A stretch of DNA of 64,000 nt from Archivesica marissinica (Eukaryota; Mollusca; Bivalvia; Venerida; Vesicomyidae): NCBI GenBank assembly GCA_014843695.1, contig CM026403.1, positions 49,748,296 to 49,812,295 of the forward strand. Direction: 5' to 3'. Each line of letters starts with the position of its first letter. Position 1 is the stretch's first letter. Below the pieces are notes generated by a model that worked only from the letters and a program-made list of their open reading frames with translations, had not been told where the DNA came from and searched no databases. Shown here in pieces: positions 1-64,000 of this stretch. The position numbers were made by a program, and so were the translations under genes.

Positions 1-420
1 TGCATTTTTTATCCTTCGCTCAGGTCAGGGCAACAGTTCGAACTGTTGACCGGGCAATAGTTTGAACTGTTTCATACTAGACTTTTGAACCAATCATACT
101 CTGAGTATGCTTTCACTGTGCGCAGTAGGATGCGCAATAGGGTGTTATGGAAGTCAAAGTAAAAAATACGTCCCGAATACATTTTAGCTCTGACTGCGCT
201 TGAAGTCATCGATATACATTATGTGAAGCCCTCCTTTCCGTTCATTAATTCCTTTCCGTATTTTATTGCATACTTACCGGCATACCGGCTTTTAGACCAA
301 AACCAAGCGTTTACAAATGATGATTGATTAGTCATTGATTTTAAAAATGTTTTTTCAGTTAGTCAAATATTATAGAATATAAGGTATGTACAACAGTTAT
401 ATAGAGCATTAGGTAATAAA

Positions 421-608
421 ACAGTTATTTCATGGGTGTTTGGGGAACAGTCAAAATTATTGTCCTGAGGTATCAGGGAAGACATTTCGAACTGTTGCCC
501 TCGGCCTAACGGCCGAGGTAACGGCCGAGGGCAACAGTTCGAAATGTCTTCCCTGATACCTCGGGACAATAGTTTTGACTGTTCCCCAAACACCCATGAA
601 ATAACTGT
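421..608. repeat. 188-bp near-perfect palindrome (foldback)
   Basis: Arms 421-506 and 523-608 are inverted repeats of 86 nt with about two mismatches around a 16-nt loop of ggccgagg type. The motif caacagttcgaactgtt also occurs at 30-46. The 93-codon minus frame across it is a shadow. Confidence 0.9.
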
Positions 609-687
609 ATACTGTACTGTAACCATCGACATCCTACGATTCAATATTTCATATCTTCGGTGCTTATTTATTAGTCAGGCCAACAAA

Positions 688-1167
688 TTCAATATAGCTA
701 GCTACGCCCCTGTGAATAGTTAGTGCCCGTATTGACCAGTCTTTGTTTATAATATTGTGTGAATATATTCAATGTAGCTAGCTACACCCCTGTGAATAGT
801 TAGTGCCCGTATTGACCAGTCTTTGTTTATAATGTTGTATGAATATATTCAATATAGCTAGCTACACCCCTGTGAATAGTTAGTGCCCATATTGACCAGT
901 CTTTGTATATAATGTTGTATGAATATATTCAATATAGCTAGCTACACCCCTGTGAATAGTTAGTGCCCATATTGACCAGTCTTTGTATATAATGTTGTAT
1001 GAATATATTCAATATAGCTAGCTACACCCCTGTGAATAGTTAGTGCCCGTATTGACCAGTCTTTGTATATAATGTTGTATGAATATATTCAATATAGCTA
1101 GCTACACCCCTGTGAATAGTTAGTGCCCGTATTGACCAGTCTTTGTTTATAATGTTGTGTGAATATA
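688..1167. repeat. 80-bp tandem repeat (6 copies)
   Basis: The unit contains atatagctagctacacccct, gtgaatagttagtgcccgta and ttgaccagtctttg. Copies are about 95% alike and the array ends at the MITE at 1183. Confidence 0.92.
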
Positions 1168-1182
1168 TTCATAAGGCATACA

Positions 1183-1332
1183 TACAGTCAAACCTGTCTT
1201 AAGCAGCCAGCCAAGGAAAACACAAAAAAGGTCAAATGTATAATAAAGCAATATATTGGGAATCTGGAAAGTGGCTTCTTAGTACAGGTTGGCTGCTTAA
1301 TAGAGGTGACCACTAATACAGGTTTGACTGCA
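1183..1332. mobile_element. MITE family 1 (TACAGTCAAACCTGT ends)
   Basis: The ends tacagtcaaacctgtcttaa and caggtttgactgca are inverted, and the interior is gctgcttaatagaggtgacc. A TA target as in Tc1/mariner-like elements is inferred. Other copies: 20232, 21100, 26472, 40190, 41791, 56433, 61709. Confidence 0.88.
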
Positions 1333-1387
1333 GAATATTGTTTAAAAAAGAATAAACATTATTTATTTTACAACAATTGCCAAACCA

Positions 1388-1602
1388 GCGTTAACAACTT
1401 ATATAAATCACTCTCGTTGGCGCGGATAAAAGCATTATATGTGGTCTTTCATGTGAGACGAAACCGGAGTACCCGGAGGAAACCCACCTGTCCGATCTGG
1501 CGACCACCGTACCATCTCACATACCACCCGGTCCAAGGATCGAACCCGCGTTGCATTTGTGAGAAGCGAGCGTGCTATATGCTGCGCTAATCGGACAGCC
1601 AG
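1388..1602 (-). mobile_element. SINE A (tRNA-derived)
   Basis: On the minus strand: ggctgtccgattagcgcagc, then a B box gggttcgatccttggacc, and the tail actctcgttggcgc reversed. A/B box spacing is tRNA-like. It is not a tRNA gene, as the fold is degraded. Confidence 0.82.
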
Positions 1603-1889
1603 ATATATTGTATACTGTTGAAGTAATGATGACATGCCTTCCACTCAGTTTAATGTACATTGTTCATATTCCTATAATACCTTACCAATATTGTTCACAA
1701 TCTATAATTATATGCAAATAGTATGTAACAAATACAGTGATAGCTGATACCAAAACAGCCCTACTTCTCCTATAATATAATCTGCTTCTTCATCTTTTTC
1801 CAATAATGTACAGAGCCAACTCTGGAGGATTGTCCTACATATACTCATACATATATTTGTTATAATCAGTGTAATAAACATTGTCTTGC

Positions 1890-3130
1890 AGTCAAATGTG
1901 TGTCTTAGTCCGCTACTCAAATGTGTGTCTTAGTCTGCTACTCAAATGTGTGTCTTAGTATCTTGCAGTCAAATATGCGTCTTAGTATCTTACAATCAAA
2001 TGTGCGTCTTAGTATCTTACAGTCAAATGTGCGTCTTAGTCTGCTACTCAAATGTGCGTCTTAGTATCTTACAGTCAAATATGTGTCTTAGTATCTTACA
2101 GTCAAATGTGTGTCTTAGTATCTTACAGTCAAATGTGTGTCTTAGTATCTTGCAGTCAAATATGCGTCTTAGTATCTTACAATCAAATGTGCGTCTTAGT
2201 ATCTTACAGTCAAATGTGCGTCTTAGTCTGCTACTCAAATGTGCGTCTTAGTATCTTACAGTCAAATATGTGTCTTAGTATCTTACAGTCAAATATGTGT
2301 CTTAGTATCTTACAGTCAAATGTGCATCTTAGTATCTTACAGTGAAATATATGTCTTAGTATCTTACTCAAATGTATGTCTTAGTATCTTACAGTCAAAT
2401 ATGTGTCTTAGTATCTTACAGTCAAATATATGTCTTAGTATCTTACAGTCAAATATATGTCTTAGTATCTTACAGTCAAATATATGTCTTAGTATCTTAC
2501 AGTCAAATGTGCATCTTAGTATCTTACAGTCAAATATATGTCTTAGTATCTTACAGTCAAATATATGTCTTAGTATCTTACAGTCAAATATATGTCTTAG
2601 TATCTTACAGTCAAATATATGTCTTAGTATCTTACAGTAAAATGTGTGTCTTAGTATCTTACAGTCAAATGTGTGTCTTAGTATCTTACAGTCAAATGTG
2701 TGTCTTAGTATCTTACAGTCAAATGTGTGTCTTAGTATCTTACAGTCAAATATATGTCTTAGTATCTTACAGTCAAATATGTGTCTTAGTATCTTACAGT
2801 CAAATATATGTCTTAGTATCTTACAGTCAAATATATGTCTTAGTATCTTACAGTCAAATATATGTCTTAGTATTTTACAGTCAAATGTATGTCTTAGTAT
2901 ATTACAGTCAAATATGTGTCTTAGTATCTTACAGTCAAATATATGTCTTAGTATTTTACAGTCAAATGTATGTCTTAGTATCTTACAGTCAAATATATGT
3001 CTTAGTATCTTACAGTCAAATATATGTCTTAGTATTTTACAGTCAAATGTATGTCTTAGTATATTACAGTCAAATATGTGTCTTAGTATCTTACAGTCAA
3101 ATGTGTGTCTTAGTATATTACAGTCAATGT
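1890..3130. repeat. 27-bp minisatellite (about 45 copies)
   Basis: The unit is gtatcttacagtcaaatatg plus tgtctta. Early units include a shorter form (ctgctactcaaatgtg). The length divisible by three makes frames open on both strands (up to 273 codons); these are not genes. Each unit has an acceptor-like tatcttacag, but no exon source is visible. Confidence 0.95.
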
Positions 3131-3595
3131 GTGTTAAAGCCCCCTCCATTAGGTATATAGTTATATTTGAAAATAATAATTTCATTGGCGATATATTTAT
3201 GGCTATTTAATCATCTGAAATTTCATATCACAACACAAACTTATCTTTACAGTTGGTTAAGTTATATTCTATTAATGCATATTGAGAATGCAACATTAGG
3301 CTATATTAAAGCCAGACTTTCTGCATCAATTTCTTATCAGAGAGCATGGTGCATTAGACTAATGTTTTCAGAAACACCTTGGGATATCACTGGAGACTCT
3401 ATCAAAACAGGTTACTGTGTTTGTGAGAATGGAGATATTAACAAAATGATGGTACATTTGTCTTTCATTTAATCTGCAATGGCATTGGTTCTCTCATCTG
3501 TCATATATTTGTTCATACCACTCCTCTCTGTTGCTTTCGAACATATATTTGGATGTCGAAATGACATTCTTGAACTTTATCAAGGCTTTATGAAC

Positions 3596-5327
3596 CCCCT
3601 TGGAATATAGACCACCTTGGAATATAGACCACCTTGGAATATAGACCACCCTGGAATATAGACCACCCTGGAATATAGACCACCTTGGAATATAGACCAC
3701 CCTGGAATATAGACCACCTTGGAATATAGATCACATTGGAATATAGACCACCCTGGAATATAGACCACCTTGGAATATAGACCACCTTGGAATATAGACC
3801 ACCCTGGAATATAGACCACCCTGGAATATAGACCACCCTGGAATATAGACCACCTTGGAATATATACCACCTTGGAATATAGACCACCCTGGAATATAGA
3901 CCACCCTGGAATATAGACCACCTTGGAATATATACCACCTTGGAATATAGACCACCCTGGAATATAGACCACCTTGGAATATAGACCACCTTGGAATATA
4001 GACCACCTTGGAATATAGACCACATTGGAATATAGACCACCTTGGAATATAGACCACATTGGAATATAGACCACCCTGGAATATAGACCACCCTGGAATA
4101 TAGACCACCTTGGAATATAGACCACATTGGAATATAGACCACCTTGGAATATAGACCACCTTGGAATATAGACCACATTGGAATATAGACCACCCTGGAA
4201 TATAGACCACCTGGAATATAGACACTGGAATATAGACCACCCTGGAATATAGACCACCTTGGAATATAGACCACCTTGGAATATAGACCACCCTGGAATA
4301 TAGACCACCCTGGAATATAGACCACCCTGGAATATAGACCACCTTGGAATATATACCACCTTGGAATATAGACCACCCTGGAATATAGACCACCCTGGAA
4401 TATAGACCACCTTGGAATATAGACCACATTGGAATATAGACCACCTTGGAATATAGACCACATTGGAATATAGACCACCCTGGAATATAGACCACCCTGG
4501 AATATAGACCACCCTGGAATATAGACCACCTTGGAATATAGACCACATTGGAATATAGACCACCTTGGAATATAGACCACCTTGGAATATAGACCACATT
4601 GGAATATAGACCACCCTGGAATATAGACCACCCTGGAATATAGACCACCTTGGAATATAGACCACATTGGAATATAGACCACCCTGGAATATAGACCACC
4701 TTGGAATATATACCACATTGGAATATAGACCACCCTGGAATATAGACCACCTTGGAATATAGACCACATTGGAATATAGACCACCCTGGAATATAGACCA
4801 CCCTGGAATATAGACCACCTTGGAATATATACCACCTTGGAATATAGATCACATTGGAATATAGACCACCTTGGAATATAGACCACATTGGAATATAGAC
4901 CACCCTGGAATATAGACCATCCTGGAATATAGACCACCCTGGAATATAGACCACCTTGGAATATAGACCACATTGGAATATAGACCACCTTGGAATATAG
5001 ACCACCTTGGAATATAGACCACATTGGAATATAGACCACCCTGGAATATAGACCACCCTGGAATATAGACCACCTTGGAATATAGACCACATTGGAATAT
5101 AGACCACCCTGGAATATAGACCACCTTGGAATATATACCACATTGGAATATAGACCACCCTGGAATATAGACCACCTTGGAATATAGACCACATTGGAAT
5201 ATAGACCACCCTGGAATATAGACCACCCTGGAATATAGACCACCTTGGAATATATACCACCTTGGAATATAGATCACATTGGAATATAGACCACCTTGGA
5301 ATATAGACCACCCTGGAATATAGACCA
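3596..5327. repeat. 17-bp minisatellite (about 100 copies)
   Basis: The unit is tggaatatagaccacct with c/t and a/c variants. Three units make 51 nt, which keeps minus-strand frames open for 412-557 codons of VVYIPRWSIFQGGLYS-type repeats. These are by-products of the repeat. Confidence 0.95.
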
Positions 5328-8300
5328 GGATGTATTCCGTGTCTCAAGTGTCCAGATAGCCCTGTATTCCATGTCTCAAGTGTCCAGATAGCCCTGTATT
5401 CCATGTCTCAAGTGTCCAGATAGCCCTGTATTCCATGTCTCAAGTGTCCAGATAGCCCTGTATTCCGTGTCTCAGGTGTCCAGATAGCCCTGTATTCTGT
5501 GTCTCAAGTGTCCAGGTAGCCCTGTATTCCATGTCTCAGGTGTCCAGATAGCCCTGTATTCTGTGTCTCAAGTGTCCAGGTAGCCCTGTATTCCGTGTCT
5601 CAAGTGTCCAGATAGCCCTGTGTTCCATGCTCAAGTGTCCAGATCGCCCTGTATTCCATGTCTCAAGTGTCCAGATAGCCCTGTATTCCATGTCTCAAAT
5701 GTCCAGATAGCCCTGTATTCCGTGTCTCAAGTGTCCAGATATCCCTGTATTCTGTGTCTCAAGTGTCCAGATAGCCCTGTATTCCATGTCTCAAGTGTCC
5801 AGATAGCCCTGTATTCCGTGTCTCAAGTGTCCAGATAGCCCTGTATTCCATGTCTCAAGTGTCCAGATAGCCCTGTATTCCATGTCTCAAGTGTCCAGGT
5901 AGCCATGTATTCTGTGTCTCAAGTGTCCAGATAGCCCTGTATTCCATGTCTCAAGTGTCCAGGTAGCCATGTATTCTGTGTCTCAAGTGTCCAGATAGCC
6001 CTGTATTCCATGTCTCAAGTGTCCAGATAGCCCTGTATTCCATGTCTCAAGTGTCCAGATAGCCCTGTATTCCATGTCTCAAGTGTCCAGATAGCCCTGT
6101 ATTCCATGTCTCAAGTGTCCAGATAGCCCTGTATTCCATGTCTCAAGTGTCCAGATAGCCCTGTATTCCATGTCTCAAGTGTCCAGATAGCCCTGTATTC
6201 CGTGTCTCAGGTGTCCAGATAGCCCTGTATTCTGTGTCTCAAGTGTCCAGGTAGCCCTGTATTCCATGTCTCAGGTGTCCAGATAGCCCTGTATTCCATG
6301 TCTCAAGTGTCCAGGTAGCCCTGTATTCCGTGTCTCAAGTGTCCAGATAGCCCTGTGTTCCATGCTCAAGTGTCCAGATTGCCCTGTATTCCATGTCTCA
6401 AGTGTCCAGATAGCCCTGTATTCCATGTCTCAAGTGTCCAGATAGCCCAGTATTCTGTGTCTCAAGTGTCCAGATAGCCCTGTATTCCATGTCTCAAATG
6501 TCCAGATAGCCCTGTATTCCATGTCTCAAGTGTCCAGATATCCCTGTATTCTGTGTCTCAAGTGTCCAGATAGCCCTGTATTCCATGTCTCAAGTGTCCA
6601 GATAGCCCTGTATTCCGTGTCTCAAGTGTCCACATAGCCCTGTATTCCATGTCTCAAGTGTCCAGATAGCCCTGTATTCCGTGTCTCAAGTGTCCAGATA
6701 GCCCTGTATTCCATGTCTCAAGTGTCCATATAGCCCTGTATTCCATGTCTCAAGTGTCCAGGTAGCCCTGTATTCTGTGTCTCAAGTGTCCAGATATCCC
6801 TGTATTCTGTGTCTCAAGTGTCCAGATAGCCCTGTATTCCATGTCTCAAGTGTCCAGATAGCCCTGTATTCCGTGTCTCAAGTGTCCAGATAGCCCTGTA
6901 TTCCATGTCTCAAGTGTCCGGATTTCCCTGTATTCCATGTCTCAAGTGTCCAGATAGCCCTGTATTCCATGTCTCAAGTGTCCAGGTAGCCCTGTATTCT
7001 GTGTCTCAAGTGTCCAGATAGCCCTGTATTCCATGTCTCAAGTGTCCAGATAGCCCTGTATTCCATGTCTCAAGTGTCCAGATAGCCCTGTATTCCATGT
7101 CTCAAGTGTCCAGATAGCCCTGTATTCCGTGTCTCAGGTGTCCAGATAGCCCTGTATTCTGTGTCTCAAGTGTCCAGGTAGCCCTGTATTCCATGTCTCA
7201 GGTGTCCAGATAGCCCTGTATTCCATGTCTCAAGTGTCCAGATAGCCCTGTATTCCGTGTCTCAAGTGTCTGTTTATCCCTGTATTCCATGTCTCAAGTG
7301 TCCAGATAGCCCTGTATTCCATGTCTCAAGTGCCCAGATAGCCCTGTATTCTGTGTCTCAAGTGTCCAGATATCCCTGTATTCCATGTCTCAAGTGTCCA
7401 GATAGCCCTGTATTCCATGTCTCAAGTGTCCAGATAGCCCTGTATTCCGTGTCTCAAGTGTCCAGATAGCCCTGTATTCCGTGTCTCAAGTGTCCAGATA
7501 TCCCTGTATTCTGTGTCTCAAGTGTCCAGATAGCCCTGTATTCCGTGTCTCAGGTGTCCAGATAGCCCTGTATTCCGTGTCTCAAGTGTCCAGGTAGCCC
7601 TGTATTCTGTGTCTCAAGTGTCCAGGTAGCCCTGTATTCCGTGTCTCAAGTGTCCAGATAGCCCTGTATTCCATGTCTCAAGTGTCCAGGTAGCCCTGTA
7701 TTCCGTGTCTCAAGTGTCCAGATAGCCCTGTATTCCATGTCTCAAGTGTCCAGATAGCCCTGTATTCCATGTCTCAAGTGTCCAGATAGCCCTGTATTCC
7801 GTGTCTCAAGTGTCCAGGTAGCCCTGTATTATGTGTCTCAAGTGTCCGTTTATCCCTGTATTCCGTGTCTCAAGTGTCCAGATAGCCCTGTATTCCATGT
7901 CTCAAGTGTCCAGATAGCCCTGTATTCCGTGTCTCAAGTGTCTGTTTATCCCTGTATTCCATGTCTCAAGTGTCCAGATAGCCCTGTATTCCATGTCTCA
8001 AGTGCCCAGATAGCCCTGTATTCTGTGTCTCAAGTGTCCAGATATCCCTGTATTCCATGTCTCAAGTGTCCAGATAGCCCTGTATTCCATGTCTCAAGTG
8101 TCCAGATAGCCCTGTATTCCGTGTCTCAAGTGTCCAGATAGCCCTGTATTCCGTGTCTCAAGTGTCCAGATATCCCTGTATTCTGTGTCTCAAGTGTCCA
8201 GATAGCCCTGTATTCCGTGTCTCAGGTGTCCAGATAGCCCTGTATTCCGTGTCTCAAGTGTCCAGGTAGCCCTGTATTCTGTGTCTCAAGTGTCCAGGTA

Positions 8301-8453
8301 GCCCTGTATTCCGTGTCTCAAGTGTCCAGATAGCCCTGTATTCCATGTCTCAAGTGTCCAGGTAGCCCTGTATTCCGTGTCTCAAGTGTCCAGATAGCCC
8401 TGTATTCCGTGTCTCAAGTGTCCAGATAGCCCTGTATTCCGTGTCTCAAGTGT
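5327..8453. repeat. 32-bp minisatellite (about 98 copies)
   Basis: The unit is gtctcaagtgtccagatagc plus cctgtattccat. It abuts the 17-bp array without spacer. Internal higher-order duplication: 7257-7735 reappears at 7929-8407, offset 672 bp = 21 units. Confidence 0.95.
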
Positions 8454-9055
8454 CTTGAACTACTGACAGTCTACAGCATGAACTGTTGTCATAAGGAGAT
8501 ACAGACAATCCATATTATGTCAGCTTCTTTGTTGTCAAATGAGACATACTCAGCCCACATGGGGAAAGAATTTTATAATTGGCGACAAAATCTACAACCA
8601 GAACGACTGGATAGGAATAATTGGCTTAAGAACAACTGTTTTGGGTAAAGAAATGACCGCAGGTTTTCAGACTTATGGAAAGCCATTGTACATGTATGTT
8701 GATTGAGGCAAAATATCTCGCCCTATGCAACCATGGAAGGCTTGAGCTAGGAGGTTGTTTATGATAAATAGTGATATTATAGAAATATCTGCTTCAAGGG
8801 CTGCCTATCTAGTGCTCAGATAGAAGGTGTGCTCATTATGGAATATATAGAGGACAATTGACAGGGTCAACAAGCTACTCCCTTATATGCCTTAAATGTC
8901 TCCCTGTTTTGAGCTTAGAGGGAGAAATTTTATTCATATAGAATAATATACAGGACCCAAAGCAGATTGAACTAGCTTCTCCCTTGTATGCCTTCAAATG
9001 TTTACAAAGTTTTTCATGTGTCATTGGGGGTAACCCTATATGTCACTACGGTAAC
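8454..9055. other. No gene seen (8.45-9.05 kb)
   Basis: Unique-looking sequence with no long frame and no recognised repeat. Confidence 0.6.
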
Positions 9056-9299
9056 TTAACCCTTTCAACACCACAGACCTCTAAATTGGCCTACAAAAAA
9101 GTGTAGATCCAGATGAGCCGGCTCGTGATGAGCCGTCTCATCAGGATCTGCACTTTTTTCAAGTAATATAACTATTTTTAGGAAAAAAATTACCCATTTT
9201 GTTAAATGAACTGATCCAAATGTAATTTTGTTATTAATTTATTGGTCTAAAAATATCATGGACCAGTCCATGTCTGTTACTTGGTGTTGAATGGGTTAA
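9056..9299. mobile_element. TTAA MITE family 2 (hairpin)
   Basis: The ends are ttaaccctttcaacaccaca and ttggtgttgaatgggttaa. An internal hairpin (gatgagccggctcgtgatga / gagccgtctcatc) lies between aaaaaagtgtagatcc and ggatctgcactttttt. The TTAA target is typical of piggyBac or Kolobok non-autonomous elements; the family cannot be settled without a transposase. Confidence 0.9.
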
Positions 9300-9476
9300 A
9301 ATGAAAACATTTAAGCAACATATTCTCATGAAATAATGGAGGAATAATACCAAACATGGTCAGTAGCATCCTTCCAATATCCTCGAGCAAGTTCATTCAA
9401 ATTGGGGTAAAAAACTAGCTCACTAGGTCAGCTTAAAACAAATCTTTCTCATGTAGGAATTTTGCCATATAAATTT

Positions 9477-9796
9477 CAGGGTTCGTTCTAGGTCAGAATT
9501 TTTGGGAGAAGTGAGAAAGCGCTTTGATCGCTTCCTTAAATGGTGTTCTTTAATATACTTCTGCAAAATAGGGTTAAAATGCACAGTACAACCATTAAAT
9601 ACAACATTGGAATAGAAGGAGTGCTTTATAATGGGCCAGTGTATCTTACTAGAAACAATTTTGTTTGAAAATCGTAAAAACCAAAAAGAATTTTTTTTTT
9701 TTTTTTTTAGGGAGAAGTGGGGCCCCCAGAGGGCGAAGTCAGGGTCCCTAGGGCGACAATATCGCCCACAATATCGCCCCTCTAGAATGATCCCTG
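9477..9796. mobile_element. CAGGG-ended MITE
   Basis: The left end is cagggttcgttctaggtcag and the right agaatgatccctg. The interior carries a poly-T tract and ggggcccccagagggcgaag. A second copy is at 57632-57947; a fragment is at 37505-37580. Confidence 0.75.
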
Positions 9797-9989
9797 TATA
9801 ATTGTCAGTATTATATGTCCTTGCAATAGCCTCTACTAATGTTGGTACAAAGTTCAGGTGTTGCAATGTATGGTCTCTTGTTAATAACATTTGTGTGAGA
9901 ATATACCAATTAATTTGTATACCTACATTGCAATCCTGTGTCCAAATAATACATGATACTGCCATCTTATAGGTCAAACTTGTAAATTT

Positions 9990-10165
9990 TAAATGCCTTG
10001 CCTAAGGGCACACAATTGTGGCCTTAGGCAAGTTATTTAAATTCCATGTTGCTTCTTCTCTCTCCCTCATGTCAATGGATTCCATCAGGAATGAGGTCTC
10101 GAGAGTGATTAATATAAGTTGTAAGAACTTGTTTCGCAATCGAGCTAAAATAAATTTATATAAAC
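9990..10165 (+). mobile_element. SINE E, 5' truncated
   Basis: The body gatggattccatcaggaatg, the tail aggtctcgagagtgattaat and cttgtttcgcaatcgagc are shared by seven copies in the window. A partial inverted duplication aatgccttgcctaagggcac / gccttaggcaag marks the left edge. Confidence 0.8.
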
Positions 10166-10214
10166 TAAATGTGTAGAAATATTTATCAATGAAGTGAAAA
10201 CAAAGAGGATTCTT

Positions 10215-10452
10215 TCAACCCTTTCCCTCATAGAAGCACCTCTTGATGCCATTACCAATACGACATACATTGACAATGTAGTAGCCAAACCAATGTTCAT
10301 AATAAAGACCAGAATCTCATGTACACGTAGTCCCAATATGGAGGTGGGATAGATACGGCGACTACTTATCCACTGCATGATAGCTAAATGGCTGTGGTTT
10401 GTATGGAGATATAATAGTATATTAACCTAAATCTATGAAGGAAAGGGTTAAC
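10215..10452. mobile_element. MITE family 5 (AACCCTTTCCCTCATAG ends)
   Basis: The left end is aaccctttccctcatagaag and the right ctatgaaggaaagggttaa. It serves as an empty-site reference for the insertion at 31901-32901. Confidence 0.82.
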
Positions 10453-10524
10453 CGTTGAATGTGTGTGTTGTTGTTGTAATTATACATGTATATTACTCGA
10501 TATAGGTTGACACACAACATGGCC

Positions 10525-10645
10525 GACAGGTCAATAACCCTCGTGCCATCATCTGAAATCTATCACGTGACCAAATACAATGTGACTTTCAACACACCAC
10601 CATCTTGTGGGTCATAAATGTAGAACACGATAACCTAGAGTCTTG
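10525..10645. repeat. About 110-bp repeat unit flanking the LINE (left)
   Basis: catctgaaatctatcacgtg, tgactttcaacacacc and cttgtgggtcataaatgtag, ending catctgaaatc. The right partner is at 12185-12305. Confidence 0.82.
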
Positions 10646-10662
10646 ATGCGGCATCTGAAATC

Positions 10663-11139
10663 TTGTATAGAGTGCTAGTTCGTTCCAAACTCAATTATGG
10701 ATCAATTGTGTATAGATTAGCCAGACCATCATATATCAAAACACTTGACCCAATACATCACCAAGGCATACGACTCGGAGCTTTCAGAACATCACCAATA
10801 GCTAGTTTATATGTAGAAGCAAATGAACCATCCTTTTACCTCAGACGTGAAAAATTATCTCTACAATATGCTTTTAAGCTTAAATCAAACCCAAGAAATC
10901 CAGCGTACAAAGTCGTGTTTGATCTAGGCAATAAAACTTCCTATGAGGCGAAGCCAAAGGCGATACGTCCTCTTGTGCTTCGCATCGAGGAAGCTATTCA
11001 TAACGTAGATTTTAATATTGACAATGTTCATGAAACTTTTATATCAGATATAGCTCCTTTTGACCTGATTAAACCCAACGTTATTTTACAACTTCATGAT
11101 AACCTGAAATTATATACTAACCCGCTAATGTTTCGATAA
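10663..11139 (+). pseudogene. C-terminal reverse transcriptase remnant
   Basis: 158 codons matching the thumb/connection region downstream of the RT active site (KLNYGSIVYRLARPSYIKTL, then LDPIHHQGIRLGAFRTSP). The polymerase motif YxDD is not present. Confidence 0.85.
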
Positions 11140-11146
11140 ATATTAA

Positions 11147-11983
11147 ATGAAATCAGAACCATGTTTTCAGATAATACACCAATATATATACACAGATGGA
11201 TCTAAAGCCGGCAAAAAAGTTGGCTGTGCTGCTGTCAGTAAATTACATAATTCTAAATTACGGCTACCTGATCATGCTTCTATATTTTCAGCAGAAATAG
11301 AGGCTATTGATTTAGCTTTGAATTTTGCTGATGCATCACGTGATAGAAAATTTATGATCCTTTCAGATTCTTTATCTGTACTGCAATCAGTAGACAACAT
11401 GAATGTTAAAACCCCCCTTATTCACAAATACCTTATTAAGCACACAGATATTACATCGACTAAACATGTTATATATTGCTGGATACCAAGTCATATTGGT
11501 ATTCGTGGCAATAAAATGTCTGATCAAAGTGCAAAAGATGAACTTAAACTAGACTGTATAAATTCTAAAATACATGTACCATACACTGATGCTAGGCAAT
11601 CGATTCTTTCTTACATTACTTCAAAGTGGCAAACCACTTGGAATAACATACAATTCAATAAACTACAACCAATTAAGCCAAACATTGGTAAATCATTTTT
11701 TATTTATCACTCCAACCGTAGAGAGGAAACAGTAATGTCACTGTTGAGACTTGGACATACCCATTTCACACACTCATTTTTATTGAAAGGAGAGGATCCA
11801 CCATGGTGTATACCATGTCATTCCTCTATAAATGTTGAACACATCTTAATTCACTGTGTAGATTTAGCACTCATTCGTCTAAAATATTATACAGTTCTGA
11901 CAATGAAGGAGCTTTTCGACACTGTTGATTTTAAATACATTATTGCATTTTTAAAAGAATCACATCTTTTCCATAAATTGTAA
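11147..11983 (+). pseudogene. RNase H and C-terminal region of the LINE ORF2
   Basis: A 278-codon open frame. RNase H (residues 13-130) has motifs in the order D (TDGSK), E (AEIEAI), D (SDSLS) and D (KMSDQSAK). It removes RNA from RNA/DNA hybrids during retrotransposition. It cannot be expressed as part of ORF2, because the upstream RT remnant is in another frame and ends in a stop. Confidence 0.87.
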
Positions 11984-12184
11984 GTTTTACAAGTGACATT
12001 TTTTTATCATTTTTACTTTTTGATAAATTTTGTTGCAATTGACGTTTCATCAATTTTAATACATACAATATGTTATCTACATAATATTTTTAATTGTAGA
12101 TATCTTGTATACAATATACTTAACCCGGCGCGATATAGCCTGAACTGTGCTGATGCGCTGTTAAACCAAATACTCACTCACTCA

Positions 12185-12305
12185 CAGATTCTTGAGGTGG
12201 CATCTGAAATCTATCACGTGACCACATGACTTTCAACACACTGCCATCTTGTGGGTCATAAATGTAGAAAATGATAACCTAGATTCTTGAGGCAGCATCT
12301 TAAAT
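12185..12305. repeat. About 110-bp repeat unit flanking the LINE (right)
   Basis: gattcttgaggtggcatctg with the same unit as the left side. About 25 bp (gattcttgaggtggcatctg and relatives) is present on both sides and is probably the target duplication. Confidence 0.8.
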
Positions 12306-12624
12306 CAATGTATTTCCTACCCCAGTATTATAATGTACATATATTTTCAGTAGGAGCAAGGGATCTAAAGAGAAGACTAGGAGATGATAAGACAGCTGCC
12401 TGTGATGTTGTAAAGCCTGCCCTCTGTAATAACATGGTAACATGCCAGTTGTTTGATCAGCGGACTTGATCAACCCTGTAATCACAGGAAATGAGGGATG
12501 AAACTATTTCTCAAGTGCTTGTTTACAAGACCTTCAAGTTGAGATTGCTGTGTGTACATGAATGCACACAAATTAAATCACAAGAAATGGGATAATTTGC
12601 AATTGACAGAATAAATAAATTATC

Positions 12625-12960
12625 AGCTTAACACTAAAGTTTCATGATGAAAAGCGGAATCAATCAATTGTGAGACTTTACACTACACTAAAGTTTCATG
12701 ATGAATAGTGGAATAAATCAATTGTGAGACTACACTACACTAAAGTTTCATGATGAATAGTGGAATAAATCAATTGTGAGACTACACAACACTAAAGTTT
12801 CATGATGAATAGTGGAATAAATCAATTGTGAGACTTTACACTACACTAAAGTTTCATGATGAATAGTGGAATAAATCAATTGTGAGACTACACTACACTA
12901 AAGTTTCATGATGAATAGTGGAATAAATAATTTGTGAGACAACCACTAAAGTGTGATGAT
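12625..12960. repeat. About 55-bp tandem repeat (6 copies)
   Basis: Units contain actaaagtttcatgatgaat, agtggaataaatcaattgtg and agacta, with small length differences. It lies about 500 bp before the first coding exon. Confidence 0.9.
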
Positions 12961-13014
12961 AATCTGAAGATTCTAACACTTGAACGTTATCGCCTAATTA
13001 TTAGAGTGTGTGTG

Positions 13015-13300
13015 TGTTTTACGTTTATTTATCGTCGCTACCGGTTACCCATATGAGCGACACCTGATTAGAATAGTCATTTTAGATTTTTGGAGGATAG
13101 TGCAATGATACATACAGAGACCCATTCCAGAGTCTCCTCTGGTTCTCGTACAGGCACGGTGTAAAGTACCGACACAAGACCTCGGTTTAAAGTCCCATGT
13201 GAAAGACTGTTAATTTTATTAGTGTCAGACAGGGGATCGAACCTGCGATCCCTGGATTCCCAATTCATCGTGTTTAGCACTGGACTACAGATCCGTTTGT
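13015..13300 (-). mobile_element. SINE B (tRNA-derived)
   Basis: The minus-strand head gatctgtagtccagtgctaa, a B box with ggttcgatcccctg and the tail accggtagcgacgataaata. It sits just before the first coding exon. Confidence 0.82.
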
Positions 13301-13458
13301 ATTATTAGAGTAGCAATACTTGATGGATGCCTAACTAGATGAAGTATGGATGATAAGTAGGTGCCTGAGTACAGGTGTATCTCTGGTCACAAGAAGAAAC
13401 TGTGTGGGTAAACAGGTGCCAGGTTGGTTGGACCAGAGACGAGCGGAAGCTGAGCAGG

Positions 13459-13536
13459 ATGTTGGTGAAGGAATATCGTATCTCGCTGCCCATGAGTGTG
13501 GAGGAATATCGGATAGCACAGTTATATATGATACAG
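13459..13536 (+). CDS. PITPNM: PITPNM exon 1 (residues 1-26), first coding exon
   Basis: Encodes MLVKEYRISLPMSVEEYR then IAQLYMIQ, the conserved N-terminal beta strand and first helix of a class II PITP domain. The exon ends CAG|GTAAAC in phase 0. The ATG at 13459 has A at -3. An in-frame ATG lies upstream at 13375 with no stop between, but family proteins begin at the MLxKEY motif and the later residue numbering supports 13459. Upstream 13310-13458 may hold 5' UTR or a promoter; none can be shown. The last 45 nt plus the donor are the founder of the 6-kb tandem array that follows immediately. The exon copy differs from nearly all array copies in reading gaatatcgg where they read gaatacc. Confidence 0.9.
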
Positions 13537-16500
13537 GTAAACTCCATGAGTGTTGAGGAATACCGAATAGCCCAGTTATATATGATACAGGTAAACTGCA
13601 TGAGTGTGAAGGAATACCGGATAGCACAGTTATATATGATACAGATAAACTCCATGAGTGTTGAGGAATACCGAATAGCCCAGTTATATAATTATGATAC
13701 AGGTAAACTGCATGAGTGTGGAGGAATACCGGATAGCACGGTTATATATGATACAGGTAAACTCCATGAGTGTTGAGGAATACCGAATAGCCCAGTTATA
13801 TATGATACAGGTAAACTGCATGAGTGTGGAGGAATACAGGATAGCATGGTTATATATGATACAGGTAAACTCCATGAGTGTTGAGGAATACCGAATAGCC
13901 CAGTTATATATGATACAGGTAAACTGCATGAGTGTGGAGGAATACCGGATAGCACAGTTATATATGATACAGGTAAACTCCATGAGTGTGGAGGAATACC
14001 GGATAGCATGGTTATATATGATACAGGTAAACTCCATGAGTGTGGAGGAATACCGGATAGCACAGTTATATATGATACAGGTAAACTGCATGAGTGTGGA
14101 GGAATACCGGATAGCACGGTTATATATGATACAGGTAAACTGCATGAGTGTGGAGGAATACCGAATAGCCCAGTTATATATGATACAGGTAAACTGCATG
14201 AGTGTGGAGGAATACCGGATAGCACAGTTATATATGATACAGGTAAACTGCATGAGTGTGGAGGAATACCGGATAGCACAGTTATATATGTGTGGAGGAA
14301 TACCGGATAGCCCAGTTATATATGATACAGGTAAACTGCATGAGTGTGGAGGAATACCGGATAGCATGGTTATATATGTGTGGAGGAATACCGGATAGCC
14401 CAGTTATATATGATACAGGTAAACTGCATGAGTGTGGAGGAATACCGGATAGCACAGTTATATATGTGTGGAGGAATACCGGATAGCCCAGTTATATATG
14501 ATACAGGTAAACTGCATGAGTGTGGAGGAATACCGGATAGCACAGTTATATATGTGTGGAGGAATACCGGATAGCCCAGTTATATATGATACAGGTAAAC
14601 TGCATGAGTGTGGAGGAATACCGGATAGCACAGTTATATATGTGTGGAGGAATACCGGATAGCACGGTTATATGTGATACAGGTAAACTGCATGAGTGTG
14701 GAGGAATACCGGATAGCACAGTTATATATGTGTGGAGGAATACCGGATAGCCCAGTTATATATGATACAGGTAAACTGCATGAGTGTGGAGGAATACCGG
14801 ATAGCATGGTTATATATGATACAGGTAAACTGCATGAGTGTGGAGGAATACCGGATAGCACGGTTATATATGATACAGGTAAACTGCATGAGTGTGGAGG
14901 AATACCGGATAGCACAGTTATATATGATACAGGTAAACTGCATGAGTGTGGAGGAATACCGGATAGCACGGTTATATATGATACAGGTAAACTGCATGAG
15001 TGTGGAGGAATACAGGATAGCACAGTTATATATGATACAGGTAAACTGCATGAGTGTGGAGGAATACCGGATAGCACAGTTATATATGATACAGGTAAAC
15101 TGCATGAGTGTGGAGGAATACAGGATAGCACAGTTATATATGATACAGGTAAACTGCATGAGTGTGGAGGAATACCGGATAGCACGGTTATATATGATAC
15201 AGGTAAACTGCATGAGTGTGGAGGAATACCGAATAGCCCAGTTATATAATTATGATACAGGTAAACTGCATGAGTGTGGAGGAATACCGGATAGCACGGT
15301 TATATATGATACAGGTAGACTGCATGAGTGTGGAGGAATACCGAATAGCACAGTTATATATGATACAGGTAAACTGCATGAGGTTGGAGGAATACCGGAT
15401 AGCACAGTTATATATGTGTGGAGGAATACCGGATAGCCCAGTTATATATGATACAGGTAAACTGCATGAGTGTGGAGGAATACCGGATAGCATGGTTATA
15501 TATGATACAGGTAAACTGCATGAGTGTGGAGGAATACCGGATAGCACAGTTATATATGTGTGGAGGAATACCGGATAGCACGGTTATATGTGATACAGGT
15601 AAACTGCATGAGTGTGGAGGAATACCGGATAGCACAGTTATATATGTGTGGAGGAATACCGGATAGCACGGTTATATATGATACAGGTAAACTGCATGAG
15701 TGTGGAGGAATACCGGATAGCACGGTTATATATGATACAGGTAAACTCCATGAGTGTGGAGGAATACCGGATAGCACAGTTATATATGATACAGGTAAAC
15801 TCCATGAGTGTGGAGGAATACCGGATAGCACGGTTATATTATTATATATGATACAGGTAAACTCCATGAGTGTGGAGGAATACCGGATAGCACAGTTATA
15901 TATGATACAGGTAAACTGCATGAGTGTGGAGGAATACCGGATAGCACAGTTATATATGATACAGGTAAACTCCATGAGTGTGGAGGAATACCGGATAGCA
16001 CAGTTATATATGATACAGGTAAACTGCATGAGTGTGGAGGAATACAGGATAGCACAGTTATATATGATACAGGTAAACTGCATGAGGTTGGAGAAATACC
16101 GGATAGCACGGTTATATATGATACAGGTAAACTGCATGAGTGTGGAGGAATACAGGATAGCACAGTTATATATGATACAGGTAAACTGCATGAGTGTGGA
16201 GGAATACCGGATAGCACAGTTATATATGATACAGGTAAACTGCATGAGGTTGGAGAAATACCGGATAACACGGTTATATGTGATACAGGTAAACTCCATG
16301 AGTGTGGAGGAATACCGGATAGCACGGTTATATTATTATATATGATACAGGTAAACTCCATGAGTGTGGAGGAATACCGAATAGCACGGTTATATATGAT
16401 ACAGGTAAACTCCATGAGTGTTGAGGAATACCGAATAGCACGGTTATATATGATACAGGTAAACTGCATGAGTGTGGAGAAATACCGGATAGCACGGTTA

Positions 16501-19500
16501 TATTATTATATATGATACAGGTAAACTCCATGAGTGTGGAGGAATACCGGATAGCACAGTTATATATGATACAGGTAAACTCCATGAGTGTGGAGGAATA
16601 CCGGATAGCACAGTTATATATGATACAGGTAAACTGCATGAGTGTGGAGGAATACCGGATAGCACGGTTATATATGATACAGGTAAACTCCATGAGTGTG
16701 GAGGAATACCGGATAGCACAGTTATATATGATACAGGTAAGCTCCATGAGTGTTGAGGAATACCGAATAGCCCAGTTATATATGATACAGGTAAACTGCA
16801 TGAGTGTGGAGGAATACAGGATAGCACAGTTATATATGATACAGGTAAACTGCATGAGGTTGGAGAAATACCGGATAGCACGGTTATATATGATACAGGT
16901 AAACTGCATGAGTGTGGAGGAATACCGGATAGCACAGTTATATATGATACAGGTAAACTGCATGAGTGTGGAGGAATACCGGATAGCATGGTTATATATG
17001 ATACAGGTAAACTCCATGAGTGTGGAGGAATACCGGATAGCACAGTTATATATGATACAGGTAAACTCCATGAGTGTGGAGGAATACCGGATAGCATGGT
17101 TATATATGATACAGGTAAACTCCATGAGTGTGGAGGAATACCGGATAGCATGGTTATATATGATACAGGTAAACTCCATGAGTGTGGAGGAATACCGGAT
17201 AGCATGGTTATATATGATACAGGTAAACTCCATGAGTGTGGAGGAATACCGGATAGCACAGTTATATATGATACAGGTAAACTGCATGAGGTTGGAGGAA
17301 TACAGGATAGCACGGTTATATATGATACAGGTAAACTGCATGAGTGTGGAGGAATACCGGATAGCACGGTTATATATGATACAGGTAAACTGCATGAGTG
17401 TGGAGGAATACAGGATAGCACAGTTATATATGATACAGGTAAACTGCATGAGTGTGGAGGAATACCGGATAGCACGGTTATATATGATACAGGTAAACTG
17501 CATGAGTGTGGAGGAATACAGGATAGCACAGTTATATATGATACAGGTAAACTGCATGAGTGTGGAGGAATACCGGATAGCACAGTTATATATGATACAG
17601 GTAAACTGCATGAGTGTGGAGGAATACCGGATAGCACAGTTATATATGATACAGGTAAACTGCATGAGTGTGGAGGAATACCGGATAGCACGGTTATATA
17701 TGATACAGGTAAACTCCATGAGTGTGGAGGAATACCGGATAGCACAGTTATATATGATACAGGTAAACTGCATGAGGTTGGAGAAATACCGGATAGCACA
17801 GTTATATATGATACAGATAAACTCCATGAGTGTTGAGGAATACCGAATAGCCCAGTTATATATGATACAGGTAAACTGCATGAGGTTGGAGGAATACAGG
17901 ATAGCATGGTTATATATGATACAGGTAAACTGCATGAGTGTGGAGGAATACAGGATAGCACAGTTATATATGATACAGGTAAACTGCATGAGTGTGGAGG
18001 AATACCGGATAGCACAGTTATATATGATACAGGTAAACTCCATGAGTGTGGAGGAATACCGGATAGCACGGTTATATATGATACAGGTAAACTGCATGAG
18101 TGTGGAGGAATACCGGATAGCACAGTTATATATGATACAGGTAAACTGCATGAGTGTGGAGGAATACCGGATAGCACAGTTATATATGATACAGGTAAAC
18201 TCCATGAGTGTGGAGGAATACCGGATAGCACAGTTATATATGATACAGGTAAACTGCATGAGTGTGGAGGAATACAGGATAGCACAGTTATATATGATAC
18301 AGGTAAACTGCATGAGGTTGGAGAAATACCGGATAGCACGGTTATATATGATACAGGTAAACTGCATGAGGTTGGAGAAATACCGGATAACACGGTTATA
18401 TGTGATACAGGTAAACTGCATGAGTGTGGAGGAATACCGGATAGCACAGTTATATATGATACAGGTAAACTGCATGAGTATGGAGGAATACCGGATAGCA
18501 CGGTTATATATGATACAGGTAAACTGCATGAGTGTGGAGGAATACCGGATAGCACAGTTATATATGATACAGGTAAACTGCATGAGTGTGGAGGAATACA
18601 GGATAGCACAGTTATATATGATACAGGTAAACTGCATGAGTGTGGAGGAATACAGGATAGCACAGTTATATATGATACAGGTAAACTGCATGAGTGTGGA
18701 GGAATACCGGATAGCACAGTTATATATGATACAGGTAAACTGCATGAGTGTGGAGGAATACCGAATAGCCCAGTTATATATGATACAGGTAAACTGCATG
18801 AGGTTGGAGAAATACAGGATAGCATGGTTATATGTGATACAGGTAAACTGCATGAGGTTGGAGAAATACAGGATAGCATGGTTATATATGATACAGGTAA
18901 ACTGCATGAGGTTGGAGAAATACAGGATAGCATGGTTATATATGATACAGGTAAACTGCATGAGGTTGGAGAAATACAGGATAGCATGGTTATATATGAT
19001 ACAGGTAAACTGCATGAGTGTGGAGGAATACAGGATAGCACAGTTATATATGATACAGGTAAACTGCATGAGGTTGGAGAAATACAGGATAGCATGGTTA
19101 TATATGATACAGGTAAACTCCATGAGTGTGGAGGAATACCGGATAGCACAGTTATATATGATACAGGTAAACTGCATGAGTGTGGAGGAATACCGGATAG
19201 CACAGTTATATATGATACAGGTAAACTGCATGAGTGTGGAGGAATACCGGATAGCACAGTTATATATGATACAGGTAAACTGCATGAGTGTGGAGGAATA
19301 CAGGATAGCATGGTTATATATGATACAGGTAAACTGCATGAGTGTGGAGGAATACAGGATAGCACAGTTATATATGATACAGGTAAACTGCATGAGTGTG
19401 GAGGAATACAGGATAGCACAGTTATATATGATACAGGTAAACTCCATGAGTGTGGAGGAATACCGGATAGCACAGTTATATATGATACAGGTAAGCTCCA

Positions 19501-19512
19501 TGAGTGTGGAGA
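13492..19512 (+). repeat. 54-bp minisatellite made of exon 1 end plus 5' splice site (about 110 copies)
   Basis: Each unit has 45 nt encoding MSVEEYRIAQLYMIQ followed by the intron start gtaaactgc or gtaaactcc, so the real exon 1 end (13492-13536) is unit 1. Most units keep CAG|GTAAAC; a few read ATAAAC (13645, 17816), and two including the last (16735, 19491) read GTAAGC. Shorter units lacking the donor occur at 14290-14750 and 15415-15660. Because 54 is a multiple of three, several frames stay open for up to about 1000 codons on both strands; two of the three + frames are open, so openness is not evidence of coding. Confidence 0.95.
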
Positions 19513-19969
19513 AGAGACAATGATTTAATTTTCTGACATGAGGACACCGTGGATCTGATGAGGCTCAAACTCGCAAACGCTCAGTTACAAGATGGACATA
19601 GTATCCAGTATTCATTACTGTCCACCAGGGAGTCTGATTGCAGTTCCCTCTCAAAGTTTATCAATTCTTGCAGCAAGATCAGCTTCACTTCATGCTTGAT
19701 GTATTGTAACAGCAGAAGGGGAAATTGTTTTTCTAGAGTTTCCAGGTTTTGAGCACCACAGGAAAGAAATTGTGGGTACTGATGAGCTAAGATAAGATAG
19801 AATGTCTTAGCAGTGTTTCCTACAACAAACTGTTGCTATTAATTAATTGTTGTGGTGATAAACCCAGGTGGAGATGGAGCATGTTTACATTAATTACCTG
19901 GTAGGGCAACATATTGTCATAATTCATTAGCTAGATCAAACACTGGTGAAGTGTTGCAATGTAAGTGAG
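19513..19969. other. No gene seen; unique sequence after the 54-bp array
   Basis: A 67-codon frame from 19549 has no recognised similarity and no splice context fitting the gene. Confidence 0.55.
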
Positions 19970-20214
19970 TTAACCCTTTCAACACCACAGACCTCTAAAT
20001 AGGCTTACAAAAAGTGTAGATCCAGATGAGCCGGCTCGTGACGAGCCGTCTCATCAGGATCTGCACTTTTTGCCAGTGATATGACTATTTTTAGACATAA
20101 TTACCCATTTTGATAAATGAACTTGTCCAAATGTGATTTTCTGATTCATTTATTGGTTTATGAATATCATGGACCAGTCCATGCGAGTTACTTGACCAGT
20201 GTTGAATGGGCTAA
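19970..20214. mobile_element. TTAA MITE family 2 copy
   Basis: Same ends and internal hairpin; the right TTAA has mutated to CTAA. Confidence 0.88.
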
Positions 20215-20231
20215 AAGACTTGTGGTACATG

Positions 20232-20414
20232 TACAGTCAAACCTGTGTTAGTGGTCACCTCCATTAAACAGTCGACCTGTATTAAGCAGCCAGTTTCCAG
20301 ATTCCCAATCGGTTGTTTTATTATATATTTGACCTCTATTAAACAGCCACCTGTGCTAAGCAGCCACTTTCTCTGACTCCCTTGACTGGCTGCTTAAGAC
20401 AGGGTTGACTGTAT
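20232..20414. mobile_element. MITE family 1 copy
   Basis: Starts tacagtcaaacctgtgttag and ends acagggttgactgta. Confidence 0.88.
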
Positions 20415-20535
20415 ACGTGTACACTGTAAATCAAGTCCTATTCAAGAGAGGAATAGTCCCGGTATTGTCAGCATTGTTTCACATATTCATAAATGGTGAA
20501 ATGAAAGATTGGAAATGGCCTTTCATTATTAACCC

Positions 20536-20776
20536 TTAACCCTTTCAACACCAAGTAACTCACATGGACTGGTCCATGATATTTTCAGACCAATAAATGA
20601 ATAAGGAAATTACATTCGGACCAGTTCATTTATCAAGATGGGTAATTTTGTCTCAAATTAGTAATACTACTTGCAAAAAGTGCAGATCCTGATGAGACGG
20701 CTCGTCACGAGCCGGCTCATCTGGATCTACACTTTTTATAAGCCTATTGAGAGGTATGTGGTGTTGAATGGGTTAA
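20536..20776. mobile_element. TTAA MITE family 2 copy, opposite orientation
   Basis: Shares its right TTAA with the element at 20773-20954. Confidence 0.88.
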
Positions 20777-20954
20777 CCTGCCAAATAAATTGGGACGGAA
20801 TGTGCTAACAACATCATCCAATGTGTAATGCCACATCTCATCAGGATCTATGTTGTTTGCTATTCAATTGTTTTTGCTCCACTATCTCAATAGCAAACAG
20901 CATAGAGCTAGATCAGATGGCAACTTTTGTTGTGATTGGCAGGCTATGGGTTAA
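20773..20954. mobile_element. TTAA MITE family 3 relative
   Basis: The ends are ttaacctgccaaataaattg and ttggcaggctatgggttaa. The interior gatctatgttgtttgctatt and aatagcaaacagcatagagc is shared with the element at 30951-31187. Confidence 0.78.
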
Positions 20955-21099
20955 CACATTTTACATTACGATTTTGGTTAATTAAACCTCGGGCATATCT
21001 TTTAGGAAATTCACCATGGTACATTATGGTATTGACTAGCACATCCATGCAGAAATTATGTTGTCCAAACCAACATGATGCACTTGTTACTATACATAG

Positions 21100-21264
21100 T
21101 TATGGTCACCTCCATTAAGCAGCCAACCTGTATTATGAAGTCAGCTTCCAGATACCCAATATGTTGTTTTATTATACATGTGCCACTATTAAGCAGCTAC
21201 CTGTGTTAAACAGCCACATTCTGTGATTCACTAGGATGGCTGCTTAAGACAGGTTTGACTGTAG
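21100..21264. mobile_element. MITE family 1 copy, left end missing
   Basis: Begins inside the family at ggtcacctccattaagcagc and ends aagacaggtttgactgtag. Confidence 0.82.
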
Positions 21265-21484
21265 TGTATTTTGATGTTGGAAGGTACTACTTTTTCAGTG
21301 CATTAATCCTGTGTTCTGTCTGACATTATAAGCATATGTTTGACATTCAATCTCTAATCACTTCCATCTCCAGTGTAGAGCTACAATGTCCTCTTGTTTA
21401 GTATTAAGATCAGATTTCTAATTACCTTTGAATGTGCAAACAATTTCCTGTTTTTTCATGTAATATTGATGTCCTTGAACTTCC

Positions 21485-23945
21485 AGTATACTCAACCAAT
21501 TCAGGGTAGACACATAGACAGTATACTCAACCAATTCAGGGTAGATACACATAGACAGTATACTCAACCAATTCAGGGTAGACATATAGACAGTATACTC
21601 AACCAATTCAGGGTAAATACACATAGACAGTATACTCAACCAATTCAGGGTAGACATATAGACAGTATACTCAACCAATTCAGGGTAGACACATAGACAG
21701 TATACTCAACCAATTCAGGGTAGACACATAGACAGTATACTCAACCAATTCAGGGTAGACACATAGACAGTATACTCAACCAATTCAGGATAGACACATA
21801 GACAGTATACTCAACCAATTCAGGGTAGACACATAGACAGTATACTCAACCAATTCAGGGTAAATACACATAGACAGTATACTCAACCAATTCAGGGTAG
21901 ACACATAGACAGTATACTCAACCAATTCAGGGTAGACACATAGACAGTATACTCAACCAATTCAGGGTAGACACATAGACAGTATACTCAACCAATTCAG
22001 GGTAGATACACATAGACAGTATACTCAACCAATTCAGGGTAGACACATAGACAGTATACTCAACCAATTCAGGGTAAATACACATAGACAGTATACTCAA
22101 CCAATTCAGGGTAGACATATAGACAGTATACTCAACCAATTCAGGGTAGACACATAGACAGTATACTCAACCAATTCAGGGTAGACACATAGACAGTATA
22201 CTCAACCAATTCAGGGTAGACACATAGACAGTATACTCAACCAATTCAGGGTAGACACATAGACAGTATACTCAACCAATTCAGGGTAGACACATAGACA
22301 GTATACTCAACCAATTCAGGGTAGACACATAGACAGTATACTCAACCAATTCAGGGTAGACACATAGACAGTATACTCAACCAATTCAGGGTAGACACAT
22401 AGACAGTATACTCAACCAATTCAGGGTAGACACATAGACAGTATACTCAACCAATTCAGGGTAGACACATAGACAGTATACTCAACCAATTCAGGGTAAA
22501 TACACATAGACAGTATACTCAACCAATTCAGGGTAGACATATAGACAGTATACTCAACCAATTCAGGGTAGACACATAGACAGTATACTCAACCAATTCA
22601 GGGTAGACACATAGACAGTATACTCAACCAATTCAGGGTAGACACATAGACAGTATACTCAACCAATTCAGGATAGACACATATACAGTATACTCAACCA
22701 ATTCAGGGTAGACACATAGACAGTATACTCAACCAATTCAGGGTAAATACACATAGACAGTATACTCAACCAATTCAGGGTAGACACATAGACAGTATAC
22801 TCAACCAATTCAGGGTAGACATATAGACAGTATACTCAACCAATTCAGGGTAGACACATAGACAGTATACTCAACCAATTCAGGGTAAATACACATAGAC
22901 AGTATACTCAACCAATTCAGGGTATAGACATATAGACAGTATACTCAACCAATTCAGGGTATAGACACATAGACAGTATACTCAACCAGACACATAGACA
23001 GTATACTCAACCAATTCAGGGTAGACACATAGACAGTATACTCAACCAATTCAGGGTATAGACATATAGACAGTATACTCAACCAATTCAGGGTAGACAC
23101 ATAGACAGTATACTCAACCAATTCAGGGTATAGACATATAGACAGTATACTCAACCAGACACATAGACAGTATACTCAACCAGACACATAGACAGTATAC
23201 TCAACCAATTCAGGGTAGACACATAGACAGTATACTCAACCAGACACATAGACAGTATACTCAACCAGACACATAGACAGTATACTCAACCAGACACATA
23301 GACAGTATACTCAACCAATTCAGGATATACACATAGACAGTATACTCAACCAGACACATAGACAGTATACTCAACCAGACACATAGACAGTATACTCAAC
23401 CAATTCAGGGTAGACACATAGACAGTATACTCAACCAGACACATAGACAGTATACTCAACCAGACACATAGACAGTATACTCAACCAATTCAGGATATAC
23501 ACATAGACAGTATACTCAACCAGACACATAGACAGTATACTCAACCAGACACATAGACAGTATACTCAACCAATTCAGGATTACTCAACCAATTCAGGAT
23601 AGACACATAGACAGTATACTCAACCAGACACATATACAGTATACTCAACCAGACACAGACAGTATACTCAACCAATTCAGGATAGACACATAGACAGTAT
23701 ACTCAACCAATTCAGGGTAGACACATAGACAGTATACTCAACCAATTCAGGGTAGACACATAGACAGTATACTCAACCAATTCAGGGTAGACACATAGAC
23801 AGTATACTCAACCAATTCAGGGTAGACACATAGACAGTATACTCAACCAATTCAGGGTAAATACACATAGACAGTATACTCAACCAATTCAGGGTAGACA
23901 CATAGACAGTATACTCAACCAATTCAGGATAGACACATAGACATC
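21485..23945. repeat. 35-bp minisatellite with 25-bp short form (intron 1)
   Basis: The unit is cagtatactcaaccaattca plus gggtagacacataga. A 25-bp form lacking aattcagggt dominates 23150-23580, and a 38-bp form has ggtaaatacacat. About 75 copies. Confidence 0.95.
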
Positions 23946-23959
23946 TAACTGACATTTTT

Positions 23960-25745
23960 TAGTCATTGCAATGAACACTTTAATTATTGCCATGCCCTGT
24001 TTTAATCATTGTTATTCCCATTTTAGTCATTGCCTTGTCCACTTTAGTCATTGCCATGCCTGCTTTATTTGTTGCCAAGCACCTATATTCTTTGCCATGC
24101 CGGCATTAATCATTGCTATGCATGCCTTACCATGCATTGCCATGTCTGCTATAGTCGTTGCCATGTCCACTTTAATCATTGCCATGCTCACCCTAGTCAT
24201 CACTATGCCAGCTTTAGTTATTGCCATATCCACTTTAGTAATTGCCATGCCCACGTTAGTCATTGTCATGCCTTTAATAGTCATTGCTGTGCCCATTTTA
24301 ATCATTATGCATGATTTAGTCATTGTCATGCCCGGTTTAGTCATTGCCATGCTCACTTTTAGTCATTGCCATGCCAGCTTTAGTCATTGCCATGCCTGCT
24401 TAGTCATTGACATATCCACTTTAGTCATTTCCACATGCCCGCTTAAGTCATTGACATGTCCACTTAAGTCATTGCCATGCCCGCTTAAGTCATTACCATG
24501 CCCGCTTAAGTCATTGACATGCCCGCTTAAGTTATTACCATGCCCACTTAAGTCATTGACATGCCCGCTTAAGTCATTGCCATGCGCACTTAAGTCATTA
24601 CCATGCCCGCTTAAGTCATTGACATGCCCGCTTAAGTCATTGCCATGCCCGCTCAAGTCATTACCATGCCTGCTTAGTCATTGACATGCCCGCTTAAGTC
24701 ATTACCATGCCCACTTAAGTCATTACCATGCCCGCTTAAGTCATTGACATGCCCGCTTAAGTCATTGACATGCCCACTTAAGTCATTGACATGCCCGCTT
24801 AAGTCATTACCATGCCTGCTTAGTCATTGACATGCCCGCTTAAGTCATTACCATGCCCGCTTAAGTCATTACCATGCCCGCTTAAGTCATTGACATGCCC
24901 GCTTAAGTCATTGACATGCCCGCTTAAGTCATTACCATGCCTGTTTAGTCATTGACATGCCCGCTTAAGTCATTACCATGCCCGCTTAAGTCATTACCAT
25001 GCCCGCTTAAGTCAATGACATGCCCGCTTAAGTCATTACCATGCCTGCTTAAGTCATTGACATGCCTGCTTAAGTCATTGCCATGCCCGCTTAAGTCATT
25101 ACCATGCCTGCTTAAGTCATTGACATGCCCGCTTAAGTCATTGCCATGCCCGCTTAGGTCATTACCATGCCTGCTTAAGTCATTTCCATGCCCGCTTAAG
25201 TCATTGCCATGCCCGCTTAAGTCATTACCATGCCTGCTTAAGTCATTGACATGCCCGCTTAAGTCATTGCCATGCCATCTGAAGTCATTTACATGCCCGC
25301 TTAAGTCATTGCCATGCCCGCTTAAGTCATTACCATGCCTGCTTAAGTCATTGACATGTCCGCTTAAGTCATTGCCATGCCCGCTTAAGTCATTACCATG
25401 CCTGCTTAAGTCATTGCCATGCCCGCTTAAGTCATTACCATGCCTGCTTAAGTCATTGACATGCCCGCTTAAGTCATTGCCATGCCGTCTGAAGTCATTT
25501 ACATGCCCGCTTAAGTCATTGCCATGCCCACTTAAGTCATTACCATGCCCGCTTAAGTCATTGACATGCCCGCTTAAGTCATTGTCTTGCCCGCTTAAGT
25601 CATTGCCATGCCTGCTTAGTCATTGCCATGCTGTCTGAAGTCATTGCCATGCCCGCTTAAGTCATTGCCATGCCCGCTTAAGTCATTACCATGCCCGCTT
25701 AAGTCATTACCATGCCCGCTTAAGTCATTGCCATGCCCGCTTTAG
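23960..25745. repeat. 21-bp minisatellite (about 85 copies, intron 1)
   Basis: The unit is cattaccatgcccgcttaag plus t. Copies in 23960-24420 are older and diverged (cattgccatgcccactttag). Being 7 codons long, it gives open frames of TCPLKSL/PCPLKSL type; not a gene. Confidence 0.95.
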
Positions 25746-25934
25746 TGGTTTTCATGCTTGTTATGTGCGAAAGATGATCTCACACACTGTGTGCTAAAAT
25801 TCACTGTAATATTATAATAGCTTGGATGGAGGACAATAACAATATTCTTGTCCTTGTGATATGTGTAACATCTAATCCTGTCACCACCTACCGTAATTAT
25901 ATATCTGTACATGTATGTACTTCTTTATTTACAG

Positions 25935-26067
25935 AGAAAGAGCCGGGAGGAGAGTCATGGGGCAGGGAGTGGTGTTGAAATCCTTGAAAACAAGCCATAT
26001 ACAGAGGGTCCCGGGGGTAATGGCCAGTACACATATAAAATATACCATATTGGCAGTCACCTACCAG
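25935..26067 (+). CDS. PITPNM: PITPNM exon 2 (residues 27-71)
   Basis: The acceptor is tatttacag|AGAAAG and the donor CCAG|GTAAAG. It enters in phase 0 and leaves in phase 1. It encodes RKSREESHGAGSGVEI, then the PITP segment NKPYTEGPGGNGQYTYKIYH and the ending GSHLPG. T59 and K61 (in QYTYK) correspond to the PI head-group contacts of class I PITPs. It lies 12.4 kb downstream of exon 1, after three large arrays. Confidence 0.93.
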
Positions 26068-26158
26068 GTAAAGTTACCGATACATCATATATAATTAGAG
26101 GGTCCTGGAATTTGAGGTCCTTATATGGAAGATTGACCTTGTCTAATCAGTTTCCTCA

Positions 26159-26404
26159 TTAACCCTTTCAACCCCACAGGCCTCTAAATAGGCTTATGAA
26201 AAGTGTAGATCCAGATGAGCCGGCTCATAATGAGCCGTCTCATCAGGATCTGCACTTTTTTGCCAGTAATAATTATTACTATTTTTAGATAAAATTACCC
26301 ATTTTGATAAATGAACTGGTCCAAATGTAATTTTCTTATTAATTTATTGGTCTAAAAATAGCATGCACCAGTCCATGTCAGTTACTTGGGGTTGAAAGGG
26401 TTAA
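26159..26404. mobile_element. TTAA MITE family 2 copy, 90 bp after exon 2
   Basis: Complete ends and hairpin, with both TTAA present. Confidence 0.9.
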
Positions 26405-26471
26405 ATAATGTCTTTAATATTATGCATATTATGCTACTGTACAATTTAAAAGCATGACTTTTCCTTTGTTG

Positions 26472-26620
26472 TACAGTCAAACCTATGTTAGTGGTCACCT
26501 CCATTAAGCAGCCAACCTGTATTAAGCAGCCAGTTTCCCAATGTGTTGTTTTCTTATACATTTGACGTCTATTAAGCAGCCACCTGCTGCTTTGCTGCTT
26601 AAGACAGGTTTGACTGTATA
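26472..26620. mobile_element. MITE family 1 copy inside the 38-bp array
   Basis: Starts tacagtcaaacctatgttag and ends acaggtttgactgtata; internally shortened. Confidence 0.87.
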
Positions 26621-27298
26621 TAAATTCAAAGCCGCACATGACTTTTCCTTTGTTGTATATAAATTCAAAGCCGCACATGACTTCCTTTATTGTATATAAA
26701 TTCAAAAGCTGCACATGACTTCCTTTGTTGTATATAAATTCAAAAGCTGCACATGACTTCCTTTGTTGTATATACATTCAAAAGTCACACATGACTTCCT
26801 TTGTTATATATAAATTCAAAAGTCACACATGACTTCTTTTGTTGTATATAAATTTAAAAGCTGCACATGACTTCCTTTGTTGTATATAAATTCAAAAGCC
26901 GCACATGACTTTTCCTTTGTTGTATATAAATTCAAAGCCGCACATGACTTTTCCTTTGTTGTATATAAATTCAAAGCCGCACATGACTTCCTTTGTTGTA
27001 TATAAATTCAAAGCCGCACATGACTTCCTTTGTTGTATATAAATTCAAAGCCGCACATGACTTTTCCTTTGTTGTATATAAATTCAAAGCCGCACATGAC
27101 TTCCTTTGTTGTATATAAATTCAAAAGTCACACATGACTTCCTTTGTTGTATATAAATTCAAAAGCTGCACATGACTTCCTTTGTTGTATATAAATTCAA
27201 AAGCTGCACATGACTTCCTTTGTTATATATAAATTCAAAAGCCGCACATGACTTCCTTTGTTGTATATAAATTCAAAAGTCACACATGACTTCCTTTG
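26620..27298. repeat. 36-39-bp minisatellite, part 1 (intron 2)
   Basis: The unit is tgtatataaattcaaaagcc plus gcacatgacttcctttgt. The array is cut at 27299 by a truncated LINE and resumes at 28262. A MITE (26472-26618) sits at its left end. Confidence 0.93.
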
Positions 27299-28117
27299 TT
27301 GTATTTAAACTATTCAGCAGAATTATGGGGCTACCATGATGCACCCGATGTTGAATTAATACTTTCAAAATTTTGCAGAAAAATATTATCCGTAAGGCGC
27401 TCAACAAACCTAAATGCACTATATGGAGAACTTGGTTGTCTTCCCATGTCGATACGCAGACAACTACTAATGGTAAAATATTGGTTAAAATTATTGACTT
27501 TACCAGAAGATTCCTTACTTTATAAAACTTACCAACTGTTGAAAACTGATGTTGAAAACAAAAAATTTCACAACAAAATTAACTGGGCTTATCAGTTAAA
27601 AAATATTATCGATACATGCGGACTGTCCTATTTGTGGCAAAACCAGTCAAGAATGCTTATTAATTACAATACTATAAAATCACGCATATTAGACATATAT
27701 TATCAACGCTGGTATACTGCTATCAATAACTCTGCACGTCTAGAGACATACAGTTTGTTTAAAAATGAATTTATCTTTGAAACTTACCTTGATTTTATTA
27801 AAGAAAACAAATACAGAATTGCCCTTACACGATTTAAAACATCATCGCATGATTTAACTATTGAGCGTGGTCGTTACCTACACCTGCCACGAAACGAAAG
27901 ATTATGTATTTATTGTAATTCGAGAATTTTGGAAAATGAATATCATTTCATACTAATCTGCCCACATTATGCAACTTTAAGATCGAAATTTATTAAAAGA
28001 TATTACCATACCTGGCCGACTATACAGAAATTTATTAATCTCTTGTCATGCAAATCCCAAAAAATCACTATCGATCTTTCCAAATTTATATATTTTGCAA
28101 ATAAACAACGAACCTAA
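27299..28117 (+). pseudogene. LINE ORF2 C-terminal fragment
   Basis: About 270 codons without a stop, but lacking endonuclease and polymerase domains, so not functional. The frame enters directly from array sequence at the left. Confidence 0.85.
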
Positions 28118-28261
28118 CACCTTTTTATATCATATACATGTATTTGAATACTAATAACCTATAATTATGCTCTTTTGTAAAATTCCATGTCACTGCCTGT
28201 TTCTACTGTTTAATTGCTATAAACATGTGTCTGTTTTATGCAATAAACTTATTGTATTGTA
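27299..28261 (+). mobile_element. 5'-truncated non-LTR retrotransposon 3' end
   Basis: A 5'-truncated copy inserted in the 38-bp array. The open frame to 28117 encodes the C-terminal part of a LINE ORF2: YSAELWGYHDAPDVELI, KFCRKILSVRRSTNLNALYG, a zinc-knuckle-like CIYCNSRILENEYHFILICP, and FIKRYYHTW. A 3' UTR of 140 bp with aataaact and the tail attgtattgtatt follows. The motifs are typical of LINEs that keep a C-terminal Cys/His region; the clade is not settled. The open frame with no stop suggests a fairly young insertion. Confidence 0.88.
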
Positions 28262-28435
28262 TTGTATATAAATTCAAAAGCGACACATGATGTTTGTTTC
28301 AAGTGGTAGAATGTATATAAATTTAGAAGCCACACATGAAGTTGTTTCAAGTGGTACAATGTATATAAATTTAGAAGCCACACATGAAGTTGTTTCAAGT
28401 GGTACAATGTATATAAATTTGGCTGTTATTGAATT
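28262..28435. repeat. 36-39-bp minisatellite, part 2 (after LINE insertion)
   Basis: Continuation of the array, with diverged units (gaagttgtttcaagtggtac replaces gacttcctttgt). It abuts a 41-bp repeat. Confidence 0.88.
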
Positions 28436-28437
28436 CA

Positions 28438-28575
28438 CACATATTTTGCTACAGTTTTGTAACAATTTATCTTCAACACATATAGATGGCTATTGTTTTG
28501 TAACAATTTATCTTCAACACATATAGATGGCTACAGTTTTGTAACAATTTATCTTCAACACATATAGATGGCTGT
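28438..28575. repeat. 41-bp tandem repeat (3 copies) before exon 3
   Basis: The unit is ggctacagttttgtaacaat plus ttatcttcaacacatatagat. It ends about 55 bp before the exon 3 acceptor. Confidence 0.9.
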
Positions 28576-28628
28576 AGTTTTATCCAGCTACAATGTAACT
28601 GATTCACGAGATGTTGCTATGGTTACAG

Positions 28629-28832
28629 GATGGTTCCGTGCTATATTGCCCAAATCAGCATTGCGTGTGGAGGAGGAGGCCTGGAATGCATACCCATACA
28701 CCAAAACACGCTACCGCTGCCCCTTCGTGGAGAAATTTGTGCTCGAGGTTGAAACAAGATACTTAAACGATGGCGGGGAATTAGAGAACATATTTGGTCT
28801 GTCATCCTCGGAAATGAAAGACAGAACATTAG
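28629..28832 (+). CDS. PITPNM: PITPNM exon 3 (residues 71-139)
   Basis: The acceptor is ggttacag|GATGG and the donor TTAG|GTAAGA; phase 1 in and out. It encodes WFRAILPKSALRVEEEAWNA, then YPYTKTRYRCPFVEKFVLEV and a segment ending at the EMKDRTL motif. N90 (in WNAYPYTKTRY) matches the lipid-contact Asn of class I PITPs. This is the best conserved part of the PITP fold. A 41-bp direct repeat (28440-28575) lies just before the acceptor. Confidence 0.94.
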
Positions 28833-28949
28833 GTAAGAAATAAATCTACCATACATACTCGGCCTTATGCCAGTCTGTTTTGCTTCTAAAAACGGCTCTA
28901 AAAAAATCTATAAAAATAAATTAATTTATTTTTATTTTGAAAATTAATC

Positions 28950-29191
28950 TACCGTATACCCCGTTTAAACGCCCCCTCCCTAATAAATGCCCCCCCATTT
29001 TGAAGCAAAACAAAATAATTCTCATCTCAGTGCCTGCTGCTATCATAGTCTGTACTGCTAGAAACACAGTGGTCGATGTCAAGTGGTATGAAGAAAGGGG
29101 GGGGCTTTTAAAGGAGTCCCAGACATACTTTGCATATAATTTGTCGCAAATTGCATCGCCCCCGGGGGTGTTTAAATGGGGGAATACGGTA
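28950..29191. mobile_element. MITE with TACCGTATACCCC ends, 120 bp after exon 3
   Basis: taccgtataccccgtttaaa is mirrored by tttaaatgggggaatacggt plus a. A TA target is likely. Confidence 0.82.
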
Positions 29192-29307
29192 GTTCTTTAT
29201 TATCATTGTTTTATTTACCTTGACTTTGAATCTAGTCCATTTATTGATCGCAATCGAGAGATTTTTTAATTGCATCGACTTGTGAGCGAGTGTGTGTTAA
29301 ATATAGT

Positions 29308-29520
29308 GTGGCACCCGTGGTCCAGTGGTAGAGCGTCGGATTTGGAATCGATCGGTCCCGGGTTTGTTACTCTGTCAGGCCACGCATGTAGTGTCATTGA
29401 GCACGGCACCTCACACACATTGCTTAGTGCTGGTTAATCACTTAGGTCGGCTAAGCTTGCCCAGGAAAACATGTCTACGTCCCAGGAAGGGGTTTGACAT
29501 TAATGGAACATACATACAAT
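29308..29520 (+). mobile_element. SINE F (tRNA-derived)
   Basis: Head ggcacccgtggtccagtggt plus agagcgtcggatttgg and B box ggtcccgggtttgt. Single copy in the window. Confidence 0.72.
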
Positions 29521-29629
29521 ATATGTTTTCTAGCCCGCAAAGTAGCACCTTGAAATATCAGGGAGGTCGTAGAATGGGCGAGTAAAGCCACACAATCCTC
29601 AGTAGCTTGAAAGAATGTTATTGTGTAGA

Positions 29630-29868
29630 TTAACCCTTTCAACACCACAGACCTCTAAATAGGCTTGCAAAAAGTGTAGATCCAGATGAGCCGGCTCATG
29701 ACGAGCCGTCTCATCAGGATCTGCACTTTTTGCCAGTGATGACTATTTTTAGACATAATTACCCATTTTGATAAATGAACTTGTCCAAATGTGATTTTCT
29801 GATTCATTTATTGGTTTATGAATATCATGGACCAGTCCATGTGAGTTACTTGGTGTTGAAAGAGTTAA
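29630..29868. mobile_element. TTAA MITE family 2 copy
   Basis: Complete ends and hairpin. Confidence 0.9.
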
Positions 29869-29929
29869 CAAGTAATGGAAATGGGACCTTCCTTGAACAA
29901 TGAATATATAGAAAATATTAGTTTATACA

Positions 29930-30036
29930 AATTTATTTTAGTTCGATTGCGAAACAAGTTATTTCAACTTATATTAATCACATTCGAGACCTCATTCCTG
30001 ATGGAATCCATCGCCATGAAGGGGAGAGAAGAGGCA
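29930..30036 (-). mobile_element. SINE E, 5' truncated
   Basis: ttagttcgattgcgaaacaa to cgccatgaaggggagagaag. Confidence 0.78.
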
Positions 30037-30039
30037 ATA

Positions 30040-30395
30040 TAATATAGAATATAGAAAATATTAGGTTATTGTCTTATAAATTTTAATTTATTCGGCGAGT
30101 TGGAGAAAATATTTTTTCGGAGACGAGCCTAATAATTTAAAATTTATAAAAGACAGTATTCTAATATTCTATTTATCCTATCTTCTGATAAAAACGATGT
30201 TTTAGAGAGGAAAGAGTGTGCACCGTATAATCATGACCTGAACCGCTGAAGTTTACCATACCATCTGTGAACATATGATGTCATACACGCAGCATTATGA
30301 CGTCACGACAGGTTTATTAGGCACTGACTAATGAAGCAAAGTTTATTAGTTAGGAGGTTTTTTTACCCTTATTACTACGCCTGAAGGTAGGATAA
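30040..30395. mobile_element. Foldback element (AGAATATTAGG)
   Basis: It contains the inverted pair aatattaggttattgtctta and agacagtattctaatattct, then aggcactgactaat and cgcctgaaggtaggata. Homologous to 54738-55070. Confidence 0.65.
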
Positions 30396-30434
30396 GATAT
30401 ATTATATGTGATACAAGTACATGCACATGTATTT

Positions 30435-30535
30435 AACAATGCTGACTTATATGTGGCAGCAGAATATCAAACGTCCGGGTGTCTAAGGGAGACGTGGCAG
30501 CAGAATATCAAACGTCCGGGTGTCTAAGAGAGACG
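30435..30535. repeat. 42-bp direct duplication
   Basis: gtggcagcagaatatcaaac plus gtccgggtgtctaaggga occurs twice in succession. Confidence 0.85.
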
Positions 30536-30814
30536 GTCCAAATACACGGTTTATGGAATGCTTCATTGCATATCATTCATCTGTATTGAATGTAGCGCTG
30601 ATAAGTACCAATGATGGTTGCAGGTTGCGAAAACACATCACGATTCGATTCTTAGCAATTAAAATTGTTATGTACCAAGAACGCGTGAAAGAATTAAATT
30701 TACCTACCGACCGTACTCGCCTAGTATTTTACCACCAGATTATGACCTCAAAGTGGTTTCCCGTCTTAGTTTGTACTAAAAAACCCAGAATGGTCCATAT
30801 ATCCCGCATGTTTT

Positions 30815-31290
30815 GGTAAATATAGATTAATATGCATCATGTCACGCAACAGACTTTGGAATAGTTGTTAGTGTCCATATACCGGTAGGCCTAATCATCT
30901 TTATATAAGCTGTGTTTTACCTTGATTGCGTAAATATAGATTAACCCATTTCATTCTGGATACCGTTCAAACGGTATTTGCAAAGAACGTAGAGCCAGAT
31001 CAACCGCCACGGAACGTGCCGTCTGATCAGGCTCTATGCTGTTTGCTATTCAGATGATCTTGCTAAGACACTTGACTATGCAACAAACAACATAGATCCT
31101 GATCAGCATGCAGCGTCACGCTGCGGCTGATCTGGTTCTATGTTGTTTGCAAAAGTCTTTAAATATATCCAGAATGAAATGGGTTAATATGCATCATGTC
31201 ACGCAACAGACTTTGGAATAGTTGTTGGTGTCCGTATACCGGTAGGCTTAATCATCTTTATATAAGCTGTGTTTTACACCTTGATTGCGA
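30815..31290. repeat. About 115-bp direct repeat flanking a TTAA MITE
   Basis: aatatgcatcatgtcacgca to tataagctgtgttttacctt occurs at 30828-30935 and 31187-31290, one copy on each side of the family 3 MITE. Confidence 0.85.
30951..31187. mobile_element. TTAA MITE family 3 (AACCCATTTCATTCTGGAT ends)
   Basis: The ends ttaacccatttcattctgga and tccagaatgaaatgggttaa are perfect inverted repeats. The interior carries two gatctatgttgtttgc-type arms. Similar TTAACCCATTT elements are, to my knowledge, common in heterodont bivalves. Confidence 0.88.
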
Positions 31291-31490
31291 AACAAGTTCT
31301 TACAACTAATCACTCTCGAGACCTCATTCCTGATGGAATCCATCGCCACGAGGGAGAGAGAAGTGGCAACGTGGAATTTAAATGCCTTGCCTAAGGGCAC
31401 AATCATAATGGTTCCAGTGGGTTCCAACTCTGGGTCTTTCACGCCTGAAGCTAACGTGCTACCACTGCGCTATCACGTCTTCCACATGTG
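31277..31490 (-). mobile_element. SINE E copy with tRNA-like head
   Basis: The tail ttgattgcgaaacaagttct is at the left. The right end ctaacgtgctaccactgcgc is the reverse of an A box. Confidence 0.82.
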
Positions 31491-31696
31491 TGTCAGAACA
31501 GAACAGGACAGAATTGCTCTGTCATAAGGTTGATTTTACCGCACATACACTGTTTGGTTTGGAGTTTAGGTTCATGAGGCTTCAGCCTGAGTCTCCCGAA
31601 CTCAACCCCATCTCCAGCGTCACACGATCACTAGAATAAATATACCGATTTCCGAAAAATAAATACCAATTTATTAAAATCCTGTAAATACTCCTT

Positions 31697-33020
31697 TTTT
31701 AACCCTTTCCCTCATAGAAGCACCTCTTGACGCCATTACCAATACGACATACATTGACAATGTAGTTGCCAAACCAATGTTCATTAACCCTTTACCTTAT
31801 AGAAGCACCTCTTGACGCCATTACCAATACGACATACATTGACAATGTAGTTGCCAAACCAATGTTCATAATAAAGGCCAGAATCTCATGTAGTCCCAGT
31901 CACAGGGATTCGGCACGTTTGGTGGTACTAGTATATATATTTAAGTACAGGGATTCTACTCTGTGGGATGTCAGATTTCGCATCGATCAGTAAAATGGCC
32001 CTATCTGAGACAATTTTGTACAAAGCTGTCCAAATATAACGCCTATCCCGAGTCTTTATATTGTTCTTCAAATAAAACACAACTTTAAGCTGCATGCATG
32101 TATACTTTGCAAACAATTGCCACAAACATTGGCCATAGCAGGTCACATTTCCGTACTAGGACATGGGTTCTGTCAGCAACAAAAAAAAATCTTCGACGGG
32201 AGAGTTTTAACTGTGAATAACATTATCAATAAAATGTGTTTACACTAACGTGTAGGTTTATTCGGCAAAAATGTACGTCAAAAAGAGATTTCGTAGCATT
32301 TTCAATTTGTTTTGAAAAATTCTAAAGCGGCGCAATTCGCGTTGAAACGACCGTTGAAACGAGCATTCTGATTGGATTATGATTATTCTTCATATATAAA
32401 AAAACATCTTGTTACATTCTAATAATCCAATCAGAACGCTCGTTTCAACGCTCGTTTCAACGCGAATTGCGCCGCTTTAGAATTTTTCAAAACAAATTGA
32501 AAATGCTACGAAATCTCTTTTTGACGTACATTTTTGCCGAATAAACCTACACGTTAGTGGAAACACATTTTATTGATAATGTTATTCACAGTTAAAACTC
32601 TCCCGACGAAGATTTTTTTTTGTTGCTGACAGAACCCGTGTCCTAGTACGGAAATGTGACCTGCTATGGCCAATGTTTGTGGCAATTGTTTGCAAAGTAT
32701 ACATGCATGCAGCTTAAAGTTGTGTTTTATTTGAAGAACAATATAAAGACTCGGGATAGGCGTTATATTTGGACAGCTTTGTACAAAATTGTCTCAGATA
32801 GGGCCATTTTACTGATCGATGCGAAATCTGACATCCCACAGAGTAGAATCCCTGTACTTAAATATATATACTAGTACCACCAAATGTGCCGAATCCCTGT
32901 GGTCCCAGTAATATCTATGGAGGTGGGATAGATATGGCAACTACTTATCCACTGCATGATAGCTAAATGGCTGTCATTGTATGGAGATATAATAGTATAT
33001 TAATCTAAATCTTTATGATG
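31697..33020. mobile_element. MITE family 5 with partial end duplication and a hAT-like insertion
   Basis: The left 90 bp is duplicated (31697 and 31783). The body is split at 31900 by a 1001-bp foldback element and resumes at 32902. Confidence 0.82.
31901..32901. mobile_element. hAT-like foldback element, 1001 bp, 8-bp target duplication
   Basis: It begins cacagggattcggcac and ends with its inverse gtgccgaatccctgtg. Two arms of about 485 bp face each other around a loop of about 30 nt near 32400. The target duplication gtcccagt is perfect at 31893-31900 and 32902-32909. Eight-bp duplication and a CA(G)GG-type end suggest the hAT superfamily. There is no transposase; the identical 72-codon frames in both arms are a mirror effect. 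Confidence 0.88.
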
Positions 33021-33712
33021 GAAAGGGTTAAATGGCTGTCATTTGTATGGAGATATAATAGTATATTAATCTAAATCTCTATGAAGGAAAGGGTTAAATG
33101 GCTGTCGTTTGTATGGAGATATAATAGTATATTAATCTAGTCCGCCTCCATGGTCGAGTGGTTACGGTCGCGAACTTGTATACCACTGTAACCTATCATC
33201 ACTGATGGTCACGGGTTCGAGCCCCGCTCAGGCCGTGTCTCATCTATATGAAAAAGTTGGCAGTTTCTTACGGAGGTTGGTGCACCCAAGTACTGGTTAA
33301 CCGCTGGAGCCTGCCCAGGAAAGGTATTGTTATGTAAACTGCCCGCCGGAGATATAGCCCGAAATGGTGCTGATGCAGGCGTAAAACCCGAAATATAACA
33401 TATATAACATATATTAATCTAAATCTCCATGAAGGAAAGGGTTAAATGGCTGTCGTTTGTATGGAGATATAATAGTATATTAACCTAAATCTCTATGAAG
33501 GAAAGGGTTAAATGGCTGTCGTTTGCATGGAGATATAATAGTATATTAACCTAAATCTCTATGAAGGAAAGGGTTAAATGGCTGTCGTTTGTATGGGGAT
33601 ATAATAGTATATTAACCTAAATCTCTATGAAGGAAAGGGTTAAATGGCTGTCGTTTGTATGGAGATATAATAGTATATTATTCTAAATCTCTATGAAGGA
33701 AAGGGTTAAGAC
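33018..33712. repeat. 66-bp array derived from a MITE end, split by a SINE
   Basis: The unit is ggttaaatggctgtcgtttg, tatggagatataatagtata, and ttaatctaaatctctatgaa with ggaaag. It repeats the 3' end of the MITE family seen complete at 10215-10450. About 7 copies; a SINE is inserted at 33137-33410. Confidence 0.9.
33137..33410 (+). mobile_element. SINE C (tRNA-derived), inside the 66-bp array
   Basis: Head tccgcctccatggtcgagtg, B box acgggttcgagccccgctca, body gaaaaagttggcagtttctt. Flanked by the 12-bp duplication tatattaatcta. Confidence 0.88.
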
Positions 33713-33895
33713 ATCACTTCAACACTTGTGTACTAAAACTGGGTTAATATTAATGATTCGTACATCTCCCACAGAAAAAAAATCTCCCTACTCGAAGCCA
33801 ACTCTCCTACTTTAAGAAGCTCAAGCTCCCTTGTTGCGTTTTCTAAAAAAGGTTCACATGTATGTATAGGTAATGCTGTGTTGTGCGTGTTTCAG

Positions 33896-34138
33896 ATTTC
33901 ATAGATATCGTAAAGGATACCATATCAAGTAGTGACTACAGGAGAGAGGAAGATCCAAAGATATTTCAGTCGAAAACTACGAAACGTGGCCCGCTGAACG
34001 ACAACTGGCGGGTGGAGTATAACAAAGCAAGTAAAACGGATGCAAACAAAAATATCATGACGGCGTACAAACTGTGCAGGGTGGAGTTTAAATACTGGGG
34101 CATGCAGACAAAGATCGAGAGATTTATACATGATATAG
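33896..34138 (+). CDS. PITPNM: PITPNM exon 4 (residues 139-220)
   Basis: The acceptor is gtgtttcag|ATTTC and the donor GATATAG|GTAACG; phase 1 in and out. It encodes DFIDIVKDTISSSDYRREED, the GPLNDNW loop, and AYKLCRVEFKYWGMQTKIER followed by FIHDIG. The YKLCRVEFKYWGMQ block is a PITP family signature. The 17 nt spanning its donor are the core of the 28-bp array at 35155-35965 in the following intron. Confidence 0.94.
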
Positions 34139-34194
34139 GTAACGTACTATGATAGACGTGCTGCAGGTATATAATACGATATACAGAATTTATT

Positions 34195-34408
34195 TTAAAT
34201 TTTATTTATTTTACAACGTTGGCACGGATGAAAGCGTAAATGTGGTCATTCGTGTGGGAGGAAACCGGAGTACCCGGAGAAAACCCACCTGTCTGATCTG
34301 GTGGTCACCATACCATCTCGCATACTTCCTGGTCCGAGGATCGAACCCGGGTTGCATTGGTGAGAAGCGAGCGTGCTAACCACCTAACCACTGCGCTAAT
34401 CGGACAGC
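34195..34408 (-). mobile_element. SINE A copy (in exon 4 donor array remnant)
   Basis: Minus strand: ctgtccgattagcgcagtgg and the B box cccgggttcgatcctcgg. Confidence 0.85.
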
Positions 34409-34436
34409 CCTATGTACAGATATAGGTATCATATGA

Positions 34437-34859
34437 TACAGTGAAACCCCTCTAAATCGAAAGGCCACCGGACGAGAGGTAAAGTTCGGTTGAGAAGGCT
34501 TTTCTTAGTGGGATAGATTTCTCTTAAATTAACAGTGCAATGCCTAGAAGGAGACTGGGACATGTTTATAGTTGGCAGTTAGTAAAGAACTGATTAGTAA
34601 ATTTACAATACAATATTCTGAAACAAAATAGCTGAAAGTTGTTCATTTAAAATGAATATTCAGTTTCATGTTTGATCAAGACAAGTTGCTGTCGGTTTAC
34701 CATGGTAAATTACAGCCGAAAATGTAAAAATCTGTTCGGAAAAGAGGGTTTTTTTTACAATGAACAAAGAAGGAAACAATTCGGGACCTAGAAATTTGTT
34801 CGATTTGGAGGGAATTCCAGCTTAGAGGGTAGGTTGTCTGGTTTTGAGGAGTTTCAGCT
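34437..34859. mobile_element. MITE with ACAGTGAAACCCCTC ends
   Basis: The left end acagtgaaacccctctaaat is roughly mirrored by tggttttgaggagtttcagct. It resembles pogo/Tigger-type ends; imperfect. Confidence 0.6.
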
Positions 34860-34929
34860 ATAGTATAATATGTTATGATATGCAAGGTATGGATAATATA
34901 GGACATAGGTAATGTTTTATGATGAGTGT

Positions 34930-35155
34930 GGATGTCGTGGGGGGAAAAAACAAAAAAGGGGTGAACGGTCCAGAGTTTGCACCCAGCTGTAGCCGTTACG
35001 ATTATGCCCTTAGGCAAGGTACTTAAATTCCACATTGCCTCTTCTCTCTACCTCATGGCGATGGATTCCATCAGGAATGAGGTCTCGAGAGCTATTAATC
35101 TAATGTTGCAAAATCTTGTTTCGCAATCGAGCTAACATAAATTTGTATATATATA
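34930..35155 (+). mobile_element. SINE E copy, head degraded
   Basis: gcccttaggcaaggtactta, gatggattccatcaggaatg and tttcgcaatcgagctaacat. Confidence 0.8.
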
Positions 35156-35965
35156 AGCATGATTTAGGTAACGTATTTTGATATATATGATATAGGTAAC
35201 GTATTGTGATATATATGATATAGGTAACGTATTTTTATATATATGATATAGGTAACGTATTGTGATATATGATATAGGTAACGTATTGTGATATATGATA
35301 TAGGTAACGTATTGTGATATATGATATAGGTAACGTATTGTGATATATATGATATAGGTAACGTATTGTGATATATATGATATAGGTAACGTATTGTGAT
35401 ATATATGATATAGGTAACATATTTTTATATATATGATATAGGTAACGTATTTATATATATATATGATATTGGTAACGTATTTTTATATGTATGATATAGG
35501 TAACGTATTGTGATATATATGATATAGGTAACGTATTGTGATATATATGATATAGGTAACGTATTGTGATATATATGATATAGGTAACGTATTTTTATAT
35601 ATATGATATAGGTAACGTATTGTAATATATATGATATAGGTAACGTATTGTGATATATATGATATAGGTAACGTATTGTGATATATATGATATAGGTAAC
35701 GTATTTATATATATATATGATATAGGTAACGTATTTTTATATGTATGATATAGGTAACGTATTGTGATATATATGATATAGGTAACGTATTGTGATATAT
35801 ATGATATAGGTAACGTATTGTGATATATGATATAGGTAACGTATTTTTATATATATGATATAGGTAATGTATTGTGATATATATGATATAGGTAACGTAT
35901 TGTGATATATATGATATAGGTAACGTATTGTGATATATATGCTATAGGTAACGTATTTATGACAT
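35155..35965 (+). repeat. 28-bp array derived from exon 4 donor (about 29 copies)
   Basis: The unit is atatatgatatag|gtaacgtattgtg. Seventeen nt (atgatataggtaacgta) are identical to the exon 4 end and donor at 34130-34146. Degenerate copies at about 34408-34432 and 34858-34925, between transposon insertions, suggest the array once began at exon 4 and was split by a SINE, a MITE and another SINE. It runs to within 20-40 nt of the exon 5 acceptor. Confidence 0.9.
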
Positions 35966-35983
35966 GCATGATATTTGTTAAAG

Positions 35984-36376
35984 GTCTACGTAAGACGATG
36001 CTGCGGGCACACAGACAGGCTTGGTGCTGGCAGGATGAATATCATGGATTAGAATTGTCAGATATACGTAAACTTGAGTATGAAACTCAGCTTGCATTGA
36101 AAGAAACAATGGCTGCTGTCAGTGAAAATGAAGACTTTGTGCAAGATAACGAAACTTCGGAATCAACGAATAAGAAAATGGATACAAATGAAAACATAAA
36201 TTCTGCTAGAAATGGTTCCAAGGATAAAGATAGTTCAAAGCTGCCAGTGTCAAAGTCTATGGATCATGTATTACGACATGGACATCAGAGATCTGGGAGT
36301 CCGTCACTGTCGGTGTCTTCTAAACATTCCGTGAAGTCAAGAACGATGAAGCTGTCAAAATCGAAATCATCCATAG
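35984..36376 (+). CDS. PITPNM: PITPNM exon 5 (residues 220-351): end of PITP domain and Ser/Lys-rich linker
   Basis: The acceptor is gttaaag|GTCTACG, with an unusually poor polypyrimidine tract because the 28-bp array runs up to it. The donor is CCATAG|GTAGTA. It begins LRKTMLRAHRQAWCWQDEY, the conserved C-terminal PITP helix, then an acidic/amidated segment and a Ser/Lys-rich tail (SGSPSLSVSSKHSVKSRTMK). The tail is low complexity and probably disordered, as in other RdgB/Nir proteins. Confidence 0.93.
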
Positions 36377-36449
36377 GTAGTACACTTTGTTTTATGTACA
36401 TTTAACAAACCAGTTTTAACGAATTTGAATATATCCAATTATGTCACAC

Positions 36450-36937
36450 TGTAGATTCAAGTCAGTTTGAGGTTTCTTTAATTTATACATTGATCATTTT
36501 GATGTCTTTTTGTCGGACCACATATTGGTTCTACTTGATTCAAGTAATAGAGTTTTCTTCTATTTATAGATTCAAGTCATGTGTCAGTTTGGAGTTTTCC
36601 TCTATATTTACATTCAAGTCATGTGTCAGCTTGGAGTTTTCTTCTATTTATAGATTCAAGTCATGTGTCCGATTCGAGTTTTCCTCCATATATACATACA
36701 AGTCATGCATCAGCTTGGAGTTTTCTTCTATTTATAGACTAAGTCATGTATCAGAATGGAGTTTTATTCTATTTATAGATTCAAGTTGTGTGTCAAATTA
36801 TAATTTCTTCTATTTATATGATGTATCAAGATTGGAGATGTTTTCTATTAATAGTCATGTGTCAGATTGAGGATTTGGATTTCGTCTATATTTGTATTCA
36901 AGTCAGGTGTCTATTTGGATATGTCTTCTATTTATAG
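36450..36937 (+). repeat. 42-bp degenerate array derived from exon 6 acceptor (about 10 copies)
   Basis: Units carry the pyrimidine-rich ttcttctatttatag followed by attcaagtcatgtgtcag and ttggagtt. This matches the real acceptor and first 30 nt of exon 6 (36923-36967). Several upstream copies keep a usable AG, so the true acceptor is the last of a row of look-alikes. Confidence 0.88.
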
Positions 36938-37027
36938 ATTCAAGTCCTGTGTCAGATTGGAGATTTCAGAGTTTAGAACAACTGCAGGAGTCGAGCTCAG
37001 ATGAAGATGATTTCTTTGATGCACAAG
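36938..37027 (+). CDS. PITPNM: PITPNM exon 6 (residues 351-381): FFAT-like acidic motif
   Basis: The acceptor is tctatttatag|ATTCAAG and the donor CACAAG|GTATTA; phase 1 in and out. It encodes DSSPVSDWRFQSLEQLQESS, then SDEDDFFDAQ. The last part matches the acidic tract plus core of an FFAT motif (consensus EFFDAxE), which in RdgB/Nir proteins binds VAP at the ER. Here the core reads D-F-F-D-A-Q-G, with Asp for the first Glu and Gly at position 7 where the codon joins exon 7. The acceptor and first 20-30 nt are founder of the 42-bp repeats just upstream. Confidence 0.88.
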
Positions 37028-37504
37028 GTATTATAAGCAGCTTATGATTTTGTACGGAATAAAGCATTTGTAATTATAAAGGTAGAACGTTTCAATCATT
37101 ATAATTGTTGTTCAGTTCCCTAAGAACTCCGGATTAGGAGGCATAATTAGAACTTTTAGACTCTGTATTCCTCCATAAGTTGTTATTTTGTCTGTTTGAT
37201 TTGGATTCCTCCATAGATAAGTTCATGAATCTGGGAGGAAAATAAATTTCTATACAATATAATTAATTCCCTTATTCAGTGTATAATTTTTCGCCATTTT
37301 TATAATGAACAAACTGTTTGTTTATTTTGGAAGAATGTGTAGTAATACTATTTACACGTGAAAACATATTTTATTGTTGCTTGGCCTTGTATAATAAATA
37401 TCCAGGACATGACTATGTACTGAGATAATGAATATTATAATGAATAATATTTTCCTCTGGATTATGTAACTATGTGTTACTACTGCATATTTTTCTGAGA
37501 AATG
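37028..37504. other. Intron 6 start, no feature seen
   Basis: AT-rich intronic sequence with no array and no element recognised. Confidence 0.6.
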
Positions 37505-37580
37505 GGATCCCCAGGGGGCGAAGTCGGGTCCCTAGGACGACTATTTCGTCTCAGTCGCCCTCTAGAATGAGCCCTGATAT
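37505..37580. mobile_element. CAGGG-ended MITE, right-end fragment
   Basis: cagggggcgaagtcgggtcc to tagaatgagccctg. Confidence 0.65.
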
Positions 37581-37594
37581 ATAGATATTACTTG

Positions 37595-37820
37595 TCCAAT
37601 TAGCGCAGTGGTTATCACGCTCGCTTCACACCAATGCAACCCGGGTTCGATCCTCGGACCAGAAAGAGTGTGAGATGGTACGGTGGTCGCCAGATCAGAT
37701 AGGTTGGTTTTCTCCAGGTACTCTGGTTTCCTCCCACACGAATGACCACATTTTACACTTTCATCCGCGCCAACGAGAGTGATTAATATAAGCCGTTAAA
37801 GCTTGTTTCACAATCATTGT
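37595..37820 (+). mobile_element. SINE A copy
   Basis: Starts gtccaattagcgcagtggtt, B box cccgggttcgatcctcgg, and ends gtttcacaatcattgt, which seeds the 70-bp array. Confidence 0.87.
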
Positions 37821-38298
37821 CGCCCGCCCACATGGTTCGCCGTCGGCGATGTATTAAGCTCAAACATCATCATCATCACAATCATTGTCGCTCGCCCACA
37901 TGGTTCACCGGCGGCGAGGGTTATTAAGCTCAAACATCATCACAATCATTGTCGCTCGCCCACATGGTTCACCGGCGGCGAGGGTTATTAAGCTCAAATA
38001 TCATCACAATCATTGTCGCTCGCCCACATGGTTCACCGGCGGCGAGGGTTATTAAGCTCAAACATCATCATCATCACAATCATTGTCGCTCGCCCACATG
38101 GTTCACCGGCGGCGAGGGTTATTAAGCTCAAACATCATCATCATCACAATCATAGTCGCTCGCCCACATGGTTCACCGGCGGCGAGGGTTATTAAGCTCA
38201 AACATCATCATCATCACAATCATTGTCGCTCGCCCACATGGTTCGCCGTCGGCGAGGGTTATTAAGCTCAAACATCATCATCATCACAATCATTGTCA
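37815..38298. repeat. 70-bp array seeded by a SINE tail (7 copies)
   Basis: The unit is cacaatcattgtcgctcgcc, cacatggttcaccggcggcg, agggttattaagctcaaaca and tcatcatcat. It starts in the cacaatcattgt that ends the SINE at 37595-37820. Confidence 0.9.
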
Positions 38299-38564
38299 AA
38301 TAAATGAAATTAAACTTTACTTGTTTAACATGAAGTCACATAATTCATTTTTTGTTTGGGAAATGTTTCATTGTGCGAAAATAATTGTATGTACGTACAG
38401 AGGTTATAAGCAGTGAAACCAGGACAGTGTCTGAGACGGGTATGTAGTCTGTGCTTGCTAGTGTGGGAATGAAATATCTAACAGAGCTTTGTTGGAATCA
38501 TGCATAACTTGTGTCACATTAGTGTAACATAGTGCTTGTCACCTGGGTACTAAAATAGGTTTAC

Positions 38565-38702
38565 ATTATCTAAATACAAAAACCGGTTTACAGTACTTGT
38601 GAATACCAAAAGTATGGTTTACAATGCTTTAGTGCAAAAACAGGTCTATGGTACTTGTGAATGCCAAAAGTATGGTTTACAATGCTTTAATGCAAAAACA
38701 CA
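38565..38702. repeat. Two-copy about 57-bp repeat
   Basis: Two near-identical blocks contain ggtacttgtgaatgccaaaa, gtatggtttacaatgctt and taatgcaaaaaca. Confidence 0.8.
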
Positions 38703-38934
38703 GGACAGTGACAGTGTTTCATCTCTGGACATGACTGTCTAACATGAGACATACATTCTTAGAGATCTGCCAAACGTTACTGTTTTTAGGAAAACAGCAA
38801 GTTCATGTTAAACTTATAAATAAATACAACTTTAAAAAATTGAAATATTTACTGTAAATGTAGAACTCGCATCGTTTGAGTATATCAAATACATGCATCA
38901 TTGAGATGGCCGTCTTGAACTAATCATGTTAATT

Positions 38935-39065
38935 TTTTTTTACCAAGAATGGTTTCTCTCTAGAAATAATATTGTTAATTTTTCCTAGAAATAATATTGT
39001 TAATTTTTCCTAGAAATAATAGTATTACTTTTTCCTAGAAATAATATTGTTAATTTTTCCTAGAA
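38935..39065. repeat. About 25-bp repeat (4-5 copies)
   Basis: The unit is taatttttcctagaaataat plus attgt. Confidence 0.88.
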
Positions 39066-39202
39066 GACACTTTGTTCAGATTTATCATCACATTTGCTGA
39101 AGCTCTAAATATGGCTACTGGTAGCAAGGATATTACGAATAACTAAAGATGCTTCACATGTAGATGCTTCACATATTATATGTGTTTTTGCATTTTTATG
39201 TT

Positions 39203-39525
39203 AACTCTTTCCTTCATAGAGATTTAGATTAATATACTATTATATCTGCATACAAACGACAGTCATTTAACTATCATGCAGTGGATAAGTAGTCGCCATA
39301 TCTATCCCACCTCCATAGATATTACTGGAACTACATGAGATACTGGCCTTTATTATGAACATTGGTTTGGCTACTACATTGTCAATGTATGTCGTATTGG
39401 TAAAGGTATCAAGAGGTGCTTCTATGAGGGAAAGGGTTTATGAACATTGGTTTGGCAACTACATTGTCAATGTATGTCGTATTGGTAAAGGCATCAAGAG
39501 GTGCTTCTATGAGGGAAAGGGTTAA
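39203..39525. mobile_element. MITE family 5 copy, opposite orientation, partial end duplication
   Basis: Starts ttaactctttccttcataga and ends atgagggaaagggttaa. It has the same end duplication as 31697-31790 but lacks the hAT-like insertion. Confidence 0.82.
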
Positions 39526-39654
39526 AGTCCAATTGCCTGTTTGCATTTTTAAATTAAAGTCCCTATTTCTATTTTGTTTTGTTTTTCAAATGGAATTTTT
39601 CTTTGGACCATTTTGATCCAGTTTACTAAGCATGTGTCTCAGTTCCATACATAC

Positions 39655-40065
39655 ACTTCCATTCATTGTGTGTGTCTGTCCGGACTTCCATTCATTGTGT
39701 GTGTCTGTCCGGACTTCCATTCATTGTGTGTGTCGGTCCGGACTTCCATTCATTGTGTGTGTCTGTCCGGACTTTCATTCATTGTGTGTGTCTGTCCAGA
39801 CTTCCATTCATTGTGTGTGTCTGTCCGGACTTTCATTCATTGTGTGTGTCTGTCCGGACTTTCATTCATTGTGTGTGTCTGTCCGGACTTCCATTCATTG
39901 TGTGTGTCTGTCCGGACTTCCATTCATTGTGTGTGTCTGTCCAGACTTCCATTCATTGTGTGTGTTGGTCCGGACTTCCATTCATTGTGTGTGTCTGCCC
40001 GGACTTCCATTAATTGTGTGTGTCGGTCCGGACTTCCATCCATTGTGTGTGTTGGTCCGGATGCA
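39655..40065. repeat. 29-bp minisatellite (14 copies)
   Basis: The unit is cattcattgtgtgtgtctgt plus ccggacttc. The array gives open frames in all three + registers (VCVCPDFHSL-like); not a gene. Confidence 0.93.
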
Positions 40066-40189
40066 AGTTTCCCGTCCTTCGGGATCGACATTTTGATGGA
40101 AAACTTACATTTGTTAGAACTGTAAAAACACTGCATATAAATTCATTTGTGAACCTGATCCAAGTCTGCCTTCCATTACAATATACATG

Positions 40190-40353
40190 TACAGTCAAAC
40201 CTATCTTAAGCAGCCAGACAAGGCAATTGCAGAAAGTGGCTGCTTAGCACAGGTGGCTGCTTAATAGAGGTTAAATATATAATAAAACAACCGATTGGGA
40301 ATCTGGAAACTGGCTGCTTAATAGAGGTGACCACTAACACAGGTTTGACTGTA
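40190..40353. mobile_element. MITE family 1 copy
   Basis: Starts tacagtcaaacctatcttaa and ends aacacaggtttgactgta. Confidence 0.88.
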
Positions 40354-40464
40354 TAATAGTTAGATGTCAACATTTCTCTTCACCAAACATTGAAGCGAAA
40401 TCTCTTCATATGTCGACAAGATTACAATAACTGTATGCTATAATATGATAAGAATTGTGGGAGT

Positions 40465-40690
40465 TATGATAGTGCAGTGGTCGCGCGTTCACCTCAGGTG
40501 TGTATGATTTGGAGTTTGTGCCCTGCTGGAGCCGTTAAGATTATACCCTTAGGCAAGGCATTTAAATCCCACATGCCTCATCTCTCTCCCTCGTGGCGAT
40601 GGATTCCATCAGGAATGAGGTCTCGAGAGTGAATATATGTTGTTGTAAGAACTTGTTTCGCAATCGAGCTAAAATAAATTTGTATAAACT
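40465..40690 (+). mobile_element. SINE E copy, near full length
   Basis: Head atagtgcagtggtcgcgcgt plus tcacctcaggtg, then the shared body and tail. Confidence 0.85.
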
Positions 40691-40746
40691 ATGAATAGAA
40701 TTCATAACATACAGGGATAATAGAGCTCTACCACTGTACACTCAAC

Positions 40747-41219
40747 AAAATTCGTAATCGGTCACCTGGTATTTTATAAGATTTGGAGCCAATTAATAAT
40801 CATACAATCATACAATCAAAATATGTTCTTAACCCATTCAACACCAAGTAACTGACATGGACTGGTCCATGATATTTTTAGACCAATAAATTAATAACAA
40901 AATTACATTTGGATCAGTTCATTTATCAAAATGGGTAATTTTTTTCTAAAAATAGTTATATTACTTGAAAAAAGTGCAGATCCTGATGAGACGGCTCGTC
41001 ACGAGCCGGCTCATCTGGATCTACACTTTTTTGTAAGCCAATTTAGAGGTCTGTGGTGTTGAAAGGGTTAATGCATTTTATAAGAAATGATTATACAGAA
41101 AATTATGCACAACGATGTGTAATTAGATATAACCAATAAGATGATATGAATATTGATATTATATGGTTATTAGTTTGCTCCGAATACTGTAAAACATCAG
41201 GTGACCGGTTAGCAATTTT
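40747..41219. mobile_element. Outer MITE with 43-bp inverted ends, carrying an inner TTAA MITE
   Basis: The left end (aaaattcgtaatcggtcacc at 40747-40789) and the right end (gctccgaatactgtaaaaca at 41177-41219) are inverted copies with about 75% identity. A family 2 MITE occupies 40829-41071. Confidence 0.7.
40829..41071. mobile_element. TTAA MITE family 2 copy, opposite orientation, nested
   Basis: Complete ends and hairpin, TTAA on both sides. Confidence 0.9.
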
Positions 41220-41454
41220 GCGGAGTATAATTCATGACACAGCTCAAGTGGCCATAAGTTTATTTAGATGGGCAAATCTTATTGGTTGAGGAGTTTGTTG
41301 CTAACTTCATAGGAAAAATATCTGCTCACAAAGCTTGTTACGCAAAATTATGAGCTGTTCTTTTGAAAGAGAGGATAGTAAATGTTGTCGATATTGGACA
41401 GTGAGGTCGTATCTGTCGTCCAATGATTCAAGTCGATATTCATTACGGTAAGTG

Positions 41455-41600
41455 CAAAGAACGCGAGGCATTTAAATTCCACATTGCCTCTTCTCTCTCC
41501 CTTGTGGCGATGGATTCCATCAGGAATGAGGTCTCGAGAGTGATTCATATAAGTTGTAAGAACTTGTTTCGCACTCAAGCTAATATTTATATTAACTAAG
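41455..41600 (+). mobile_element. SINE E, 5' truncated
   Basis: aggcatttaaattccacatt to ttgtttcgcactcaagctaa. Confidence 0.8.
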
Positions 41601-41790
41601 GAACCGGATGTCCACCCGTATATCTGTACAATCTGCAAATATATGGTAGGAGCTGTCATTATCTACAAGTGTGTTTGTGATTCGTGCATTGCTTGTCATG
41701 TGTGCAGCCGTCCGTCTGTTATGTTGCATTATGTTTTATTCAGAATTGCTGCATGTAAGTTTTGTTGCAATGGCTTCTCCCTGTTTACAT

Positions 41791-41973
41791 GTACAGTCAA
41801 ACCTGTCTTAAACAGCCAGCCAAGGGAATCACAGAAAGTGGCTGCTTAGCACAGTTGGCTGCTAAATTGAGGTCAAATGTGTAATAAATCAACATTTTGG
41901 AAATTTAAACTGGCTGCTTAATACAAGTTGGCTGTTTAATAGAGGTGACCACTAACACAGGTTTGACTGTATA
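41791..41973. mobile_element. MITE family 1 copy
   Basis: Starts tacagtcaaacctgtcttaa and ends cacaggtttgactgtata. Confidence 0.88.
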
Positions 41974-42024
41974 TGCTTTGTTTCAGATCATTATAGATGA
42001 ATGTTTCTAGATTTTCAACCCTAT

Positions 42025-42157
42025 CTGTCTGAATAGTGCAGTGGCTAGCATGCTCACTTCTCCGGTTTCCTTCCACATGAATGACCACATATACACTTTC
42101 ATCCGCACCAACGAGAGTGATTAATATAAGTTGTTTAAACATGTTTCGTAATCATTG
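42025..42157 (+). mobile_element. SINE A copy, internal deletion
   Basis: ctgtctgaatagtgcagtgg joins directly to ctccggtttccttccacatg; the B box is deleted. Confidence 0.75.
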
Positions 42158-42159
42158 TA

Positions 42160-42888
42160 AAAGAATTAAAAGTGTATACGCCCCCCCCCCCCCCCCACTG
42201 TTTAGCAACGCAAAACAGTAAAATGTTTAGTAAAAAGCAAGACGCGTAAAAGTGTTGCACTAATGTTTAAAAACAAAATGATACAAATAGATAGTAATAC
42301 ACTCTTACCCTCTCCACTCCCTCCACTCCCTGCACCCCCTGTACCACCCCCTACACACCCGTCAGTTTTGTTGAGAATCTTGTAATTAGACCTGGCCTGG
42401 ATGCAATGAAACATTTCACATATCTCAAGCTCATGTAATTTGAACTCAATTCAACCAATCAGAAAGCTTGAGACTGAGTTTGAGATTGGTGAAAAATATT
42501 TTATAACCGCGGGCCCAGGGCGTGTAAGCTACCTGAGTAAAATCTGATGTATATACCTCAAATCTCCCCCCCTGTCTTCCTCAGCTAATTCCATGCAGGG
42601 AGAAGTGAGATAGGTCAGGGAGACTTGTTCAATCTCTGATTTAGGAGGGAGGTCCAAGTTCATTGAAACTCTCGGAGTGGGGGTTCCTGGCATTCGTCTT
42701 TGTCGCGGCATGAGACAGATTGAGTAAAGTGACAGAATAATTATGAAATTATTGAATTTGGGTGAAAAATGGTGATTTAAATCTAAACTCCTGGGGAGGC
42801 CCTCCAAGTGAGTCCTATGTATTATTGAGCTTTATGTGCTTGAGTTCTTGTTTATGTTTTATAATTGAGCTGTGTGTTCTGTACATAG
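42160..42888. other. Intron 6 end, no gene seen
   Basis: Contains a poly-C run (about 42180-42197) and C-rich ctccactccctccactccct at 42310. Short frames lack support. Confidence 0.55.
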
Positions 42889-42957
42889 GTGTATGTGATG
42901 ATGTGTTCAACTCTGATTTAGAACTATCAGATTCTGATTCAGAGTCATTATCTGCAT
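42889..42957 (+). CDS. PITPNM: PITPNM exon 7 (residues 381-404), short acidic exon
   Basis: The acceptor is ctgtacatag|GTGTATG and the donor CTGCAT|GTAAGT; phase 1 in and out. It encodes VCDDVFNSDLELSDSDSESL then SA. It is acidic and serine rich, continuing the linker after the FFAT-like motif. It is accepted because of splice signals, compatible phase and composition; similarity to other family members is weak here. Its donor with about 10 exon nt is the unit start of the 50-bp array that follows. Confidence 0.78.
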
Positions 42958-43525
42958 GTAAGTACTCCACCCGCTTTATCATCTGTTTGTATTGATCTTA
43001 TATGCATGTAAGTACTCCACCCGCTTTATCATCTGTTTGTATTGATGTTATCTGCATGTAAGTACTCCACCCGCTTTATCATCTGTTTGTATTTATGTTA
43101 TATGCATCTAAGTACCCCACCCGCTTTATCATCTGTTTGTATTGATCTTATATGCATGTAAGTACTCCACCCGCTTTATCATCTGTTTGTATTGATGTTA
43201 TCTGCATGTAAGTACTCCACCCGCTTTATCATCTGTTTGTATTGATCTTATATGCATCTAAGTACCCCACCCGCTTTATCATCTGTTTGTATTTATGTTA
43301 TCTGCATCTAAGTACTCCACCCGCTTTATCATCTGTTTGTATTGATGTTATCTGCATCTAAGTACTCCACCCACTTTATCATCTGTTTGTATTTATGTTA
43401 TCTGCATCTAAGTACCCCACCCGCTTTATCATCTGTTTGTATTGATGTTATCTGCATCTAAGTACTCCACCCGCTTTATCATCTGTTTGTATTTATGTTA
43501 TCTGCATCTAAGTACTTATCTTCTG
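42950..43525 (+). repeat. 50-bp array derived from exon 7 donor (12 copies)
   Basis: The unit is about 10 nt of exon 7 end (ttatctgcat) plus gtaagtactccacccgcttt and 20 further intron nt. Copies alternate gcat|gtaag with mutated gcatctaag, so only some keep the donor. The first copy is the functional exon 7 boundary. Confidence 0.93.
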
Positions 43526-43559
43526 CTTAGATTTATGTTATCTTCATATAAGTACCCCA

Positions 43560-45640
43560 CCCACTTTATTTTCTGCTTGGATTGAGGTTGCTATTATATA
43601 CCGGGTACATGTAAATGCCCACACCTACCATATCTTCTGCTTGGATTGAGGTTGCTATTATATACCGGGTACATGTAAATGCCCACACTTACTATATCTT
43701 CTGCTTGGATTGAGGTTGCTATTATATACATGTAAATGCCCACACTTACCATATCTTCTGCTTGGATTGGGGTTGCTATTATATACATGCCCACACTTAC
43801 CATATCTTCTGCTTGGATTGAGGTTGCTATTATATACATGCCCACACTTACCATATCTTCTGCTTGGATTGGGGTTGCTATTATATACATGCCCACACTT
43901 ACCATATCTTCTGCTTGGATTGAGGTTACTATTATATACATGTAAATGACCACACTTACCATATCTTCTGCTTGGATTGAGGTTACTATTATATACATGT
44001 AAATGCCCACACTTACCATATCTTCTGCTTGGATTGAGGTTGCTATTATATACATGTAAATGCCCACACTTACCATATCTTCTGCTTGGATTGAGGTTAC
44101 TATTATATACATGTAAATGCCCACACTTACCATATCTTCTGCTTGGATTCAGGTTGCTATTATATACATGTAAATGCCCACACTTACCATATCTTCTGCT
44201 TGGATTCAGGTTGCTATTATATACATGCCCACACTTACCATATCTTCTGCTTGGATTCAGGTTGCTATTATATACATGTAAATGCCCACACTTACCATAT
44301 CTTCTGCTTGGATTCAGGTTGCTATTATATACATGCCCACACTTACCATATCTTCTGCTTGGATTGAGGTTGCTATTATATACATGCCCACACTTACCAT
44401 ATCTTCTGCTTGGATTGAGGTTGCTATTATATACATGCCCACACTTACCATATCTTCTGCTTGGATTGAGGTTGCTATTATATACATGCCCACACTTACC
44501 ATATCTTCTGCTTGGATTGAGGTGCTATTATATACATGCCCACACTTACCATATCTTCTGCTTGGATTGAGGTTGCTATTATATACATGCCCAACACTTA
44601 CCATATCTTCTGCTTGGATTGAGGTTGCTATTATATACATGCCCACACTTACCATATCTTCTGCTTGGATTGAGGTTGCTATTATATACATGCCCACACT
44701 TACCATATCTTCTGCTTGGATTGAGGTTGCTATTATATACATGTCCACACTTACCATATCTTCTGCTTGGATTCAGGTTGCTATTATATACATGTAAATG
44801 CCCACACTTACCATATCTTCTGCTTGGATTGAGGTTGCTGTTATATACATGCCCACACTTACCATATCTTCTGCTTGGATTGAGGTTGCTATTATATACA
44901 TGCCCACACTTACCATATCTTCTGCTTGGATTGAGGTTGCTATTATATACATGCCCACACTTACCATATCTTCTGCTTGGATTGAGGTTGCTATTATATA
45001 CATGCCCACACTTACCATATCTTCTGCTTGGATTCAGGTTGCTATTATATACATGTCCACACTTACCATATCTTCTGCTTGGATTCAGGTTGCTATTATA
45101 TACATGTAAATGCCCACACTTACCATATCTTCTGCTTGGATTCAGGTTGCTATTATATACATGCCCACACTTACCATATCTTCTGCTTGGATTGAGGTTG
45201 CTATTATATACATGCCCACACTTACAATATCTTCTGCTTGGATTGAGGTTGCTATTATATACATGCCCACACTTACCATATCTTCTGCTTGGATTGAGGT
45301 TGCTATTATATACATGCCCACACTTACCATATCTTCTGCTTGGATTCAGGTTGCTATTATATACATGCCCACACTTACCATATCTTCTGCTTGGATTGAG
45401 GTTACTATTATATACATGTAAATGCCCACACTTACCATATCTTCTGCTTGGATTGAGGTTGCTATTATATACATGTAAATGCCCACACTTACCATATCTT
45501 CTGCTTGGATTCAGGTTGCTATTATATACATGTAAATGCCCACACTTACCATATCTTCTGCTTGGATTCAGGTTGCTATTATATACATGTAAATGCCCAC
45601 ACTTACCATATCTTCTGCTTGGATTGAGGTTACTGCTATC
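43560..45640 (+). repeat. 51/57-bp array, diverged continuation of the exon 7 donor array (about 38 copies)
   Basis: The unit holds ggttgctattatatacatg, an optional taaatg, cccacacttaccatatcttc and tgcttggattga. It aligns with the 50-bp unit (catgtaa, ccacac, atatcttctg, ttggattga). The 57-bp form keeps acatgtaa where the donor was; the 51-bp form has lost it. Antisense, each unit contains ATG|GTAAGTG, a donor-like motif. Both lengths are multiples of three, giving open frames in several registers. Confidence 0.9.
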
Positions 45641-45649
45641 TATGTATAT

Positions 45650-46125
45650 AAGTTTACTTGGTTAGTTGCTGGGTATATAGTAGGCGAGTGTTAGAGATAC
45701 TCTGAATGCGAACTTCAGAAAAAATACAGTGTATGTGTAATCAGACACAAATCATCGCCAATTGTTCATTTCAATTTTAAAAAACAGTAATTATCTTAAT
45801 CCGGGATCATATCCGGGAGGCAATAATCCACAAACTGAACCGTAAGTGTGAAAAGAATTCTTGTTTACGGGTATTCTTTCAATAAGCAAGTCAACAGTTT
45901 GACATTATTGGCAGGTGTTTGTGTGACGCATCTTTTGTCTTTACAGCCATACCTCATCCGTCCCCCCCCCCCCCCCGGGTTTAGATGTATTACAATGCAC
46001 ATTGTTTTTATCACATAATCAGATAAATTAACATCAGTTTTCTGACACGCCTCGTCCGAAATACTTACCAAATATCTGAAAGTAAACCAAACACACCAAT
46101 GCAATGTACATATAGCCATGAATCA
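45650..46125. other. Intron 7, no gene seen
   Basis: Unique AT-rich sequence with a poly-C run near 45961-45976. Confidence 0.55.
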
Positions 46126-46127
46126 AA

Positions 46128-46270
46128 TAGTCGTTTCCGAGTACTCGATCAGAACTGTGTCCGAGTACTCGATCAGAACTGTGTCCGAGTACTCGATCAG
46201 AACTGTGTCCGAGTACTCCATCAGAACTGTGTCTGAGTACTCGATCAGAACTGTGTCCGAGTACTCGAGT
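46128..46270. repeat. 24-bp repeat (6 copies)
   Basis: The unit is gagtactcgatcagaactgt plus gtcc, with a palindromic gagtactc core. Confidence 0.92.
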
Positions 46271-46506
46271 ATCAAAATGGCTACTCATTGCCATCCTTAA
46301 TTTTTATAGATAAATTAAATATTATTTTATTTTACGATTATATTCCCTTGTTCAATTTAATTTGAATCGGACAGAGTTTATATTTAGTACTTCAATGGCT
46401 CCTACAATTTAAAATAAATACCACTGTCTTGTATAATATGTAGGGTTTCCAGTCCACTGGTACCCTGTTTGGTCAACCAATATTTATTTTAATGGAGAAT
46501 GTGTAG

Positions 46507-46770
46507 AAAACAGACGGATCTGTAGTCCAGTGGTAGCACGCTGGACTGGTAATCCAGGGATCGCAGGTTCGATCAGTCTTTCAGATGGGACGTTAAACCG
46601 AGGTCTCATGTCGGTGCTGTACACCATGCACGTAAAAGAACCAGAGGAGACTCTGGAAAGGGTCTCTGTCTGTATCATGCACTATGCTCCAAAATCTAAA
46701 ATAACTAATCTCTTCAGGAGGCGTCGCTCATATGGGTAACCGGTAGCGACGATAAATAAACGTAAAAAAC
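46507..46770 (+). mobile_element. SINE B copy
   Basis: Head gatctgtagtccagtggtag, B box gcaggttcgatc, tail ggtagcgacgataaataaac. Confidence 0.86.
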
Positions 46771-46789
46771 ACGTAGAAAAAATAAGAAA

Positions 46790-47540
46790 TTTGTTTGTTA
46801 ACAACATGATTTCTAAATACAAATCATTTGCTGCTTTCGTTTTATTATGTGATGGGGGAGACATACTGTTTTTTTTAACATACAACAATTTTGTGTTCAG
46901 ATCTCAAAAACATGCAAGAAAACCACTTAACAATTCTGTGTTCAAATCTGAGGCAAATTCTGTAAAGTTGTCAAATCCACATGTAAGCTGTATCTCTTTA
47001 CAAGAACATTCCTGGAAAGTTAATGTACGTCATAAGCCAGATTATAATTCCCTTTCAACTTAAATGACATTGGTATGATCTATCACTATAATCGCATGCT
47101 AGCATGCTAAGCTTGTCTTTCACATACAATTTGTCTCCATTAGCAATTACGACGCAGTAATTGACAATCTTGTTCAGCTGATTCTTGTAGCCAAGTATTA
47201 AAGTTCCATTCACGTTAACATTCCTAGAACCCCCCCCATATATAAAAATGTAATAGTTATATTTATTTATATAGAGTGGGTTTCTATGACAGAGGTACAA
47301 GGTTTTTGGTGCATTATGGATACAATTTCAAGATCCTGTGTTTTGTCCTAATCAAAAATATACAGGCATACAGTATATTACTGTGAGTAACATTAACTCT
47401 GGCGGATTATATACGTAATATATGTGGTACTTGTCTCCCTTAGTTTACAAGTACAATGAATAAATACACAACAATTGCTAGCATGCTCGCTTTTAACCAA
47501 TTCATGCACACTTAGGACCCGCAAATACGCTTTCATTGGC
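46790..47540. other. Intron 7, unassigned open frame
   Basis: A 90-codon frame (46791-47063) is not recognised; its splice-like borders are out of phase with exons 7 and 8. The rest is unique. Confidence 0.5.
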
Positions 47541-48056
47541 TCCAGTGATTGCTATACAGTGATTGCTATACAGTGATTGCTATATAGTGATTGCTATATA
47601 TTGATTGCTATATAGTGATTGCTATATATTGATTGCTATACAGTGATTGCTATACAGTGATTGATTGCTATACAGTGATTGCTATATAGTGATTACTATA
47701 CAGTGATTGCTATATAGTGATTGCTATATAGTGATTGCTATACAGTGATTGCTATATAGTGATTACTATACAGTGATTGCTATATAGTGATTGCTATATA
47801 GTGATTGCTATACAGTGATTGCTATATAGTGATTGCTATATATTGATTGCTATATATTGATTGCTATATAGTGATTGCTATATAGTGATTGATATATAGT
47901 GATTGATATATAGTGATTGCTATATAGTGATTGCTATATAGTGATTGCTATATAGTGATTGCTATATAGTGATTGCTATATAGTGATTGCTATATAGTGA
48001 TTGCTATATAGTGATTGCTATATAGTGATTGCTATATAGTGATTGCTATATAGTAT
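47540..48056. repeat. 14-bp minisatellite (about 36 copies)
   Basis: The unit is tatatagtgattgc, with tatacag and tatatat variants. The right half is nearly pure, the left half mixed. Confidence 0.94.
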
Positions 48057-49379
48057 ATAAGGTAACTTCCCAATCATAGTTTATTTTAAGACTGTACAGA
48101 CTTTATTTTTCCACAACAAAGAACGATGGTAAATGGGTCATCAAGCTTAACATGTGAGGAGGCCGAATGCATCCACGCTGACTTTAAACACGTCCGATGT
48201 AGTTCATACCCCAATGGAAATTATTAACCTGCAATTTATTATATTTTTTATATATTTATTTATTTATGATATATTTATTTACATTAATTAATTTTTTTCA
48301 ATGACTCAAAGAAAAAAATATTACACTGTATTTAAAATGTATTTAGGCCAGATTTGCGACCAGGTAATTAGATCATCCTTGGAATATCGTAAACTGTAAG
48401 ACATGCCTTTAATAGCAAATGCGCGTTCCTGTATTGTCAAGTGCGCATGTTAGCTACATATCGTTAGTGAGGAATTTCTTACAAAAATAGAATGATACAA
48501 ACTGGACATATACGTTCATCGAGGCAAATAGCGATGGAGCTACGAGACAGTAATCCTGATATCTCGAGTGGTCATCACATGCTGAGTAAATGCATAATAT
48601 GGGTTTAATCATAAGTTATATGTTGATGGTGGCTGGTGTCTCATAGTAGATTTGTTTGTGTGTGTGTGTCTGTCTAATGTAAATCATATTAATATTTTTG
48701 TGAGCTTTTTATTTTTGCGAACAATCTCAGAATTTGCACGTGTGAACACATGATACGGGATATGTACATGAAAATCAGTTATTTATTACCGAAATCTTGA
48801 ATTTGTGAGGGTCGTCTTTCACAAATTATCTCTCAAATGAAACTCACACATATTAAAAGTTGGGTGGGTGCGTAGCCAGACTGACATTTTAATTACGAAG
48901 AATGATCTGGATTCCGATTTCCGAAATATTTATAATGCAGCTGCGTCTTTGCGTCAGCTCAGCTACGCGCCTGATATACGTTACAGACATATAATTAATT
49001 ATTATTAACCAATTAATACATTCACATTTGTTCCTAACACATTATATTTTGCACTGATCAGATATGAAAATGCAACAGTGGGTTTAGTAGGATTATATTA
49101 TAGATATAGATAGCTAACACCACACCAAGAAATAAGATATGAAATTAATCGTTGATTTATCAACAAGGCATGTAAAGAACAAAGCACTTAGAACTTAGTT
49201 TTAGTGTTCTATAAATTTGCATGGCACCAATAGTTGCTTTAACTGCATTTTATGTATTTTGTTTTAAGATACCTGTGAGGTAATTGCTGATCAGTTCCTT
49301 TCCAAATCTGATTTGGGGGATAACTGTTTTTTTAAAAACATATCTTAATTTCACAGTAGTGTACCTTTTTGCCTGTCAG
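48057..49379. other. Intron 7, no gene seen
   Basis: 1.3 kb of AT-rich single-copy-looking sequence with no long frame and no tandem structure. Confidence 0.55.
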
Positions 49380-49790
49380 TGTCTTAACATTTTTTGTTCT
49401 TATTGCAGTTTTTAGGCCACAGGCCAAGATCAGCAACTACAACACAGTGTATCAATCAATAGTGTATTTCTATTTGAATTCTTAAGATTTATCTATATTA
49501 TATAGTTGCTTGTATCTTAAGCTGTATGTTATCCTTAAATTGTTAAAACTATTAACACAATGTATTAATTTTATTTTTGTCTTTTAGGTGCTCGCTTTAA
49601 CATGTTTTAATTATATTATGCTATGTCCTGTGTTGTATTCATGTTTAAACCAACTTTTATTTCTTAGCTGTTTTTTCTTATGTTTTGATTATAATATATG
49701 TTTGTCGGAAAAATAGCTTATTAGCTAATGTTATTTGTAAATGTAATCCGACGTTAAATAAAGCTTCTTGTATCTTGTATCTTGTAAAGC
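49380..49790 (+). mobile_element. LINE 3' UTR remnant with TTGTATC tail
   Basis: AT-rich sequence ends aatccgacgttaaataaagc, then the tail cttgtatcttgtatcttgta. This looks like the 3' end of a truncated LINE; no coding part is visible. Confidence 0.6.
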
Positions 49791-49792
49791 AA

Positions 49793-50737
49793 CACATGCA
49801 TTATATGGTATTATGTAATCACTGTTAATTCCGCATCCACATGCATTATATGGTATTATGTAATCACTGTTAATTCCGCATCCACATGCATTATATGGTA
49901 TTATGTAATCACTGTTAATTCCGCATCCACATGCATTATATGGTATTATGTAATCACTGTTAATTCCGCATCCACATGCATTATATGGTATTATGTAATC
50001 ACTGTTAATTCCGCATCCACATGCATTATATGGTATTATGTAATCACTGTTAATTCCGCATCCACATGCATTATATGGTATTATGTAATCACTGTTAATT
50101 CCGCATCCACATGCATTATATGGTATTATGTAATCACTGTTAATTCCGCATCCACATGCATTATATGGTATTATGTAATCACTGTTAATTCCGCATCCAC
50201 ATGCATTATATGGTATTATGTAATCACTGTTAATTCCGCATCCACATGCATTATATGGTATTATGTAATCACTGTTAATTCCGCATCCACATGCATTATA
50301 TGGTATTATGTAATCACTGTTAATTCCGCATCCACATGCATTATATGGTATTATGTAATCACTGTTAATTCCGCATCCACATGCATTATATGGTATTATG
50401 TAATCACTGTTAATTCCGCATCCACATGCATTATATGGTATTATGTAATCACTGTTAATTCCGCATCCACATGCATTATATGGTATTATGTAATCACTGT
50501 TAATTCCGCATCCACATGCATTATATGGTATTATGTAATCACTGTTAATTCCGCATCCACATGCATTATATGGTATTATGTAATCACTGTTAATTCCGCA
50601 TCCACATGCATTATATGGTATTATGTAATCACTGTTAATTCCGCATCCACATGCATTATATGGTATTATGTAATCACTGTTAATTCCGCATCCACATGCA
50701 TTATATGGTATTATGTAATCACTGTTAATTCCGCATC
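49793..50737. repeat. 45-bp satellite, 21 apparently identical copies
   Basis: The unit is cacatgcattatatggtatt, atgtaatcactgttaattcc and gcatc. It spans exactly 945 bp = 21 x 45 with no visible variation, unlike every other array here. It starts just after a LINE 3' tail. Confidence 0.96.
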
Positions 50738-50814
50738 AGTCATCAAAAATATCAATATCAGGTATAATTATATGGCCCCCATATCTATTATTCAGTTCTT
50801 TGAGCCATGAGCAC

Positions 50815-51398
50815 ATTGAGTGACACAGATTCCTGTGCGTGCATTGAGTGACACAGATTCCTGTGAGCACATTGAGTGACACAGATTCCTGTGAGTGCAT
50901 TGAGTGACACAGATTCCTGTGAGTGCATTGAGTGACACAGATTCCTGTCATTTCTTTGAACCGTGAGTGCATTGAATGACACAGATTCCTGTCATTTCTT
51001 TGAAACGTGAGTGCATTGAATGACACAGATTCCTGTGCATGCATTGAGTGACACAGATTCCTGTGCATGCATTGAGTGACACAGATTCCTGCGAGTGCAT
51101 TGAGTGACACAGATTCCTGTGAGCACATTGAGTGACACAGATTCTTGCGAGTGCATTGAGTGACACAGATTCCTGTGAGTGCATTGAGTGACACAGATTT
51201 CTGTGAGTGCATTGAATGACACAGATTCCTGTGAGCACATTGGGTGACACAGGTTCCTGTGAGTGCATTGAGTGACACAGATTCCTGCGAGTGCATTGAG
51301 TGACACAGATTCCTGTGCGTGCATTGAGTGACACAGATTCCTGTGAGCACATTGAGCGACACAGATTCCTGTGTGTGCATTGAGTGACACAGATTCCT
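50815..51398. repeat. 28-bp minisatellite (about 20 copies)
   Basis: The unit is gcattgagtgacacagattc plus ctgtgagt; two longer units contain catttctttgaaccgtgag. Minus-strand open frames (NLCHSMHSQESVSLN) are by-products. Confidence 0.94.
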
Positions 51399-51689
51399 TT
51401 ATTCCTGGATGCGTCTCCACTGATGAGCAGTGCATTTGTACCGGGACGTTGGCCGGAGGATTATGACGTTGACGTATCTGACTGAACGTTCGGTGTGGTG
51501 TCCGATATATTGTAATTGCGCAGTCTATATTGAGCTTCATGAATGTTGTCACCATTGATAGTGTGTATAGATACATGTATGTACGGCATGTGGGCATCTT
51601 AGAAAATAGTTGGGAATAAGCGTGTTGCGTTTTCATATCTCGTCACGGTATATAGATGTACTTGTACAGTCTTATACTCGGTTACTTGG

Positions 51690-52140
51690 TGTTGAATGGG
51701 TTAATCTATTGGTGGGACTTTAGCTTTGCACACTAGCAGTGAAAATAACTGGCAAGTATGTCTGCATTAGAATTGAAGTTCCATGACATTTTCCAGAGTT
51801 TACAGTTACAAATAAGAAAAACCCATTAACCCTTTCAACACCACAGACCTCTAAATTGGTTTACAAAAAAGTGTAGATCCAGATGAGCCGGCTCGTGACG
51901 AGCCGTCTCATCAGGATCTGCACTTTTTTCAAGTAATATAACTATTTTTAGGAAAAAAATTACCCATTTTGATAAATGAACTGATCCAAATGTAATTTTG
52001 TTATTAATTTATTGGTCTAAAAATATCATGGACCAGTCCATGTGAGTTACTTGGTGTTGAATGGGTTAATGAATTGTCGTCTGCTATAATTATTTGAACT
52101 ATTTATAGTCTTTAGTTTACCCAGCATGCAAAGAGTTAAG
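51690..52140. mobile_element. Older TTAACTCTTTGC MITE interrupted by a family 2 MITE
   Basis: It matches 61028-61215 outside the insertion (cagttacaaataagaaaaac, tgaattgtcgtctgctayaa, acccagcatg, aagagttaag). The inner element is 51826-52069. Confidence 0.78.
51826..52069. mobile_element. TTAA MITE family 2 copy, nested
   Basis: Complete ends, hairpin and both TTAA. The paralogous empty site is at about 61155. Confidence 0.9.
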
Positions 52141-52357
52141 CCCCCAAATCAAATAAACAAACTCATATTTGTGTAATAATACATTTTTGTTAATATTTCT
52201 AATGTAGAACACACTAATTTCTTGTTATGTTGTATCATAAAAGTTATTTTATGTTGTATTATGTTGTATCATAACATTTTTATTTTATATTCGCTATTGT
52301 TTTTGATTGCTTGGGTGTATTTAATTTAAATAATAATAAATATTGAAATAACGCAAA

Positions 52358-52485
52358 CCTGTCCTAAGCAGTCAGCTAATGAAGTGATTTTTGCTTAGCA
52401 GGGGTTAAAATGTAACAGAATTGCCGTTTTGTGAATCTGGAAACTGGCTTGTAACTACAGGTTGCCTACCATGACCTCTAGTATT
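52358..52485. mobile_element. MITE family 1 remnant
   Basis: Degenerate: aaacctgtcctaagcagtca at the left and gaccctct-like right half (catgacctctag). The outer ends are not clear. Confidence 0.55.
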
Positions 52486-52554
52486 GCAATTTATCCAACC
52501 GCCTCCACCCGTACCTCTTTGTCTGACGTGATACATTTATATATTGACCTGCAG

Positions 52555-52650
52555 GTGATGGACTTGGCGTGAAGTCGATCTCCTTGGAAACGCTTTCTGT
52601 GTCTAATGACGAGTTTGCTGACGCCAGATCTCAACTCTCATTTGATATAG
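52555..52650 (+). CDS. PITPNM: PITPNM exon 8 (residues 404-436)
   Basis: The acceptor is attgacctgcag|GTGATGG and the donor GATATAG|GTAAAT; phase 1 in and out. It encodes DGLGVKSISLETLSVSNDEF, then ADARSQLSFDI. It is linker sequence with no recognised domain. It is supported by splice sites, phase and position between confident exons 6 and 9. Confidence 0.75.
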
Positions 52651-52679
52651 GTAAATATAGACACAGCGTGTGATATTAA

Positions 52680-54072
52680 CCATGGTGGTCATCATGTTTT
52701 ATATTGAATGTTGTAGCATTACACTGGTGTGTGACCCAGGACCATCAATGTCATCTTGTAACATTACACTCGTGTGTGACCCAGGACCATCAATGTCATC
52801 TTGTAACATTACACTCGTGTGTTACCCAGGACCATCAATGTCATCTTGTTTTTATACAGAACCTTGTAGCATTACACTCGTGTGTTACCCAGGACCATCA
52901 ATGTCATCTTGTTTTATATTGAACCTTGTAACATTACACTTGTGTGTTACCCAGGACCATCAATGTCATCTTGTTTTATATTGAACCTTGTAACATTACA
53001 CTTGTGTGTTACCCAGGACCATCAATGTCATCTTGTTTTATATTGAACCTTGTAACATTACACTTGTGTGTTACCCAGGACCATCAATGTCATCTTGTTT
53101 TATATTGAACCTTGTAACATTACACTTGTGTGTTACCCAGGACCATCAATGTCATCTTGTTTTATATTGAACCTTGTAACATTACACTTGTGTGTTACCC
53201 AGGACCATCAATGTCATCTTGTTTTATATTGAACCTTGTAACATTACACTTGTGTGTTACCCAGGACCATCAATGTCATCTTGTTTTATATTGAACCTTG
53301 TAACATTACACTTGTGTGTTACCCAGGACCATCAATGTCATCTTGTTTTATATTGAACCTTGTAACATTACACTTGTGTGTTACCCAGGACCATCAATGT
53401 CATCTTGTTTTATATTGAACCTTGTAACATTACACTTGTGTGTTACCCAGGACCATCAATGTCATCTTGTTTTAATTCGGAATATTTCAGCATTACACTC
53501 GTGTGTTATCCTGGACCATCAATGTCATCTTGTTTTAATTCGGAATATTTCAGCATTACACTCGTGTGTTATCCTGGACCATCAATGTCATCTTGTTTTA
53601 ATTCGGAATATTTCAGCATTACACTCGTGTGTTATCCTGGACCATCAATGTCATCTTGTTTTAATTCGGAATATTTCAGCATTACACTCGTGTGTTATCC
53701 TGGACCATCAATGTCATCTTGTTTTAATTCGGAATATTTCAGCATTACACTCGTGTGTTATCCTGGACCATCAATGTCATCTTGTTTTAATTCGGAATAT
53801 TTCAGCATTACACTCGTGTGTTATCCTGGACCATCAATGTCATCTTGTTTTAATTCGGAATATTTCAGCATTACACTCGTGTGTTATCCTGGACCATCAA
53901 TGTCATCTTGTTTTAATTCGGAATATTTCAGCATTACACTCGTGTGTTATCCTGGACCATCAATGTCATCTTGTTTTAATTCAGAATATTTCAGCATTAC
54001 ACTGGTGTGTTATCCTGGACTATCAATGTCATCTTGTTTTAATTCGGAATATTTCAGCATTACATTATATCT
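52680..54072. repeat. 62/63-bp two-phase array in intron 8 (about 22 copies)
   Basis: The shared core is cattacactcgtgtgttacc, aggaccatcaatgtcatctt and gttttata. Phase A (to about 53470) is 62 bp with ttgaaccttgtaa; phase B (53470-54060) is 63 bp with attcggaatatttcag. The first copy starts about 30 nt after the exon 8 donor. Phase B is almost homogeneous. Confidence 0.94.
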
Positions 54073-54166
54073 TGGAACAAATACATGCATGTTCATTACT
54101 ATGAAGTACATGCGATCTATTTTCGAATATTTTTATGTTGTATAATTGTTTGTATTATTTGTACAG

Positions 54167-54295
54167 AGCCGCAGGGTGGTCGACGCTTCGAGAAACTCTG
54201 TCAGAAGTATAGCCTGGAGACGGGTGGATATGAGAAACATGCACGGGTACCGCCGCTCTGTAAAACCAGCACGCTCTTTCTGGTCATACACGGAG
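54167..54295 (+). CDS. PITPNM: PITPNM exon 9 (residues 436-479): start of the central conserved region
   Basis: The acceptor is ttatttgtacag|AGCCGC and the donor CGGAG|GTATTG; phase 1 in and out. It encodes PQGGRRFEKLCQKYSLETGG, then a segment ending KTSTLFLVIHG. The hydrophobic strand LFLVIHGG aligns with the strand before the lipase-like region in Nir/RdgB proteins (LFLILHSG in vertebrate Nir2). Confidence 0.9.
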
Positions 54296-54369
54296 GTATT
54301 GCTAGTATTTGTTTCATACACAATCAACATATTTGTGCAATCATCCCCACCCTCTTTCCCTGCATATAT

Positions 54370-54645
54370 GTGGGATCTCCGTGGCCGAGTGGTTATGGTC
54401 GTTGACTTCCAAATCACTTGCCGATCACCACTGCAGGTTCAAATCCCACTGGGGGTGTCGAATTCTAGCATGTGAGGAAGCTGTCCAGCTGGCTTACGAA
54501 ACGTTTTGTTCTATTCAGATGCCCGTCCGTGTCTGAAATACTGCTCGAATGGGCACCTGGGGTACTCCTCCACCAATAATAGCTGGAGAGTCGCCATATA
54601 ACCTAAGCTGTTGGTGCGACTTTAAACCCCCAAAGCCATCCACAG
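54370..54645 (+). mobile_element. SINE D (tRNA-derived)
   Basis: Head ggatctccgtggccgagtgg, B box gcaggttcaaatcccact, tail aagctgttggtgcgacttta. Confidence 0.82.
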
Positions 54646-54737
54646 TTATGTGTATGTTATATTGAGCAATTTCGTAATTCAAGTTTCAAGAGATTGGCAT
54701 TTCCAATCAATTTTTAGAAATAACAAAGTGCCTCATA

Positions 54738-55070
54738 TATAGAGAATATTAGGTTACTGAGCTTTGTATTTTTTCGGAGACGAGCCTAATAAATTAAAAT
54801 TTATAAGACAGTAACCTAATATTCTATTTATCCTACATTCTGAGTGTGCACCCAACACAAAAACAAACAAACTTCTTGAGACATTTTCCAAACTCAGCAG
54901 ACAACACAATGTGACGACAGACGCTTTGTTTATTTACAAACCGTAATCTGGGTCATAAAAGTAGTCCGTCACGAAAGCTTTATTAGGCACTGACTAATAA
55001 AGCAAAATTTATTAGTCAGGCCGTTTTTGTACGTTATTTCGCATGAAGGTAGGATAAATATTAATTTTAG
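54738..55070. mobile_element. Foldback element (AGAATATTAGG), second copy
   Basis: agaatattaggttactg and cagtaacctaatattct are inverted. The right part attaggcactgactaataaa and gcatgaaggtaggata matches 30300-30395. Confidence 0.68.
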
Positions 55071-55424
55071 TTCAATATTCTTTGTATTTTCATCGATTCT
55101 AATGATTTCCCAGATGTTCAACAAACAACCCTTTAAACTATGGCTTTCTCATTGGCCATGAGATCGATGCATCGCTGAATTCCAGGAATGGATCAATAAG
55201 ATGTTTTAATAAAGAATTCATCCTTGTGTCTGTAATGAAATTAATTGGGCAGACTATTTTTCAGTAGGATGAGCTTAGCACATTGCTTGATCTACCTAAT
55301 TCAGTCGCCCAATCTCGTAGAAGTAATGAGCTGTCGCACTAAGCTTATTTTTCAGAACTGTATGTAGAGTTATTGATTGTGTATGTTATCTCGAAAGTGA
55401 TTTATATGACGGTGTAATTAGATT

Positions 55425-55930
55425 GTAAATTTGTATGTGTATCTCATTTGTGAGTTTGTGTGTGTAACTCATTTGTATGTGTAACTTATTTGTGAGTTTG
55501 TATGTGTATCTCATTTGTGAGTTTGTGTGTGTAACTCATTTGTATGTGTAACTCATTTGTGTGTGTAACTCATTTGTGTGTGTAACTCATTTGTGTGTGT
55601 AGCTCATTTGTGAGTTTGTATGTGTAACTTTAAATTTGTATATGTAACTCCACTGTGAAATTGTGTGAGTAATTCCACTGTGAAATTGTGTGAGTAACTC
55701 CACTGTGAAATTGTATGAGTAACTCCACTGTGAAATTGTATGAGTAACCCCACTGTGAAATTGTGTGAGTAACTCCACTGTGAAATTGTATGAGTAACCT
55801 CACTGTGAAATTGTGTGAGTAACTCCACTGTGAAATTGTATGAGTAACTCCACTGTGAAATTGTGTGAGTAACTCCACTGTGAAATTGTGTGAGTAACCC
55901 CACTGTGAAATTGTATGTGTAAATTGTATA
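55425..55930. repeat. 17- and 25-bp repeats (intron 9)
   Basis: The left part repeats gtgtgtaactcatttgt; the right part repeats actccactgtgaaattgtgt plus gagta (about 11 copies). Confidence 0.92.
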
Positions 55931-56220
55931 CGTAGCTCTGTGAAGTTGTATTTGTAATTTGACTGTTAAGAATTGAAAAACCTCCATTAAGGCCATGCTA
56001 AATGAGTTCCTAGATTCTCTTCCTTGCTTTCTATGCCTCCCTTTCTGGTCAATGTATGCAAATAATTCATTTTACAATAATTAAAAACTATTATAAAATG
56101 AAGATGTACCCTCCTCCACTGTTTTGGATAAAATTTGGACGAGAATCTAGCGATTAATGTTATAATCACTTGTTGTTTTATGACTTAATGTTTGTTCAAA
56201 TGTGATTTGTGTTATTTCAG

Positions 56221-56401
56221 GAAGTTTACTAGATACGGCGTATGATCATTTCAACACGTCCAAGCGTAGCGACTATAATACTCTCAAGACCACCTTTGAC
56301 TCGGTGATCAAGTCGAGTTACCCCGCTGTTAAAGGTCACGTGGCCCTGCGGCTGGTTCCATGCCCGCAGATCTGTTCAGAAGCTCTCAGCGTTCTCTCTA
56401 G
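56221..56401 (+). CDS. PITPNM: PITPNM exon 10 (residues 479-539), GC donor
   Basis: The acceptor is gtgttatttcag|GAAGTT. It encodes SLLDTAYDHFNTSKRSDYNT, then a helix and the signature KGHVALRLVPCPQICSEAL. It ends in TCTCTAG|GCAAGT, a non-canonical GC donor with an otherwise perfect consensus. The GC site gives the phase-2 junction needed to read exon 11 as SLSPFGF; the nearby GT (gtcatg) gives the wrong frame. Confidence 0.93.
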
Positions 56402-56432
56402 GCAAGTCATGTCATAACCACTTGTTGTTTAG

Positions 56433-56597
56433 AATGCAGTCAAATCTGTCCTGATCAGCCTGTCAAGGAAGTGACGAAAATGGGTTCTTAATAGAAATTA
56501 ACTGTTAAATTGCTACCCTTGGAATTGCTATATTGGTATTTATAATAATTACAGATTGGCTGCTTACTAAAGGTGTCCGCTAAGGCAGGTTTGAAGT
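56433..56597. mobile_element. MITE family 1 copy, right end cut by SINE C
   Basis: Starts tgcagtcaaatctgtcctga and ends ctaaggcaggtttga, where a SINE is inserted. The repeat aaggcaggtttga resumes at 56865. Confidence 0.82.
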
Positions 56598-56864
56598 CCG
56601 CCTCCGTGGTCGAGTGGTTAAGGTCGCTGACTTGTATACCACTGTAACCTATCATCTCTGATGGTCATGGGTTCGAGCCCCGCTCAGGCCGTGTCTCATT
56701 TATATGAAAAAGTTGGCAGTTTCTTACGGAGGTTGGTGCACCCAAGTACTGGTTAACCGCTGGAGCCTGCCCAGGAAAGGTGTTGTTAAGTAAACTGCCC
56801 GCCGGCGATATAGCCCGAAATGGTGCTGATGCAGGCGTAAAACCCGAAATATAGCATAACATAT
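56598..56864 (+). mobile_element. SINE C copy inserted in a MITE
   Basis: Head gtccgcctccgtggtcgagt, B box tgggttcgagccccgctc. Flanked by the perfect 13-bp duplication aaggcaggtttga. Confidence 0.9.
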
Positions 56865-56879
56865 AAGGCAGGTTTGATT

Positions 56880-57630
56880 ATTGTCTAATTGTGTTTAAAG
56901 TAATTTAACAGATTAATTAGTATTCAAAGCTAGAGATAAAAGGGGGTAATACGTATTTAGTATTTAGGCATTAAAAGTTGGTAAATCTAGACAGAATTTA
57001 AATCAAGGGCTGAACATCGGCATTGATCTTTAAATAAAATGTTAAATCGAGGTGTAAAATGTGCATTGATATTTAGATCAAGGTTTGAAAACCGGCATTA
57101 TGTTTTTAAGTTAATGGTTGAAATGTGTATCGTTTTTTTAATAAGGAGGTTAAATGTATATAGATTTGTAAATCTTAGAGGTATAATTAGGAATGGATTT
57201 TTAAATCAAGCAGTGAAATGTGCGCGTGACCGTGAATCTGAATTATTTATGAGTCGAAACAAAACCGAAACATTGTTGTATCTCAAAAAGGTAGTGCTTT
57301 TAAACTTCCGCATGCACATCTGAGTACCAATTCCCTACCCCCTCAGTAAGTCCCCACCCCCCAATAGCGACCTTGAACTTGATTTCAGAAATTAATTTTG
57401 CGTAAAAAACCCACAAACATTAACATTTCTTAAAAACAAACAATCAACGTTATGGCTTTGAAACTTTATTCAAATCCGAGGACTAATATCTATACCGACA
57501 GCAGGTCCACCCTACCACTGACCTTGAATTTTGGCAATTCATTGGAAAGCATGAAAGACATATTTTAGTTTGTTAGTTTAATCATATTTTTATTGCTCGA
57601 TTCGTTTTACATATACATGTCAATTCAAAA
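56880..57630. other. Intron 10, no gene seen
   Basis: The 94-codon frame at 57039-57323 comes from loosely repetitive ttaaatcgaggtgtaaaatg-type blocks (57000-57230), a decayed array of about 50 bp. It is not a recognised protein. Confidence 0.5.
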
Positions 57631-57631
57631 C

Positions 57632-57947
57632 ATCAGGGATCATTCTAGAGGGCGATGTGGGCGAAATTGTCTCCCTAGGTACCCTGACTTCGCCCTCTGG
57701 GGGGGCCCCACTTATCCCTAAAAATATTTAAAAAATTATTTTTTGGTTTTTACGATTTTCAAACAAAATTTTGTCTAGTAAGATACACTGGCCCATTATA
57801 AAGCACTCCTATTCAAATGTTGTATTTAATGGTTGTACTGTGCATTTTAACCCTATTTTGCAGAAGTATATTAAAGAACACCATTTAAGGAAGCGATCAC
57901 GCGCTTTCTCACTTCTCCCAAAAATGTTGACCTAGAATGAACCCTGA
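57632..57947. mobile_element. CAGGG-ended MITE, opposite orientation
   Basis: Starts cagggatcattctagagggc and ends ctagaatgaaccctg. Homologous to 9477-9796 along its length. Confidence 0.78.
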
Positions 57948-58120
57948 AACATGACAAATTAAATAAAGGCAAATGGGTCGGGCCACAAGTTCTAGCAACA
58001 TTAGTTACTGCCCTTCATTTTATTTTGTTGAACGTACACTTATACAGTCAATCGCACGTGGCGAGATACCCTCGGGGTGGTGGCCTTGTTTATTCTACGG
58101 TTTTATGCTACTGTGCTGTA

Positions 58121-58320
58121 TTAACCCATTCAACACTTCAGACCTCTAAATAGGCTTACCGTCGCATCAGGATCTGCACTTTTTGCCAGTAATATTACTA
58201 TTTTTAGACAAAATTACTCATTTTGATAAAAGAACTGGTCCAAATGTAATTTTCTTATTAATTTATTGGTCTAAAAATATGTACCAGCCCATGTCAGCTA
58301 CTTGGTGTTGAATGGGTTAC
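58121..58320. mobile_element. TTAA MITE family 2 copy, hairpin deleted
   Basis: Same ends, but the internal gccggctcgtgacgagc hairpin is missing (aggcttaccgtcgcatcagg). Confidence 0.85.
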
Positions 58321-58429
58321 GGAAACGTCAGTCCAAAATTCGAGTTACTCAGATTATAGGTTGAATACAGTTGCTAGCATCTCTACAATGAATTCTTGTT
58401 CCACTGATTGATCATGTTAATTGTATAGT

Positions 58430-58698
58430 ATCCGCCTCCGTGGTCGAGTGGTTAAGGTCGCTGACTTGTATACCACTGTAACCTACCATCACTGATGGTC
58501 ACGGGTTCGAGCCCCGCTCAGACCGTGTCTCATTTATATGAAAAAGTTGGCAGTTTCTTACGGAGGTTGGTGCACCCAAGTACTGGTTAACCGTTGGAGC
58601 CTGCCCAGGAAAGGTGTTGTTAGGTAAACTGCCCGCCGGCGATATAGCCCAAAATGGTGCTGATGCAGGCGTAAAACCCGAAATATAACATAACATAA
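58430..58698 (+). mobile_element. SINE C copy
   Basis: Head tccgcctccgtggtcgagtg, B box acgggttcgagccccgct. Possible short flanks attgtatagt at both ends. Confidence 0.88.
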
Positions 58699-58828
58699 TT
58701 GTATAGTCTGGAAACATTGAGAAAATACAGTTCTAATTAATTGTGTGTGTCCCCCGATAGTAGTTGTATGTTTTCTCCTGACTTCCTCGGAATATCGTGA
58801 TGGTGTTCAGGTGGTAATGGAAGGGGGG

Positions 58829-59260
58829 GGGGCATCCGTGGCCGAGTGATTGATGTCGATGACTTCAAATCACTTTCCCCTTTACCGCTGCAAGTTCGAA
58901 TCCGACTGCGGGCGTCGGAATGATTTCATGTGAGGAAGCTATCCTGCTGGCTTGCAGGTCAGTGGTTCTATCTGGGTGCCTGTCCGTGCATTGTATACTG
59001 CTCGGAGAAGCACCAGGGGAGGTCCTCCTCCTCCAACAATAGCTAGAAAGGCGCCATATGACCTAAGCTGTTAGTGCGACGTTAAACCACAAAGACAAAC
59101 AAACAAATAATGTAGGAAGCTATCCAGCAGGCTTGTGGAAGGTCAGTGGTTCTACCTGGGTGCCTTGAAATATTGTTTGAAGGTGCATCCATGGACTTCT
59201 TTAATAATACCTGGAGACTCCTGTATGGCCGTTGCGTTCACTTTTAACGCCAACAAAACA
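58829..59260 (+). mobile_element. SINE D copy plus partial second unit
   Basis: Head gcatccgtggccgagtgatt, B box aagttcgaatccgact, and tail gttagtgcgacgttaaacca to 59108. A partial second unit (gaagctatccagcaggcttg) runs to about 59260. Confidence 0.8.
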
Positions 59261-59294
59261 CTAGATCTTTATATTTAGGGAGATTTGCGAGAAA

Positions 59295-59572
59295 TAAATG
59301 TAAGTCAATTTATTTGAAATAAATGTAAGTCAATTTATTTGAAATAAATGTAAGTCAATTTATTTGAAATAAATGTAAAAACGTAAGTCAATTTATTTGA
59401 AATAAATGTAAAAATGTAAGTCAATTTATTTGAAATAAATGTATGTCAATTTATTTGAAATAAATGTAAAAATGTAAGTCAATTTATTTGAAATAAATGT
59501 AAAATTGTAAGGCAATTTATTTGAAATAAATGTTGTAAGTCAATTTATTTGAAATAAATGTAAGTAAAAAAA
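59295..59572. repeat. 25-35-bp repeat (about 9 copies)
   Basis: The unit is atttgaaataaatgtaagtc plus aattt, with longer forms adding aaaatgtaag. Confidence 0.9.
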
Positions 59573-60029
59573 TTTCAAAGCATATTATCCTAACCCTGAA
59601 CAAACAATATAGAGATGTCGTCTTTGTATCTTGTTTCTAAATTATGCATGTGTTGTTATTTTTCCCATACGCTGTAATGTCAATTGATGTGATGTCATTT
59701 CGCATTCTGGTCTATGGAGAAATGAACGCATGCGATTTTCATATTGTGTCATATTGTATTACGACGCATGGTGAATTATAACACAGTTGCAAATCGTGAC
59801 TTTATAAATGAATCAAGACAATCGTCTCTATTTATTCAATAAAAATAATCTTCGTAATATGGGTAATTTACTCGTGTTCGGTGCCAAATATTGCAGATAT
59901 TTAATACATTGTGCTGCAGACATTTTAATTGTAAAAGAGTTTCTGAGAAAATAGATAATTGATGGAAATTAGACTTTCCAAGAACAATTAACATTATAAA
60001 TAGGATTTTTGTAGCTAACAAATGAATTG

Positions 60030-60685
60030 CTCCGCCTCTGTGGTCGAGTCATTAAAGCGACACTACATAGGTGAAAACACAATATTCTACAGAATGTATT
60101 TTCCTATTATATGGTATAATTTATTTCCAGATATTTGCCAAATGTCGTATACGTGTTTTTTTTACCTAATAAATAATGTAAACATATATGCGTAATACAA
60201 CTAGTGTATCCTGAATAACACGATTTATGGTACAGATTTACCGTTATATCTCACATTTGTGTCTATTTATTTGTAGAATATTCTTAGCTAAATTATCTCT
60301 AAACGATATTATCTTGCGTTTAGTAGTGACTCCGATGACAAACACACGTTAATTCAGGAGCATGGATTACCGTTATATGAAATCATACTTTCAATCCACA
60401 AAACACTGCTTATTGATTCAATGTTAGTGTTCGAATTTATTTGGAAGAATTTGTAGTAGCAATGCATTTATACGAGAAAAAAAATGCATTTTATTTGCTT
60501 ATTGCGATGTAATGTCACTTTAAGGTCGTTGACTTGTGTACCACTATAACATATTATCACTGATGGTCACGAGTGCGAGCCCCGCTCAGACCGTGTCTCT
60601 TTATATGAAAAAGTTGGCAGTTTCTTATGGATGTTGGTTAACTGCTGGAGCCTGCCCAGGAAAGTTGTTGTTAGGTAGCTGATTC
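60030..60685 (+). mobile_element. SINE C copy split by a TTAA MITE, 3' truncated
   Basis: Head ctccgcctctgtggtcgagt to 60051, then the MITE, resuming ggtcgttgacttgtgtacca at 60524; it stops at gttgttaggta. Confidence 0.88.
60052..60523. mobile_element. TTAA MITE family 4 inserted in a SINE
   Basis: TTAA flanks an element of 464 bp whose ends agcgacactacat and atgtaatgtcact are inverted (11/13). It splits SINE C exactly at the TTAA of gtggttaaggtcg. Confidence 0.88.
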
Positions 60686-60691
60686 TTCTAC

Positions 60692-60960
60692 TATTTACGT
60701 TTATTTATCGTCGCTACCGGTTGCCCGTATGAGCAACGCCACCTGAAGAGATTTGTCATTTTAGATTTTTGGAGGATAGTGCAATGATACAGACATAGAC
60801 CCATTCCAGAGTCTCCTCTGGTTCTTTTACGTGCACGGTGTAATGGTTCTTTTACGTGCACGGTGTAAAGCACCGACAATAGACCTCGGTTTAAAGTCCC
60901 ATCTGAAAGGCTGTTAATTTTATTAGGGTCAGACGGGGGATTGACGCATATTACTATTTT
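60692..60960 (-). mobile_element. SINE B copy, head truncated
   Basis: The tail tttacgtttatttatcgtcg at the left. A 28-bp internal duplication ggttcttttacgtgcacggt is seen at 60830-60868. Confidence 0.8.
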
Positions 60961-61027
60961 GAAGTTGCCTCCCCTTAAGGGTTATTTATTTACAAAATTG
61001 CCAATTAATTTGTAAATGGGGGTTTAT

Positions 61028-61215
61028 TTAACTCTTTGCTAGCAGTGAACATAACAGTGAAATATGTCGTGCAATTTCATGTGTCGCTATGTCACAATTC
61101 TACTGAAGTTCCATGTCATATTGCGAGAGGTTTCAGTTACAAATAAGAAAAACACACTAATGAATTGTCGTCTGCTACAATTATTTTAAATAGTTATAGC
61201 CTTTATTTTACCCAG
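61028..61215. mobile_element. TTAACTCTTTGC MITE, uninterrupted copy
   Basis: The ends are ttaactctttgctagcagtg and cagcatgccaagagttaa. It is the empty-site reference for the insertion at 51826-52069. Confidence 0.78.
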
Positions 61216-61277
61216 CATGCCAAGAGTTAAGTTAGCGCTGTAATAAATGTGCCTGTAAATTATAGTTCTCTGCTTTT

Positions 61278-61462
61278 TTCCATTTGATGATTCTGCTTTT
61301 TCCATTTGAAGTTCAGTATTTTCCATTTGAAGTTTCTTGTTTTTCCATTTGAAGTTTCCGTTTTTTCCATTTGAAGTTCTGTATTTTCCATTTGAAGTTT
61401 CCGTTTTTTCATTTGAAGTTCAGTATTTTCCATTTAAGTTTCTTGTTTTTCCATTTGAAGAA
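61278..61462. repeat. About 21-bp repeat (9 copies) before exon 11
   Basis: The unit is ttttccatttgaagtttctt with variants. Pyrimidine-rich, it ends about 35 nt before the exon 11 acceptor. A shared 8-nt word (tccatttg) with exon 11 is too short to prove derivation. Confidence 0.85.
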
Positions 61463-61494
61463 GAAAGTGTATAGAGACTGCTTCATATTTACAG

Positions 61495-61705
61495 CCTCAG
61501 TCCATTTGGCTTTGATGTGATGACTCCAAGCTCTGGCGAGGGTGCTCTCCCCTGGAGCCAGGAGTTTGTTCCCCTGGGTGCGGTGAGTCTGTTCTCCGTG
61601 TGCAGCCCGGACTACCAGGATCATGTGAACTCTATCATTGCCAAGGCCAACATAGTCTTCATCGATTTCCTGCAGTCAGATGAGGGGAAAGGCTTTAATG
61701 GTCAG
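61495..61705 (+). CDS. PITPNM: PITPNM exon 11 (residues 539-609)
   Basis: The acceptor is catatttacag|CCTCAG and the donor GGTCAG|GTATGC; enters in phase 2, leaves in phase 0. It encodes LSPFGFDVMTPSSGEGALPW, then a segment with VPLGAVSLFSVCSPDYQDHV and the ending FIDFLQSDEGKGFNGQ. This matches the Nir/RdgB central region (RSPEGAGFCGQV in vertebrates). A second AG six nt into the exon could give a two-residue-shorter isoform. A MITE begins within the donor flank (about 61709). Confidence 0.93.
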
Positions 61706-61708
61706 GTA

Positions 61709-61775
61709 TGCAATCAAACCTGTCTTAAGCAGCCAGCCAAGGGATTCAAAGATAATGACTGCTTTAATGGTCAAA
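61709..61775. mobile_element. MITE family 1 left end abutting exon 11 donor
   Basis: The sequence gcaatcaaacctgtcttaag starts at about position +4 of intron 11. Only the left third is present. Confidence 0.75.
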
Positions 61776-62124
61776 TGTAGATAAAATTGGTAAATGTGCT
61801 TTGGTATTAGCATAGAATTAAAATATAGTGTTTGGCAGGATTAGCATACCGGTCAAAATGTAAATATAATCAAACGGAAGAAGCTTGTGGAATACCTAGT
61901 AATCCAAGTATGCTGCATCTGAGGCCAGTGCGTGGCTCAAACCCGGTGTCTCTCTCGTACAGGGCATACATACAATCTCACATTATGGGTTACTGTAAAC
62001 ACCACACATACATGTACCCCCCCCCCCCAACCACCAATTTTGAATGATTTCTCTTCAAACACAGTGAAACGTTTCTTTGAATGTATACAGTTATCACAGA
62101 GGGAAAATGTGTAATCCAGTAGAG

Positions 62125-62765
62125 AAAATGTGCAGCCAGTCCCGTGGCTGGAACATACCTTCTCACATGACATGTACACTGTAACGTACCCCTCCCCAGT
62201 CCGTGGCTGGAACATACCTTCTCACATGACATGTACACTGTAACATACTCCCCCAGTCCGTGCCTGGAACATACCTTCTCACATGACATGTACACTGTAA
62301 CATACTCCCCCAGTCCGTGCCTGGAACATACCTTCTCACATGACATGTACACTGTAACATACTCCCCCAGTCCGTGACTCGAACCTGGAACATACCTTCT
62401 CACATGACATGTACACTGTAACATACTCCCCCAGTCCGTGGCTCGAACCTGGAACATACCTTCTCACATGACATGTACACTGTAACGTACCCCCCCAGTC
62501 CGTGGCTCGAACCTGGAACATACCTTCTCACATGACATGTACACTGTAACATACTCCCCCAGTCCGTGGCTCGAACCTGGAACATACCTTCTCACATGAC
62601 ATGTACACTGTAACGTACCCCCCCAGTCCGTGGCTCGAACCTGGAACATACCTTCTCACATGACATGTACACTGTAACATACTCCCCCAGTCCGTGGCTC
62701 GAACCTGGAACATACCTTCTCACATCACATGCACACTGTAACATACTCCCCCAGTCCGTGACTCG
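62125..62765. repeat. 64-bp array containing a SINE B-box fragment (about 10 copies)
   Basis: The unit is cagtccgtggctcgaacctg, gaacataccttctcacatga, catgtacactgtaacatact and cccc. Reverse-complemented, ggttcgagccacggactg is the B-box end of the tRNA-like head that follows at 62755-62825. Some left units lost the B-box part. Confidence 0.88.
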
Positions 62766-62825
62766 AACCTGGCACCACTCGCTTACAGGGATAATGTTCT
62801 ACTGACTCGGCTAATCTGGCTGTCT
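62755..62825 (-). mobile_element. tRNA-like SINE head, source of the 64-bp array
   Basis: Minus strand: agccagattagccgagtcag plus tagaacattatccctgtaag, then the B box ggttcgagtcacggactg. Confidence 0.75.
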
Positions 62826-62894
62826 ACATACCTTCTCACTGTTACCTGTAGTTTTGTTGGCTATACTGGTTAGACAATCTTGAAGAGTATATTC

Positions 62895-63112
62895 TTGGAA
62901 GTGCAGTGGTAGTGTATTCGCTTCAGGTGCAAAATACCTGTAGTTTGAGCGCTGCTGGAGCCATTACGATTGAAGACATTTAAATTCCACATTGCCTCTT
63001 CTCTCGCTCATGGCGATGGATTCCATCAGGAATGAGGTCTCGAGAGTAATTAATATAAGTTGTAGGAACTTGTTTCACAATCTAGCTAAAACAATAAATT
63101 TGTATAAACTAA
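62895..63112 (+). mobile_element. SINE E copy, 30 bp before exon 12
   Basis: Head agtgcagtggtagtgtattc plus gcttcaggtgc. The tail cacaatctagctaaaacaat ends shortly before the exon 12 acceptor. Confidence 0.84.
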
Positions 63113-63145
63113 AATCTTGTGTTTAAATGGAATATTGTATTTCAG

Positions 63146-63761
63146 GTGTGTATACTAGCTGATGCTACTGGTTCTGTGCTCACATACGATGCCTTATGCC
63201 GGTCAAGGAATGCCTTCAGTCGTGGCAGCAGTCACCACGACAGCCGCTCCAGTGACCTCAATGAGGATCCTGAGCCGCCTTCAGCCATGGGCAGTACTCA
63301 CACCCTGTGTGATAACGTTCACGATACAATTCAGGAACATTCAGCCATCCCGAAGCCAAATTCTCCGTTAATACTCGAAATTCCAAAAAATGAAAGTGTT
63401 CATTCGGAATCCAAAGTTGATACAATTGGGGACAGTGCTAGTGGTAGTGGTGATAAAGAAGACAAATGTGGCAAGCAGTTTGTATGCAGTGAGCATGAGA
63501 CAGTCAAGCACGTGCACGAGATCTCCAAGCCACCCGTCAGCAAAACAGACAGTGTGCCAGTAGAGCTGCGTCAGAACAGCGTGCGATTACAGGTGACTCA
63601 TTCTGAGGATGCAACGAGCGAGTCCGGGCGCAGGACTAGCGGGGGGAGTCAGTACGAGTCACTTAAATTTGAGTTTGAGGTTGCAGATTTTTTCATGCTT
63701 GGTTCACCACTAGGTTTGGTACTCGCATACAGGAAAATGTTTGCTGGGGATAATAAACCGG
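63146..63761 (+). CDS. PITPNM: PITPNM exon 12 (residues 610-815): to start of DDHD domain
   Basis: The acceptor is attgtatttcag|GTGTGT and the donor CCGG|GTCAGT (phase 1). It begins VCILADATGSVLTYDALCRS, equivalent to the lipase-like strand-turn-helix of Nir proteins. The nucleophile-elbow position shows no Ser, as in other members. A long Ser/Glu-rich insert of about 130 residues follows, then FEVADFFMLGSPLGLVLAYRK, the first strand of the DDHD domain. The next exon, expected to encode a QVYNLFHP-like segment, is not in the window. Confidence 0.93.
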
Positions 63762-63892
63762 GTCAGTCTAATATTTTTATCATTGATCTATTTATTTATT
63801 ATTTGTTTGTTTGTATTTGTGTGGATTTCTCCCGTAGTAATCTGTGTATATATAGTGTACATATAGAGAATATTAGAGTTCTGTTGGAGAAA

Positions 63893-64000
63893 TATACAAG
63901 GTGAGGCTCTACCAATATACAAGGTGAGGCTCTACCAATATACAAGGTGAGGCTCTACCAATATACAAGGTGAGGCTTTACCAATATACAAGGTGAGGTT
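63893..64000. repeat. 23-bp array with donor-like motif, cut by window end
   Basis: The unit is aatatacaaggtgaggctct plus acc. Every unit carries AAG|GTGAGG, a good 5' splice consensus. At least 5 copies in intron 12. Confidence 0.88.

What the first reader, a model, noticed from the sequence alone, without database searches (positions are those of the whole stretch)
13492..19512. A coding exon end and its 5' splice site amplified about 110-fold
The unit is 45 nt of PITPNM exon 1 (MSVEEYRIAQLYMIQ) plus 9 nt of intron. The first unit is the functional exon boundary itself. The spliceosome thus meets one real donor followed by roughly a hundred near-identical ones, most with CAG|GTAAAC. I know of no described case of a minisatellite whose repeat unit is a host gene's own exon end plus donor at this scale.
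Basis: partly seen in the sequence, partly recalled or inferred. Interest (0 to 1): 0.92.

Follow-up and report, generated by a model that had tools for sequence, protein, structure and literature searches.

The report
Splice junction copied a hundred times
In this animal genome the end of a lipid-transfer gene's first exon, with its splice signal, has been copied about a hundred times into the next intron; it is one of over a dozen such junction-spanning repeats found here, a kind already known from lancelets and one human gene but not seen at this size in the papers searched.

Summary
Window 13491-19511 is a 54-nt tandem array of about 110 units. Each full unit is the last 45 nt of PITPNM/rdgB coding exon 1 (MSVEEYRIAQLYMIQ) plus 9 nt of intron. 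It carries 103 GT donors, 100 of them CAG|GTAAAC; only the first two keep the reading frame. A genome search reported the unit at no other place.

The "no described case" claim fails: the human CBS 31-bp VNTR is exon end plus donor (16-21 copies), and lancelet "mirages" are minisatellites spanning exon-intron boundaries.

The larger finding is that this array is not unique. In the same gene 6 of 32 inspected junctions lie strictly inside a TRF array, and two more look like array seeds. One 3'-splice-site array has about 135 copies; another has 15 extra acceptors, all in frame. Outside PITPNM, 8 of at most 168 sampled junctions are spanned. About 46% of a 264-kb neighbourhood is minisatellite.

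Best explanation: very active minisatellite birth. An array that includes a junction is tolerated because the outermost, exon-attached copy still works. Whether junctions are preferred birth sites is supported in PITPNM and undecided elsewhere. Which donor is used needs RNA.

The parts
13459..13536 (+). PITPNM/rdgB coding exon 1 (MLVKEYRISLPMSVEEYRIAQLYMIQ); phase-0 donor follows
13537..13545 (+). first (presumed functional) donor and the 9 intron nt of unit 1, GTAAACTCC
13491..19511 (+). 54-nt minisatellite, about 110 copies: 45 nt exon-1 end + 9 nt intron; 103 GT donors
19485..19499 (+). last full unit's donor region, CAG|GTAAGC (G at +5, unlike the first donor)
25935..26067 (+). PITPNM exon 2 (RKSREES...HLPG)
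28629..28832 (+). PITPNM exon 3
33896..34138 (+). PITPNM exon 4, end CATGATATAG|GTAACG
35159..35957 (+). 28-nt x 28.7 array carrying the exon-4 end and donor (exon-4 junction matches the unit 25 of 28; next best place in the window outside the array 19 of 28); lies 1 kb downstream in the same intron
35984..36376 (+). PITPNM exon 5
36550..36967 (+). 42-nt x 10.2 array (69% matches) carrying the 3' splice site and start of exon 6; the last unit is the exon-attached one
36938..37027 (+). PITPNM exon 6
56221..56401 (+). PITPNM exon (no spanning array)
61495..61705 (+). PITPNM exon (no spanning array)
63146..63761 (+). PITPNM DDHD-region exon (no spanning array)

Best explanation
The array is a splice-junction-spanning minisatellite (a 'mirage'). 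An initial tandem duplication took in the last 45 nt of exon 1 and the first 9 nt of intron 1. Repeated unequal exchange or slippage then grew it to about 110 copies, with homogenisation and internal higher-order repeats. It persists because the first copy, attached to the rest of exon 1, is a complete exon end with its donor: if that donor is used, the other copies are only intron. The same process, acting in a genome that is unusually rich in minisatellites where I looked, produced the other junction-spanning arrays. In 5' arrays the first copy is the exon-attached one and in 3' arrays the last. Shown here: the anatomy, the gene, the other arrays and the frame consequences. Inferred: the birth and growth mechanism, use of the first donor, and neutrality.
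For: Unit = exon end + donor, contiguous with the intact exon. Only 2 of 103 donors give an intact PITP frame, and relatives show no insertion at this point. No other place in the genome was reported for the unit, so it is not an evident dispersed satellite or transposon. Minisatellites cover 45.7% of 264 kb around it (89 arrays; largest 654 copies of 40 nt). Six of 32 inspected PITPNM junctions lie inside TRF arrays, plus exon 11's 3' splice site at an array edge and exon 4's donor sequence in a nearby array. Spanning arrays also occur in TCP1, kinesin and PITP-paralogue exons on seven contigs. Splice-site positions in the units show no consistent extra conservation or decay: substitutions at the core are below the unit mean in 4 of 9 arrays, about equal in 2, above it in 3. 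In lancelets, Adh3 data and globin RT-PCR suggested that such arrays do not disturb normal splicing (PMC3087553).
Against: No RNA was available. The last unit's donor (GTAAGC) fits U1 better than the first (GTAAAC), and known competition rules (recalled, not looked up) often favour the intron-proximal of equal donors, so first-donor use is not self-evident. In the exon-1 array the donor core does change less than the unit mean (7 of 975 cells against 3.3%), though 12 of 54 windows change still less. Junction-spanning arrays in PITPNM are more frequent than random seeding predicts, which plain neutrality at random sites does not explain.
Confidence: 0.85

Rival explanations
1. Splice junctions are preferred birth sites of minisatellites in this genome (for example through transcription- or splicing-linked breakage), rather than random seeds that happen to be tolerated.
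For: PITPNM: 6 of 32 junctions strictly spanned. In 20,000 random placements of the 40 seed units in the gene, 5 were reached once and 6 never. Leaving out the exon-1 junction that drew attention, 5 of 31 gives Poisson P 5e-4, and 7 of 31 (adding exons 4 and 11) gives 5e-6. Outside: 8 of at most 168 junctions against 2.4-2.9 expected, P 0.003-0.011.
Against: The null counts nested and merged arrays once. With twice the birth rate the outside sample gives P 0.11-0.24, and 0.20-0.38 if L059 (2 exon nt) is dropped. The PITPNM gene was picked because it looked striking. The kinesin sample alone gives 2 of at most 80.
Confidence: 0.3
2. The extra splice sites are used: the arrays act as tunable donor or acceptor sets giving length isoforms, or as a platform of U1 sites in a long first intron.
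For: Donor 2 of the exon-1 array adds 18 residues in frame. All 15 inner acceptors found in the exon-14 array are in frame and open (17 residues each). 100 of 103 donors keep CAGGTAAAC, and the exon-1 and exon-4 donor cores change less than their unit means.
Against: 101 of 103 exon-1 donors destroy the frame. Exon-13 inner donors meet a stop at once, and both inner acceptors of exon 15 and all 71 inner acceptors found for exon 16 give frameshift or stop. No consistent conservation of splice positions over the nine arrays.
Confidence: 0.08
3. The array is coding: it is retained and translated as an 18-residue repeat.
For: 54 nt is 18 codons, and long stretches read MSVEEYRIAQLYMIQVN[C/S] without stop.
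Against: From the exon-1 start the frame is lost early (donors 3-12 are all out of frame) by units whose length is not a multiple of 3. The protein search with 360 residues of array gave no match, though repetitive queries are poorly served.
Confidence: 0.03
4. Transcription starts inside the array and the last unit, with its better donor, serves as first exon (MSVEEYRIAQLYMIQ|RKSREES).
For: Full units begin with an ATG in the frame of MSVEEYRIAQLYMIQ; the last donor is GTAAGC; one relative's predicted protein begins at the same Met (P0001; it may be a fragment).
Against: It would drop the 11 residues before MSVEE, present in 8 of 10 aligned relatives.
Confidence: 0.04
5. Assembly artefact: the copy number, or the array, is a misassembly.
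For: Long arrays are hard to assemble; no reads could be inspected.
Against: 22 distinct sequences among the 78 clean 54-nt units split (a subset), an 88-nt higher-order pattern, and similar arrays in many places.
Confidence: 0.04

Closest known systems
Lancelet 'mirages' (Adh3, troponin C, globins BflGb6 and BflGb9, PGBD5)
   Same: Minisatellite-like tandem duplications of exon-intron boundaries, 5' and 3', unit 10-160 bp, many units with AG/GT signals, several genes of one genome (PMC3087553 and PMC3902484, passages).
   Different: Here a non-chordate animal by its nearest proteins, about 110 and 135 copies against a handful in the globin passages read, and at least six spanned junctions in one gene. 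RNA not tested here.
Human CBS 31-bp VNTR
   Same: Unit = 24 nt exon end + 7 nt intron by its numbering; tandem, 16-21 copies (PMC2630376, passages).
   Different: Fewer copies; one array in the passages read; sequence relation not tested.
[quoted passage not shown] potato RdRp, fission yeast 24-bp case)
   Same: Tandem duplication that copies splice signals (PMC4974935, passages).
   Different: There the duplication makes a new intron; here an old junction is multiplied into an existing intron.
Earthworm metallothionein intron-1 minisatellites
   Same: Long minisatellites in a first intron of an annelid gene (PMC12783039, passages).
   Different: The passages read do not describe units that include an exon end.

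Membership tests
Mirage (splice-junction-spanning minisatellite) | Tandem repeat unit spans an exon-intron boundary | tested here: met
   45 nt exon + 9 nt intron, contiguous with the exon
Mirage (splice-junction-spanning minisatellite) | Minisatellite unit length (10-160 bp in lancelet) | tested here: met
   54 nt; other junction arrays 26-117 nt
Mirage (splice-junction-spanning minisatellite) | Many units keep splice signals | tested here: met
   103 GT donors, 2 AT
Mirage (splice-junction-spanning minisatellite) | Normal mRNA splicing despite the array | not testable with these tools
   No RNA; frame argument only
Mirage (splice-junction-spanning minisatellite) | Copy-number polymorphism between alleles | not tested
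   One assembly; no reads
Mirage (splice-junction-spanning minisatellite) | Occurs at several genes of the same genome, 5' and 3' boundaries | tested here: met
   PITPNM plus TCP1, kinesin and PITP-paralogue exons
Dispersed satellite or transposon-borne repeat | Same unit at other genomic places | tested here: not met
   All 59 reported matches lie in the one array (very common words are skipped by the tool)
Coding VNTR | Array translated in the gene's frame | tested here: not met
   Protein frame lost after donor 2
PITPNM/rdgB (class II PITP) gene | PITP domain plus DDHD and C-terminal (LNS2-type, name recalled) exons in order on one strand | tested here: met
   Pfam exon hits, PITP domain, tblastn with full-length relatives

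The most novel reading that the evidence does not exclude
In this genome splice junctions are a favoured birthplace of minisatellites. Several percent of all junctions have been multiplied, up to 135-fold, so that the spliceosome routinely meets tens to a hundred near-identical sites and must choose by position alone. Some arrays (exon 14 of PITPNM, 16 acceptors, all in frame) would then act as length dials for the protein.
Probability: 0.25. Interest if true: 0.82.

Novelty: new member of a known kind. Interest (0 to 1): 0.58.

Why it matters
It is a natural experiment in splice-site choice: one exon followed by over a hundred donors of nearly equal sequence, of which only the first two keep the protein. 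RNA from this animal would show directly whether position, order of transcription or exon definition decides. It also shows how tandem repeats can start in coding sequence and fill introns without breaking genes, and it extends a lancelet oddity to another animal group. The arrays offer raw material for the duplication model of intron and exon gain.

Tried and rejected
Coding array: rejected because the protein frame is lost after donor 2. Dispersed satellite or mobile element: not supported. Pseudogene: rejected because exons 1-5 join in frame and later exons match full-length relatives in order. Selection keeping or removing the extra splice sites: mixed result in nine arrays. A first count that scored gaps as changes put the exon-1 core at rank 29 of 54; counting substitutions only it lies below the unit mean for exons 1, 4, 11 and 14, near it for 13 and 6, above it for 15, 16 and the sister of 16 (alignments of the 47/48-nt arrays are rough). 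Array at 63891 (AAG|GTGAGG) as a junction array: not supported, since the DDHD-region exon ends near 63761 and no exon was found there. Arrays that, read by eye, start about 3-18 nt after a donor (L043, L054, L078, L082, L097) were not counted as spanning. Protein search with the array peptide: none at E 0.001 among 7990 scored candidates, uninformative. tRNA scan of the window: none. Naming the species by COX1: eleven requests did not complete; one search gave one match, on contig 18 itself, and no protein search was left to use it. PF02862, PF08235, PF00063 and PF00176 searches did not complete. One literature search gave nothing; the listings held nothing I judged relevant.
Full report
WHAT IS THERE. 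The window is a 64-kb piece of an animal chromosome (G000 contig 18, 1.54-Gb assembly). At 13459 an open reading frame begins MLVKEYRISLPMSVEEYRIAQLYMIQ and ends in CAG|GTAAAC. From 13491 to 19511 the last 45 nt of this exon and the first 9 nt of intron are repeated about 110 times (TRF: 110.2 copies, 87% matches). A pattern count gives 105 unit starts with 104 spacings: 89 of 54 nt, 9 of 88 nt (a 54-nt plus a truncated 34-nt unit without a donor), and 6 others. 103 units have a GT donor: 100 CAGGTAAAC, 2 CAGGTAAGC, 1 CAGGTAGAC; two more have AT. Unit 1 differs from the consensus at 2 of 54 positions.

THE GENE. Exon 1 joins in phase 0 to exon 2 at 25935 (MIQ|RKSREES). Exons 1-5 give an intact PITP domain that matches solved PITP alpha and beta at E 4e-64 to 4e-62. 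The two best named relatives in one protein search are molluscs (Solemya, 78% over 69% of the query; Babylonia); in the search for longer proteins a brachiopod and an annelid come first. The host is probably a lophotrochozoan, perhaps a mollusc; it could not be named. Of ten aligned relatives, eight carry the whole exon-1 stretch, P0001 starts at MSVEE and P0026 has a divergent start; all ten continue with KKSR and no insertion. tblastn with full-length Lingula and Capitella proteins places exons to about 95 kb in window coordinates, beyond the window, using fetched flanks. Exon numbers below count the 17 exons found; stretches of the protein without a match may hide more.

THE SPLICING PROBLEM. 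Joining each of the 103 donors in turn to exons 2-5 shows that only donors 1 and 2 give an intact frame. Donor 2 adds 18 residues. Of the rest, 94 shift the frame and 7 keep length but not the protein. So if the gene is functional, the first donor (or sometimes the second) must be used, although nearly all have the same sequence and the last (GTAAGC) is, by base pairing to U1 (recalled), somewhat better. For a first exon, favouring of the cap-proximal donor is a plausible reason (recalled; inference).

IT IS NOT ALONE. In a contiguous 264 kb, 89 minisatellites (period at least 10, at least 2.8 copies) cover 45.7% (44.5% of the window). In PITPNM, 32 junctions were checked. Six lie strictly inside a TRF array: exon 1 donor (54 nt x 110), exon 13 donor (59 nt x 24.6), and the acceptors of exon 6 (42 nt x 10), exon 14 (51 nt x 16), exon 15 (117 nt x 3.3) and exon 16 (47 nt x 135). 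Two more are close: the exon-11 acceptor sits at the edge of an array whose units repeat its TTGCAG|TGAGCAGTCG, and the 28-nt array at 35159-35957 carries the exon-4 end and donor (25 of 28; next best place in the window outside the array 19 of 28). Positions beyond 64000 are C18 coordinates minus 49748295. Some of the 32 junction assignments are less certain (for example the exon-15 donor, which I placed at GA, and the exon-7 donor, GC).

OTHER GENES. I sampled exons by family search, in order of E-value and without looking at repeats: 37 of 57 TCP1 matches, all 7 PITP matches outside contig 18, and 40 of 125 kinesin matches. That is 84 exon matches in 80 loci. Of the first 41 TCP1 rows five were skipped (two long single-frame matches, three near-duplicates) and one lower row came along in a locus; of the first 41 kinesin rows one small-contig duplicate was skipped. 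Near-duplicate loci remain (L036/L037, L093/L094). By TRF plus reading by eye, spanning arrays are L034, L053, L056, L059 (only 2 nt of exon), L060, L066, L081 and L099 (seen by alignment): 8 of at most 168 junctions; by sample 1 of at most 44, 5 of at most 44 and 2 of at most 80.

IS THE JUNCTION PREFERRED? If arrays were seeded at random, the chance that a given junction lies in a seed unit is the summed unit length over total length: 1.4% (264 kb), 1.75% (window), 2.1% (PITPNM). PITPNM without the exon-1 junction: 5 of 31, P 5e-4; twice the birth rate, P 0.01. Outside: 8 of 168, P 0.003-0.011; twice the birth rate, 0.11-0.24. Because nearly half the sequence is array, births are undercounted, so the outside sample does not settle it; and this gene was chosen for being striking. 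I treat preference as open.

HOW IT LIKELY WORKS. A short tandem duplication that includes a junction leaves one complete, exon-attached junction at the outer edge. Growth by unequal exchange then adds only intron. Substitutions at the splice core are below the unit mean in 4 of 9 arrays (exons 1, 4, 11, 14), about equal in 2 and above it in 3; in the exon-1 array 12 of 54 windows change less than the donor core. This fits copies that mostly do not matter, without proving it. Inner copies are usually harmful if used: exon-13 inner donors meet a stop at once; of the inner acceptors that my patterns found, 4 of 4 at exon 6, 2 of 2 at exon 15 and 71 of 71 at exon 16 give stop or frameshift (for exon 16 the pattern found about half of the copies). 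The exceptions are exon 14, where 15 of 15 are open and in frame, and exon 11, where 6 of 13 are. The exon-1 unit was reported at this one place in the genome (59 of 59 matches).

WHAT IS KNOWN. Human CBS has a 31-bp VNTR numbered c.1444_1467+7(16_21), that is 24 nt of exon end plus 7 nt of intron (PMC2630376, passages; the original 2001 report was seen only in its reference list). Lancelet globin, Adh3, troponin C and PGBD5 genes have "mirages" at 5' and 3' boundaries, which by RT-PCR and Adh3 data do not seem to disturb splicing (PMC3087553, abstract and passages; PMC3902484, one passage). Tandem duplication is also a model of intron gain (PMC4974935, passages). My searches listed no junction array of about a hundred copies; only titles, abstracts' beginnings and the passages named here were seen, and subscription papers are mostly not covered.

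VERDICT. The unsolved and testable points are which site is used and whether junctions are hotspots.

Noticed in passing
C18:49832147-49832979 (window scale 83852-84684): 51-nt x 16 array of the exon-14 acceptor and exon start; all 15 inner acceptors found are in frame and open, so up to 15 x 17 extra residues are possible.
   Followed up: partly
C18:49835704-49842078 and 49827436-49829757 (window scale 87409-93783 and 79141-81462): 47-nt array of the exon-16 acceptor, 135 copies, and a sister array of nearly the same unit (49 copies) in an upstream intron: an exon-derived repeat that seems to have moved within the gene.
   Followed up: partly
C18:49649259-49674963: A single 25.7-kb minisatellite, 40 nt x 654 copies.
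   Followed up: no
C6:90884374-90885115: About six kinesin-motor exon pieces (family positions near 64-120) in tandem at about 113-nt steps: probably another exon-boundary array; not fetched.
   Followed up: no
window 63891-64000 and on to 64814: 23-nt x 40 array with a donor-like AAG|GTGAGG in its units that does not correspond to any exon found.
   Followed up: partly
L043, L054, L082: Arrays that begin about 3-9 nt after a donor without including it, read by eye; array starts may crowd near donors.
   Followed up: no
C2063:10601-10810 and C17:78358767-78358976: Kinesin exons with the same scores on a small contig and a chromosome, perhaps an unpurged second haplotype that would allow allele-length comparison of arrays.
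   Followed up: no
C18:57969556-57970428 (L109): The only COX1 match reported in the assembly lies on the window's own chromosome, in a 644-residue open frame with 4 TGA (mitochondrial-type code): probably mitochondrial DNA inserted in, or assembled into, the nuclear contig.
   Followed up: no
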